In this document: positions 1 to 48,245 of the stretch, one piece after another
How positions within the stretch are numbered: position 1 is the stretch's first letter
Layout: each line of letters opens with the position of its first letter
Source: Defluviitalea phaphyphila
GTDB lineage: Bacteria; Bacillota; Clostridia; Lachnospirales; Defluviitaleaceae
DNA length: 48,245 nucleotides
Assembly (NCBI RefSeq): GCF_001466305.1
Contig: NZ_JWID01000012.1
Location: 1-48,245, forward strand
Direction: 5' to 3'
Translations under genes and position numbers: made by a program
The notes under the pieces: generated by a model
The model's database searches: none
What the model was told of the DNA's origin: nothing
What the model saw: the letters and a program-made list of their open reading frames with translations, nothing else

Positions 1-19
1 CTGCATTTACTACGGGATT

Positions 20-79
20 ATGGAATGAACTTTATTTTTATGGAGCGAACTTTATTTTAATGGAGTGAACTTTATTTGA
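20..79. repeat. Three tandem 20-bp direct repeats
   Basis: Three head-to-tail 20-base units start at 20, 40 and 60, each beginning ATGGA and containing GAACTTTATTT. They differ at only a few positions (ATGGAATGAAC, ATGGAGCGAAC, ATGGAGTGAAC). The array lies just downstream of the glmS stop and may continue to the left of the window, since only 19 bases precede it. No gene or terminator hairpin is visible in positions 1-112. Its role is unknown. Confidence 0.8.
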
Positions 80-112
80 ATTATACATTTATTTTTAATT
101 TAAATTTATAAT

Positions 113-1942
113 CTATTCCACTGTTACGGATTTTGCTAGGTTTCGTGGTTTATCTACATCATGGCCTAGGGCTGTTGCCATGTAGTATGCAAAAAGTTGT
201 TGAGGGATATTTGCAAGTAGGGATGTAAATATCCATGGGGTTTCTGGAATATAGATTACTTCGTCTGCTGTTTTTTCTATTTCTGTATTTCCTTCTAAGG
301 TTATTGCTAGGACTTTTCCGCCTCTTGCTTTAATTTCTTTTAAATTACTTATTGTTTTTTCGTATAAGCTTTCTTGTGTTAGTATTCCTATAACTAAGCT
401 TACATCTTCTATAAGGGCTATTGGTCCGTGTTTTAGTTCTCCAGCAGCATAAGGTTCACTATGAACATAAGCTACTTCTTTAAGTTTAAGGGAACCTTCC
501 ATAGATACCATGTAATCCAGCCCTCTACCAACACAAAATACATTTTTGGAATTTATATAATCTTCGGCTAATTTTTTAATCTTTTCTGATTGTTTAAGTA
601 CTACATCTACTTTTTCTGGAAGTTTATATAGTTCTTCTCTTAGTTCTTTAAATCTATCTTCTGTTATTTTTCCCATTTCTAAAGCTATATGCGTTGTTAA
701 TAGATACATGCAAGCTAATTGAGCTGAATAAGCTTTAGTAGATGCTACAGCTATTTCTGGTCCTGCCCATGTATATAATACATCATCTGCTTCTCTTGCT
801 ATTGAACTTCCTACTACATTAACTATACCTAGTACTCTTGACCCTGCTTTTTTAGCTAATCTAAGGGCTGCTAAGGTATCTGCTGTTTCTCCTGATTGTG
901 AAAGCACTATCATAAGGGTTTTATCGTCTAATACTGGGTCTCTATATCTAAATTCTGAAGCTACTTCTGCTACTACTGGAATTCTTGCTATTCTTTCTAG
1001 AAGATATTTTCCTATAAGTCCTGCATAATACGCTGTTCCACAGCCTATAATATATATTTTATTTATATTTTCTAACTCTTTTTTAGAAAGTTTAATATTA
1101 TCTAATACAACCTTGTTTTGATTTTCTGGAAGACGTGGCATTAGGGTATCTTTTACTACCTTTGGTTGTTCAAAGATTTCTTTTATCATAAAGTGTTCAT
1201 ATCCACCTTTTTCTGCAGCTGCCACATCCCAAGTTACTTTAAATATTTCTCTATTTATCTCTTCTTTTTCTTTATTTAAAATTTTTACATCGTCTTTTGT
1301 TAAAATAACTATTTCTTCATCTTCTAATAAATATACATCTCTTGTATATTGTAAAATTGCTGGTATGTCTGAAGCAATAAAGTTTTCTCCTTTTCCTAAT
1401 CCTACAACAAGTGGGCTGTCTTTTCTTGCTGCTATTAACTGATCTGGATGATCTTTAAATAAAACTCCTAAAGCATAGGACCCTTCTAATTTATCCATAG
1501 CCTTAATTACAGCATCTACTGGGTCATTATTATAATAAGAATCTATAAGATGTACTATTACTTCTGTGTCTGTTTCTGATGAAAATTTATAACCTTTATT
1601 TATTAATTCTTCTTTTATTTCTAGATAATTTTCTATGATTCCATTATGAACTATTGTAATGGTTTGATTACTATTTGGATGAGGATGGGCATTTTGATCT
1701 GATGGTGCCCCATGGGTAGCCCATCTTGTATGCCCTATTCCAATTGTCCCTAAAACTTCTTGCCCTTCTAGTTTTTCTTCAAGATCTTTAAGTCTTCCTT
1801 TAGTCTTTTTAATGTCTATACCTGCTCCATTATATACAGCTACACCTGCTGAATCATATCCTCTATATTCTAATTTTTTTAATCCATCTATTAATATTTT
1901 TAAAGCTTGCTTTTCTCCTATATATCCTACTATTCCACACAT
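113..1942 (-). CDS. glmS: Glutamine--fructose-6-phosphate aminotransferase (isomerizing)
   Basis: GlmS makes glucosamine-6-phosphate from fructose-6-phosphate and glutamine, the first step towards UDP-GlcNAc for peptidoglycan. The 609-residue protein has the family's usual length. It starts MCGIVGYIG, so the catalytic Cys2 of the N-terminal glutamine amidotransferase domain is present after Met removal. Two SIS sugar-isomerase domains follow (SQSGETADT near residue 350), and the conserved C-terminal KSVTVE is intact. It lies 24 bp downstream of glmM on the same strand and is presumably co-transcribed with it. That gap is far too short for a glmS ribozyme, which precedes this gene in many Firmicutes, so its control is likely through the glmM promoter. 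Confidence 0.97.
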   Translation of the reverse strand: MCGIVGYIGEKQALKILIDGLKKLEYRGYDSAGVAVYNGAGIDIKKTKGRLKDLEEKLEGQEVLGTIGIGHTRWATHGAPSDQNAHPHPNSNQTITIVHNGIIENYLEIKEELINKGYKFSSETDTEVIVHLIDSYYNNDPVDAVIKAMDKLEGSYALGVLFKDHPDQLIAARKDSPLVVGLGKGENFIASDIPAILQYTRDVYLLEDEEIVILTKDDVKILNKEKEEINREIFKVTWDVAAAEKGGYEHFMIKEIFEQPKVVKDTLMPRLPENQNKVVLDNIKLSKKELENINKIYIIGCGTAYYAGLIGKYLLERIARIPVVAEVASEFRYRDPVLDDKTLMIVLSQSGETADTLAALRLAKKAGSRVLGIVNVVGSSIAREADDVLYTWAGPEIAVASTKAYSAQLACMYLLTTHIALEMGKITEDRFKELREELYKLPEKVDVVLKQSEKIKKLAEDYINSKNVFCVGRGLDYMVSMEGSLKLKEVAYVHSEPYAAGELKHGPIALIEDVSLVIGILTQESLYEKTISNLKEIKARGGKVLAITLEGNTEIEKTADEVIYIPETPWIFTSLLANIPQQLFAYYMATALGHDVDKPRNLAKSVTVE

Positions 1943-1966
1943 ATTAATTCTCCTCTCATATTTTAA

Positions 1967-3319
1967 TTATTTATTTAATTCTATTTTTATAAGCTCTGCT
2001 AATTTTTGAGCTTCTTCTTTTAATATCTTTTCATCTTTTCCTTCTATCATAACTCTAACTAAAGGTTCTGTTCCTGAAGGACGAATTAGAACTCTCCCTT
2101 CTCCTTTAAATTTTTCTTCTAAATCTTTTATAGCATTTTTTATTTTTTCATTTTCTAAATAGCTATTTTTCTTTTCATTAGGAACTTTAGCATTAACTAA
2201 AACTTGAGGTAGTACTTCCATGACAGAAGCTAACTCTGAAAGGTTTTTACCTGTTTTTTTAATTACTGATAAGAGTTTTAAAGCTGTCAGTATTCCATCT
2301 CCTGTTGTATTATAGTCAAGAAATATTATATGTCCTGACTGCTCTCCTCCTAATTTATAATTTCCTTTTAACATTTCTTCTAGAACATATCTATCTCCAA
2401 CCTTTGTTTTCTCTATACTTATTCCATTTTTTTCGCCCATTATAAAAAATCCTAAGTTGCTCATAACGGTTGCAACTATTGTATTGTCTTTTAATGCATT
2501 TTCTTTTTTCATTTGAAGACCACAGATTGCCATTATCTGATCTCCATTTACTAAATTCCCTTTTTCATCTACTGCTAGGCATCTATCAGCATCTCCATCA
2601 AAGGCAATTCCTAAGTCTGCTTTATGTTTTTTTACTGTTTCTTGTAAATTCTCCATATGAGTAGAACCACAATTTTCATTTATATTACAACCATTAGGTT
2701 CATTGTTTATTATTATAAGTTCTGCTCCTAGTTCTTCTAATACTTTAGGTCCTGCCATGTAAGCTGCTCCATTAGCACAATCTAATGCAATTTTAAGACC
2801 TTTTAAATCAACCTCAATACTTGATTTTAAAAATTCTATATAATCATCTAAAGCTTTATTATCTTCTATAATACTTCCTATTTCATTACCTATAGGAGTA
2901 GGCAATTTTTCTTTATTATCTAATATAATTGCTTCTATTTCTTCTTCTAGTTCATCTTTAAGTTTATATCCTTCACTATTAAAAAATTTAATGCCATTAT
3001 ATTTTACTGGATTGTGGGAAGCAGAAATAACAACTCCTGCATCAGCCTTATACTTTCTTGTAAGATATGCTACTGCTGGAGTAGGTACTACTCCTATTTT
3101 TATAGCTTTTGCTCCGACTGAACAAATCCCTGCCACTAAAGCAGCTTCTAACATACTACCTGATATTCTAGTATCTCTTCCAACTAAAATTCTAGGCTGA
3201 TGATTTGTTTCTTTTGTAAGAATATATGCGCCTGCCTGCCCTAATTTAAATGCTAACTCAACAGTTAATTCTGCATTGGCTACTCCTCTTACTCCATCTG
3301 TTCCGAATAGTCTTCCCAT
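1967..3319 (-). CDS. glmM: Phosphoglucosamine mutase
   Basis: GlmM converts glucosamine-6-phosphate to glucosamine-1-phosphate, the step between GlmS and GlmU. The protein has 450 residues, typical for the family. The phosphoserine loop SASHNP is present with the catalytic serine at about residue 101, the metal-binding DGDADR motif is in the middle, and the C-terminal phosphate-binding RPSGTEP is intact. It is the first gene of a glmM-glmS unit: the upstream cdaA-cdaR pair ends in a clear terminator, and a separate promoter lies between. In Bacillus-type genomes the same four genes are adjacent and GlmM can bind and inhibit CdaA, so the linkage is functionally meaningful; that interaction is known from the family, not visible here. 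Confidence 0.97.
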
Positions 3320-3378
3320 CTTAATCTCCTTTCGATTTTATTCTAAATATGTATAATATTCTATGAACATCCTCACTC

Positions 3379-3407
3379 ATTATAACACTATGTTAATATG
3401 TAAACAA
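3379..3407 (-). promoter_or_regulatory. Likely sigma-A promoter of glmM-glmS
   Basis: Read on the minus strand there is a perfect -10 (TATAAT) preceded, after 17 bases, by TTGTTT as a weak -35. It lies about 60 bases upstream of the glmM start and downstream of the cdaR terminator, which fits independent transcription of glmM-glmS. Confidence 0.5.
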
Positions 3408-3514
3408 TAAATATACGAAAAAAACTATACATCTTTTAATATTGGTATATACATGTTTTGAATGTGGTATAATATTTATATTTTATATATATGCTTTTAA
3501 ATATAAATTGTACA

Positions 3515-3540
3515 CAAAAAAAGGAGTGATTTTTCACTCC
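3515..3540 (-). terminator. Rho-independent terminator of cdaA-cdaR
   Basis: On the minus strand, stem GGAGTGA / TCACTCC with an AAAA loop is followed by seven T. The 5' arm contains the last GAG codon and the TGA stop codon of cdaR, so the stop sits inside the stem. Confidence 0.85.
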
Positions 3541-4892
3541 TCTTCTTTGTTATCTATAATCTCTTCTTCTTTATTCTCTTCGCTATTTTCATTATTATTT
3601 TCTTCATATTCAGATAAAACTTCTTCATCTTCTTTTTGATCTTCAGAATTTATTAGTTCAATTTCAACCATAGGAGTTTCTCCTACTTGTTTAAACCCTT
3701 TTGGGATACTAAATTCTACTGGAACTGTATATTTACCTTCATCATAATCTAAAACATCAATGCTTCCTACAATCATATTTTCAGTAATTTTATTTACTTC
3801 GTCTTCTATTCCTTGAATATATAAGGTTACTTCATCTGTGATATATCTAAATTGCATTTTTGTACTTATGGTTAATCTAGATGTTGGTATTTTAAATTCT
3901 TTTACTATTTCTTTTTTTACTTCTATAGTTACAGAGACCTTTGTTGATGTATCATCCCATCTTATAACTCCTGATGGAAGAATAATATCTGGTTTAAATG
4001 TAGTGGTCGTATCTAAATCTTCAAATATAATCGTTGAAAGCTCTACTTGATTTAAATCATCTACTACTTCTTCACTTCCTACAACAGTTATTTCTTCTGG
4101 TTCTATCTTTATTCCTGTTAAAACATATCCTTCAGCATAACTCCCCTCTATTTTAGGTTGTAAAGATACTATTCTTTTTTTACCTACACTGATATCTACT
4201 TCTACACCCTCAATATTTTTTTCAAGGTTTGAAATTTCTTTTCCTTCTGAATCATATATTTTAGGCTCAATATTATATTCTTTTTTGTCTGTTGAAATAT
4301 TTGTTACATCTACTTCTACTTTAACAGAATCTATACTATTTATAAGGGATTCTGCTCCAGTTATAGTTATTTCACTAGGATTAACTGTAGATTCTAAAAT
4401 AACATATCCATCTTTAGCTGCCCCTATAGTGTCTACTTGTATAGGTTTTGATACAGTTTTTATTTCTTCTAAAACTACATCTAAATATCTAATTTGATTT
4501 CTTTCCTCAAAAATTACTCCTTTATAATCATCAGAAAACGATACAACTATAGGTATTTTATTGACTTGGTCCGCACTAGTATATCTAAATAATTCTAAAT
4601 CTGCTGTAGCAGTGATAACATCTAAATACCTCTTATTATCTTTTAATTCTTCTAATGTTAATCTCTTCCCTCTTATACTAACACTAATAGTTTTATTTTC
4701 TATTTCTTCCATATTAGATATAACTAAATTATATCTTGAAGTTATTTCTTCTATATTTTCAAGGGTTACTGGTATAGTAAATGTCATAGTTTCTTCTGGA
4801 TTTTCAATATTAATTACTACAAGCCATAAACTTATGGCTAAAATAATTGATAAAATTTTCCATTGTATATTTTTCCCAAAAAACTCATTCAT
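3534..4892 (-). CDS. cdaR: YbbR-domain protein CdaR, regulator of diadenylate cyclase
   Basis: CdaR is a membrane-anchored protein that modulates the c-di-AMP synthase CdaA. The 452-residue protein has one N-terminal membrane segment (about residues 12-28, LSIILAISLWLVVINIEN) and then a long extracytoplasmic region made of several YbbR-type beta-rich repeats, each including a variant of 'V..P..I.I.G' (for example NPSEITITGAE and EPEEITVVGSE). It ends in an acidic, low-complexity tail rich in Glu and Asn. It overlaps the end of cdaA by 8 bp, indicating translational coupling. The ATG start lies behind a GGAAGGGC ribosome site inside cdaA. Confidence 0.92.
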   Translation of the reverse strand: MNEFFGKNIQWKILSIILAISLWLVVINIENPEETMTFTIPVTLENIEEITSRYNLVISNMEEIENKTISVSIRGKRLTLEELKDNKRYLDVITATADLELFRYTSADQVNKIPIVVSFSDDYKGVIFEERNQIRYLDVVLEEIKTVSKPIQVDTIGAAKDGYVILESTVNPSEITITGAESLINSIDSVKVEVDVTNISTDKKEYNIEPKIYDSEGKEISNLEKNIEGVEVDISVGKKRIVSLQPKIEGSYAEGYVLTGIKIEPEEITVVGSEEVVDDLNQVELSTIIFEDLDTTTTFKPDIILPSGVIRWDDTSTKVSVTIEVKKEIVKEFKIPTSRLTISTKMQFRYITDEVTLYIQGIEDEVNKITENMIVGSIDVLDYDEGKYTVPVEFSIPKGFKQVGETPMVEIELINSEDQKEDEEVLSEYEENNNENSEENKEEEIIDNKEEE

Positions 4893-5754
4893 GTTTGTGT
4901 CTGCCCTTCCATAATACCAGTTTTTTCTTTTCTATTTTTTTGTTTTGTTTATTCATAAGTATCTTTCGAATAAAATCCCCATTTACATTTCTTGTAAGAT
5001 TGCCAGATTGTACTATAGATATAAACCCTGTTTCTTCTGATACTACAATTATAACAGCATCAGAAACTTCACTTAATCCCAAAGCTGCCCTATGCCTAGT
5101 TCCTAAATCTTTACTTATTTCTAAACTATCTGTCAAAGGAAGGTAGCAAGTTGCTGAAGCTATTCTATTATTTTTAATAATTACGGCACCATCATGCAAA
5201 GGTGTATTATGTTCAAATATATTAATAAGCAATTGAGAAGTTATTACAGCATCTATTTTTATTCCTGTTCTTTCATACTCTCCTAGTTTTATATCCCTTT
5301 CTATTACAATAAGAGCTCCTGTTTTACATTTTGCCATATGATCAACAGCCTTTATAATAGCTTCCATAGAACTTTGAGAAATATTTTCATCTTTTTCCTT
5401 TTGATCATCAAAAACCATAAAAGATGAAAATAAATTTCCTCTACCTAATTGTTCCAAGGCTCTTCTAAATTCTGGCTGAAACACAACAAACACAGCTATA
5501 ATTCCTACAGATATGGTATTAGATAATATCCACCAAACTGTATTTAATTTAAAAACATATGCTATTATGGCTACTGAAAAAATGACAAAAAGTCCTTTAA
5601 AAAGTGCCCAAGCTCTAGTGTCTTTAATCCATGTAATTATTTTATATATAAGATATGCCACAATAAGTATGTCTATAATATCTACAATTCTTATATTTGG
5701 AATGCTAGTAATTGATAATTTTAATTGTGAAAGAAAATCGCCAAAAGAGTTCAA
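4885..5754 (-). CDS. cdaA: Diadenylate cyclase CdaA (c-di-AMP synthase)
   Basis: CdaA condenses two ATP into cyclic di-AMP, which controls potassium and osmolyte transport and cell-wall homeostasis in Firmicutes. The 289-residue protein has three N-terminal membrane segments (within residues 22-95) followed by a DAC domain with both catalytic motifs: DGA at about 188-190 and RHR at about 220-222. The start is TTG, behind AAGAGGAG with proper spacing. It overlaps cdaR and sits one gene away from glmM, the conserved cdaA-cdaR-glmM neighbourhood. A 60-odd base gap separates it from metH. Confidence 0.96.
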   Translation of the reverse strand: MNSFGDFLSQLKLSITSIPNIRIVDIIDILIVAYLIYKIITWIKDTRAWALFKGLFVIFSVAIIAYVFKLNTVWWILSNTISVGIIAVFVVFQPEFRRALEQLGRGNLFSSFMVFDDQKEKDENISQSSMEAIIKAVDHMAKCKTGALIVIERDIKLGEYERTGIKIDAVITSQLLINIFEHNTPLHDGAVIIKNNRIASATCYLPLTDSLEISKDLGTRHRAALGLSEVSDAVIIVVSEETGFISIVQSGNLTRNVNGDFIRKILMNKQNKKIEKKKLVLWKGRHKHE

Positions 5755-5787
5755 CCCTATTCTCCTCTTTATTATAATCTTATTTTA

Positions 5788-5817
5788 ATTATAACATGTT
5801 TCCTGAAATTTTGCTAA
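5788..5817 (-). promoter_or_regulatory. Possible promoter of cdaA-cdaR
   Basis: On the minus strand there is a perfect TATAAT with TTAGCA 18 bases upstream (4 of 6 matches to the -35 consensus), about 35 bases before the cdaA TTG. The weak -35 makes this tentative. Confidence 0.4.
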
Positions 5818-5825
5818 ATTTTTTC

Positions 5826-8234
5826 CTATTTATTATTTCCTACAAACTCTTGTGCCAATCTTACTGCTTCTATAGCATCAGAAGCGTATCCATCTGCTCC
5901 TATTTCTTTAGCATATTCTTTAGTTATTACTGCTCCTCCAATCATAAATTTAACTGTTAGATTTTCTTTTTTAGCTTTTTCTATTACATTTTTCATTTCT
6001 ACCATGGTAGTAGTCATAAGTGCTGATAATCCTATTATTGGAGCATTACTTTCTTTTGCTTTATTAATTATATCGTCTGTAGGTACATCTTTCCCTAAAT
6101 CTATTACTTCAAAACCATAATTTTTTAACATAAGACCTACTATATTTTTCCCTATATCATGTATATCTCCTTTAACCGTTGCAATTACTACTTTTTCTTT
6201 TGTTTTGTTATTATCTTTTTTAAGAAGTAAAGGTTCAAGATAATCAAAACCTTTTTTCATGGCCTCTGCACTTAATATTAACTGTGGCAGAAAATATTCT
6301 TTTTTGTCGTATAAATCTCCTACTTTATTAATTGCAGGAATTAAGATTTCATCTACTATATCAAAAGGTTGTATTCCTTCATCAAGAGCATCTTTTATAA
6401 ATTCTATAATTTCTTCTTTTTCCCCTTTTAAAACAGAATTATAAATTTTATCTCTAGTATTTTCTTCTTTCTCTTTAGAATATATATTTTCATTTTTAAC
6501 ATTTCCAAAATAAGATATGTAATTTTTACAATTTTCATCTCTTCCTATTAATACATCTCCTGCCATCTTTAATTCCATTAGATTTTCACTGCTAGGATTG
6601 GCTATAGCCATATTAAGTCCTTTTGCCATAGCCATCATTAAAAATCCTGAATTTAGCCATTTTCTCTCAGGAAGTCCAAAAGATATATTAGAAAGTCCTA
6701 TGATAGTTGAAACTTTTAATTTTTTCGAAGCATATTCTATCACTTTTAATGTTTCTATAGGTGCTTTATTATCAGAAGATACTGTCATAACTAATCCATC
6801 AACTACCATATCTTCTTTATTGCATCCTACTTTTTTTGCTTCTTTTAATATTTTATCAATAATAGCTATTCTTCCTTTCGCTGTGCTTGGTACTTCTTTA
6901 TCATCTAGTGGCAATGCAATAAACATAGCTCCATATTTAGCAGCAATGGGTAATAATTTTTTCAACTTTTTTTCTTCTCCTGATATGGAATTTATAAGGG
7001 CACGACCTGGATAAATTCTAAGAGCTTCTTCTATCACTTCTGGATTAGAAGAATCTATACATAAAGGAAGTTCACTAAAAGTTGATAGATTTTCTATAAC
7101 TTTAATCATAATTTCTTTTTCATTAATTCCATGCATTCCTACATTAACATCTAACATGCTAGCACCTTTTTTTTGCTGTTCTATGGCAAAACGCCTTACC
7201 TCTGATAGTTTTCCTTCTAGTAGTTCTTGTTGAAGTTTTTTCTTTCCTGTGGGGTTAATTCTTTCTCCAACTATTTGTAAGGGAGTTTTTTCTCCTATAA
7301 AAACAGTTTTTCTAACTGAACTAACTGCACTTTCTCTTTTTTCTTTCCAGATTTTTGGAGTATATTTTTTAGCTTTTTCGCTTAAAAGTTTTATGTATTC
7401 TGAATTTGTTCCACAACATCCTCCTATAAGATTGACTCCTATTCGGGCAAATTTGTCTAGATATTCTGAAAATTCTTTGGCTCCTAAATCATAGAATAGT
7501 TTCCCATCTTTTACTATTGGCAATCCTGCATTGGGTTTTACAAATATTGGCACAGAGGAAACTTTCTTCATTTTTTCTGCAATAGGAATCATATCCTTAG
7601 GTCCTGTTGAACAATTGCATCCAATGGCATCTGCTCCAAGGGATTCTAGGGTAATTACTGCTGTTATAGGGTCCGTTCCTGTTAGGGTTTTTTCTTCTTC
7701 TTGGAAGGTCATACTCACCATAACAGGTAAATTAGTACTCTCTTTTACTGCTAAAAGAGCTGCCCTTGCTTCTTGAATATCTATCATTGTTTCTATTATA
7801 AATAAATCTACTCCTCCTTCTAAAAGAGCATTTACTTGTTCTTTATATACCTCTACTGCTTCTTCAAAAGATTTTTCTCCAAAAGGCTTTATAAATTCTC
7901 CTGTAGGGGATAGATTCCCTGCTACTAATGCTTTATCTCCAACAGCTTTTTTTGACAGTTTTACTAATTCTATATTTATTTCTCTTACCTTTTCTTCTAA
8001 ACCAAAGGATTTAAGTTTCCATCTATTTGCTCCAAAGGTAGGAGCATATACTATCATTGACCCTGCTTCTACATAAGATTTTTGAATATCTATTATAGCA
8101 TTGGGATTTTCTAATATCCATTGTTCTGGACAAGCTCCTTTAGGCATTCCTTTGTTCTGTAGTTCTGTTCCTGTAGCTCCATCTAAAATAACTATTTTTT
8201 CTTTAAGAATTTTATAAAATTGTGTTTTATCCAT
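5826..8234 (-). CDS. metH: Cobalamin-dependent methionine synthase, without reactivation domain
   Basis: MetH methylates homocysteine to methionine using methyl-tetrahydrofolate and cobalamin. Domains in order are a homocysteine-binding barrel (DGATGTELQ near the N terminus; zinc ligands in GCNCSTG and GGCCGTN), a pterin-binding domain (GERINPTGKK, then DVNVG), a helical cap and a cobalamin-binding Rossmann domain with the DxHxxG signature (GDIHDIGKN). The C-terminal S-adenosylmethionine reactivation domain of E. coli MetH (about 1,200 residues in total) is absent and is encoded by the gene immediately upstream. I place the start at the ATG giving MDKTQFYK, behind GAAAGGA and one base after the upstream stop; an in-frame ATG at 8255 would overlap that gene. 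Confidence 0.95.
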   Translation of the reverse strand: MDKTQFYKILKEKIVILDGATGTELQNKGMPKGACPEQWILENPNAIIDIQKSYVEAGSMIVYAPTFGANRWKLKSFGLEEKVREINIELVKLSKKAVGDKALVAGNLSPTGEFIKPFGEKSFEEAVEVYKEQVNALLEGGVDLFIIETMIDIQEARAALLAVKESTNLPVMVSMTFQEEEKTLTGTDPITAVITLESLGADAIGCNCSTGPKDMIPIAEKMKKVSSVPIFVKPNAGLPIVKDGKLFYDLGAKEFSEYLDKFARIGVNLIGGCCGTNSEYIKLLSEKAKKYTPKIWKEKRESAVSSVRKTVFIGEKTPLQIVGERINPTGKKKLQQELLEGKLSEVRRFAIEQQKKGASMLDVNVGMHGINEKEIMIKVIENLSTFSELPLCIDSSNPEVIEEALRIYPGRALINSISGEEKKLKKLLPIAAKYGAMFIALPLDDKEVPSTAKGRIAIIDKILKEAKKVGCNKEDMVVDGLVMTVSSDNKAPIETLKVIEYASKKLKVSTIIGLSNISFGLPERKWLNSGFLMMAMAKGLNMAIANPSSENLMELKMAGDVLIGRDENCKNYISYFGNVKNENIYSKEKEENTRDKIYNSVLKGEKEEIIEFIKDALDEGIQPFDIVDEILIPAINKVGDLYDKKEYFLPQLILSAEAMKKGFDYLEPLLLKKDNNKTKEKVVIATVKGDIHDIGKNIVGLMLKNYGFEVIDLGKDVPTDDIINKAKESNAPIIGLSALMTTTMVEMKNVIEKAKKENLTVKFMIGGAVITKEYAKEIGADGYASDAIEAVRLAQEFVGNNK

Positions 8235-8235
8235 T

Positions 8236-8871
8236 TTATTCATCCTTTCGTACATCTTCTATCCCACATATAGCTGTTACTGATTTTTCTGGTACCATCA
8301 TATAGGTTTTTGTTAACTTCATTCCTATTTTTTCTAACTGTAATTCTTCAAAAAATATCTTTTGATATTCTAATCCTAAATCCCCATAACCTGGGCTATA
8401 TCTAAAGGAAGTTATTTTTTTTGCTTCTTTTTCTAAACTTTTATTAACAAAATCCATAATCCAAGCTACGGTTTTATCGGCTACTTGAGAAGCTGTAGAA
8501 TCAAAAATTACAGCTTTTATGGAATTTTCCTTTTTAATTTCATCTTGTATTTTATCTATTATTTCCATACCTATAGTAGAAGCTGCTAAAACTACTTCCT
8601 TGCTGTCTTTTAAAAGCTCTGCTAAACTTTTGCTTTCTATTAAATGTTTCCCTATGGTAACACTATTTTTAGTTTTTTTTGTTATGGGAAGAATTAAAAA
8701 AGCTCCCCTAGGATGGCAAAAACTTACCCCTTCCCAAATTATTTCTTCAATATTTGCCATTTGATTTTCATCTAATCTAGTTTTATTTTTTTTATAACCT
8801 AATCTATAAAGTATCCTATCTATTGGAGGGTCAATCCAGATATTCTCAAAATATTTTATGTTTTTATCCAT
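8236..8871 (-). CDS. Methionine synthase reactivation-domain protein (stand-alone)
   Basis: This 211-residue protein resembles the vitamin B12-dependent methionine synthase activation domain, encoded as a separate polypeptide as in Thermotoga and many Clostridia. Supporting features are a C-terminal segment SFRYSPGYGDLGLE, like the RxxxGY signature by which the E. coli domain contacts S-adenosylmethionine, and TKTYMMVPEKSVTAICGI, typical of the end of this family. It is translated directly before metH, with its TAA one base from the metH ATG, which supports its working as the reductive reactivation partner of that enzyme. No SAM or cobalamin riboswitch is recognisable in the roughly 240 AT-rich bases upstream. 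Confidence 0.85.
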   Translation of the reverse strand: MDKNIKYFENIWIDPPIDRILYRLGYKKNKTRLDENQMANIEEIIWEGVSFCHPRGAFLILPITKKTKNSVTIGKHLIESKSLAELLKDSKEVVLAASTIGMEIIDKIQDEIKKENSIKAVIFDSTASQVADKTVAWIMDFVNKSLEKEAKKITSFRYSPGYGDLGLEYQKIFFEELQLEKIGMKLTKTYMMVPEKSVTAICGIEDVRKDE

Positions 8872-9114
8872 AACCTACTCCTAATCTTCAAAATTAAGAT
8901 AACTATAATTACCTTTTATTATTATATCGTTCAATTATTATCTTTAATAAATTCACTATAAAATTCATCGCAAATAAATATTATGAATAAAATATCATAT
9001 TAATGATTTAAAGGCAATAAATTTCTTTTTTATTTTATGGAATTACTATTATTAATATTATTGGTTATAAAATAATGAAATAAAGTTTTTAAATGCTCAA
9101 ATATTAAATTATTT

Positions 9115-9149
9115 ATAAAAAAAGAGTAACTAAATTAGCTACTCTTTTT
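9115..9149 (-). terminator. Terminator of the two-gene membrane-protein operon
   Basis: On the minus strand a 13-bp stem (AAAGAGTAGCTAA against TTAGTTACTCTTT, one G-T pair) is followed by a T run. The TAG stop codon of the preceding gene lies in the 5' arm. The mirror-image A run could also make it work on plus. Confidence 0.8.
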
Positions 9150-10083
9150 TTGTATCTTCTACAATTCTTTTTATTTCTCTTCTAGGTTTTTCTACAATTA
9201 TTTTAGGAATAACTTTTACATAGTAATAATTTTCTTCATCTTCAAATTGCACTTTTTCAGCTCTAGAATAGTCTACTACTCTATGGAAAAACTGAATTAT
9301 AAACATCAGAAACATAGAAAAAATCGTTGATAATGCCATTGCTAAAGCATCTATATCTATATTTACACTTAATATTCCCGTTAAAAATCCAATTATATTA
9401 ATCACTGCTCCTAATACTATAGCTATATACCAAGAATAATCAAAAGACATTCTACTAATATAATATACTGCTATTATCACCACAGCAAAAATAATCACTG
9501 TAGTTATAACTGTTTCATCATCGGTAATCCACTTAATTGTAGATATATACATTTTAGTTAATTCACTGATTATATCCATAGTTTCTTTGGATTTCATATC
9601 AATAAGTACATAAATATGAGGAATAAAATACCATATCAATGTACCAAAAGCAATAGGAATAATGCTAGAAATCCCCATAAACAATCCTGCAAATAAAGGA
9701 ACTACATAAGGAATTTTAAAATTAAATCCTAATAATACTGCTAATATAAGCAAACTTTTCTTTGGAAATAATCTAATATATAAAAGATAAATGATAATGG
9801 AAAATACAAAAACTAATATAGCAGCTCCAACAGAAACAAATATTAAATGAGTAGTTATCATAAAAATAATAAGTAGAAAAAACCACTGAGCTGAAATAAT
9901 AGTAGCAATAATACTAAATAAAATTCCTATGGGAAGTTTGGTCATAACTGAAGCATAACCCATCTTACTTATACAATTAAAAATTATTAAGGCAACTATA
10001 AATTTTAACACAGGCATTATAAGTTTTTCATTTTTTTTATAAAAGCCAATCATCATTTCTCTTATTTGATAAATTTGATTCAT
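9139..10083 (-). CDS. Uncharacterised polytopic membrane protein
   Basis: I do not recognise a named family. The 314-residue protein has about seven to nine hydrophobic segments spread from residue 24 to residue 265, a hydrophilic loop near residues 160-185, and a charged cytoplasmic-type tail (about residues 270-314) rich in Glu, Lys and Arg. There is no ATPase, protease or transporter motif I can point to. Its start overlaps the end of the upstream gene by 47 bp, so the two are very likely translated as a pair. The first ATG has AGGAGG 15 bases upstream; the internal MMIGFY start has only a weak purine stretch, so the exact start is uncertain. Confidence 0.75.
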   Translation of the reverse strand: MNQIYQIREMMIGFYKKNEKLIMPVLKFIVALIIFNCISKMGYASVMTKLPIGILFSIIATIISAQWFFLLIIFMITTHLIFVSVGAAILVFVFSIIIYLLYIRLFPKKSLLILAVLLGFNFKIPYVVPLFAGLFMGISSIIPIAFGTLIWYFIPHIYVLIDMKSKETMDIISELTKMYISTIKWITDDETVITTVIIFAVVIIAVYYISRMSFDYSWYIAIVLGAVINIIGFLTGILSVNIDIDALAMALSTIFSMFLMFIIQFFHRVVDYSRAEKVQFEDEENYYYVKVIPKIIVEKPRREIKRIVEDTKKE

Positions 10084-10498
10084 AAGTTTTTCTTTTAACC
10101 TCCTCTTGTTTCTTTAAAGGGGCATGTTCCTCTAGTTGATTTAATATATTTAAATATCTTTTTATTCTTTTTTCAGCTTCCATATATTTTTTTTCATAAA
10201 TACTTTTAGATAAAATAGAATAAAATATAAGTAGAACTATAATAATGCTTCCTAGACCTATCCCATAAGTTTTATAATCTATACTAAAAATATCTATTTT
10301 TTCTACAAACATTTTATGAAATAAAATTAACCCTACTATTAAAAGACTAACAATTAATACGGATATCCTTGTCCACCAATTTTTTATATAAATATAATCA
10401 GATTTATAATATTTATTAATTTTTTTATCTTCAGTTCCATAATTTTTTTCATAAATAGCTAATTTAGTCATAAGCTTTATCTTTTCCTCATCAATCAA
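10037..10498 (-). CDS. Uncharacterised two-TM membrane protein
   Basis: This 153-residue protein starts with TTG behind AAAGGAGAG at an 8-base spacing. A charged N-terminal region (about 40 residues) is followed by two transmembrane helices (about residues 45-62 and 78-95), then a charged helical region with many Lys and Glu residues that may form a coiled coil. Its end overlaps the next membrane-protein gene by 47 bp, suggesting a translationally coupled pair whose products act together. No known domain was recognised. Confidence 0.7.
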   Translation of the reverse strand: MIDEEKIKLMTKLAIYEKNYGTEDKKINKYYKSDYIYIKNWWTRISVLIVSLLIVGLILFHKMFVEKIDIFSIDYKTYGIGLGSIIIVLLIFYSILSKSIYEKKYMEAEKRIKRYLNILNQLEEHAPLKKQEEVKRKTYESNLSNKRNDDWLL

Positions 10499-10670
10499 AT
10501 ATTAATCTCTCCTTTCTAAATCATATTCATATATTATTTTTATTTAAAATCTTTTATTTTCTTATATAGTTCTCTTTTTACCATCTATTATTATACCACA
10601 ATATATAGCCACTTAAATTAATTTTATAATTTTTATATAAAATTTTTACAATAAATTTAATATTTTAATA

Positions 10671-10692
10671 ATAAAAGGTGCGTTTTGCACCT
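10671..10692 (-). terminator. Terminator after glycosidase-like lipoprotein gene
   Basis: On the minus strand stem AGGTGC / GCACCT is closed by a short AT-rich loop and followed by TTTATTATTA. The stem begins at the last two bases of the TAG stop codon. Confidence 0.65.
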
Positions 10693-11878
10693 AATTATTT
10701 TCAGGCTCTAATGCTCCTACAGAATAAATATTAGAAGGACTCCATAAAAGCCATTCTTCTAATCCTGCATCATAAGTAGCTTGTATTTGTTCTCTAACTT
10801 GTTTTTCTCCATATACTTGATAATGATCAATCCAATTTGCTGTAAAATCTTGAAGCCAGGGTCTAACTATTGGTCTTTCTTCCTCTGGAAGTTGTGAAAG
10901 TTTTTCATTAGAAGCTTTAAGAGCAGCTAAAATTGTTTCATAGGGTTGAAGGTCTGGATATTTTATACCAAAAGAGCCATCAGCATAATGGGATGGATAA
11001 ATCATAGGACAAATATAATCTAGATGTCTTGCCATTTCTACATAATCTTGTCCTATAAGATCTGCATCTATTTTACTTGTAATAATTGTACCAAAAACAT
11101 CAGCAGATACAAATACTCCTAAAGGTTTTAACTCCTTAGCTGCATATTCTGTAAATTCTGCTATAATCTCTGTTTTACTTTTTTCTTCTGCTAAAGGCCC
11201 TAAATCTACAGAACTCATACCAGCAGAAGTGTCAAATCTTATATAGTCAAATTGGATTTCTTTAAATCCTACTCTTGCTGCTTCCTTTGCTATATCTATA
11301 ATATATTCCCATGATTCTTTATTATAAGGATTTACCCAGGCAGTTTTTTTAGCTCTAAATATACTTCCATCTTTATTTTTAATAGCTAAATCTGGTCTTT
11401 TTTCTGGCAAAAGTGGGTCTTTAAATACCACTATACGAGCAATAGGAAAAATATTATTTTCTTTTAATTTATACATTAATTCGTTAATATCTCTAATACC
11501 TACATTATCAGTTGCTCCTATTTCTTTAGCTAATGGAACATCTGCTTTAAAGGTTAATAATCCTTCATCATTTTTTACGTCTATAACCATAGCATTAATT
11601 TCTGTAGTATTTGCAATCTCTATTAATTTATCCATATATTTAGAACTTCCTGCTATCCAGCCTGATACATAAATTGCTTTTATTTTCTTAGGCTCTAAAA
11701 AAGTTGAATAATTTATCTCAGGTTGTTCCATATAATTTTCAAAAGAAGTAGCATAAACTTTTGTAGTTTCCTCATTTTTTGTATTTTCACTTTCTTTCGT
11801 TTTATTATTACATCCTACAAGACTTAAAATTATGCAAAATAAAACTATACATATTCTAGCCCTTTTATTAAAGTTCAT
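10691..11878 (-). CDS. Lipoprotein with putative glycoside hydrolase (DUF4015-type) domain
   Basis: The 395-residue protein starts with a basic n-region, a hydrophobic core and a lipobox (LVGC, Cys about residue 23), so it should be lipid-anchored outside the membrane. After a Lys/Glu-rich linker comes a TIM-barrel-like domain typical of the 'putative glycosyl hydrolase' DUF4015 family: KAIYVSGWIAG, NAMVIDVKNDEG, FKEIQFDYIRFD and DYICPMIYPSHY. The acidic residues in VIDVKNDEG and QFDYIRFD are candidates for active-site residues. The substrate is unknown; a cell-envelope polysaccharide is plausible. It stands alone, with its own terminator and a candidate promoter. Confidence 0.88.
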   Translation of the reverse strand: MNFNKRARICIVLFCIILSLVGCNNKTKESENTKNEETTKVYATSFENYMEQPEINYSTFLEPKKIKAIYVSGWIAGSSKYMDKLIEIANTTEINAMVIDVKNDEGLLTFKADVPLAKEIGATDNVGIRDINELMYKLKENNIFPIARIVVFKDPLLPEKRPDLAIKNKDGSIFRAKKTAWVNPYNKESWEYIIDIAKEAARVGFKEIQFDYIRFDTSAGMSSVDLGPLAEEKSKTEIIAEFTEYAAKELKPLGVFVSADVFGTIITSKIDADLIGQDYVEMARHLDYICPMIYPSHYADGSFGIKYPDLQPYETILAALKASNEKLSQLPEEERPIVRPWLQDFTANWIDHYQVYGEKQVREQIQATYDAGLEEWLLWSPSNIYSVGALEPENN

Positions 11879-11917
11879 CTATTGTATCCTCCAATTCTGT
11901 TATTACCATTAAGCCTT

Positions 11918-11946
11918 ATTATACCATATTAAAAAAAATTATTCGA
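11918..11946 (-). promoter_or_regulatory. Likely promoter of the glycosidase-like lipoprotein gene
   Basis: On the minus strand a perfect TATAAT is preceded, 17 bases upstream, by TCGAAT (a one-base variant of TTGAAT). It lies about 40 bases before the ATG. Confidence 0.45.
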
Positions 11947-12024
11947 CATATTTAAACTATATTTATTATATGTATAATTAATTTTAATACAATAAAATTA
12001 TCTTTATATATTTATGAAAAAATA

Positions 12025-12068
12025 ATAAAAAATGCTAAATAAAAGCAATCTTTTATTTAGCATTTTTT
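12025..12068 (-). terminator. Terminator of greA-lysS
   Basis: A long perfect AT-rich stem (AAATGCTAAATAAAAG against CTTTTATTTAGCATTT) with an ATTG loop is followed by T-rich sequence, directly after the lysS stop. It is symmetrical enough to act in both directions. Confidence 0.85.
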
Positions 12069-12070
12069 AC

Positions 12071-14064
<1,994 letters not shown>

Positions 14065-14144
14065 AAAGCAACTCCCCTTCTACTAACAGTTAATTAAATT
14101 TGTATAATATACGATTTCTAAGCAGCACTTTTTATATCCTTAGG

Positions 14145-14173
14145 ATTATAACGTAACTAGAATATCTTGTCAA
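14145..14173 (-). promoter_or_regulatory. Consensus sigma-A promoter of greA-lysS
   Basis: On the minus strand TTGACA, 17 bases, TATAAT: both hexamers are perfect. The start point would give a leader of about 75 bases before the greA ATG. A second TTGACA lies 17 bases further upstream in a near-repeat but has no matching -10. Confidence 0.85.
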
Positions 14174-14185
14174 TATCATGATTTG

Positions 14186-15130
14186 TCAATGTATAATATT
14201 ACCATATTGACATAAAGATTTTACTTCCCATCCATCTTTTTTTATTTCTTTAGTAATTTTTTTTATATCTTCTTGGGTATATTTTTTTGATAATAATCTA
14301 TTAAACCATGGTTTTGAAATAAACCACAACATCTCACAAAGGTCAGTAGTAATTTTTTTGTTTTTAATTGACAATATTATATCATCTATTACTTTTATAT
14401 CAGGCCTTTTTAAAAGTATATTTTTTACTACTTCTTTATTAGTCCCCATATAAAAATATATTACTTCTCTCATAGCATAATAAAAATAAGTATGTGTATT
14501 ATCCATACAATCAATGATAACATTAGTGTTTTTTAAAGCTGTCCTATTATTATATGATAAAAGTTGTAAATTTAATCCGACATCTTCATATATTTTTTTA
14601 GCTTTAATTTTAAATCTTTCTACATCATCACTTATTATACTTAAATAATTTACATGAGGATACACTATATCTAAAATTAAATCTGTATTTTTATTTTTCC
14701 CATCTAATATGGCTATTTCTACTGTTTTTAAAGGTTTATTTATAATTTTTAAAGATTTTAAAATTACTTGATAAATAAATAAAGGAAAGATTATTTCCCC
14801 TTTTGCTATTGGAATAGAATATGAATATATATTCGACTTTTCTTTTGGTGGAATTATAATTCTGACACTATTTTCCTCCAAAATTTCCATGGTTTTATCA
14901 ATAATTTCTTGCACATATTTTCTAGACTTCTTTTCTATATCTTGTAATAAAATGGGTAATACCACTTTAAAACCATCTACTCCTAATATTGATACTTCTT
15001 CTATATTTAAAGGGCAATTTTTTAAAATATATTTATCTCTTAAAAAAAGAGGCATTTTTTTAATCCAATTGTATTTATATTTTACATCATAAATATTATT
15101 TGCCCATTTTAAATAAGCATATTTTTTCAC
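14186..15130 (-). CDS. Uncharacterised protein with a possible Rossmann-like core
   Basis: I do not recognise a named family. The 314-residue protein has no signal peptide or membrane segment. Residues of about 130-240 alternate hydrophobic strands and helices in a way that resembles a Rossmann-type domain (VEIAILDG, then NYLSIISDD followed by a charged helix, then NTNVIIDCMD), but there is no clear GxGxxG nucleotide loop. The C-terminal part is rich in Lys and Ile and includes a tryptophan-containing stretch (EMLWFISKPWFN). It lies 77 bases downstream of dusB on the same strand with no obvious terminator between, so it could be the last gene of the transporter-coaX-dusB run. Confidence 0.7.
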   Translation of the reverse strand: MKKYAYLKWANNIYDVKYKYNWIKKMPLFLRDKYILKNCPLNIEEVSILGVDGFKVVLPILLQDIEKKSRKYVQEIIDKTMEILEENSVRIIIPPKEKSNIYSYSIPIAKGEIIFPLFIYQVILKSLKIINKPLKTVEIAILDGKNKNTDLILDIVYPHVNYLSIISDDVERFKIKAKKIYEDVGLNLQLLSYNNRTALKNTNVIIDCMDNTHTYFYYAMREVIYFYMGTNKEVVKNILLKRPDIKVIDDIILSIKNKKITTDLCEMLWFISKPWFNRLLSKKYTQEDIKKITKEIKKDGWEVKSLCQYGNIIH

Positions 15131-15207
15131 CTTATCCCTCCCTTTATTCTTTATATGATTGTATGAGAAGGCATAAAAAAATATGCTTTATGGAATAAGA
15201 TGAAATA

Positions 15208-16182
15208 TTAATCTATGTTTCTATATTTTTCTAAATAATCTTTCAAAAGATGTTCTAATTCTTCATAATTTTTAGCTTCATTAACTTTATTTCTTAAAAC
15301 TCCTGCCCTTACTAATCCTTTAGTATACCATGATACATGTTTTCTCATTTCTCTTATACCAATATATTCTCCTTTAAATTCTATAAGCATCTTAGCATGT
15401 CTAAGAGCCATTTCTATTTTTTCCTCTGGAGTAGGTTCTTCTAAAATTTCTCCTGTTTTTAGATAATGATTAATTCTTTTAAAAATCCATGGGTTTCCTT
15501 GAGCTCCTCGCCCCACCATAATACCATCACATTTTGTTTCATCTAGCATTTTTTTTGCATCTTCTGGTTTAAATATATCTCCATTTCCAATAACGGGAAT
15601 TGTTACTGCTTCTTTTACTTGTCTAATTATATCCCAGTCTGCTTTTCCACTATAGAATTGTTCTCTTGTTCTTCCATGTATTGCTATAGCTGCTGCTCCA
15701 TTTTCTTCAGCTATCTTTGCAATTTCTAAAGCTGTAATACTACTATCATCAAAACCTTTTCTAATTTTTATTGTAACTGGCTTTTTAACAGCTGATGAAA
15801 CTTTCTTTACTATTTCTCCTACCAATTTTGGATTTTTCATAAGAGCAGACCCTTCTCCATTTTTTGTGATTTTAGGAGCAGGACATCCCATATTTATATC
15901 TATAATATCTATATCACTATCTTCTATTTTCTTTGCCATTTCTCCTAAAATATTAGGGTCTGAACCAAATAATTGTACTGCTATGGGATGTTCTTTTTTA
16001 TCTACTGTCATTAACATTTCTGTTTTTTGATTGTTATATAAAAGTCCTTTTGCACTAACCATTTCTGTATATACTAATCCACATCCCATTTCTTTACAAA
16101 GAAGCCTAAAGGGTAAATCTGTAACTCCCGCCATAGGAGCTAAGCAAACGGGATTATTAATTATTAAGTCTTTAATTTTCAT
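15208..16182 (-). CDS. dusB: tRNA-dihydrouridine synthase (DusB type)
   Basis: This flavoenzyme reduces specific uridines in tRNA D-loops using NADPH and FMN. The 324-residue protein has the family signatures: N-terminal [12 protein letters not shown], the catalytic-cysteine motif [11 protein letters not shown] (Cys near residue 100), and the FMN-phosphate region [10 protein letters not shown] followed by [16 protein letters not shown] helical C-terminal domain completes it. It starts at ATG behind AGGAGG, only 9 bases after coaX, so the two are co-transcribed. Confidence 0.95.
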
Positions 16183-16191
16183 AAAATCCTC

Positions 16192-16959
16192 CTACTTATT
16201 CTTCTCATAAATAATTTTAAGTCCTTGTAGGGTTAAAAATCCATTTACTTCTTCTATTGTTTTTGATTCTGGAGCAATTACTTTGGCTAATCCTCCAGTA
16301 GCAATAACCCTTGCATTAGGAGCTTTTATTTCTTTTTTAATTCTTCTAACTATATAATCTACCTGCCCTACATATCCATATACTAAACCAGATTGTATGC
16401 TGTCTATGGTATTTTTACCTACTACTCTTTTTGGTTTTTGTATTTCTACTTTCGGTAACTTAGCTGCTCTTTGCCATAAAGCTTCAGCTGAAATATTTAT
16501 TCCCGGAGCAATAACTCCTCCTATATACTCTCCATCTTCACTAATTACATCAAAAGTAGTGGCTGTTCCAAAATCAATAATAATTGCAGGACCTCCATAT
16601 AAATACATTGCTGCTACTGCATTTACAATTCTATCTGCACCTAATTCTTTAGGATTATCTACCCTTATGTTAATTCCTGTTTTTACTCCTGGTCCTACAA
16701 TTAAAGGGTTGATTTTAAGATACTTTCTAATACCATGTTCTAGAGAATACATAATATCTGGAACTACAGAAGCTATTACAACTTGTTCCATATCATTAAT
16801 ATCTACTCCATTATGCTTTAGTAAATCATATATAAACATTCCTAGTTCATCTGAAGACCTATAAGCTCTTGTGGTCATTCTCCAATAAGCAATCATTTTA
16901 TCTTTTTCATAAGCACCTAAAACAATATTAGTATTTCCAACATCAATAGTTAGTATCAT
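16192..16959 (-). CDS. coaX: Type III pantothenate kinase
   Basis: CoaX phosphorylates pantothenate, the first committed step of coenzyme A synthesis. The 255-residue protein has the three motifs of this acetate/sugar-kinase fold: N-terminal [10 protein letters not shown] phosphate loop, [11 protein letters not shown], and [14 protein letters not shown]-terminal [13 protein letters not shown] is the nucleotide-binding end. The gene directly upstream encodes an ECF transporter substrate-binding protein preceded by a pan-type RNA leader, which supports a small pantothenate uptake-and-use unit. Between the two is a hairpin that may reduce read-through. Confidence 0.96.
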
Positions 16960-16982
16960 TTTACCTGCCCTCTTTCTTTATA

Positions 16983-17017
16983 TATAAAAGCAGACACATT
17001 AATTTTAGTGTCTGCTT
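16983..17017 (-). terminator. Hairpin between the ECF S gene and coaX
   Basis: On the minus strand a perfect 10-bp stem (AAGCAGACAC / GTGTCTGCTT) with a 10-base AT loop is followed by TTATATA. The T tract is short, so termination is probably partial and some transcripts may continue into coaX. Confidence 0.6.
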
Positions 17018-17024
17018 ATAATCC

Positions 17025-17624
17025 CTAAATATTATATATTTTTTTTAATGCTTTTACAATGATAACTGATAAAATTACTGATACTACCATCTCAGGAATT
17101 CCATTAGCTGTAGCAATACCAAATAAAATGGTTTTTGCTGTTCCTACTTTCCCGGCACTACTAAAAGCTTCTACAATCTCTTTTGCATAAATTATATACA
17201 TCATTCCTAAGACACATACAGTATTTGTAAGACTTCCTACTGCTCCTCCTACAATTATTGATACATATTCCCCTGCAAATTTTTTAATACCATAATATGA
17301 ATAATAAGAAGCTATTCCTACTAATATCCTTGGAATGACTGATACTAAAGGATTCATTAATGCAAAAGATAATATACTTGTAGGTTGAGTTACATTTCTA
17401 ATTAACCTAGCAAGTCCAAAAAATAATCCTACAATTCCTCCTACTAAAGGTCCGCCTAGAATTCCTCCAATAATAGTTGGAATATGTGCAATAGTTGCAC
17501 TAATTAAAGGAAGTCTTATAGTGCCGATAGGGGTAGCATCAAGTAGGATAGAAATGGCTATTAACATCCCTGTTATAACCAATTTCTTTGTAGAACTTTT
17601 GCTTGTTAATACTGTGTTATTCAT
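17025..17624 (-). CDS. ECF transporter S component, probably for pantothenate
   Basis: This 199-residue integral membrane protein has about six hydrophobic segments and the usual size of an ECF (energy-coupling factor) substrate-binding subunit. The first helix carries the family-type start 'LVITGMLIAISILLDA', and the second part contains glycine-rich helices (GGILGGPLVGGIVGLFFG). Such proteins bind a vitamin and use a shared EcfA-A'-T module, not encoded in this window. Pantothenate is inferred from the downstream coaX gene and from the upstream tandem pan-type hairpins; the protein alone does not prove it. ATG start behind GGAGGTG, directly abutting the second hairpin. Confidence 0.85.
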   Translation of the reverse strand: MNNTVLTSKSSTKKLVITGMLIAISILLDATPIGTIRLPLISATIAHIPTIIGGILGGPLVGGIVGLFFGLARLIRNVTQPTSILSFALMNPLVSVIPRILVGIASYYSYYGIKKFAGEYVSIIVGGAVGSLTNTVCVLGMMYIIYAKEIVEAFSSAGKVGTAKTILFGIATANGIPEMVVSVILSVIIVKALKKIYNI

Positions 17625-17635
17625 TTTTTCACCTC

Positions 17636-17723
17636 CGTTCTCGTTCCAAAAGGATACAAGACGTATTACTTATAAAAAATTATGTAGTCCGACTTCTTAC
17701 AATTTATAAGAATGTCAGCTACA
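17636..17723 (-). promoter_or_regulatory. Tandem pan-motif-like RNA hairpins in the ECF S gene leader
   Basis: Two consecutive hairpins on the minus strand share one architecture. Hairpin 1 (17683-17723): lower stem TGTAG/CTACA, a bulged A on the 3' side, 5-bp stem CTGAC/GTCGG, a bulged A on the 5' side, upper stem TTCTTATA/TGTAAGAA, loop AATT. Hairpin 2 (17636-17663): lower stem CGT/ACG, 3' bulged A, 5-bp stem CTTGT/ACGAG, 5' bulged A, upper stem TCC/GGA, loop TTTT. Single stems with two bulged adenosines, often in tandem, define the pan motif known upstream of pantothenate synthesis genes. Hairpin 2 ends on the first base of the GGAGGTG ribosome site, so control of translation is plausible. 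The assignment to the pan family is by recalled architecture, not by a covariance search. Confidence 0.72.
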
Positions 17724-17729
17724 AATTCA

Positions 17730-17757
17730 ATTATATCAAAAAAAGTTAAAATTTCAA
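17730..17757 (-). promoter_or_regulatory. Promoter of the pan-leader/ECF S gene
   Basis: On the minus strand TTGAAA, 16 bases, TATAAT. The -35 overlaps the TGA stop of the upstream DUF6145-type gene. The predicted start point falls at or next to the first base of hairpin 1, so the transcript would begin with the structured leader. Confidence 0.65.
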
Positions 17758-18116
17758 TATTGTTTATCTTTTTTAAGAATTTCTTCTTTTATAGCTTGTC
17801 CTTCTTCAGTTTTATACATTATATACCATAATCTAAGCATTTTAAGTAATTTACTTTTTTCTTCTTCTATTCTTTTTATTTCTAAAGATACTCCTATTTC
17901 ATCAAAATCATAATCACTTTCCTCTGCCCTTGCTTCAAAATAAATTTCTCCATTTTCATAGAAACCTATAATAAAAATTCCATGTAATTTTTCTGCTAAA
18001 GAAATACAAAGAGTTCTTATTTCATTTCTAATAGCCGTTGGGATATCATCAAATTCTGGGTTACTATAATATTTTTGTGTATAATAAGAAGCTGCAAATA
18101 CAACTTTTTTATTCAT
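17754..18116 (-). CDS. DUF6145-type small protein, function unknown
   Basis: This 120-residue soluble protein resembles the uncharacterised clostridial DUF6145 family: an N-terminal aromatic stretch (ASYYTQKYYSNPEFDDIP), a central strand-rich part with acidic residues (EESDYDFDEIGVSLEIKRI) and a C-terminal helix. There are no catalytic motifs. It follows birA by 11 bases on the same strand and is presumably co-transcribed. Family assignment is by memory of the pattern and is moderately sure. Confidence 0.75.
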   Translation of the reverse strand: MNKKVVFAASYYTQKYYSNPEFDDIPTAIRNEIRTLCISLAEKLHGIFIIGFYENGEIYFEARAEESDYDFDEIGVSLEIKRIEEEKSKLLKMLRLWYIMYKTEEGQAIKEEILKKDKQY

Positions 18117-18127
18117 TATGTCCCCTC

Positions 18128-19108
18128 CTAAATATAGCCATATAATCCTCTTACAGATACTTCGCCTGAAAAAACAGTTATAATTTCTCCATCTTCTTTT
18201 TGTACTATAAGTTCTCCTTCTTCTGATATATCTATAGCTTTTCCTACAAAACTTTCCTTATTACTATTTATTTTTACATCTTTATTAAGAGTTAAACAAT
18301 AATCTTTATATTCTTCTAAAAATTTATTTAAATTTTTATCTCTAATAAAAATTTCATAATATTTTTCAAATTGCATAATTATTTCTTGTACAATTTCTTT
18401 TCTATTATATTTTTTATTTCCTTCTATTTTCAAAGAACTTGCCTTATCTTTTAAATCTTCTGGGAAATTTTCATTATTAACATTTACACCAATACCCAAA
18501 ATTATATAATCTATTTTTTCCATCTCTGCACTCATCTCTGTTAAAATACCACATACTTTCTTTTTATTTATAACTATATCATTAGGCCATTTAATCTTAA
18601 CATCTAATCCTGTTACTTTTTCTATAGCTTTGCAAACAGATAGTCCACCTAATATAGTTATCTTAGATGCATCTAAAGGAGAAACTAAAGGACGAAGTAT
18701 AATAGACATCCATATTCCAAGTCTAGGTGGGGAAATCCAACCTCTACCTAATCTTCCTTTTCCTAAGGTTTGTTCTTCCGATATAATAATAGTACCTTCT
18801 TTTGCCCCATTAACTGCCATTTTTTTTGCCTCTTTATTAGTTGAATCAATTTGATAATAATGATATATATCTTTTCCTAAGTATTTTGTTTTTAAATTAT
18901 ATGAAACTTCTTCTTTTGTTAATAAATCTGGAGTTTCTTTAAGATAATATCCCTTATTAGTACTAGATTCTATTACATATCCTTCTTTTTTTAAGCTAGA
19001 GATTACTTTCCATACAGCAGTCCTTGAAACTCCTAAAGCTCTACTTATCTCTTCTCCTGATATATATCCTTCTTCTTCTTTTAAAATTTGTAAAACTTTT
19101 GATTTCAT
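18128..19108 (-). CDS. birA: Bifunctional biotin--protein ligase / biotin repressor
   Basis: BirA attaches biotin to carboxylase carrier proteins through biotinyl-AMP and, when carrying a winged-helix domain, represses biotin genes. The 326-residue protein has an N-terminal helix-turn-helix (about residues 1-60, GEEISRALGVSRTAVWKVI), the ligase core with the glycine-rich loop GKGRLGRGW and the KWPND lysine motif, and a C-terminal SH3-like domain (VGKAIDISEEGELIV). Both halves look intact, so regulation as well as ligation is expected. It starts at ATG behind AGGAGGGA and lies just after the ftsH terminator. Confidence 0.95.
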   Translation of the reverse strand: MKSKVLQILKEEEGYISGEEISRALGVSRTAVWKVISSLKKEGYVIESSTNKGYYLKETPDLLTKEEVSYNLKTKYLGKDIYHYYQIDSTNKEAKKMAVNGAKEGTIIISEEQTLGKGRLGRGWISPPRLGIWMSIILRPLVSPLDASKITILGGLSVCKAIEKVTGLDVKIKWPNDIVINKKKVCGILTEMSAEMEKIDYIILGIGVNVNNENFPEDLKDKASSLKIEGNKKYNRKEIVQEIIMQFEKYYEIFIRDKNLNKFLEEYKDYCLTLNKDVKINSNKESFVGKAIDISEEGELIVQKEDGEIITVFSGEVSVRGLYGYI

Positions 19109-19122
19109 ATCTTCCCTCCTAT

Positions 19123-19151
19123 AAAAAACACTACAGATTATACTGTAGTGT
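19123..19151 (-). terminator. Terminator of ftsH
   Basis: On the minus strand a perfect 9-bp stem ACACTACAG / CTGTAGTGT, loop TATAAT, followed by TTTTT. The stem includes the last coding triplets of ftsH and the TAA stop falls in the loop. Confidence 0.85.
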
Positions 19152-21000
19152 CTTTGTTTTCATCTTGTTCATTTTTTTCTTCTTCCGTATTATCAAATAA
19201 TTGAGCAAATTGTGCTCCATCTATTTTTTCTTTTTCTATTAAAAGTTGTGCTGTTTTATGAAGTATATCCATATGGTCTTCTAAAATCTTTTTAGCTTTT
19301 TCATAAGCAGTATCTATAATTTTTCTTATTTCTTTATCTATAGCTCCTGCTACTTCTTCTCCATAATTTCTTGTGTGAGCAAGGTCTCTACCTATAAAAA
19401 CTTCGTCATTATCGTTTCCAAATTGTATTGGTCCTAAAGAACTCATACCATATTTAGTTACCATATTTCTAGCAATGGCTGTTGCTCTTTCTATATCATT
19501 AGACGCTCCTGTTGTAATATCATCTAATATAATACTTTCAGCTGCTCTTCCACCAAGTAAACTTATTATTTCTTGTTCCATTCTTCCTTTTGTTACATAC
19601 ATTTTATCTTCTTCAGGAAGAGGCATAGTATATCCTCCTGCCATACCAGTAGGAATAATTGAAATGCTATGCACAGGATCTAATTCTGGTAATACCTGAT
19701 GTATAATAGCGTGACCTGCTTCATGATATGCAGTAATCTTCTTTTCTTTTTCAGATACTACACGACTTTTCTTTTCTGTTCCTATTCCAACTTTTACAAA
19801 AGCTTTTTGAATATTTTCCATATTAATAGCTCTCTTATTTTCCCTAGCTGTAATCAAAGCTGCTTCATTAAGAAGATTTTCTAAATCTGCTCCTGTAAAT
19901 CCCGCAGTCGTTCTTGCTATTACCTTTAAATCCACATCTTCTTCTAAAGGTTTTCCTTTTGCATGAACTTTTAATATTTCTTCTCTTCCTTTTACATCTG
20001 GTCTTCCTACCACTACTCTTCTATCAAAACGTCCTGGACGAAGCAAAGCCGGGTCTAAAATGTCAGCTCTATTAGTAGCTGCAACTACAATTACTCCTTC
20101 GTTTACTCCAAAACCATCCATTTCAACTAATAGTTGATTTAATGTTTGTTCTCTTTCATCATGACCTCCGCCAAGTCCTGCTCCACGTCTTCTTCCTACA
20201 GCATCAATTTCGTCAATAAAAACAATACAAGGAGAATTCTTTTTAGCTTGGTCAAAAAGGTCTCTTACCCTAGATGCTCCTACCCCTACAAACATTTCTA
20301 CAAAATCAGAACCGGATATACTAAAAAATGGAACTCCAGCTTCTCCTGCTACAGCTTTAGCAAGAAGTGTCTTACCTGTTCCAGGAGGTCCTACTAAAAG
20401 TACCCCTTTAGGAATTCTAGCCCCTAATTCAACAAACTTTCTAGGATGTTTTAAAAATTCAACTATTTCTCTTAATTCTTCTTTTTCTTCATCTAATCCC
20501 GCTACATTATCAAAAGTCACTTTTTTCTTGGTATCTATTACTTTTTTAGCACGACTTTTCCCAAAAGTCATAACTCTACTTCCACCACTGCCACCTTGTA
20601 CCTGTTGCATAATAACTATTAATACTACAACTACTAAAACCATTATAACAAGAGATGGTAGAAGTTGTATAAACCAGTTAGGACTTGCTATATCATGAGG
20701 ATATATTTCTGTAGTTTCTATAAATTCATCTAATGTTTCCATAAATTGAGCTGAGCTTGGAACGGTTATTGATACTATATCTCCACTTTTTAAAGTTGTC
20801 TTGATTTCTGCAGTTCCTTCAGAACTTGGATAAATATCTAATCTTTCTACTTCTTGATTTCTAAGACTTTTTATAAGTTGATCATAAGTAATTTGGCTTT
20901 CAGGACTACTTGGTATACCATTACTACTAAAAATTACAGCCAATATAATTATAATAAAAATCAACATATATAAACTTAGTCCTTTAAAATACTTTTTCAA
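19138..21000 (-). CDS. ftsH: ATP-dependent zinc metalloprotease FtsH
   Basis: FtsH is a membrane-anchored AAA+ protease that degrades misfolded membrane and regulatory proteins. The 620-residue protein has two transmembrane helices (about 10-26 and 110-131) around a small extracytoplasmic domain, then an AAA domain with Walker A GPPGTGKT (204-211), Walker [12 protein letters not shown] and the second region of homology around RPGRFDRR, and a metalloprotease domain with HEAGH. It starts with TTG behind GGAAGGAGGA. The TTG overlaps the stop of the truncated hpt frame (TTGA). In relatives hpt-ftsH is the normal order; here the spacer has been changed by the hpt truncation. Confidence 0.97.
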
Positions 21001-21350
21001 ATATGTTCCTCCTTCCTGCCTTTTAAAAATAAATAAAAAAACTTTAAATTTATATTGATATCTTCTACAATTAAAACATGTTTATTTTCTATAGGTTCAT
21101 CTAAATCTTTTATAATTTTTACAACTCCACTGCTAGTTTTTTGATTCCCATAACTAGATACCGCCATAAAATCCATTTCTAAAGGAATATCTATTTCCTT
21201 AGAAAGGTCCACCATAAACATTACTCCACCCTTTAAAACACATATTAAGCATAATTCTTTTCCTTTATAATCCTTTGTTATTTGTTTCCCTAATTCTTTA
21301 ACTCGATTTTTAATTTCTTCTTCTGATAGCAATACTTCTAGTTGATTCAT
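20997..21350 (-). pseudogene. hpt: Hypoxanthine phosphoribosyltransferase, 3'-truncated
   Basis: The frame encodes the first two-thirds of an HPRT (purine salvage: hypoxanthine plus PRPP to IMP), but only 117 residues from the ATG behind TAGGAGG, against about 175-180 in the family. The N-terminal LKGGVMFMVDL and MAVSSYG regions are normal. At the PRPP loop, where relatives read VLIVEDIIDTGLTL, this frame reads VLIVEDI and then an unrelated tail ([13 protein letters not shown]). The catalytic loop's second acidic residue, the following TG and the whole C-terminal part are missing, so activity is very unlikely. The tail is former spacer sequence and runs through the ftsH ribosome site. Either a real deletion of about 150-200 bp or an assembly error. 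Confidence 0.88.
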
Positions 21351-21394
21351 AATATTTGTCCTCCTATTTTCTATCAATGTCATTTACTTTATAT

Positions 21395-22765
21395 TTATTT
21401 TGATACCTTTACTTGTAAAATTCTATTCGTATTAGCAGTAATTTTATAAGCATCACTATATCTATATCCTATAACCCACAAAATCTTATTTCCATCTGCT
21501 AATAGGGGAATTTTTTCTCTTTCATCCCGTGGAATTTTACTATCAATAAAAAAATCTTTTAATTTTTTATTGCCATTTTTTAATATAATCCTATCTCCAG
21601 GTTTTCTTGTTCTAATGCATAAACTGCCTTCTATTTTATCATAGTCAAAACTTTTAGTATAGACATCTTGATTAAATAATGTAAATTTTTCTCTATTTAA
21701 TAATTTTGTTTCTATTGTTAATCCTATTTCTTCTATAAATAAACTAGAAGGAATATCTATTTTATAAAAAAAATTTTGTATATTAGTTTCTCCTAATTGA
21801 AATATTAACTCATCATATTGAGTTTTTACTACTAATTTTTTGGGAAGATTTATTTTTTTCCCTGTTCCTTTTTTACTTAATTCTATAATATCTAGAATAT
21901 GTTTTGAAGCTATATCTTTTAAACTACCTATTAACTTTTCTAATATTATACGTATTATTCTTTTTTTAATTACATCATCATAAGAATTAAATTTTATATT
22001 ATTTATTACTAAATAATTTTTTGTTTCTTTTTCTATAGCTTCTTTTAATAGGGATTTTGCTTTTTTATCTAAAAATATATCTTCTTCTTTAATAATTGTA
22101 CTCATATTATATAAGGTCTTAACAATATTAGGATTAATATTTTCTTTAATAAGAGGAATAATTTCATTTCTAATTTTATTTCGTGTATATATATTTAAAT
22201 CATTAGTGTAATCATGCCTATACTCTATATGATTTTTAACACAATAATCTTCAATCTCTTCCCTAGTTATTTCTAAAAGAGGTCTTATAATATTTCCTCT
22301 AACAGGAGAAATCCCACCTAAACCTTTAAGACCACTTCCTCTAAATAATTGCATTAAAACTGTTTCTGCTTGATCATTCATATTATGAGCTATGGCTATT
22401 TTATTGCCATTAACTTTTTTTCTTTCTTCTTCAAAAATCTCATATCGTAAAATTCTTCCTGCTTCTTCTTCACTACATTTTCTTTTTTTAGCTTCTTTTT
22501 TTATATCAATATGATATAAATTAAAAGCAATCCCCCACTCTTTACATATATTTTCTACAAATTCTGCATCTTCTTGTGCATCCTTACCTCTTAATCCATG
22601 ATTAACATGAACTACTGTTATAGAAAAATCTAATTCATTTGATAACTCTTTTAAAAGATGGAGAAGGCACATTGAGTCTGCCCCTCCTGAAACTCCTACT
22701 ATTATTTTATCCCCCATTGTAATCATATTATATTTTTTTATAGTATTATAAAATTTATGCAGCAT
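21395..22765 (-). CDS. tilS: tRNA(Ile)-lysidine synthase
   Basis: TilS converts C34 of the tRNA-Ile CAU anticodon to lysidine so that it reads AUA codons, which are very common in this AT-rich genome. The 456-residue protein has the PP-loop SGGADS (residues 26-31), the N-terminal ATP-pyrophosphatase domain with the AHNMNDQAETVLMQ motif, and the linker and C-terminal TilS domains (CIRTRKPGDRI). Size is normal. It starts at ATG behind AAGAGAGGG and is followed after 44 bases by the truncated hpt, the conserved tilS-hpt-ftsH order. Confidence 0.96.
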   Translation of the reverse strand: MLHKFYNTIKKYNMITMGDKIIVGVSGGADSMCLLHLLKELSNELDFSITVVHVNHGLRGKDAQEDAEFVENICKEWGIAFNLYHIDIKKEAKKRKCSEEEAGRILRYEIFEEERKKVNGNKIAIAHNMNDQAETVLMQLFRGSGLKGLGGISPVRGNIIRPLLEITREEIEDYCVKNHIEYRHDYTNDLNIYTRNKIRNEIIPLIKENINPNIVKTLYNMSTIIKEEDIFLDKKAKSLLKEAIEKETKNYLVINNIKFNSYDDVIKKRIIRIILEKLIGSLKDIASKHILDIIELSKKGTGKKINLPKKLVVKTQYDELIFQLGETNIQNFFYKIDIPSSLFIEEIGLTIETKLLNREKFTLFNQDVYTKSFDYDKIEGSLCIRTRKPGDRIILKNGNKKLKDFFIDSKIPRDEREKIPLLADGNKILWVIGYRYSDAYKITANTNRILQVKVSK

Positions 22766-22849
22766 ATTAACCCTCTCTTAAAATAAAATCCCTATTTTAG
22801 ATGATACCTAAAATGATTTATAAATTCAAGTAAACAATAAAAAATTATT

Positions 22850-22877
22850 AAAAAAAGCAGTGCATATTATACACTGC
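22850..22877 (-). terminator. Terminator after the small membrane-protein gene
   Basis: On the minus strand stem GCAGTG / CACTGC with a 9-base AT loop is followed by TTTTTT. It separates the small gene from tilS. Confidence 0.8.
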
Positions 22878-22880
22878 CTT

Positions 22881-23156
22881 CTATATAATTTTAGATATGC
22901 AATAAATAAATAATACAATACTTAAAATTAAAGATATATTTAAAATCAAATCCACCTTTGTTTTTTTATATTTTTTTGAATAATACTTTAATTTATTCTT
23001 TTTCATATACTTATGTATAATTTTTTCTGCTTCTGCAACAATATCTTTTGGCTTTTTATTAATACAATCTTTGTTTAAAATAAAAATTGCTTTTTGATAC
23101 CACCCATTTTTATCATTTTCTACTATAACTATTTCATCTTTAGAAAAATATTTCAT
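22881..23156 (-). CDS. Small tail-anchored protein of unknown function
   Basis: This 91-residue protein has a soluble N-terminal part (WYQKAIFILNKDC, then a Lys-rich helix to about residue 65) and a single hydrophobic segment at the very C terminus (about residues 68-90), suggesting a tail-anchored or single-pass membrane protein. The gene has a clear ribosome site (TGGAGG) and its own terminator, and it sits between spoIIE and tilS. I do not recognise a family. Confidence 0.7.
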   Translation of the reverse strand: MKYFSKDEIVIVENDKNGWYQKAIFILNKDCINKKPKDIVAEAEKIIHKYMKKNKLKYYSKKYKKTKVDLILNISLILSIVLFIYCISKII

Positions 23157-23228
23157 AAGAAAACCTCCATAGATATTATCTATCTAAGAAGTTTCCCCTT
23201 TTTATTCACTATATATTCAAATAAATCA

Positions 23229-25622
23229 TTAATATTTTTCCCATATTCTGCAAACTAAAACTGTCATATCATCTGATATTTCTTGTCCTTCATTTTCTTT
23301 TGCTGTATTTAAAATATAATCTGCTATATATTGTGGTTGTATAGTTTCTATACCTTTTATTATATTTTTAAACCATTTTTCTTTCTCTACAATATCTTTT
23401 TTAGAATCTATAATCCCATCTGTAACCATAATAATAATATCTCCATCTTTTAACTTTCTTTTTGTTATATCTAAATCTACATTATTTAATAATCCTACTG
23501 GTAAAGAAGAAGAACCTATAATTTCTACCATATCTTCTCTTTTTAAAAAGGTACAAGCAGCTCCAATTTTTATAAACTCTGCAATTCCTGTATACATATC
23601 AATAATGGTCATATCAAGTGTCGAAAAAGATTCTTCATTTGATTTTAATACTAAAACAGAATTTATCATTTTAATAGCAGTATCTTTATCAAAACCCGAT
23701 TCCATAAATTCTTCTAAAAGTTCAATACTAGCACTACTTTCTTCACTAGCTTTAATACCTGTCCCCATCCCATCTGATAGTGCTAATAAAAATTGTCCAT
23801 CTTTTAATTCTATAGACGAATAACTATCTCCTGATATATTACTATAATCCTTTGCTTCCCTCGCAATTGCTGTAACAACCCTATATTTTTCTTCTTCTAT
23901 TAACTTAAGTTTACACTTGTCTTTATTTACAACTGCAGAACATCTAGTATTTACAATCTTCATTTTTACCCCTAGTACCCTATTTACTATAGGTAAAATA
24001 TTTCTAGAACAAATCCTATTTCCCTTGCAAGAATTATGAATAATAGTTACTTCATATTTTTTTTGCTTATTTTGAATTACAATAACATCACAAACAGGTA
24101 TTTTTTCTTTATCTAACTCTATTCTAATTATCTCTTCTAAATCTTCTTTAAAATAAACTTGTCCATAAACTTCTGTAGCTAAATTCCCAATAATAGAAGA
24201 AACTCCTCGTAGTTGTTCACAAACTAATTCTCTGCTTTCTATAATTCTATTATGCCAAATTAAATTTAATTTATATAATTCAAATATTCTATTAGTGGTA
24301 TCTACAAATTCCTCAACTTTTAAACATTTTCCCAAAAAATCCTTTGGTATATCATTTAAATCTATTCTAGGTTTTTTTTCTGCAGCAGATAAAATACTAA
24401 AAACAGTCTGATATGTATTATAAAAATCTATTTCCCAACAATGGGAACAAAGTCCACAATCACTACATACTTTAGAAGCAACATCTTCAATAAGCATAGA
24501 AACATCTTTTTTATTTAAACTTGTTTTTTTCTCTGAAAGATTAGTAAGGGTTTTAGATAATTTTAAAAATGAATTTGAAAACTTTTCTAATTGCTGTGCG
24601 GTAATGTCCCTGATTCTTTTATAATATATTTCTTGTTCTATTTTAGGTTCGGAAGATATAAATTGTTTGAAAAATAAAATAGCTGATTTAGGTAATATAA
24701 TTAAAATCACCAAAGCTCCCATAAAAGTTTTAAAAAAATCATAAGTTATTATGCTTCCTTCTAAATACAAATTTATTACAACATGAGATAATAAAAATCC
24801 AATGCCACTTCCTATACGACCTATATCCTTAAATAACCCTACCATTATTCCAGAAATCCCAAAAATTCCAATAGAGGTTGCTGAATTAACTCCTATTAAT
24901 GTAAGAATGCTGCCTATAATAATGCCAATCGTTCCTCCTATAGCAGGTCCTCCTATAAAACCAAATAATAAAACAATAAAAATACTAATAACTTCTCTAA
25001 AATAAATTCCATAAATAGAAAAATCCATGATGCCTGCTGTTGCTGCTCCAAATAATAAAATTAAACTAATTATTTCCTCTATACTTAGGGTAGTTCTTTT
25101 AAAATTTCCTTTAATAGAAGATATGGCATCTTTATATATATAAGTAACTCCAAATATTAAAATACTTTCTAATATGGCAACTATAATATAATACCCAGCA
25201 AATCCATTTATACCTGCAATAAACATACTTATACAAAATGAAGATATCATGCTTATAATTGCTTGTCCTATAGTAGTCTTTTTATATCCTTTAGATTCTA
25301 TAAAATGCAAAATAATTGAAATAAGAATAAAAATACTAATATATTTTATAGGTGAAACGAAATTTCTTATACTTAATACTCCTGCTGTGATAAATAAAAA
25401 AAGCCAAATACGATTTACTTTTATATAAGAAGCTGCTCCAAAATATGCAACACTTAAAGGAAGTAAATTAGTAAATAAAACAACTCTAGCAGTCATAAAT
25501 CCTATAATATCAATTAATAAATCCTTATAAGATAATTCTAAAAATATTTGTTTTAAACCAGTAGTTTTTTTAAACTTTAACATATCTGATTTTTTTAAAG
25601 TTCTATATTCTATACGTTCCAT
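23229..25622 (-). CDS. spoIIE: Stage II sporulation protein E, PP2C-type serine phosphatase
   Basis: SpoIIE sits at the asymmetric septum, interacts with FtsZ and dephosphorylates SpoIIAA to release sigma-F in the forespore. The 797-residue protein (close to the usual 800-830) has about ten membrane segments in the first 320 residues, a central regulatory/oligomerisation region with a cysteine cluster (CSDCGLCSHCW), and a C-terminal PP2C domain (about residues 590-797) with LALSDGMGTG and DGIIDSK, whose Asp residues bind the metals. Strong ribosome site TAGGAGGGG. The promoter upstream has the unusual long spacing typical of Spo0A-activated promoters. Confidence 0.96.
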   Translation of the reverse strand: MERIEYRTLKKSDMLKFKKTTGLKQIFLELSYKDLLIDIIGFMTARVVLFTNLLPLSVAYFGAASYIKVNRIWLFLFITAGVLSIRNFVSPIKYISIFILISIILHFIESKGYKKTTIGQAIISMISSFCISMFIAGINGFAGYYIIVAILESILIFGVTYIYKDAISSIKGNFKRTTLSIEEIISLILLFGAATAGIMDFSIYGIYFREVISIFIVLLFGFIGGPAIGGTIGIIIGSILTLIGVNSATSIGIFGISGIMVGLFKDIGRIGSGIGFLLSHVVINLYLEGSIITYDFFKTFMGALVILIILPKSAILFFKQFISSEPKIEQEIYYKRIRDITAQQLEKFSNSFLKLSKTLTNLSEKKTSLNKKDVSMLIEDVASKVCSDCGLCSHCWEIDFYNTYQTVFSILSAAEKKPRIDLNDIPKDFLGKCLKVEEFVDTTNRIFELYKLNLIWHNRIIESRELVCEQLRGVSSIIGNLATEVYGQVYFKEDLEEIIRIELDKEKIPVCDVIVIQNKQKKYEVTIIHNSCKGNRICSRNILPIVNRVLGVKMKIVNTRCSAVVNKDKCKLKLIEEEKYRVVTAIAREAKDYSNISGDSYSSIELKDGQFLLALSDGMGTGIKASEESSASIELLEEFMESGFDKDTAIKMINSVLVLKSNEESFSTLDMTIIDMYTGIAEFIKIGAACTFLKREDMVEIIGSSSLPVGLLNNVDLDITKRKLKDGDIIIMVTDGIIDSKKDIVEKEKWFKNIIKGIETIQPQYIADYILNTAKENEGQEISDDMTVLVCRIWEKY

Positions 25623-25648
25623 ATTACCCCTCCTAATTCTGTTTTATT

Positions 25649-25681
25649 ATTATAATTGAAGGGTAATAAATTATTTGTCAT
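25649..25681 (-). promoter_or_regulatory. Spo0A-type spoIIE promoter with 21-bp spacing
   Basis: On the minus strand a perfect TATAAT is preceded by ATGACA after exactly 21 bases, not 17. B. subtilis spoIIE and spoIIG use sigma-A promoters with 21-22 bp spacing that only work with Spo0A bound near the -35. Here TGACAAA overlaps the -35 and is one base from the Spo0A box TGNCGAA. The box match is degenerate, but the spacing and position agree. Confidence 0.55.
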
Positions 25682-25744
25682 TATATGGTAATGTTTCCAA
25701 AAAATTTTTAGACATTAATATTATATTTTTTACAAAAATAAAAA

Positions 25745-25775
25745 ATGACTCATATTATTTTATAATATGAGCCAC
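25745..25775 (-). terminator. Terminator of tRNA-Met
   Basis: A long AT-rich stem on the minus strand (GGCTCATATTAT / ATAATATGAGTC) with a three-base loop is followed by ATTTTTTATTTTT, about 10 bases after the tRNA. Confidence 0.8.
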
Positions 25776-25785
25776 TTCTAAAAAA

Positions 25786-25859
25786 TAGCGGAGGACGGAA
25801 TCGAACCGCCGACACTACGGGTATGAACCGTATGCTCTAGCCATCTGAGCTACTCCGCC
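25786..25859 (-). tRNA. tRNA-Met (CAT anticodon)
   Basis: A full cloverleaf can be drawn: acceptor GGCGGAG/CTCCGCT (one G-T), D stem GCTC/GAGC, anticodon stem TACGG/CCGTA with loop TTCATAC (anticodon CAT), T stem GGCGG/CCGTC with TTCGATT, and discriminator A. It lacks the C1-A72 mismatch and three G-C anticodon pairs of an initiator, so elongator Met is preferred; a lysidine-modified tRNA-Ile cannot be fully excluded. The 3' CCA is not encoded (TTTTTT follows). Its place between divIC and spoIIE is conserved in Clostridia. Confidence 0.93.
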
Positions 25860-25883
25860 ATAAAATTTAGACTACAATACAGT

Positions 25884-25912
25884 ATTATAATCACCTTATA
25901 CTAACTTGTCAA
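25884..25912 (-). promoter_or_regulatory. Consensus sigma-A promoter of tRNA-Met
   Basis: On the minus strand TTGACA, 17 bases, TATAAT, both hexamers perfect, ending about 25 bases before the tRNA. This is the strength expected for a stable RNA gene. Confidence 0.88.
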
Positions 25913-25927
25913 CTATTAAAAACATTT

Positions 25928-26215
25928 TTAATTCTTTTCCATAAATATTATTTCATCTTCTTTTATCAATCCTAATTTTTCTCTTGCTACTTTTTCAATA
26001 TATTCTTTTGATTGACTATATTCTTTCTCTTCTAAAAGGGATTCTTGTTCTTCTTTTGCCATTTCTATCTGTTTACTATATTCCTTTTTTTGTGCTTCTA
26101 ATTCTTTGTTGATTTTTTGTAAATCATAGGATTTAAATGCAATCATTAAGAGAAAAATAAGAATAAATATGGCATTCCATCTGATTTTAAAAGTTTTTTT
26201 ATTTCTTTTTTTCAA
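25928..26215 (-). CDS. divIC: Septum formation initiator DivIC/FtsB family
   Basis: DivIC is a small bitopic division protein that works with FtsL and DivIB at the septum. The 95-residue protein has a basic cytoplasmic N terminus, one membrane helix (about residues 15-28) and a coiled coil (about 30-70, rich in Lys, Glu and Gln), then the conserved end YIEKVAREKLGLIKEDE. The start is TTG after AGAGGGA. It follows yabP-yabQ as in most sporulating Firmicutes. Confidence 0.92.
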   Translation of the reverse strand: MKKRNKKTFKIRWNAIFILIFLLMIAFKSYDLQKINKELEAQKKEYSKQIEMAKEEQESLLEEKEYSQSKEYIEKVAREKLGLIKEDEIIFMEKN

Positions 26216-26269
26216 TCCAATCCCTCTTTCATTTTTAATAATTGTGAAATTATCTCTTTTATTTTTATT

Positions 26270-26791
26270 CTATATCTTTTTATATATTATGTAAAGTTCT
26301 TTTAATATTTGTTTAGATTTTCTTTTTACTTTATTTTTTGACTTATTCATGATTATTTTAATTTTCCCTCTTAAAAATTTAAAAGGATAAGAAATCCACT
26401 TATAAGGATAATAAAGTATTTTTAAAATCAATTTGATAGGAATAAATAAGATTCTTAATATAGTCTTTATAATTTTTTTTGTCCAATAAATAATCCAAGT
26501 AGCAAATTTCATAAACACAATACTAATAGTAAAAAAATATATTATATTTCCAAGAAGGGCTCCAAGTAGTACAAACCCTCTAATTTCTCCATAATTTTTA
26601 TTGAATAATACAAAAAACATAAATGCTGATATAGTTATCCAATAAATTAAATCTTCTAATTGAATTAACCAATTAGGATGAGGAAATATTTTTCTAATAA
26701 TACGAAATAAATCATAAAAAATTCCTATTATCACACCAGCTGTTACTGCGATAAAGAATATATGAGCCTGTTCACTAATAGATACAATCAA
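26270..26791 (-). CDS. yabQ: Spore cortex biosynthesis protein YabQ
   Basis: YabQ is a mother-cell membrane protein needed for cortex formation. The protein has about three to four membrane segments in the first 120 residues (EQAHIFFIAVTAGVIIGIFYDLFR at the start is cut by family-typical DLFR), and a very basic C-terminal tail rich in Lys. It lies directly after yabP. I prefer the TTG start that has AGGAG eight bases upstream (MIVSISEQ, 173 residues) over the GTG at 26800, whose ribosome site would be too close. Confidence 0.9.
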   Translation of the reverse strand: MIVSISEQAHIFFIAVTAGVIIGIFYDLFRIIRKIFPHPNWLIQLEDLIYWITISAFMFFVLFNKNYGEIRGFVLLGALLGNIIYFFTISIVFMKFATWIIYWTKKIIKTILRILFIPIKLILKILYYPYKWISYPFKFLRGKIKIIMNKSKNKVKRKSKQILKELYIIYKKI

Positions 26792-26802
26792 GGTACTCAC
26801 TC

Positions 26803-27084
26803 CTATTTAAACAACTTCCCAAAAAATGAATTCCCTTTCTTATTAAAAGAATCTCCATCATGGTAAGTTAAACTTTCTATTTCTCCTTCTATTTCTAATT
26901 CCTTTTTTTCTAAATTTAATTTATTTACATGGAGGTCAGTACCTTTAATTGTAAGCATACCCATTTCGGTTTCAATATCTACATTTTCCTCGTCAAATGC
27001 AAATACATCTATTACTCCTGTAATAGATAAAATTTCTCTATCTTGCATCATAATGCTATGAATTTTCCCAATTTTATCTTCCAT
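26803..27084 (-). CDS. yabP: Sporulation protein YabP
   Basis: YabP is a small beta-rich protein made in the mother cell and required for proper spore cortex/coat assembly; it is related to YqfC. The 93-residue protein shows the family pattern ILSITGVIDVFAFDEENV, then ETEMGMLTIKGTDLHV and LEIEGEIESLTYHD. It starts at ATG behind AGGTGGGGG and is followed by yabQ within a few bases, so the pair is one transcription unit. A sigma-E promoter is expected but I could not place one with confidence. Confidence 0.92.
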   Translation of the reverse strand: MEDKIGKIHSIMMQDREILSITGVIDVFAFDEENVDIETEMGMLTIKGTDLHVNKLNLEKKELEIEGEIESLTYHDGDSFNKKGNSFFGKLFK

Positions 27085-27164
27085 ACAACCCCCACCTTTT
27101 AAATATATTTTCTAAATTACTTATATTTATGTATATTAAGGGTTGTATTTAAAAATGATAGAAA

Positions 27165-27404
27165 TTATAAATATTTGTACATATTTGATACTTCTTCTTT
27201 TCTTACATGTTCTTTTACTTCTAATACTTCTACTTTTGTAGTATTGTTTCCAAATTTTATTTCAATAATATCTCCTACTTTCACATTAGTTCCTGCTTTT
27301 GCTTGTTTTCCATTAACTAAAACTCTTCCTGCATTACAAGCTTCATTAGCAACAGTTCTTCTTTTTATTAAACGACTTACTTTAAGATATTTATCTAATC
27401 GCAT
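27165..27404 (-). CDS. rqcP: S4-domain RNA-binding protein RqcP (YabO/Hsp15-like)
   Basis: RqcP binds the 50S-peptidyl-tRNA complex during ribosome-associated quality control and helps RqcH add alanine tails. The 79-residue protein is almost entirely one S4 domain: MRLDKYLKVSRLIKRR, then AGRVLVNGKQAKAGTNVKVGD. The start chosen has AAAGGAG seven bases upstream; an ATG two codons earlier sits too close to it. It is preceded by the hup terminator and followed by the yabP unit. Role inferred from the Bacillus orthologue. Confidence 0.9.
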   Translation of the reverse strand: MRLDKYLKVSRLIKRRTVANEACNAGRVLVNGKQAKAGTNVKVGDIIEIKFGNNTTKVEVLEVKEHVRKEEVSNMYKYL

Positions 27405-27425
27405 TATCATTCTCCTTTATGTAAT

Positions 27426-27460
27426 ATAAAAAATCTACACTAGAAAAGTGTAGATTTTTT
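27426..27460. terminator. Terminator between hup and rqcP
   Basis: A perfect stem AAATCTACACT / AGTGTAGATTT with a short A-rich loop has T/A runs on both sides. It follows hup on the minus strand; rqcP downstream must rely on read-through or a promoter within or just after the hairpin. Confidence 0.85.
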
Positions 27461-27473
27461 AAGATATGTAGCA

Positions 27474-27752
27474 TTATCTATTATTTACTGCGTCTTTTAA
27501 TGCTTTACCTGCCTTAAATCTTGGTGCCTTAGAGGCAGGGATATTCATTACTTCTCCTGTTTGAGGATTTCTGCCTTCTCTAGCTGCTCTTTCTACTACG
27601 TCAAAAGTACCAAACCCAACCAATTGAACTTTTCCATTTTTAGCTAATTCTTCTTTTACAACTTCTTCGAATGCTTTTAATGCTTTTTCTGCGTCCTTTT
27701 TACTCATTTCTGCTTTGGCAGCCATTGCTGCTACTAATTCGGATTTGTTCAT
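27474..27752 (-). CDS. hup: HU-family nucleoid protein
   Basis: HU is the abundant dimeric DNA-bending protein. The 92-residue length and sequence are typical: N-terminal MNKSELVAAMA, the GFGTFDVVERAAREGRNPQTG beta-arm region (broken here to its ends GFGTF and RNPQTG), and C-terminal FKAGKALKDAVN. It starts at ATG behind GAGGAGGAAGG. It lies 45 bases after mazG and ends in its own strong terminator. Confidence 0.96.
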   Translation of the reverse strand: MNKSELVAAMAAKAEMSKKDAEKALKAFEEVVKEELAKNGKVQLVGFGTFDVVERAAREGRNPQTGEVMNIPASKAPRFKAGKALKDAVNNR

Positions 27753-27797
27753 AATCCTTCCTCCTCATATTTCTTTTTAAAATGTAACAGTAAAATA

Positions 27798-28598
27798 CTA
27801 CAGATTTTTAGAGGTTTTTAATTTCGCTTCTTCCCATAACTTATCCATTTCATCAAGTGACATATTTTCTAACCTCTTATTATTTAAAACTGCAGTATTT
27901 TCAACATATTCAAATCTATTTATAAACTTTTCTATAGCATTTGTCAAGGCAAATTCAGGATTTATTTTAAAAAATCTTGCAATATTTATCATAGAAAATA
28001 ACAAATCTCCGTATTCTTCCATTATTTGTTCTTGGTTTCCTTTTTTATAAGCCTCTATGAACTCTGCTAACTCTTCATTTACCTTATTAATAACATCTTT
28101 AACATCTTTCCAATCAAATCCTACATTTGATGCCTTGACTTGAACTTTATAAGCTCTAACTAAAGCAGGGAGAACCTCTGGAATATTTCTTAAAACTTCT
28201 GTTTGAGTTTGATACCCTTTTTCTTTTTTCTTAATTTGCTCCCAATTTTCTAAAACTTCCTCTACATTATTTGCACTTTTTTCTCCAAAAATATGAGGAT
28301 GTCTTAAAATAAGCTTTTTACATATTCTATCTATTACATCATCTATATTAAACTCTTCTTGTTCTTTAGCAATTTGAGCGTGGAATACAACTTGAAGAAG
28401 TAAATCTCCTAATTCTTCTTTTAAATTATCTGTATTTTCTTTTTTAATAGCATCAATAACTTCATAAGTTTCTTCAAGAAGATTAGGTAAAAGACTCGTA
28501 TGAGTTTGCTTTATATCCCATGGACACCCATTTTCGCCTCTAAGGATTTCTACAATTTTTATAAGATCATCATAAGTATATTTTTCTTTTTTATCCAT
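27798..28598 (-). CDS. mazG: Nucleoside triphosphate pyrophosphohydrolase MazG
   Basis: MazG hydrolyses NTPs and dNTPs to monophosphates, clearing aberrant nucleotides and influencing ppGpp levels. The 266-residue protein carries two MazG domains. The N-terminal one has the signature ENGCPWDIKQTHTSL and the EExxE...ExxD metal motif EETYEVIDAI/EELGDLL; the second, around residues 150-230, has NEELAEFIEAYKKG and EEYGDLLFSMINIA. In Bacillus the equivalent protein (YabN) has an extra N-terminal methyltransferase domain, which is absent here. It sits between spoVT and hup as in other Firmicutes. Confidence 0.94.
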   Translation of the reverse strand: MDKKEKYTYDDLIKIVEILRGENGCPWDIKQTHTSLLPNLLEETYEVIDAIKKENTDNLKEELGDLLLQVVFHAQIAKEQEEFNIDDVIDRICKKLILRHPHIFGEKSANNVEEVLENWEQIKKKEKGYQTQTEVLRNIPEVLPALVRAYKVQVKASNVGFDWKDVKDVINKVNEELAEFIEAYKKGNQEQIMEEYGDLLFSMINIARFFKINPEFALTNAIEKFINRFEYVENTAVLNNKRLENMSLDEMDKLWEEAKLKTSKNL

Positions 28599-28663
28599 AG
28601 TATCCCTACTTATTTTTATCTTTTGAGCATTATTATAACATAAAGTATAAAATTTGAAAATAC

Positions 28664-29212
28664 TTATTGTTCCATTTGTTTTCCTAAAAATCCTGCTGCT
28701 GACTGTGCTAATTTAGTTTCTACTTCTCCCATTTTTACTTTATCTGTAGATAAAAATATAACTGCTCCTATAACATCTCCTTCAGCTATAATAGGAGATA
28801 TAAGTTCAGAATTATAATTAGTATTAGTTTCATCTGCTAATATAGGAATAAAATTATCTTCTTCTTTAGAAGCTGTAAAAATATTTCTTTCACCAATGAT
28901 TTTTTCTAAAGATTGACTAATATTTTTATCTAAAAATTCTTTTTTAGACCCTCCTGAAACAGCAATTATTTGATCCTTATCTGCAATACAAGTAATAAGT
29001 CCTGTAGTTTGTGCAAGAGCTTCTGCATACTCCTTTGCAAACATTCCTAATTCTCCTATAGGAGAGTATTTTTTAAGAATTACTTGTCCATCATGGTCTG
29101 TAAAAATCTCAAGAGGGTCGCCTTCTCTAATACGGAGAGTTCTCCTTATTTCCTTTGGAATTACAACACGTCCTAAATCATCTATTCTTCTTACAATTCC
29201 TGTAGCTTTCAA
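28664..29212 (-). CDS. spoVT: Stage V sporulation transcription regulator SpoVT
   Basis: SpoVT is a forespore regulator of late sigma-G genes. The 182-residue protein has an N-terminal AbrB-like DNA-binding domain (GIVRRIDDLGRVVIPKEIR, residues about 4-22, continuing to 50) and a C-terminal GAF-like sensor domain (about 55-180). Length matches the Bacillus protein (178). The start is TTG behind GAGGAGG. A candidate sigma-G promoter lies upstream, consistent with forespore expression. Confidence 0.95.
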   Translation of the reverse strand: MKATGIVRRIDDLGRVVIPKEIRRTLRIREGDPLEIFTDHDGQVILKKYSPIGELGMFAKEYAEALAQTTGLITCIADKDQIIAVSGGSKKEFLDKNISQSLEKIIGERNIFTASKEEDNFIPILADETNTNYNSELISPIIAEGDVIGAVIFLSTDKVKMGEVETKLAQSAAGFLGKQMEQ

Positions 29213-29258
29213 AATAAATTCCTCCTCTATATTCTAGCATTCTTAATAGTTTCTTTAA

Positions 29259-29289
29259 TAGTATGATTATATTTTGGGTATTTTATGCG
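29259..29289 (-). promoter_or_regulatory. Candidate sigma-G promoter of spoVT
   Basis: On the minus strand CATACTA, the exact sigma-G/sigma-F -10, lies 18 bases downstream of CGCATA, one mismatch from the sigma-G -35 TGMATA. The leader would be about 40 bases. B. subtilis spoVT is sigma-G dependent, so the match is biologically expected. Confidence 0.65.
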
Positions 29290-29331
29290 TATTTTTCAAT
29301 TTTATCCTCTTAATTTATTAAAAATATATAA

Positions 29332-29372
29332 AAAGAGAGTTTAAACTTTAGAAAGTTTAAACTCTCTTTTTT
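29332..29372. terminator. Strong bidirectional terminator after prsA
   Basis: A perfect stem of about 18 bp (AAAGAGAGTTTAAACTTT against its complement) with an AGA-type loop is flanked by A and T runs. It directly follows the stop of the PrsA-like gene and precedes the spoVT promoter. Confidence 0.9.
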
Positions 29373-30371
29373 CTATTTTACTTTAATTTTTTCCCATACA
29401 TCTTCATTTATTTCTACTTTAGCAGTATCAATCCATTCTTGAACTTTTGATTGATAAAAACTTTGTTTTTTAAGTTCTATATAATTAGCTCTAACTTCTT
29501 CCTTATCAGGCTCTATTTCTTCTTCTAATTTTATAATATGATATCCATAACTTGTTTCTACCAAATCGCTTATTTCTCCAACTTTTAAACTAAAAGCTGC
29601 TTCCTCAAAATTTGGTTCCATTCCTTGATTTCTTCCAAAAACATATTCTCCATCATTTGGAATAGAAGCTTCATCTTCAGAATATTCGTGCACAAGACTT
29701 GCAAAATCTTCTCCTGCTCTAGCTCTTTCTAAAGCTTCTTCTGCTTTTTCTTTAGCAATTTTTTGCTCTTCTTCTGAAAGGGGTACTAATTCACCATTTT
29801 GTATATCATGTGTTTTTAGCAAAATATGTTTTACTCTAACTTGTTTTAAAAAATCCTTATTTTCTTCAAAAAATTCTTCAAATTCCTCTTGATTTTCAAC
29901 ATAATCTTTAGTTAATTCTTCATATAATTTTTGGCTTATTATATTTTCTTCTGCAATTATTTTTATAACTTCATCACTAATTCCCATACTTTCTATTTCA
30001 TCGCCCATTTGAATTTTTAAACTTTCTGCTTGGCTTTCTGCTTCTTCCTTTTCTTCTTCTGTTAAAGATATGTTGTTTTTTTCAGCTTCTTGAACTTGAA
30101 CTTTAATTGACTTAATTAAATCAAGAGTACTTTCTTTTGCTACTTCTTCTGCAGGTTCTCCATCAAATTTTGTTTCCCATATATCTTCCTCACCTATACT
30201 TTGATATACTTGCTTTATCCTCCATAAATACACATTATATTCTTCTAGGCTTATTTTTTCATCATTAATAATTGCTACATATTCTTCTTCTTTTAAACCA
30301 CAACCAGCAACAAATGAACTTATTATTAAAATAATAAATAAAATTTGTGCCAATTTATTCCTTTTTATCAT
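29373..30371 (-). CDS. prsA: Peptidylprolyl isomerase lipoprotein, PrsA/SurA-like foldase
   Basis: A lipid-anchored extracytoplasmic foldase that helps secreted proteins fold. The 332-residue protein has a signal peptide with lipobox VAGC (Cys about residue 24), a SurA_N-like helical region (NDEKISLEEYNVYLW onwards) and a parvulin-type PPIase domain at about residues 178-285 (RVKHILLKT, then EYSEDEASIPNDGEY and YGYHIIKLEE), followed by a C-terminal helix. The gene lies just downstream of mfd, a common clostridial arrangement. The symbol is used in the broad sense; several paralogues usually exist. Confidence 0.88.
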   Translation of the reverse strand: MIKRNKLAQILFIILIISSFVAGCGLKEEEYVAIINDEKISLEEYNVYLWRIKQVYQSIGEEDIWETKFDGEPAEEVAKESTLDLIKSIKVQVQEAEKNNISLTEEEKEEAESQAESLKIQMGDEIESMGISDEVIKIIAEENIISQKLYEELTKDYVENQEEFEEFFEENKDFLKQVRVKHILLKTHDIQNGELVPLSEEEQKIAKEKAEEALERARAGEDFASLVHEYSEDEASIPNDGEYVFGRNQGMEPNFEEAAFSLKVGEISDLVETSYGYHIIKLEEEIEPDKEEVRANYIELKKQSFYQSKVQEWIDTAKVEINEDVWEKIKVK

Positions 30372-30417
30372 CTAATAACCCCATTTCACAAAGCTTTTCT
30401 TTAATTATAAAACATCT

Positions 30418-33400
30418 TTATTTTAACTTCAAACCTTTTAAATCATGTAATAAATTCTTAATATATCTGATTAGTGACTCTTTTTTTTCATTTTTTAAAC
30501 TATATATAAAGTAAGGGGTTTTAACAGCTACAAATTTAAGATTCTTTTTATATTTGCTAAGAATCTCAGAAATTTTTGTAGGATCTATATGGGCATCTTC
30601 CTTAAAAGTTAAATTTATGTTATTTCCTTTTTGAGTAATTGATAATATTTCCAAATCATGAGCTTCTGCTTTTAAAAGAGATATATCTAATAAATTTTGA
30701 ACACTTTTAGGTAAATCACCATATCTATCTTCTATTTCTTCTTGTAAATCGAAATAATCTTTTTCATTTTGTATTGTTGCAATTTTTTTATATATTTCTA
30801 ACTTTTGCATTTCATTTTGTATATATGCAGAAGGTATATAAGCACTAATGTTTAAATCTATAGAAGTTTCAAAATTTTCTTTCACTTCTTGACCACTTTC
30901 TTTACTAACAGCTTCTTCTAAAAGTTTACAATATAAATCATATCCTACTGCATCCATATGTCCATGCTGTTGAGCCCCTAGTATATTCCCTGCTCCTCTT
31001 ATCTCTAAATCTCTCATGGCAATTTTAAATCCTGAACCAAACTCTGTAAACTCTTTTATTGCTTGAAGTCTTTTTTCTGCTCCTTCTTGCAATACCTTAT
31101 CCTTTTGATACATAAGATAAGCATAAGCAATGCGATTAGAACGTCCTACTCTTCCCCTTAATTGGTAAAGTTGAGATAAACCCATACAATCTGCATCTTG
31201 AATTATTATTGTATTAACATTAGGAATATCAAGGCCAGTTTCTATAATGGTTGTACAAACTAATACATCAATTTTCCCATTTATAAATTCTACCATTATA
31301 TTTTCTAGTTCCCTTTCACTCATTTGACCATGGGCATAAGATACTACAGCTTCTGGAACTAATTTTTGGATTTGTGCTGCTACCTTATCAATATTTTTTA
31401 CACGATTATATAAATAATATACTTGTCCATTTCTTCCAATTTCACGATTAATAGCATCTCTAATAAATTCAGGATTATATTCCATTACATAAGTCTGCAC
31501 AGGATATCTTTCCTCTGGTGGTTCTTCTAATATACTCATATCTCTTATTCCTACAAGGCTCATGTGTAAAGTTCTAGGAATAGGAGTAGCTGTTAGGGTT
31601 AATACATCTACATTTTCTTTTAGATGTTTTAATTTTTCTTTATGGGCAACTCCAAATCTTTGTTCTTCATCCACTATTAACAAACCTAAATCTTTAAACA
31701 TTATATCTTTAGATAAAAGTCTATGAGTTCCTATTACAATGTCAATTATTCCTCTTTTTAATCCTTCTATTGTTTGTCTTTGTTCTTTTGGAGTACGAAA
31801 ACGGGATAAAACTCCTATCTTTATGGGAAAATCTTTCATTCTTTGAACAAAAGTATTATAGTGCTGCTGAGCTAGTATGGTAGTAGGTACTAAATAAGCT
31901 ACTTGTTTACCTTCTTGTACTACTTTAAAAGCTGCTCTTATGGCAACTTCTGTTTTCCCATACCCTACATCTCCACATAGAAGTCTATCCATAATTTTGT
32001 CACTTTCTAGATCTTTTTTTACTTCTTCAATAGCTTTTATTTGATCTGCTGTTTCTTCATAGGGAAACATATCTTCAAATTCTTTTTGCCAAACTGTATC
32101 AGGCCCATATTTATATCCTCTGCTTTTTTGTCTTTTTGCATAAAGCTCTATAAGTTCTTTAGCTAAATCGGCTACTGCTTTTTTTACCTTGGCTTTAGCT
32201 TTTATCCATTCAGAGCCTCCAAGTTTATTAAGCTTAGGACCTTTCCCCTCTCTACCTATATATTTTTGAACTATATCCATTTGATTAATAGGAACATAAA
32301 GTATTCCATTATCTAGATATTTTATTTTTAAATAATCTTTGCTTACATTATCTACGACAATCTTTTCTATCCCTTGATAAATACCTATTCCATGATTTTC
32401 ATGAACAACATAATCTCCTACCTTTAGATCTGTAAATACTTCTATTTTTTTCCCTTTTACTTTTTTCTTAGATTTTCTTTTCTTTTTTTCTTCTCCAAAT
32501 ACTTCTTTATCAGAAATAACTACAAAATCAATAAGTCCATATTCAAAACCTTTGTGAAGACTTCCACTATAAATAACTACTTCTCCCTTTTGTATAGGTT
32601 TAGATAAATCAGTTTTATAAGAGCTTTCTATATTTTTTTGTGCCAACTCTTTTTTAAGTCTATCACCCTTACTTTTTGGTCCACATAAAATAACTATCCT
32701 AAAATTTCTTTGTTTCCAAAATAAAATATCTTTTTCTAATATATCTAATTTATTATAAAAAGAATTAATAGGTTTTACAGAAAAATTAACAACTTCCTTT
32801 ATAGTAAAATCTTTTATTGACTGCGTAAGCATAGTCATTAAAACTTTATCAAAAGGTTCTATAGAATATAAAATATCTTCATACCTAAAAATAGCTTCCA
32901 TTTGTCTTGGAAGAATATAACCTTTTTTTAATCGCTCTTTCATACTATCTTCAAATTCTTGTATTACATTATTACATTTTTCTTTTATTCTAATAGGCTC
33001 ATCCACTAAGAATATTGTATCCTTGTCTAAATATTCAGTTAAAGTAACTGTATCTTTATAAAAATATTTTATATATCCTTCTATACCTTGAAAGTTTTTT
33101 TCATTTTTTAGCTTCTCTATAATATTATTAACTGTATTCTCTAAAATAGCTTTTTCTTCATTTAAACCCTGTTTTTCTAATTTACTTATATTTTTACTAC
33201 TTTCTTTTTCTATAGCATTAATTGCTTCTTTAATCATTTCTTCTTCAAATACTACTTCCCTCATGGGGAATATTTCTATTTCTTGTTCTTTATCTATTGA
33301 CCTTTGGGTAATAGGGTCTACAGATCGTATAGAATCTATCTCATCATCCCAAAATTCAATTCTATAAGGATTACTAGATGTACTAGAATAAACATCTATA

Positions 33401-33951
33401 ATTCCCCCTCTAAGGGAGAATTGTCCTGGACTTTCAACTATTTCTGAATGTTCGTATCCCATCAAAACTAGATTTTTAGTTAACTCTTTAATAGATACTA
33501 TATCTCCTACTTTAAATTTCAATATAAACTTGGTAAATATGTCTTTTTTTACAAGTCTATCTAATAGGGCTTCAATAGACAAAATAATAACTGGATTTTT
33601 ATTATCTATTAATGCTTTTAAAACATTTAATCTTTGAACAACTATATCTATACTATGCACATCTGCATTATAAAAAAGTACATCTTTTGAAGGATATATA
33701 TAAATATTATCTTCTATAAAAAATTTCATATCTTCATAAATTTCTTTTGCTTTCATTTCATTATGGGTAACTATAATAATAGGTCTATTGGTGTGAGTTT
33801 TTATAGCATAAATAAGATGGCTTTTTTGTGAATCGATTGTTCCGGTTGCTAATATAGGTGACTTATGACTTTTTAAATTATTTAAGAGCTTTTTATATGC
33901 CTCTAATTCAAGAATTGGGTCTATTATTGCATTTAAAGAAGTACTAGACAA
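30418..33951 (-). CDS. mfd: Transcription-repair coupling factor Mfd
   Basis: Mfd removes stalled RNA polymerase from damaged DNA and recruits UvrA. The 1177-residue protein is full length. In order: UvrB-like N-terminal domains with GQFSLRGGIIDVYSS, a CarD/RID RNA-polymerase-interacting domain (DYVVHENHGIGIYQGI, about residue 500), a RecG-like translocase with Walker A GDVGYGKTE, DEEQ box, TATPIPRTLHMS motif III and QLRGRVGRS motif VI, and the C-terminal TRCF domain. Start is TTG; its AAAGGAG ribosome site overlaps the end of pth, four bases away. Confidence 0.97.
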   Translation of the reverse strand: MSSTSLNAIIDPILELEAYKKLLNNLKSHKSPILATGTIDSQKSHLIYAIKTHTNRPIIIVTHNEMKAKEIYEDMKFFIEDNIYIYPSKDVLFYNADVHSIDIVVQRLNVLKALIDNKNPVIILSIEALLDRLVKKDIFTKFILKFKVGDIVSIKELTKNLVLMGYEHSEIVESPGQFSLRGGIIDVYSSTSSNPYRIEFWDDEIDSIRSVDPITQRSIDKEQEIEIFPMREVVFEEEMIKEAINAIEKESSKNISKLEKQGLNEEKAILENTVNNIIEKLKNEKNFQGIEGYIKYFYKDTVTLTEYLDKDTIFLVDEPIRIKEKCNNVIQEFEDSMKERLKKGYILPRQMEAIFRYEDILYSIEPFDKVLMTMLTQSIKDFTIKEVVNFSVKPINSFYNKLDILEKDILFWKQRNFRIVILCGPKSKGDRLKKELAQKNIESSYKTDLSKPIQKGEVVIYSGSLHKGFEYGLIDFVVISDKEVFGEEKKKRKSKKKVKGKKIEVFTDLKVGDYVVHENHGIGIYQGIEKIVVDNVSKDYLKIKYLDNGILYVPINQMDIVQKYIGREGKGPKLNKLGGSEWIKAKAKVKKAVADLAKELIELYAKRQKSRGYKYGPDTVWQKEFEDMFPYEETADQIKAIEEVKKDLESDKIMDRLLCGDVGYGKTEVAIRAAFKVVQEGKQVAYLVPTTILAQQHYNTFVQRMKDFPIKIGVLSRFRTPKEQRQTIEGLKRGIIDIVIGTHRLLSKDIMFKDLGLLIVDEEQRFGVAHKEKLKHLKENVDVLTLTATPIPRTLHMSLVGIRDMSILEEPPEERYPVQTYVMEYNPEFIRDAINREIGRNGQVYYLYNRVKNIDKVAAQIQKLVPEAVVSYAHGQMSERELENIMVEFINGKIDVLVCTTIIETGLDIPNVNTIIIQDADCMGLSQLYQLRGRVGRSNRIAYAYLMYQKDKVLQEGAEKRLQAIKEFTEFGSGFKIAMRDLEIRGAGNILGAQQHGHMDAVGYDLYCKLLEEAVSKESGQEVKENFETSIDLNISAYIPSAYIQNEMQKLEIYKKIATIQNEKDYFDLQEEIEDRYGDLPKSVQNLLDISLLKAEAHDLEILSITQKGNNINLTFKEDAHIDPTKISEILSKYKKNLKFVAVKTPYFIYSLKNEKKESLIRYIKNLLHDLKGLKLK

Positions 33952-33955
33952 ATCA

Positions 33956-34528
33956 TCACTCCTTTACTTTTTTATTAAACTTATTCATAGCTGCAACACT
34001 TCCTTCTTTTATAATTGTTTCTATAGCATCACAAGCTTTTTTTATACTTTCTGTTATATATTTCATTTCTTCCTTAGTAAAATGACTAAGTACATAATCT
34101 GCTAAGTCCCATCCTGGTGGCTTTTCTCCAACTCCCACTTTTACTCTTAAAAATTCTTGAGAATTTAAATGAGATATGATATTTTTTATTCCATTATGTC
34201 CTCCTGCGCTGCCTTTCGTTCTAATTCTAAGAGCTCCTAAAGGTAAGCTAATATCATCATATACTATAATTATATTACTTTTGTCTATCTTATACCAATT
34301 AATAATCTCTATTACACTTTGTCCACTTAAATTCATATAGGTTTGGGGTTTTGCAAGAACAACTTTTTCTTCTCCTATTATCCCTTCTCCTATTATAGCG
34401 TGATGCTTTTTTTTATTTAAATTTATGTTATTTTCATAAGCTAATCTTTCAATAACTTTAAATCCTACATTATGTCTTGTTGTATCATATTTATTACCTG
34501 GATTCCCTAATCCTATTACTGCAAACAT
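33956..34528 (-). CDS. pth: Peptidyl-tRNA hydrolase
   Basis: Pth releases tRNA from prematurely dropped peptidyl-tRNA. The 190-residue protein has the signature GLGNPGNKYDTTRHNVG with the catalytic histidine at about residue 19, QTYMNLSGQS, the acidic catalytic residue in VYDDISLPLG, and GSAGGHNGIKNI. It starts at ATG behind GGAGGTGA and is coupled to mfd. prs-pth-mfd order is conserved in Firmicutes. Confidence 0.96.
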   Translation of the reverse strand: MFAVIGLGNPGNKYDTTRHNVGFKVIERLAYENNINLNKKKHHAIIGEGIIGEEKVVLAKPQTYMNLSGQSVIEIINWYKIDKSNIIIVYDDISLPLGALRIRTKGSAGGHNGIKNIISHLNSQEFLRVKVGVGEKPPGWDLADYVLSHFTKEEMKYITESIKKACDAIETIIKEGSVAAMNKFNKKVKE

Positions 34529-34559
34529 TAGATCACCTCCATTTTTAAAAACAGCAATA

Positions 34560-34580
34560 AGCCCTAGTCGTACTAGGGCT
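34560..34580 (-). terminator. Hairpin between prs and pth
   Basis: A perfect 9-bp stem AGCCCTAGT / ACTAGGGCT with a 3-base loop. On the minus (coding) strand the following bases are TATTGCTGTTTTT, a poor T tract, while the opposite strand has a better one (TTTTAATTTA). It may attenuate rather than fully stop prs transcripts, or process the message. Confidence 0.55.
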
Positions 34581-34599
34581 TTTAATTTATCTATTTTAA

Positions 34600-35553
34600 T
34601 TAATCAAATAATTTAGATACTGATAAATCCTCATGGATTCTATGTATAGCATCTGCCATAATAGAAGCTACAGAAATTTCTTTTATTTTAGAAATTCTTT
34701 TTTCTTTTGGAAGTTTAATTGTATTTAATACAACTAATTCTGAAATAGCAGAATTTTCTATTCTCTCTATAGCTGGTCCTGAAAGTACAGGATGAGTACA
34801 GCAAGCAAATACATCAACTGCTCCTCTTTCTTTTAAAGCATTAGCAGCATTAGTAATAGTTCCTGCCGTATCTATCATATCATCCACTAATATTACCTTT
34901 TTCCCTTCAATATGACCTATTATATGCATAATTTCTGATACATTTGCTTTTGGTCTTCTTTTATCAATAATGGCTATTGGAATATCTAACTTAGTTGCAA
35001 AAGCTCTTGTTCTTCCTACACTTCCAAGGTCGGGAGAAACTGCAACAAAGTCACTTAAATCTCCAAATTTATCTATATAATATTTCGTTAATAAAGGCAT
35101 GCCTACTAAATGGTCTAAAGGAATGCTAAAAAACCCTTGAATTTGAGCACAATGTAAATCCATGGTAAGAACTCTATCCGCTCCTGCTGTTTGAATTAAA
35201 TCAGCTACTAATCTAGCACTAATAGGATCCCTTGCTCTGGCTTTTCTATCTTGTCTTGCGTATCCATAATAAGGCATAACAGCTGTAATTCTTCCTGCCG
35301 AAGCTCTTCTTAATCCATCAATCATAATAAGTAATTCCATTAGATTTTCATTTACAGGGGTAGATGTCGGCTGAATAATAAATACATCTGCTCCTCTTAC
35401 CTTATCATCAATACGTACAGAAATTTCTCCATCGCTAAATCTTCCCACTTCTGAATTGCCCAATTCTAGTCCTAATTCTTTAGCAATTTCTTCTGCTAAT
35501 TCATGATGTGCATTACATGAAAAAATTTTTATTTCATTATTACTAGTCCTCAT
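34600..35553 (-). CDS. prs: Ribose-phosphate pyrophosphokinase (PRPP synthetase)
   Basis: Prs makes PRPP from ribose-5-phosphate and ATP, feeding purine, pyrimidine, histidine and salvage pathways. The 317-residue protein has [14 protein letters not shown] (ATP/ribose region), the metal-binding [12 protein letters not shown] and the PRPP loop [10 protein letters not shown]. Start ATG behind AAGGAGG. The neighbouring purR and hpt also use PRPP, so several PRPP users sit in this region. Confidence 0.97.
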
Positions 35554-35587
35554 TAAAAGGCCTCCTTAAAAATATCTTCCTTATTTG

Positions 35588-35604
35588 TAACCCCTAGCCG
35601 GGGT
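35588..35604 (-). other. Small hairpin in the prs leader
   Basis: On the minus strand ACCCC, loop GGCTA, GGGGT forms a short G-C-rich stem just after the predicted prs transcription start in otherwise AT-rich sequence. It could stabilise the message 5' end; no known riboswitch is recognised. Confidence 0.45.
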
Positions 35605-35606
35605 CA

Positions 35607-35635
35607 ATTATACCATACTTTTTCAAATCACAAAA
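35607..35635 (-). promoter_or_regulatory. Likely promoter of prs
   Basis: On the minus strand a perfect extended -10 (TGGTATAAT) is preceded, 17 bases upstream, by TTTTGT, a weak -35. It lies between the end of glmU and prs. Confidence 0.5.
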
Positions 35636-35642
35636 GAATATT

Positions 35643-37010
35643 TTAGTCTTTTACCCAATTTTCTTTATTTATTTGTCTTGTACGAGCAATCCCTAAGGCT
35701 TTTTGAGGAACATCCTTTGTAATAGTTGATCCTGCAGCTGTAAAAGCTTTTTTATGAACTTTAACAGGAGATACTAAATTTGTATTACATCCTATAAAAG
35801 CGTCATCTTCTATAATAGTTCTATGTTTTTTCTTACCATCATAATTAACAACAACTGTTCCACATCCAAAATTAACCCTCTCTCCTACATCTGCATCTCC
35901 TATGTAAGTTAAATGAGATACTTTTGTATTATTTCCTATGTTAGAGTTTTTAATTTCAACAAAATCTCCAATTTTAACATTTTCCCCAATATTGCTATTA
36001 GGTCTTATGTAAGCAAACGGTCCAACAGTTGTATTAGAATTTACTTCACTTTCTAATATAACACTATTTTCTATTTTTACTTCATCCCCAATTTTGGAAT
36101 TACATATTCTTGAATTAGGCCCTATAATACAATTTTCTCCTATAATAGTATTGCCTTGAAGATATGTTCCAGGATATATTATTGTATCCATACCAATGAC
36201 TACTTCAGGCTCAATATAAGTATTTTCAGGATCTATTATAGTTACTCCTTCTTGCATATGCTTTTTATTTATTCTTCTTTTCATAATCTGAGTTACTTCG
36301 CTAAGTTGTTCTCTTGAATTACATCCTAACATTTCCGTATTATCTTTAGCTATTACAGTATTTACCTTATACCCTTTTGAAAGAATAATATGTAAGGTAT
36401 CTGTTAGATAATATTCTCCTTGTGCATTATCATTTGTAAGTTCTTTTAATGCTTCTTTTAACACCTTAGATTTAAAACAATACATACCACAATTAACTTC
36501 TTTAACTTTTAATTCTTCTTTAGTAGCATCTTTTTGTTCTACATTTTTTATAAAATTTCCTTCTTTATCTCTTATAATCCTTCCATATCCTGTAGGATCT
36601 TCTAAAATAGCTGATAATATTGTCACTCCATTATTTTCTCTTCTATGAATTTCTATCATATTTTTTAGGGTTTCTCCAGTAATTAAAGGAGTATCTCCAT
36701 AAAGTACTAATATATCACCTTCATCTTCAATAAATTCTTCAGCCTGCATAACTGCATGTCCTGTGCCTAATCTTTGTTTTTGAGTAACATAAAATACACT
36801 ATCCCCTATTTCTTTTTTTACTTCTTCACCTTTATATCCAATTACTAAACAAATTTTTTTGCTACCTGCATATTTTGCAGCCTCTATTACATGAGCTACT
36901 AAGCTTTTACCTAAAACTTTATGCAATACTTTAGATTTTTTTGATTTCATCCTAGTTCCTTCTCCAGCTGCTAATATCAAAGTAGATACATTAGTATTAT
37001 TACTTTCCAT
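35643..37010 (-). CDS. glmU: Bifunctional GlmU (GlcN-1-P acetyltransferase / UDP-GlcNAc pyrophosphorylase)
   Basis: GlmU acetylates glucosamine-1-phosphate and then transfers UMP, finishing UDP-GlcNAc synthesis begun by GlmS and GlmM at the start of the window. The N-terminal uridyltransferase half has LILAAGEGTRMKS and the C-terminal half is a left-handed beta helix of hexapeptide repeats (IGENVKIGDFVEIKNS and similar) with GDADVG and GAGSTITKDVP-like acetyltransferase residues. I place the start at the ATG giving MESNNTNVS, behind AAGGAAGGG, which gives 455 residues, the usual length; an upstream in-frame start would add 22 residues without a ribosome site. Confidence 0.96.
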   Translation of the reverse strand: MESNNTNVSTLILAAGEGTRMKSKKSKVLHKVLGKSLVAHVIEAAKYAGSKKICLVIGYKGEEVKKEIGDSVFYVTQKQRLGTGHAVMQAEEFIEDEGDILVLYGDTPLITGETLKNMIEIHRRENNGVTILSAILEDPTGYGRIIRDKEGNFIKNVEQKDATKEELKVKEVNCGMYCFKSKVLKEALKELTNDNAQGEYYLTDTLHIILSKGYKVNTVIAKDNTEMLGCNSREQLSEVTQIMKRRINKKHMQEGVTIIDPENTYIEPEVVIGMDTIIYPGTYLQGNTIIGENCIIGPNSRICNSKIGDEVKIENSVILESEVNSNTTVGPFAYIRPNSNIGENVKIGDFVEIKNSNIGNNTKVSHLTYIGDADVGERVNFGCGTVVVNYDGKKKHRTIIEDDAFIGCNTNLVSPVKVHKKAFTAAGSTITKDVPQKALGIARTRQINKENWVKD

Positions 37011-37077
37011 GCATATCCCTTCCTTAAACTGTAATATCTCTTCTATTCTCTCATGTTTATAATAATTTTTCAACATG

Positions 37078-37104
37078 AAAAAAGCACTTCTTACGAAGTG
37101 CTTT
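37078..37104 (-). terminator. Terminator of spoVG
   Basis: On the minus strand a perfect 10-bp stem AAAGCACTTC / GAAGTGCTTT with loop GTAA is followed by TTT, a few bases after the spoVG stop. Confidence 0.85.
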
Positions 37105-37109
37105 ATGTT

Positions 37110-37418
37110 TTATTCTTCAATATCAGCAGCTACTTCCTCAGCCGCTGTGTCATCTGCTTCTGCTAAAAGAATCATTTCATACTTTTCTAAAACAGCTGTT
37201 TGAATTTTTTCTCTTGTTGCTGAATTAATTGGATGTGCAATATCTCTAAATTCTCCTTCTAAAGTTTTTCTGCTTGGCATGGCAATAAAACGTCCTTTTT
37301 CTCCTTCAATTATTTTGATATCATGCACAACAAATTCGTTGTCGAAGGTAACTGAAACAACTGCCTTCATTTTTCCTTCTTTATTAACTTTGCGTATACG
37401 AATATCTGTAATTTCCAT
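37110..37418 (-). CDS. spoVG: Septation/regulatory protein SpoVG
   Basis: SpoVG is a small nucleic-acid-binding regulator that affects septation, capsule and other genes. The 102-residue protein has the family pattern: [19 protein letters not shown] at the start, [34 protein letters not shown] with the DNA-contacting residues, and an acidic tail. It starts at ATG behind GAGAGGGG. Expression appears to come from a sigma-A-like promoter with a roughly 70-base G+C-rich leader. The purR-spoVG-glmU order is conserved. Confidence 0.96.
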
Positions 37419-37424
37419 ATGTAA

Positions 37425-37475
37425 ACCCCTCTCTGTAACATGTTGCGGCCCTAGAGTAACCCCCCAGACACCGTT
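37425..37475 (-). promoter_or_regulatory. G+C-rich spoVG leader
   Basis: The leader contains a block with about 57% G+C (25 of 44 bases counted at 37431-37474) in a region that is otherwise mostly A and T. On the minus strand it carries GTCTGGGGGG, TTACTCTAGGGCCGCAA, the palindrome AACATGTT and the GAGAGGGG ribosome site. GTTAC occurs twice, and ACTCT could pair with AGAGA next to the ribosome site, but no strong terminator or known riboswitch forms. Function unknown. Confidence 0.5.
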
Positions 37476-37493
37476 ATAATTTTATATATATAT

Positions 37494-37522
37494 ATTATAT
37501 AACAGATTTATCCAAATATCAA
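37494..37522 (-). promoter_or_regulatory. Sigma-A promoter of spoVG
   Basis: On the minus strand TTGATA, 17 bases, TATAAT. No convincing sigma-H element (AGGANNT ... GAAT), the form used in Bacillus spoVG, was found at a sensible distance. Confidence 0.7.
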
Positions 37523-37592
37523 TATCTTTCTACTATTCTAATTTTACAAAATTATTTAACATATGTTGTGTAATTTCACAATTTAAATAAAT

Positions 37593-37618
37593 AAAAAAGA
37601 CAGATTTTAAACTGTCTT
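37593..37618 (-). terminator. Terminator of purR
   Basis: On the minus strand stem AAGACAG / CTGTCTT with an 8-base AT loop is followed by TTTTTTAT. It begins on the TAA stop codon of purR. Confidence 0.85.
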
Positions 37619-38423
37619 ATAAATAAGATTGTACAATTATTTCTTTTTTGTCTTCATCTACCTTTTCTAACACCAACAAGTTAACATAATCTTGCACTAA
37701 TTTTTCTTTTGGCTCTTTAGTAGCCATTAACACTCCTACTCCTACAACTTCACATTCAAATTCTTTCATTAAGTCAACAATACCTTTAGCAGTTCCCCCT
37801 GCTTTCATAAAATCATCTACAAAAATTACCTTAGAATTCTTTTTTAAAGCTCTCTTAGCAAGAGACATAGTTTGAATTCTTTTTGATGATGTTAGATAAT
37901 TCATATGAATTGCTGTTCCATCAGTTAATTTCCCTTCTTTTCTTACAACCACTAGGGGTTTATTTAATATTCTAGCTGTCATAAGAGCAATCGGAATCCC
38001 TTTAGTTTCAATAGTTACAACATAATCAAAAGAATAATCATAAAAAAAATTAGCTAAAGCTCTTCCCATGTTGTAAACTATATCCGGCGAATATAAAAGA
38101 TCATTAAGGTAAATATATCCTCCAGGAATAATTCTATCTGTTTTATTAATTTCATCACAAAGTTCTAATGCAAATTCCCTAATTTGCTCCTTTGTCATAG
38201 TAGGTTTATATAATACGCCTCCAGCTGCTCCTGCAATAGTTTCAATTTCCCCTAAACTAAATTTTTCAAAGATATTTTTTATAGTATCTATATCTTCACT
38301 CAAGGTAGATTTCGCACACTCAAAAATATTTACAAATTGATTTAAAGTATATATTTTTTTCGGATTTTCTGTAAGAATTTTTATTATAGAACCTATTCTT
38401 TCATTTTTATTAATACGATTCAC
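37617..38423 (-). CDS. purR: Purine operon repressor PurR
   Basis: PurR represses purine synthesis genes when PRPP is low; it is a phosphoribosyltransferase-fold protein, not a LacI member. The 268-residue protein has an N-terminal winged helix (about residues 1-75, with LTENPKKIYTLNQF and STLSEDIDTI) and a PRT domain with the PRPP loop VIFVDDFMKAGGTAKG. It is transcribed away from murC across a 231-base gap. I could not identify PurBox pairs in that gap. Confidence 0.95.
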   Translation of the reverse strand: MNRINKNERIGSIIKILTENPKKIYTLNQFVNIFECAKSTLSEDIDTIKNIFEKFSLGEIETIAGAAGGVLYKPTMTKEQIREFALELCDEINKTDRIIPGGYIYLNDLLYSPDIVYNMGRALANFFYDYSFDYVVTIETKGIPIALMTARILNKPLVVVRKEGKLTDGTAIHMNYLTSSKRIQTMSLAKRALKKNSKVIFVDDFMKAGGTAKGIVDLMKEFECEVVGVGVLMATKEPKEKLVQDYVNLLVLEKVDEDKKEIIVQSYL

Positions 38424-38654
38424 TTTTTTACTCCTTCCATATCATCAAATTTATTCTTATTATATATCAAAATCTTGAATATTTTAAGCTTTTCTTTTAA
38501 TAATATTCGACTTAAATAAAAAGGAAATTTATTATCGTTTAGGTTTTAAAAATTTAGTTTTTTGTGTAATAATATAGTATAGAATTTTTAAATTAATATA
38601 TGTTAAATTATAAAGAATAGGTTATTTATTTAAAACTAAGAATAGAGGTGTACT

Positions 38655-40097
38655 ATGGGAAATATTGATTTTAAAAATAATAATCAAAAAATTCACTTTA
38701 TAGGAATTGGCGGCATTAGTATGAGTGGCTTAGCAGAAATACTTATTAAAAAAGGATTTAAGATATCAGGCTCAGATATAAAAAATTCAAAAATAATTAG
38801 ACATCTAGAAAGTTTAGGAGTAGAGTTTCATCTAGGGCATTTATCTTCTAACATTAAAGATGATATAGATTTAGTAGTTTATACAGCTGCCGTTAAAGAG
38901 GATAATCCTGAACTTATAGAAGCTAGGAAAAAAAATCTTAAAGTTATAGATAGAGCTACACTTCTTGGAGAAATTATGAGAAACTATCCTTATTCCATAG
39001 CTGTAGCCGGAACTCATGGAAAAACTACTACTACTTCTATGCTTTCTCATATACTATTACAAGCTAAAAAAGACCCTACTATATCTGTAGGAGGAATTTT
39101 AGACTCTATAGGTGGAAATATTCGTACAGGTAATTCTGATTATTTTATTACAGAAGCCTGTGAATATTATGATAGTTTTTTAAAGTTTGACCCTTACATA
39201 GGAGTTATATTAAACATAGAAGAAGACCACCTCGACTATTTTAAAGATATAAATCATATAAGAAATTCCTTTATTTCCTTTTCTAAAAAAATTTCTAAAA
39301 ATGGAGCACTGATTATAAATGGAGATATGGAAAATATCAACGATTTATTAGATGAAGTTAACTGTAAAATTATTACTTTTGGAACTGACTCTAATAAAGT
39401 AATGTGGACTGCTAATAATATATCCTATGACAAAAAAGCTTGTGGAAGTTTTAATTTATTTTATCAAGGGAAAAATATGGGAAAAGTATCCTTAAATGTT
39501 CCTGGAATTCATAACATCTATAATGCTTTAGCTGCATGTGCTGCTGCTTATTTCTTAGATATTGACATCGAAGATATTATAAAAGGATTAGAAAAATTTA
39601 CTGGTGCCCATCAAAGATTTGAAATAAAAGGAAATTTAAAAGGAATTACTATTGTTGATGATTATGCTCATCATCCAACTGAAATTAAAGCTACTCTATC
39701 AGTTGCAAAGCATTACCCTCATAACACTTTATGGTGTGTATTCCAGCCCCACACTTATACAAGAACTAAAGCTTTTCTAAAAGAATTTGCCAATGCTTTA
39801 AAAGAAGCAGATAAAATAATATTAACTGATATTTATGCTGCTAGAGAAAAAGACTTAGGTGAAATTCATTCTAAAGATTTAAAAAAGGAATTGGAAAAAT
39901 TAAATAAAGAAGTTTATTACTTTTCAGATTTTGAAACAATAGAAAATTTTCTTTTAGAAAAATGTATCCCAGGTGATCTGTTAATAACTATGGGAGCTGG
40001 AGATGTGAATATTATAGGAGAAGAACTTTTAGGTCTTAACTTATCCTCATTATCCACAGAGTTGTCAACAGAAACGGAAAGTATTCCATGTGAATAA
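38655..40097 (+). CDS. murC: UDP-N-acetylmuramate--L-alanine ligase
   Basis: MurC adds L-alanine to UDP-MurNAc, the first amino acid of the peptidoglycan stem. The 480-residue protein has the N-terminal Rossmann domain (IHFIGIGGISMSGLAEIL), the ATP-binding GTHGKTTT (residues 119-126), the central NIEEDHLDYF metal/substrate motif, and VDDYAHHPTEI with the C-terminal FQPHTYTRT. The last 16 or so residues (Ser/Thr/Glu-rich) extend past the usual end and overlap a DnaA box in the DNA. Start ATG behind AGAGGTG. It is the first plus-strand gene after a long minus-strand block. Confidence 0.96.
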   Translation: MGNIDFKNNNQKIHFIGIGGISMSGLAEILIKKGFKISGSDIKNSKIIRHLESLGVEFHLGHLSSNIKDDIDLVVYTAAVKEDNPELIEARKKNLKVIDRATLLGEIMRNYPYSIAVAGTHGKTTTTSMLSHILLQAKKDPTISVGGILDSIGGNIRTGNSDYFITEACEYYDSFLKFDPYIGVILNIEEDHLDYFKDINHIRNSFISFSKKISKNGALIINGDMENINDLLDEVNCKIITFGTDSNKVMWTANNISYDKKACGSFNLFYQGKNMGKVSLNVPGIHNIYNALAACAAAYFLDIDIEDIIKGLEKFTGAHQRFEIKGNLKGITIVDDYAHHPTEIKATLSVAKHYPHNTLWCVFQPHTYTRTKAFLKEFANALKEADKIILTDIYAAREKDLGEIHSKDLKKELEKLNKEVYYFSDFETIENFLLEKCIPGDLLITMGAGDVNIIGEELLGLNLSSLSTELSTETESIPCE

Positions 40098-40144
40098 ATT
40101 TATTCCAATAAACTCTTCATTCCATATTTTTACATGTTTTTTAT

Positions 40145-40176
40145 TTCCCAAAAGCTTAAGCTTCTGGGAATTTTTT
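40145..40176 (+). terminator. Terminator of murC
   Basis: Stem TTCCCA / TGGGAA extended by AAGC/GCTT with one internal mismatch, followed by six T, about 50 bases after the murC stop. Confidence 0.85.
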
Positions 40177-40298
40177 ATGTAAAATATGCTAATGCTTTTT
40201 ATAGTTATCCACATTATCCACAAAGTTATTAACATAATCTATGTGTATAGAACGTATAAAAGTCTAAATTTTCTTTTATAAACAATCTTAAAATAATG

Positions 40299-40307
40299 TG
40301 ATATAAT
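40299..40307 (+). promoter_or_regulatory. Extended -10 promoter of the dnaD-dnaC pair
   Basis: TGATATAAT is a perfect extended -10 about 35 bases before the dnaD-like start; no good -35 is present at 17-18 bases. The tandem DnaA boxes lie about 80 bases upstream, a position suited to activation or repression by DnaA. Confidence 0.5.
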
Positions 40308-40344
40308 AGCACTACAAGTAATATTTTCGAAAGGCGGGATAGTG

Positions 40345-41418
40345 ATGGCTATTCTAAATATTAAAAATAATTTTGAATTATCCACAACTCCAATTCCCAA
40401 TGAGTTTATCGATTTTTATATGCCAAAAGCTAATGGAAATTTTGTCAAAGTATATTTATATGGTTATCGATTTTCTTATAGTAGCCAACATAATCTCACC
40501 TTAAAAGAAATGTCAGAAAAGTTAGATTTATTAGAATCGGATATTATAAAAGCCTTTGAATATTGGAAAGAATGTGGGCTTATGGAATTTGAATGGAATG
40601 AAGATGATATTATACATATATCTTATTTAATTCCTAAAATAAAAGAAGAAAAAAAAGTAACTTCTGAAAACTTAAAAAAACCTGTACATATACAACTTGA
40701 AACAAGACCTAATTATAGCCCAGAAGAACTTACTATTTATATGAAAAATCCAGAAATAAATCGTCTTTTTAAAATTGCAGAAAGATATCTTGGTAGAATG
40801 TTAAGTCATAATGACTTAAAAGTTTTATACAGCTTATATGATTGGTTAAGACTTCCTTTAGATGTTATAGAACTTTTATTAGAACACTGTATTTCTAATA
40901 ATCACAGAAGTATGCGTTATATAGAAAAAGTAGGTTTAACTTGGGCTGAAGAAGGAATTAATACTGTTGAAAAAGCTCAAGCTAGAATAAAAACATTTAA
41001 TACTAATTATAGAGAGATTATGAAGGCCTTAGGACTTAATGACAGAAATCCCGCTCCTTCTGAAATAGAATATATGGATAGGTGGTTAAACGCTCTTAAT
41101 ATTCCTCTTGAGATTATATTAGAAGCTTGTAAAAGAACTATTATTCAAACTCAAAAACCTAGTTTTCAATATATTGATTCTATATTAAATAATTGGAATA
41201 AAAATAAAGTAAAATCTATAAAAGATATTGAAAAATTAGATAATGCCTATATTAAAAAGAAATCTATGCAAAATACTCCCTCTTCAAATGATAAAAACAA
41301 ACAATACTATTCAAAACCTAGTAAATTTGTTAACTTTAAGCAAAGAGAATGGGATTTTGATGAACTTGAAAGATTAGAAAGAGAATATCTAAGTAAACAA
41401 CTTTCTGAAGAGAGGTAA
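40345..41418 (+). CDS. DnaD-domain replication initiation protein
   Basis: A 357-residue protein of the clostridial DnaD-like type, which help load the replicative helicase at origins. The N-terminal part (about residues 1-110) looks like the DnaB/DnaD winged helix (IPNEFIDFYMPKANGNFVKVYLYGYRF, given here by its ends IPNEF and LYGYRF). Two DnaD C-terminal-type helical domains follow: one around residues 135-215 (RLGRMLSHNDLKVLY-like and LLLEHCISNN) and one around 225-300 ending WNKNKVKS, then a charged tail. I prefer the ATG at 40345 over the overlapping GTG at 40342. It precedes a dnaC-like gene by a few bases. Confidence 0.88.
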   Translation: MAILNIKNNFELSTTPIPNEFIDFYMPKANGNFVKVYLYGYRFSYSSQHNLTLKEMSEKLDLLESDIIKAFEYWKECGLMEFEWNEDDIIHISYLIPKIKEEKKVTSENLKKPVHIQLETRPNYSPEELTIYMKNPEINRLFKIAERYLGRMLSHNDLKVLYSLYDWLRLPLDVIELLLEHCISNNHRSMRYIEKVGLTWAEEGINTVEKAQARIKTFNTNYREIMKALGLNDRNPAPSEIEYMDRWLNALNIPLEIILEACKRTIIQTQKPSFQYIDSILNNWNKNKVKSIKDIEKLDNAYIKKKSMQNTPSSNDKNKQYYSKPSKFVNFKQREWDFDELERLEREYLSKQLSEER

Positions 41419-41423
41419 GGGAA

Positions 41424-42422
41424 ATGACAATAAGAGAAAAACAATATAAAAAAATTTTAAGAGAGTATGAACTTAAAAGAGATGCAGCAAACAGAGCTCT
41501 TAAAGCTAGACAGGAAGAAGTTTATAAGAAAATTCCTAGAATTGCACAAATAGATGAACTTCTTGCTAAAACTGGAGTAGAAATCTCCAAAATGATTTTA
41601 AAAGACCCTCTAAAAGCTAATGAGCTTATAAAATCTCTAGAACAAAAAAATATGGATTTATTAATAGAAAAAGCTGAACTTTTATATGTAAATGGATATG
41701 ACAAAAATTATTTAGACCCTATATATAGTTGCCCTCGCTGCAAAGACACAGGCTATATTGATAATTCTCCTTGTAGTTGCTTAAAACAGGCTCTTATTAA
41801 TGTAGCCTATGATCAGTCTAATTTAAAAGATATTTTATCTGTAGAAAACTTTGATAATTTTAATTTTGATTATTACTCTGATAAAGTAGACCCAAAGTTT
41901 AACATATCTCCTAAGGAAAATATTAAACAAATTTATAGTCATTGTATCCGTTTTGTTAAAGAATTTGATAAAAAATTTAGTAATATTATTTTTTATGGCG
42001 ATCCAGGACTTGGGAAAACTTTTCTATGTAATTGTATTGCAAAGGACCTTCTAGACCAAGGTAAAACCGTACTTTATTTAACCGCCTTTCAACTTTTTAA
42101 ACTTTTTGAACAAGAAAGATTTAGAAAAGAGGAAGAAACAGAAGACTCAAAAGCTTACTTAGATGCTATATTTACAGTAGATTTATTAATTATAGATGAT
42201 TTAGGTACAGAATTTAGTACTTCTCTTACTGGAGCTGAATTATTTAATTGTCTTAACTCAAGACTTTTAGATAAAAAGCATACCATAATATCTACCAATT
42301 TATCGCCTAATGATTGGCAAAATCAATATTCTGAAAGAATTGTATCAAGAATATTCGGAAACTACAAAGCCTTTAGATTAATAGGAGAAGATATAAGAAT
42401 AATTAAGAAGTATGTAAAGTAA
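41424..42422 (+). CDS. dnaC: DnaC/DnaI-like helicase-loader ATPase
   Basis: A 332-residue AAA+ ATPase of the DnaC/DnaI family that loads the DnaB-type helicase. N-terminal coiled-coil-rich region, then a zinc-ribbon-like CxxC...CxC cluster (Cys 103, 106, 117, 119), Walker A GDPGLGKT (192-199), Walker B LLIIDDLGTE and sensor motifs (STNLSPNDW). It directly follows the dnaD-like gene (five-base gap), the classical clostridial dnaD-dnaC pair. Its 3' end overlaps by 20 bp the convergent metallophosphoesterase gene. Confidence 0.93.
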   Translation: MTIREKQYKKILREYELKRDAANRALKARQEEVYKKIPRIAQIDELLAKTGVEISKMILKDPLKANELIKSLEQKNMDLLIEKAELLYVNGYDKNYLDPIYSCPRCKDTGYIDNSPCSCLKQALINVAYDQSNLKDILSVENFDNFNFDYYSDKVDPKFNISPKENIKQIYSHCIRFVKEFDKKFSNIIFYGDPGLGKTFLCNCIAKDLLDQGKTVLYLTAFQLFKLFEQERFRKEEETEDSKAYLDAIFTVDLLIIDDLGTEFSTSLTGAELFNCLNSRLLDKKHTIISTNLSPNDWQNQYSERIVSRIFGNYKAFRLIGEDIRIIKKYVK

Positions 42423-43251
42423 CTACTACAAGTTCTGGACGATTAAATATTCTTAAAGGAAAAATACTATTGCCTAATCCTCTACTTACAATCATAGAAG
42501 TTTCATCTAAAGTATACATGCCGTTTGTATACTTTGGAAATAAACCTTGGTGGGGGGCAAACAATCCCCCTACAAATGGTAAACGAATTTGTCCTCCATG
42601 GGCATGTCCAGCAAAAACTAAATCTATTTTCATTTCTGTATAAACTTCAAATTCTTCGGGTCTATGAGATAATAAAATATTAAAATCTGTATTTATATTA
42701 TCAGATAATTTTTCAATTGAATTTCTTATATATTGACTATTACTAGCAAAAAGATAATCCCTTTCTTTCTGATTTATTGCAGGGTCCGCAATTCCCATAA
42801 GTCCAATCTTATCTTTATTTTTATATAATTCTATATAATAATCATCCATAATATTTACATTTAATTCTTCTAACTTTTCTTTTAGAAATTCATATTTATT
42901 AGATAATTGCTCATGATTTCCTGAAACATAATATATGGGAGCAATATCATTTATTTCTTCTATAAAATTTAATGCAACATCTATTTTTGTATTTCTCCTA
43001 TCAATCAAATCCCCAGTAATTACTATGATATTTGGATTTATGTTTATTATTTTTTTAACTAGTCTTCCATGATAATTTTTATTATGAAGATCTGAAACTT
43101 GAACAATCTTATATTCATCAAATTCTTTAGGCAGTTTTGAATTTATATAATCATACTCTGTTATCACAATATCATTATTTTGCCAATAAAAAAATACTCC
43201 CATGCTTGCTAAAATTAAAGCAAACAATTTAAGCTTTTTATTTGATTTCAT
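42403..43251 (-). CDS. Membrane-anchored metallophosphoesterase (YkuE/YaeI-like)
   Basis: A 282-residue calcineurin-type phosphoesterase with an N-terminal membrane anchor (about residues 6-22). The metal motifs are in order: DLHN (VSDLHNKNYHG), GDLIDRR, GNHEQ, then HRPEEF and the double-histidine GHAHGGQ. Related proteins hydrolyse envelope lipids or phosphorylated substrates, but the substrate cannot be read from the sequence. I place the start at the ATG behind AAAAGGAGAGG (MKSNKKLK); an ATG 11 codons earlier lacks a ribosome site. Convergent with and overlapping dnaC. Confidence 0.9.
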   Translation of the reverse strand: MKSNKKLKLFALILASMGVFFYWQNNDIVITEYDYINSKLPKEFDEYKIVQVSDLHNKNYHGRLVKKIININPNIIVITGDLIDRRNTKIDVALNFIEEINDIAPIYYVSGNHEQLSNKYEFLKEKLEELNVNIMDDYYIELYKNKDKIGLMGIADPAINQKERDYLFASNSQYIRNSIEKLSDNINTDFNILLSHRPEEFEVYTEMKIDLVFAGHAHGGQIRLPFVGGLFAPHQGLFPKYTNGMYTLDETSMIVSRGLGNSIFPLRIFNRPELVVVTLHTS

Positions 43252-43400
43252 ATTCCTCTCCTTTTTACAATTTATATAAAACATTTTATATATTATAACT
43301 GAAACAAATATTAAAATTCAAATTTTTTCATTTTTAGTTCTATATTTTCTTTTATTTTTCATATCATATACTGTTCAGATTATATATAGGGGGGCTTTTT

Positions 43401-44099
43401 ATGAAATCTCATCGCCTTCAAATCATATCCCTTATCATGTTATTTTTAATTTTACTTGATATGACATTCTATCGTTTTAATTCCTTTCATATATATCAAT
43501 CTGTTTTTAATAAAATAAATAATCCTTATAGTATTCATGTTGATTTAGATTATTATAAAATGTATGTATTAAAAAATGGAGAAGTAATAAAAACTTATCC
43601 TGTATCTGGAGGTAAAAAAACTACTCCTTCTCCCCTTGGTACTTGGACTATAATATCTAAAGCAGATTGGGGAGAAGGTTTTGGTGGTACTTGGATGGGC
43701 TTTAATGTACCTTGGGGAAAATACGGCATACACGGAACTGATGAACCTTGGAGTATAGGAAACCCTATGTCCCATGGATGTATTCGCATGAAAAATGAGG
43801 ATGCAAAAGAACTAAAAGATATGATACCCCATGGGACAAAAGTTACTATTGTAAAAGGGGTTTTTGGTCCTTTTGGAGATTATTTTAGAACATTAGAACC
43901 TGGTGATACAGGATCTGATGTACTTATGATTCAAAAAAAATTAAATAACTTAGGATATTATAATGGTTACTGTGATGGCAAATATGGAGATAATATGAAA
44001 AATGCAGTTCATAAATTTCAAAAAGATAATAATCTCCCTACAAATAATAAAATTACTCTAGAAATGTATGAAAAATTAGGTTTTATTCCAATGGAATAA
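43401..44099 (+). CDS. L,D-transpeptidase with peptidoglycan-binding domain
   Basis: A 232-residue envelope enzyme. An N-terminal signal/anchor helix (about residues 6-22) is followed by a YkuD catalytic domain with the HGTDEP and SHGCIRM motifs (catalytic Cys about 127), then a C-terminal PG_binding_1 domain (about 170-230, DTGSDVLMIQKKLNNLGYY). It should cross-link peptidoglycan stems (3-3 links) or modify spore cortex. ATG behind AGGGGGG. It ends three bases from the convergent chemotaxis receptor gene with no terminator visible between. Confidence 0.93.
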   Translation: MKSHRLQIISLIMLFLILLDMTFYRFNSFHIYQSVFNKINNPYSIHVDLDYYKMYVLKNGEVIKTYPVSGGKKTTPSPLGTWTIISKADWGEGFGGTWMGFNVPWGKYGIHGTDEPWSIGNPMSHGCIRMKNEDAKELKDMIPHGTKVTIVKGVFGPFGDYFRTLEPGDTGSDVLMIQKKLNNLGYYNGYCDGKYGDNMKNAVHKFQKDNNLPTNNKITLEMYEKLGFIPME

Positions 44100-44102
44100 T
44101 TG

Positions 44103-45779
44103 TTAATTTACTTTAAATTGTTTTAAAATACTTGCAAGATTTTCTCCTAATTTTGAATTTTCTTGAGCTACATTAGAAATCTCTTCTATAGAAGATGCAC
44201 TCTCATTTAATCCAGCAGAAATAGTTTGAGTATTAGCAGTAACCGAATTTATAGCTTGAGTTATTTCTTCTACTTTCTTATTTATTTTTTCCATAGAATT
44301 ATTAGTCTTTTCTATATTATTGGCAAACTTTTGAATCACTTCATCCATTAATGTTGAATCCATTTGATATCTAATGCTAATATTTTTCATCATATCATAA
44401 TCTTTTATAACTTTTTCATTGATAAAATCTAAAATATCCTTGGCATTATCTGAAAAATTCTCGAAAGCTTCATAAACTTCTTCTATAACATCATTAATAT
44501 TAGTAACTGTTTGTGCCGATTGTTCTGCTAAATTTCTAATTTCTTCTGCTACAACAGTAAATCCTTTTCCTTCTTCTCCACTTCTTGCTGCTTCAATACT
44601 AGCATTTAAAGCTAAAAGATTAGTTCTATGAGCAATATTAGAAATAAATTGTGCCATATTATTAATTTCTTTTACTACCTCTCCTTTTTTAATAGCCTCC
44701 AATATTTTTTCTTGTTTTTGCATGTATATTTTTTTAGTATCTTCTTGAGATTTAAGAGAAATTTGTTGTACATATTCAGCTCTATTTTTTATCTGATTTA
44801 TAGTTTTACTCCCTTTTTTTATATCATTATCTATATTTTTTATATTACTCGCTACTTCATTTATTGTACTACTTACTGCCATACTAGAAGCGTCCACTTC
44901 TTCCATAAAAGAAGCTATTTCTTCAGTAGAACTATTTATTTCTTCAACTCTTGAATTAATATCTTCAACTGCAGTATAAAGGTGTTTAGAAGATTCATCC
45001 ATTTTTTTAGCATCTACTTGGATGTTTTTTAAAACTTCTGACTGTTTTTCTGCCATATCTTTTATAGCTCTTGAAAGAAGACCCATTTCATCTTTTCTTT
45101 TTAAATATTTATCCTTTATTTCAACTAAATAATTTCCTTGTGCCATCTTTGATATATTTGTTGTAATTTTAGATAATGAACGATTAATACCTATTCCAAA
45201 TAAAAATATAATTACAATTCCTGCTAATATCATTATAATACTAATTATTAATATTTTCTTAAGAATATTATTTTTCATATTTATAATATCATCTTTTAAA
45301 GCCCATACACTAAAATAACCTATAAGATTTTTATTATTATCTAATATTGGCTTATATATTACTTCATAATAAATTCCTTCTACATTTTCTTCTTTTATCT
45401 TATTTCCCTCTATATTTCCTAAATCACTTATTGTAAACGTTGAATCAATGTCTTTTATAGAAGTAACTACAATTTTATTTTTAGAAAGTATAGAAATAGA
45501 ATATCTACTAGCACCACTTATAGCATCTACTGCTTCTTTACTTTCACTTAATAAAATATCTCCTTTGTATAAATTCCCATTTTCAAGCTTCCATTCCCCT
45601 TTAAATTCATTAGAAAACAATTCATATTCTAAATCAACAATGGATTTTAACTGCCTTTCAATAGTATAATTATTTAATTCATCTATCCCATCCTTGACAA
45701 ATATAAAGATAAGAATGCCAAATATTAATATCAGTACACTAAAAAATAAAAGCATTTTATCTTTTAACTTAAAATTCAT
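44103..45779 (-). CDS. Methyl-accepting chemotaxis protein
   Basis: A 558-residue transmembrane receptor. TM1 (about residues 9-28), an extracytoplasmic sensor of about 140 residues resembling a single Cache-type domain, TM2 (about 172-196), a HAMP domain ([17 protein letters not shown], then [13 protein letters not shown]) and a long cytoplasmic coiled coil with the conserved hairpin tip [25 protein letters not shown] (given in part). It signals through CheW/CheA, which are not in this window. The ligand is unknown. Start ATG behind AAGGAGGAA. Confidence 0.92.
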
Positions 45780-45855
45780 TATATTCCTCCTTTTTAATTA
45801 TCCTTTCATAATAATATAATAATACTCAAAAATAAATTTGGTAACTTATATTAAA

Positions 45856-45886
45856 AAATAAAAACGCATGAGAAATTCCCATACGT
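45856..45886 (-). terminator. Terminator after the xylulokinase remnant
   Basis: On the minus strand a 10-bp stem (ACGTATGGGA / TCTCATGCGT, with G-T pairs) with loop ATT is followed by TTTTTATTTTT. This is probably the original terminator of the now-deleted gene. Confidence 0.75.
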
Positions 45887-45894
45887 CTTTATTT

Positions 45895-46056
45895 CTATAT
45901 ATTTATTTTTAATTTAAACCAATTTTTCAAAAATCTGTATGCTTCTTGGTATAGTTTGTAAATCTTATTATATTCTTTTATATTTTCTTCTTTAGGATTA
46001 TCTACTGCAATAATTTTTACAGAAGAAGTTCCTAGGTCAATTCCTAAAAAAATCAT
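45895..46056 (-). pseudogene. xylB: Internal-deletion remnant of a xylulokinase (FGGY kinase) gene
   Basis: A 53-codon frame behind AAAGGAG encodes the first 19 residues of a FGGY-family kinase (MIFLGIDLGTSSVKIIAVD, the phosphate-1 loop) joined, near codon 20, to the last 30 or so residues of a xylulokinase C terminus (IKEYNKIYKLYQEAYRFLKN). Intact XylB has about 490-510 residues, so roughly 450 codons are missing with the reading frame kept. No activity is possible. It is too short for most gene callers and would be missed. Its own ribosome site and terminator are still present, so the deletion fell inside the gene. Identity rests on recognising both ends. Confidence 0.75.
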
Positions 46057-46075
46057 TATTTTGGCTCCTTTCGTG

Positions 46076-46101
46076 TTAAAAGAGTCTCAAAAAGGCGACT
46101 C
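46076..46101 (-). terminator. Weak hairpin upstream of the xylB remnant
   Basis: On the minus strand GAGTC / GACTC with a loop of about 10 bases is followed by TTTT, just before the remnant's ribosome site. The stem is only 5 bp, so it may be a former attenuator or chance. Confidence 0.35.
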
Positions 46102-46282
46102 ATATTATTTATTAAAATTTTTAATATCACCTAACATTAGTTATTTCAAATGCTCTATCTAGATATATACTTGTTAACTATATTTTCTAACATTTTTTAA
46201 TTTATATCCTTTCTTATAATAACTTTAATATTTAAATTATACATTTTATTTATAATTTTTTTAACTCTTTTTTTAAAATTTC

Positions 46283-46312
46283 ATAAAAAAAAGATGTACT
46301 GAGTACATCTTT
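46283..46312 (-). terminator. Terminator of the tRNA-Gln/tRNA-Leu unit
   Basis: On the minus strand AAAGATGTACT / AGTACATCTTT with a one-base loop, followed by eight T, immediately after tRNA-Leu. Confidence 0.88.
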
Positions 46313-46317
46313 TATAG

Positions 46318-46401
46318 TGCGGATGAAGGGATTCGAACCCCCACGATGTTGCCATCGGCAGATTTTGAGTCTGCTGCGTCTGCCAATTCCGCCACATCCG
46401 C
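46318..46401 (-). tRNA. tRNA-Leu (CAA anticodon)
   Basis: Acceptor GCGGATG/CATCCGC, anticodon stem GCAGA/TCTGC with loop CTCAAAA (anticodon CAA, reading UUG), a long class II variable arm (CGATGGCAACATCG) and T arm GGGGTTCGAATCCC. Discriminator A. The CCA end is not encoded (the next bases are CTA). It follows tRNA-Gln after 12 bases in one transcript. Confidence 0.95.
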
Positions 46402-46413
46402 ATATTTAAAATT

Positions 46414-46488
46414 TGGCTGGGTAGGAAGGATTCGAACCTTCGCATGCAGGAGTCAGAATCCTGTGCCTTTCCGCTTGGCGACTACCCA
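46414..46488 (-). tRNA. tRNA-Gln (CTG anticodon)
   Basis: Acceptor TGGGTAG/CTACCCA, anticodon stem CAGGA/TCCTG with loop TTCTGAC (anticodon CTG, reading CAG), T arm GAAGG/CCTTC around TTCGAAT, discriminator G and an encoded CCA. Two tRNAs side by side, one with and one without encoded CCA. Confidence 0.95.
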
Positions 46489-46517
46489 AAATCATTTAAT
46501 TGTCCAAGCGTTTTTAT

Positions 46518-46546
46518 ATTTTATCATACTAGAATAAATTTGTCTA
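46518..46546 (-). promoter_or_regulatory. Promoter of the tRNA-Gln/tRNA-Leu unit
   Basis: On the minus strand TAGACA, 17 bases, TAAAAT with an extended TG element (TATGATAAAAT), about 30 bases before tRNA-Gln. Confidence 0.65.
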
Positions 46547-46562
46547 GTAATATTTCTCACCA

Positions 46563-46930
46563 GGATAGTGTCAAGTTACTGTAGGAAAAAATAATTATTC
46601 TTTCCCCATATTTTATGCAATACCCTAGAGTACTTAATTTATTAATTATCAACATCTTTATATTAATTTTTTGAATGCTTCCTTTACTATCTTTACACCT
46701 ATTTCATCTAATGATTTACTTGTATCTTGGATAAATTTAGATATATCTCTACTATTTAATATCAAGTCTATATTATTTTTAATATCTTTAGTGATTTTTT
46801 CTGTAATTCCGTGTATAATTGTATTCATAAGAATAGCCTCCTTTATGTATGGGTTTTGGACTACTTATATCGCAACATATGGGGCTATTCTTTTTTTATA
46901 TTTTTCCTACAATTATTTTAAGTTCTCGCC
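46563..46930 (-). mobile_element. Internally deleted IS remnant (ISLre2/UPF0236-like)
   Basis: Two ends of an insertion sequence remain without most of the transposase. The plus-strand left part and the reverse complement of the right part both read TGTAGGAAAAA (46580-46590 and 46901-46911), and both carry CCCCATAT further inside, giving imperfect inverted repeats of about 35-50 bp. Just outside are TTCTCACCA (46554-46562) and TTCTCGCCA (46923-46931), which may be a decayed target-site duplication. Only the start of a transposase gene remains between. It fills most of the 566 bases between tRNA-Gln and the next gene. Confidence 0.6.
46658..46828 (-). pseudogene. Transposase N-terminal fragment, ISLre2/UPF0236-like
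   Basis: A 56-codon frame from an ATG behind AAAGGAGG. The segment ISKFIQDTSKSLDEIGVKIV and the following KEAF resemble the N-terminal end of ISLre2-type (UPF0236) transposases, which have about 400-450 residues. The frame stops at TAA right after KKLI and the sequence then runs straight into the other IS end, so the catalytic part is gone. The family assignment is from memory of the pattern. Confidence 0.55.
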
Positions 46931-47054
46931 AAAAGTTATATTATTTATACAAATTTTGATTATTTTTAAATTGTATTTTTATAAAATAATTATTAAAATA
47001 TTATTATAAAGTTTATAATATACTAAATCTTTAAAAAAAGAGGGAATAGTTATT

Positions 47055-48104
47055 ATGTACGATTTTTTCAATAGAATACTATTAATAACATCTATTGTAA
47101 CTCTTAATAGTATTTTATTTAAAAGTTATTGGTTTAAACCTAATAAATATAAAAAACAGCTTTTAGGCATAGTAGGAGGACTTTCTGGGATATTATTGAT
47201 TATTTACCCTTATTTAGAAAGTAATTTTTTAACTTATTTGAGTTCTTTATGGATTATACTCTCTCCCTCATTTCTCTTTGGTGGATTTATATCTTGTTTA
47301 ATATCTGGAATAATTATTTTTATCTTCTATTCTATTTTCTATTTTTCATTGGAAGTATTCTTTTTAACTTTATTATTTATTTTATCTTGTGGTTTATTTA
47401 GTAAATTATATTTAAATAAACTAGAAAAATGGATAATAATAAATATTTTATTTTCTATTATAACTTTTATTTATTCAAAATATTTATTAATTCCTTATAA
47501 TAATATTTTAATTAATTTATTATCAAGTATATATTTAATAATTTTAATATCCATATTCAAAAAAAATTATCATTCTTACTTCCAACTTAAAACTCAAGCT
47601 ACAAAGGATTTTTTAACAGAAATTAATAATTCTCGTCAATTTAACATTATCCTCAATCATACTTTTACATGTGCTGTTAAAAATAATCAAAAATTATCTA
47701 TTATCATATTAGATATAGATTATTTTAAATCTATAAATGATACTTATGGACATCCTGCTGGAGATAAAATATTAAAACAATTTGCCCTAATCCTTAAAAA
47801 CTTTTGTCCTACAAAAAATATTTTTAGAATAGGTGGAGAAGAATTTTGTATTTTACTTCCTGAATACTCTCTTTCTAAAGCTTATGATGTAGCAGAAAAA
47901 ATTCGCAGTGCAGTACAAAATCATAAATTTAAAATAGATTACAATAATTATGTTAATATAACCGTATCCATTGGAATATCTAATTATCCTAGTATGGCAA
48001 AAGATAAAGAAACTCTCATAAAATCAGCAGATGAAGCTCTTTATGAAGCAAAAAAATCTGGTCGCAACAAAGTTAATATTCCTATAAAAATATATAATAA
48101 ATAA
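47055..48104 (+). CDS. Membrane diguanylate cyclase (GGDEF domain)
   Basis: A 349-residue protein with about six hydrophobic segments in the first 175 residues and a C-terminal GGDEF domain (about 185-345). The catalytic loop is RIGGEEF (near residue 257), a permitted active form; DIDYFKSINDTYGHPAGDKIL and ADEALYEAKKSGRN are also intact. The inhibitory RxxD site, normally five residues before GGDEF, is absent (CPTK region), so there should be no product inhibition. It should make cyclic di-GMP in response to an unknown membrane signal. ATG behind AGAGGGA; ends at a bidirectional terminator. Confidence 0.93.
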   Translation: MYDFFNRILLITSIVTLNSILFKSYWFKPNKYKKQLLGIVGGLSGILLIIYPYLESNFLTYLSSLWIILSPSFLFGGFISCLISGIIIFIFYSIFYFSLEVFFLTLLFILSCGLFSKLYLNKLEKWIIINILFSIITFIYSKYLLIPYNNILINLLSSIYLIILISIFKKNYHSYFQLKTQATKDFLTEINNSRQFNIILNHTFTCAVKNNQKLSIIILDIDYFKSINDTYGHPAGDKILKQFALILKNFCPTKNIFRIGGEEFCILLPEYSLSKAYDVAEKIRSAVQNHKFKIDYNNYVNITVSIGISNYPSMAKDKETLIKSADEALYEAKKSGRNKVNIPIKIYNK

Positions 48105-48132
48105 AATCCACATAAATGTGGATTTTATTTAT
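48101..48132. terminator. Bidirectional terminator between convergent genes
   Basis: AATAAAATCCACAT / ATGTGGATTTTATT is a perfect stem with a very short loop, flanked by AT runs; it can end both the GGDEF gene and the convergent minus-strand gene. Confidence 0.9.
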
Positions 48133-48245
48133 TATTTTTCAATTTTTCATGAATTGATTTAGCCGCCTTTTTACCTGCTCCCATAGCTAAAATAACAGTA
48201 GCTGCTCCAGTTACTACATCTCCTCCAGCATAAACATTTTCTTTA
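48125..48245 (-). CDS. Glutamate synthase small subunit-like oxidoreductase, C-terminal part
   Basis: The last 39 codons of a flavin oxidoreductase of the GltD/NfnB/SudA type; the gene runs out of the window on the right. The end VYAGGDVVTGAATVILAMGA followed by a Lys-rich tail is the FAD-binding signature at the C terminus of these proteins. In anaerobes this family acts in glutamate synthesis or as the large subunit of NADH-dependent ferredoxin:NADP oxidoreductase; too little is present to choose. Confidence 0.85.
   Translation of the reverse strand, partial: KENVYAGGDVVTGAATVILAMGAGKKAAKSIHEKLKNNK

Follow-up and report, generated by a model that had tools for sequence, protein, structure and literature searches.

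Two adjacent hairpins fill the leader of an ECF transporter S-component gene in Defluviitalea phaphyphila, and their common plan recalls the pan motif. This RNA, an orphan ever since its description in 2010, had been placed only in front of pantothenate synthesis genes: panB, panC and aspartate decarboxylase genes in the original report (Weinberg et al. 2010, PMC2864571), and panBCD in Paenibacillus (PMC5670726). The questions raised by the locus are whether its leader is a genuine pan RNA, whether the pan regulon reaches from making the vitamin to importing it, and what operates the RNA. A preliminary description, made from the sequence alone, had proposed such an extension and had called the ligand and mechanism of pan RNAs unsettled, which they still are in the literature searched. 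In the open-access literature searched, we found no report of a pan RNA before a transporter or kinase gene.

We refer to the whole stretch of DNA analysed, 48,245 nucleotides of contig NZ_JWID01000012.1, as the window. The features at the locus are given here in 5′ to 3′ order of the minus strand.

17754–18116, minus strand: DUF6145 gene (PF19642, E 1.5e-19), directly 5′ of the panT promoter
17730–17757, minus strand: putative sigma-70 promoter of panT, TTGAAA, 16 nt, TATAAT, with a TG extension (11/12 consensus positions)
17683–17723, minus strand: pan hairpin 1, 5′ bulged A at 17713 and 3′ bulged A at 17688 (fold, Rfam alignment, ortholog covariation)
17664–17682, minus strand: AU-rich linker joining hairpins 1 and 2 (fold)
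17636–17663, minus strand: pan hairpin 2, 5′ bulged A at 17655 and 3′ bulged A at 17639 (fold, Rfam alignment, ortholog comparison)
17632–17636, minus strand: Shine-Dalgarno (SD) sequence GGAGG, its first G paired in the lower stem of hairpin 2 (sequence, fold)
17025–17624, minus strand: panT, predicted ECF transporter S component of pantothenate type, 199 aa (PF12822, E 1.9e-27; 4RFS chain S, 6ZG3 chain C)
16192–16959, minus strand: coaX, type III pantothenate kinase (PF03309, E 1.5e-81; NCBIfam equivalog NF009847, 405.9 bits with a cut-off of 381)

The assignment of the S component as PanT-like is supported by comparison of its predicted product with solved structures. Strong matches were obtained only to 4RFS chain S (E 1.8e-21) and 6ZG3 chain C (E 6.9e-11), structures of L. 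brevis PanT and of ECF-PanT (PMC7755397). These are the closest solved relatives of the regulated protein, and control of panT at the RNA level is described nowhere in the literature searched. On the same product the folate-family model TIGR04518 gave 34 bits, with 60 required. Both gene assignments of the preliminary description, a putative pantothenate transporter and coaX next to it, were upheld; the adjoining kinase gene lends its own modest support to pantothenate transport by the predicted PanT. The genome also encodes EcfT-type proteins (PF02361 matches) and a panB-panC-panD operon, in which panC was assigned by Pfam and the other two genes by reading; pantothenate is therefore probably both made and imported.

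Fold and family of the leader

Folding of the leader (17620–17724, minus strand) gave a minimum free energy structure of –30.7 kcal/mol (z = –4.7), equalled by none of 200 shuffled sequences, and this structure contains both of the adjacent hairpins that had been proposed between 17636 and 17723. Hairpin 1 can be written UGUAG.CUGAC.A.UUCUUAUA-AAU-UGUAAGAA.GUCGG.A.CUACA, with a lower stem UGUAG/CUACA, a middle stem CUGAC/GUCGG and, in the fold, an 8-bp upper stem closed by a 3-nt loop. Hairpin 2 is CGU.CUUGU.A.UCC-UUUU-GGA.ACGAG.A.ACG, with stems CGU/ACG, CUUGU/ACGAG and UCC/GGA and a loop of 4 nt. The plan common to the two is a 5-bp stem flanked by two bulged A's, one on the 3′ side and the other on the 5′ side. 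A 4-base loop had been ascribed to both hairpins, which is correct for hairpin 2 but not for hairpin 1.

The last paired base of hairpin 2 is the first base of the SD sequence, so the second hairpin does abut the ribosome site, as first described; the ATG is at 17624. Judging by the promoter match, which is a consensus match and not proof of function, transcription would start at approximately 17723, where hairpin 1 begins, and the leader would then comprise barely more than both hairpins. The panT leader of the window contains no terminator, nor space for one.

The covariance model of the Rfam pan family (RF01749) matched 17632–17721 of the minus strand over model positions 1–92 of 92. The score was 37.7 bits (E 8e-5 over the 801 bases searched), above the gathering score of 36.2 bits, by 1.5 bits only; fast-filter scans of the whole window and of the whole genome with RF01749 missed the site. 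The score, both bulged adenosines, the tandem arrangement and the compensatory changes given below all place the leader in the pan family, and we regard its membership, together with a cis-regulatory role, as almost certain. The window RNA is a bona fide pan member, in what is probably a translation-coupled and uptake-controlling form, that the Rfam model barely detects.

The leader resembles the motif of Weinberg et al. in its tandem stems, in the two conserved bulged A's of each stem, and in its location before a pantothenate-pathway gene. It differs in preceding the importer gene panT instead of panB, panC or an aspartate decarboxylase gene, and in having no terminator and being fused to the SD sequence. 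Its hairpin 2 core is CUUGU/ACGAG, whereas the commonest panB/panE cores are CUUGG/CCGAG and similar; in many panT leaders, moreover, only hairpin 2 is retained. In the genome the hairpin 2 core has a single exact match; that this site is the only one rests on the exact-core pattern and on R1, a covariance model of hairpin 2 built from panT leaders, which a divergent second site could escape. The panBCD leader of the same genome contains no pan RNA, either by covariance model or by eye.

Orthologous leaders and the genes behind pan RNAs

Among 146 related genomes, PanT relatives were detected in 96, and 70 panT leaders were collected. A hairpin 2 core of the form CUUGUAUC-loop-GAACGAGA is present in 26 of the 70; the other 44, many from more distant orthologs, have no such leader. 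Across the panT leaders the core CUUGUAUC....GAACGAGAAC is nearly invariant, the commonest form of the region being GUCUUGUAUC-loop-GAACGAGAACrGGAGG. Hairpin 1 precedes hairpin 2 in 8/8 genomes of the same family, and the tandem plan recurs in 11 leaders outside it (L040, L049, L105, L106, L109, L110, L111, L114, L117, L143 and L153). Other panT leaders mostly have hairpin 2 alone, often shortly after a TATAAT box, and most of these single-hairpin leaders are below the RF01749 gathering score or undetected.

Compensatory changes were found in both hairpins. For hairpin 1 (8 distinct sequences, aligned after the unpaired interior of long loops had been shortened by hand) pairing was 96.9% and 7 of 12 pairs had changed on both sides, which none of 500 shuffles reached. 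For hairpin 2 (24 diverse sequences) 96.2% of cells were paired, with 26 both-side changes compared to 8 in shuffles; the sequences are related, so such counts are not independent events, although several variants are clearly separate. Pairing fell to approximately 26–50% in slid controls. The middle stem occurs as CUUGU/ACGAG, CUGGU/ACUAG, CCGGU/ACUGG and CUUAU/GUAAG, while both bulged A's are invariant. The preliminary description had made its proposal hinge on a significant match to the pan model and on compensatory changes and conserved bulged adenosines in orthologous leaders, and all three are there. The narrow margin over the Rfam cut-off and the misses of the filtered scans might suggest that the hairpins arose by chance in AT-rich sequence, or that they are an unrelated look-alike of pan, but conservation, covariation and gene specificity over dozens of species exclude this explanation. 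Refuted by the ortholog comparison, it retains a negligible probability.

Gene specificity was apparent from a gene-blind scan of 84,980 species genomes with an exact DNA pattern. Among the 40 sites returned, the next gene encodes a PanT-like S component at 39, with its start codon 3–9 nt beyond the SD sequence, and is coaX at one (L135); the spacing between hairpin 2 and the SD sequence is near-constant at all 40. The MAGs that carry these sites are labelled Epulonipiscium, Vallitaleaceae, Petrocella, Sedimentibacter, Alkalibaculum, Alkalibacter, Halanaerobiales, Megasphaera, Anaeroglobus, Colibacter and others, and for two divergent products PanT is still the best solved relative. R1 found 30 strong sites in the relatives, 28 at panT and 2 directly at coaX. 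Having been trained on panT leaders, it partly re-finds its training sites in that scan; the more independent tests come from the exact pattern and from the scan of the phylum. In the phylum sample the 10 best R1 sites outside the D. phaphyphila genome (E ≤ 0.0022) are all at ECF S genes. Five weak R1 matches (L115, L116, L118, L119 and L121; E 0.02–0.05) are located elsewhere, look like chance and were discarded. At three places the panT-type hairpin lies directly 5′ of coaX and not of panT (G098:C5:171119-171158, G138:C67:14665-14704 and L135), so the element seems to have been re-used on the kinase gene.

RF01749 itself was found above gathering in 138 of 398 phylum genomes. Seventy sites were read; the first downstream gene was found for 69, and 66 of these were tallied by Pfam. 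The tally included DUF2520/Rossmann oxidoreductases (32), panB (19), panC (6), SBF transporters (4) and BioY (3). From context we infer that the oxidoreductases are PanE-like, and the SBF transporters we take to be of the PanS family. The remaining three first genes encode OPT transporters and are followed by genes for Fumble-domain (type II pantothenate kinase) kinases (L226:501-3165, L229 and L260, in genomes G335, G516 and G453). The pan-headed OPT transporter is a candidate for a new importer, whose substrate would be pantothenate or something pantetheine-like. Association with pan lends support to uncharacterised importers of this kind, the OPT transporter with its type II kinase partner being one example.

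The three BioY sites belong to operons of the order pan, terminator, bioY, panT-like gene, coaX (L223, L232 and L259). Either the uptake of biotin and pantothenate is controlled jointly there, or this BioY has another substrate. The PanT-like gene of L232, too divergent for naming by solved structures, was called panT by position and by similarity to the others. At L205 pan precedes birA, which is followed by a panT-like gene. SBF (PanS-like) genes behind pan are followed by panC (L233, L235, L248 and L257, in several phylum genomes); the pan-SBF-panC operons include a genus that also bears panT-type sites (G216, G437 and G521). Of the RF01749 sites just described, eight were rechecked and scored above gathering. 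A panT-type site coexists with a pan match at other pantothenate operons in 12 genomes, which comprise one group in which several of the other-operon matches are below gathering (G014, G021, G042, G054, G063 and G081) and a second group (G216, G334, G437, G483, G500 and G521).

RF01749 members thus also stand before bioY-panT-coaX, birA-panT, panS-panC and OPT-Fumble units, and the published list of pan genes is too narrow. With pan before uptake, kinase and synthesis genes, pan RNAs appear to control all three. The extension to uptake that had been suggested from this one locus is broad: uptake and kinase genes are preceded by the panT-type motif and by Rfam pan alike. An SD-coupled pan RNA before an importer and a kinase completes the vitamin B5 regulon: make, import, activate.

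Mode of control and candidate binders

We consider it very probable that the tandem pan RNA controls translation of panT; it would turn the gene off when pantothenate or CoA is plentiful. Under such conditions a trans factor, either an RNA-binding protein or the metabolite itself, would engage both bulged A's; the bound factor would stabilise the panT hairpins, 30S binding would be blocked, and uptake would be off. Most of the SD sequence is single-stranded in the hairpin 2 fold, so its occlusion would require a bound factor. Off polarity by SD occlusion at panT is probable, and it fits feedback control of a vitamin importer.

At panE/panB, bioY-panT-coaX and panS-panC units the pan hairpin would instead favour a downstream terminator, with off polarity alike. 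The common rule would be that a bound, stabilised pan hairpin means off, through termination or through ribosome block. A terminator-like hairpin lies at most 170 nt downstream at 68 of 75 canonical pan sites. After hairpin 2, where panT has its SD sequence, these sites have a conserved GAAGG-like tail, able to base-pair with the 5′ arm of the terminator, which is CCUUC-like. The tail-terminator duplex averages –9.6 kcal/mol within a site compared to –8.3 kcal/mol across sites, a site's own duplex being at least as stable as 68% of cross pairs; the sites are related and not independent, and the comparison is no more than suggestive for the tail as an antiterminator partner. Such pairing would make the pan hairpin and the antiterminator mutually exclusive, so that a formed pan hairpin would mean off.

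The predicted transcript start at hairpin 1 would also suit an element of RNA stability or processing that protects the 5′ end, as 5′ hairpins may do for an mRNA, and that is conserved by happenstance with no metabolite response. Confinement to CoA-precursor genes over several orders would be unexpected for such an element, as would the fixed abutment on the SD sequence and the terminators at canonical sites, and we think it very unlikely.

The breadth of the regulon narrows the pan signal to something shared by synthesis, import and activation, namely pantothenate or an intermediate of CoA, or else a protein that reads it. A protein seems the somewhat better candidate for the binder, a metabolite a possible but less favoured one: the element is small and its loops vary, which speaks for a protein, whereas tight sequence conservation and the lack of a universal protein candidate leave room for a direct ligand.

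The obvious protein candidate is CoaX, encoded beside panT. It adjoins panT at many loci (21 of 45 downstream neighbours scanned), and each of the 30 relatives in which a strong panT-type site was found encodes it. Across the phylum there is an association of pan with coaX (159/164 versus 199/234, odds ratio 5.6, uncorrected for phylogeny). However, near-complete genomes bear pan sites and have no detectable CoaX: G188 (98% complete, with a strong site before panT), G241 (97%) and G306 (99%). CoaX is thus not the universal sensor and was rejected as a universal RNA-binding regulator; that it serves as the RNA-binding regulator at all is hardly credible.

Alternatively, pan hairpins may be direct metabolite riboswitches, tandem small aptamers for pantothenate, an intermediate or CoA and not protein sites, which we judge possible with clearly less than even probability. 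In favour are a regulon that covers only the synthesis and uptake of CoA precursors and the kinases, a core near-invariant in sequence as well as in structure, one sensor serving two expression platforms (terminator and SD), and the absence of CoaX from several pan-bearing genomes. Yet the element is very small, loops and stems vary across the family, and the conserved part is hardly more than two bulged A's and their neighbours; its discoverers read the simple dimeric hairpins as suggesting protein binding (PMC2864571), and a 2022 review contains no CoA riboswitch (PMC9971707). In its widest form, which we put forward tentatively, this reading would make pan the natural RNA sensor that has been missing for the CoA pathway. 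As a tandem mini-aptamer directly binding pantothenate, a CoA intermediate or CoA, it would co-ordinate panBCDE synthesis, uptake (PanT, PanS and a new OPT-type importer) and phosphorylation (CoaX and type II kinase) through termination or SD occlusion.

Guanidine-II (mini-ykkC) riboswitches also consist of two small tandem hairpins joined by a linker, with conserved ACGR loops. Pan is like them in its tandem small hairpins and unlike them in that its loops vary and its bulged A's are conserved. As with the riboswitches of vitamin importers (TPP, FMN, THF and B12 classes), one class of leader RNA serves synthesis and uptake of one vitamin, but the pan binder may be a protein, and no CoA riboswitch is listed among those reviewed (PMC9971707). 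The decision between a protein and a direct ligand bears on the question of a CoA riboswitch.

Further features around panT

The gene order at the locus is panT, coaX, dusB. An inverted repeat, AAGCAGACAC...GTGTCTGCTT (window 16988–17017), lies between the panT stop codon and coaX. On the mRNA strand UUUUAUAUAU comes after the repeat, which may act as a terminator of panT transcription or as an attenuator for coaX. A similar intergenic hairpin occupies the equivalent position in several relatives (L032, L034, L037, L040 and L049). Between dusB and greA there is an ORF of 314 aa (window 14186–15130, minus strand) with no Pfam or NCBIfam matches.

DUF6145 is a conserved neighbour in part of the group only, accounting for 15 of the 36 genes upstream of panT sites, and its apparent C-terminal end also lies before a panT that has no motif (L055); it was dismissed as a general regulator. 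Other genes upstream of the pan-panT unit (loci L122–L161) encode a thioesterase resembling FlK, of the fluoroacetyl-CoA thioesterase family, in 4 of 36 neighbourhoods and a CYTH-domain protein in 6 of 36.
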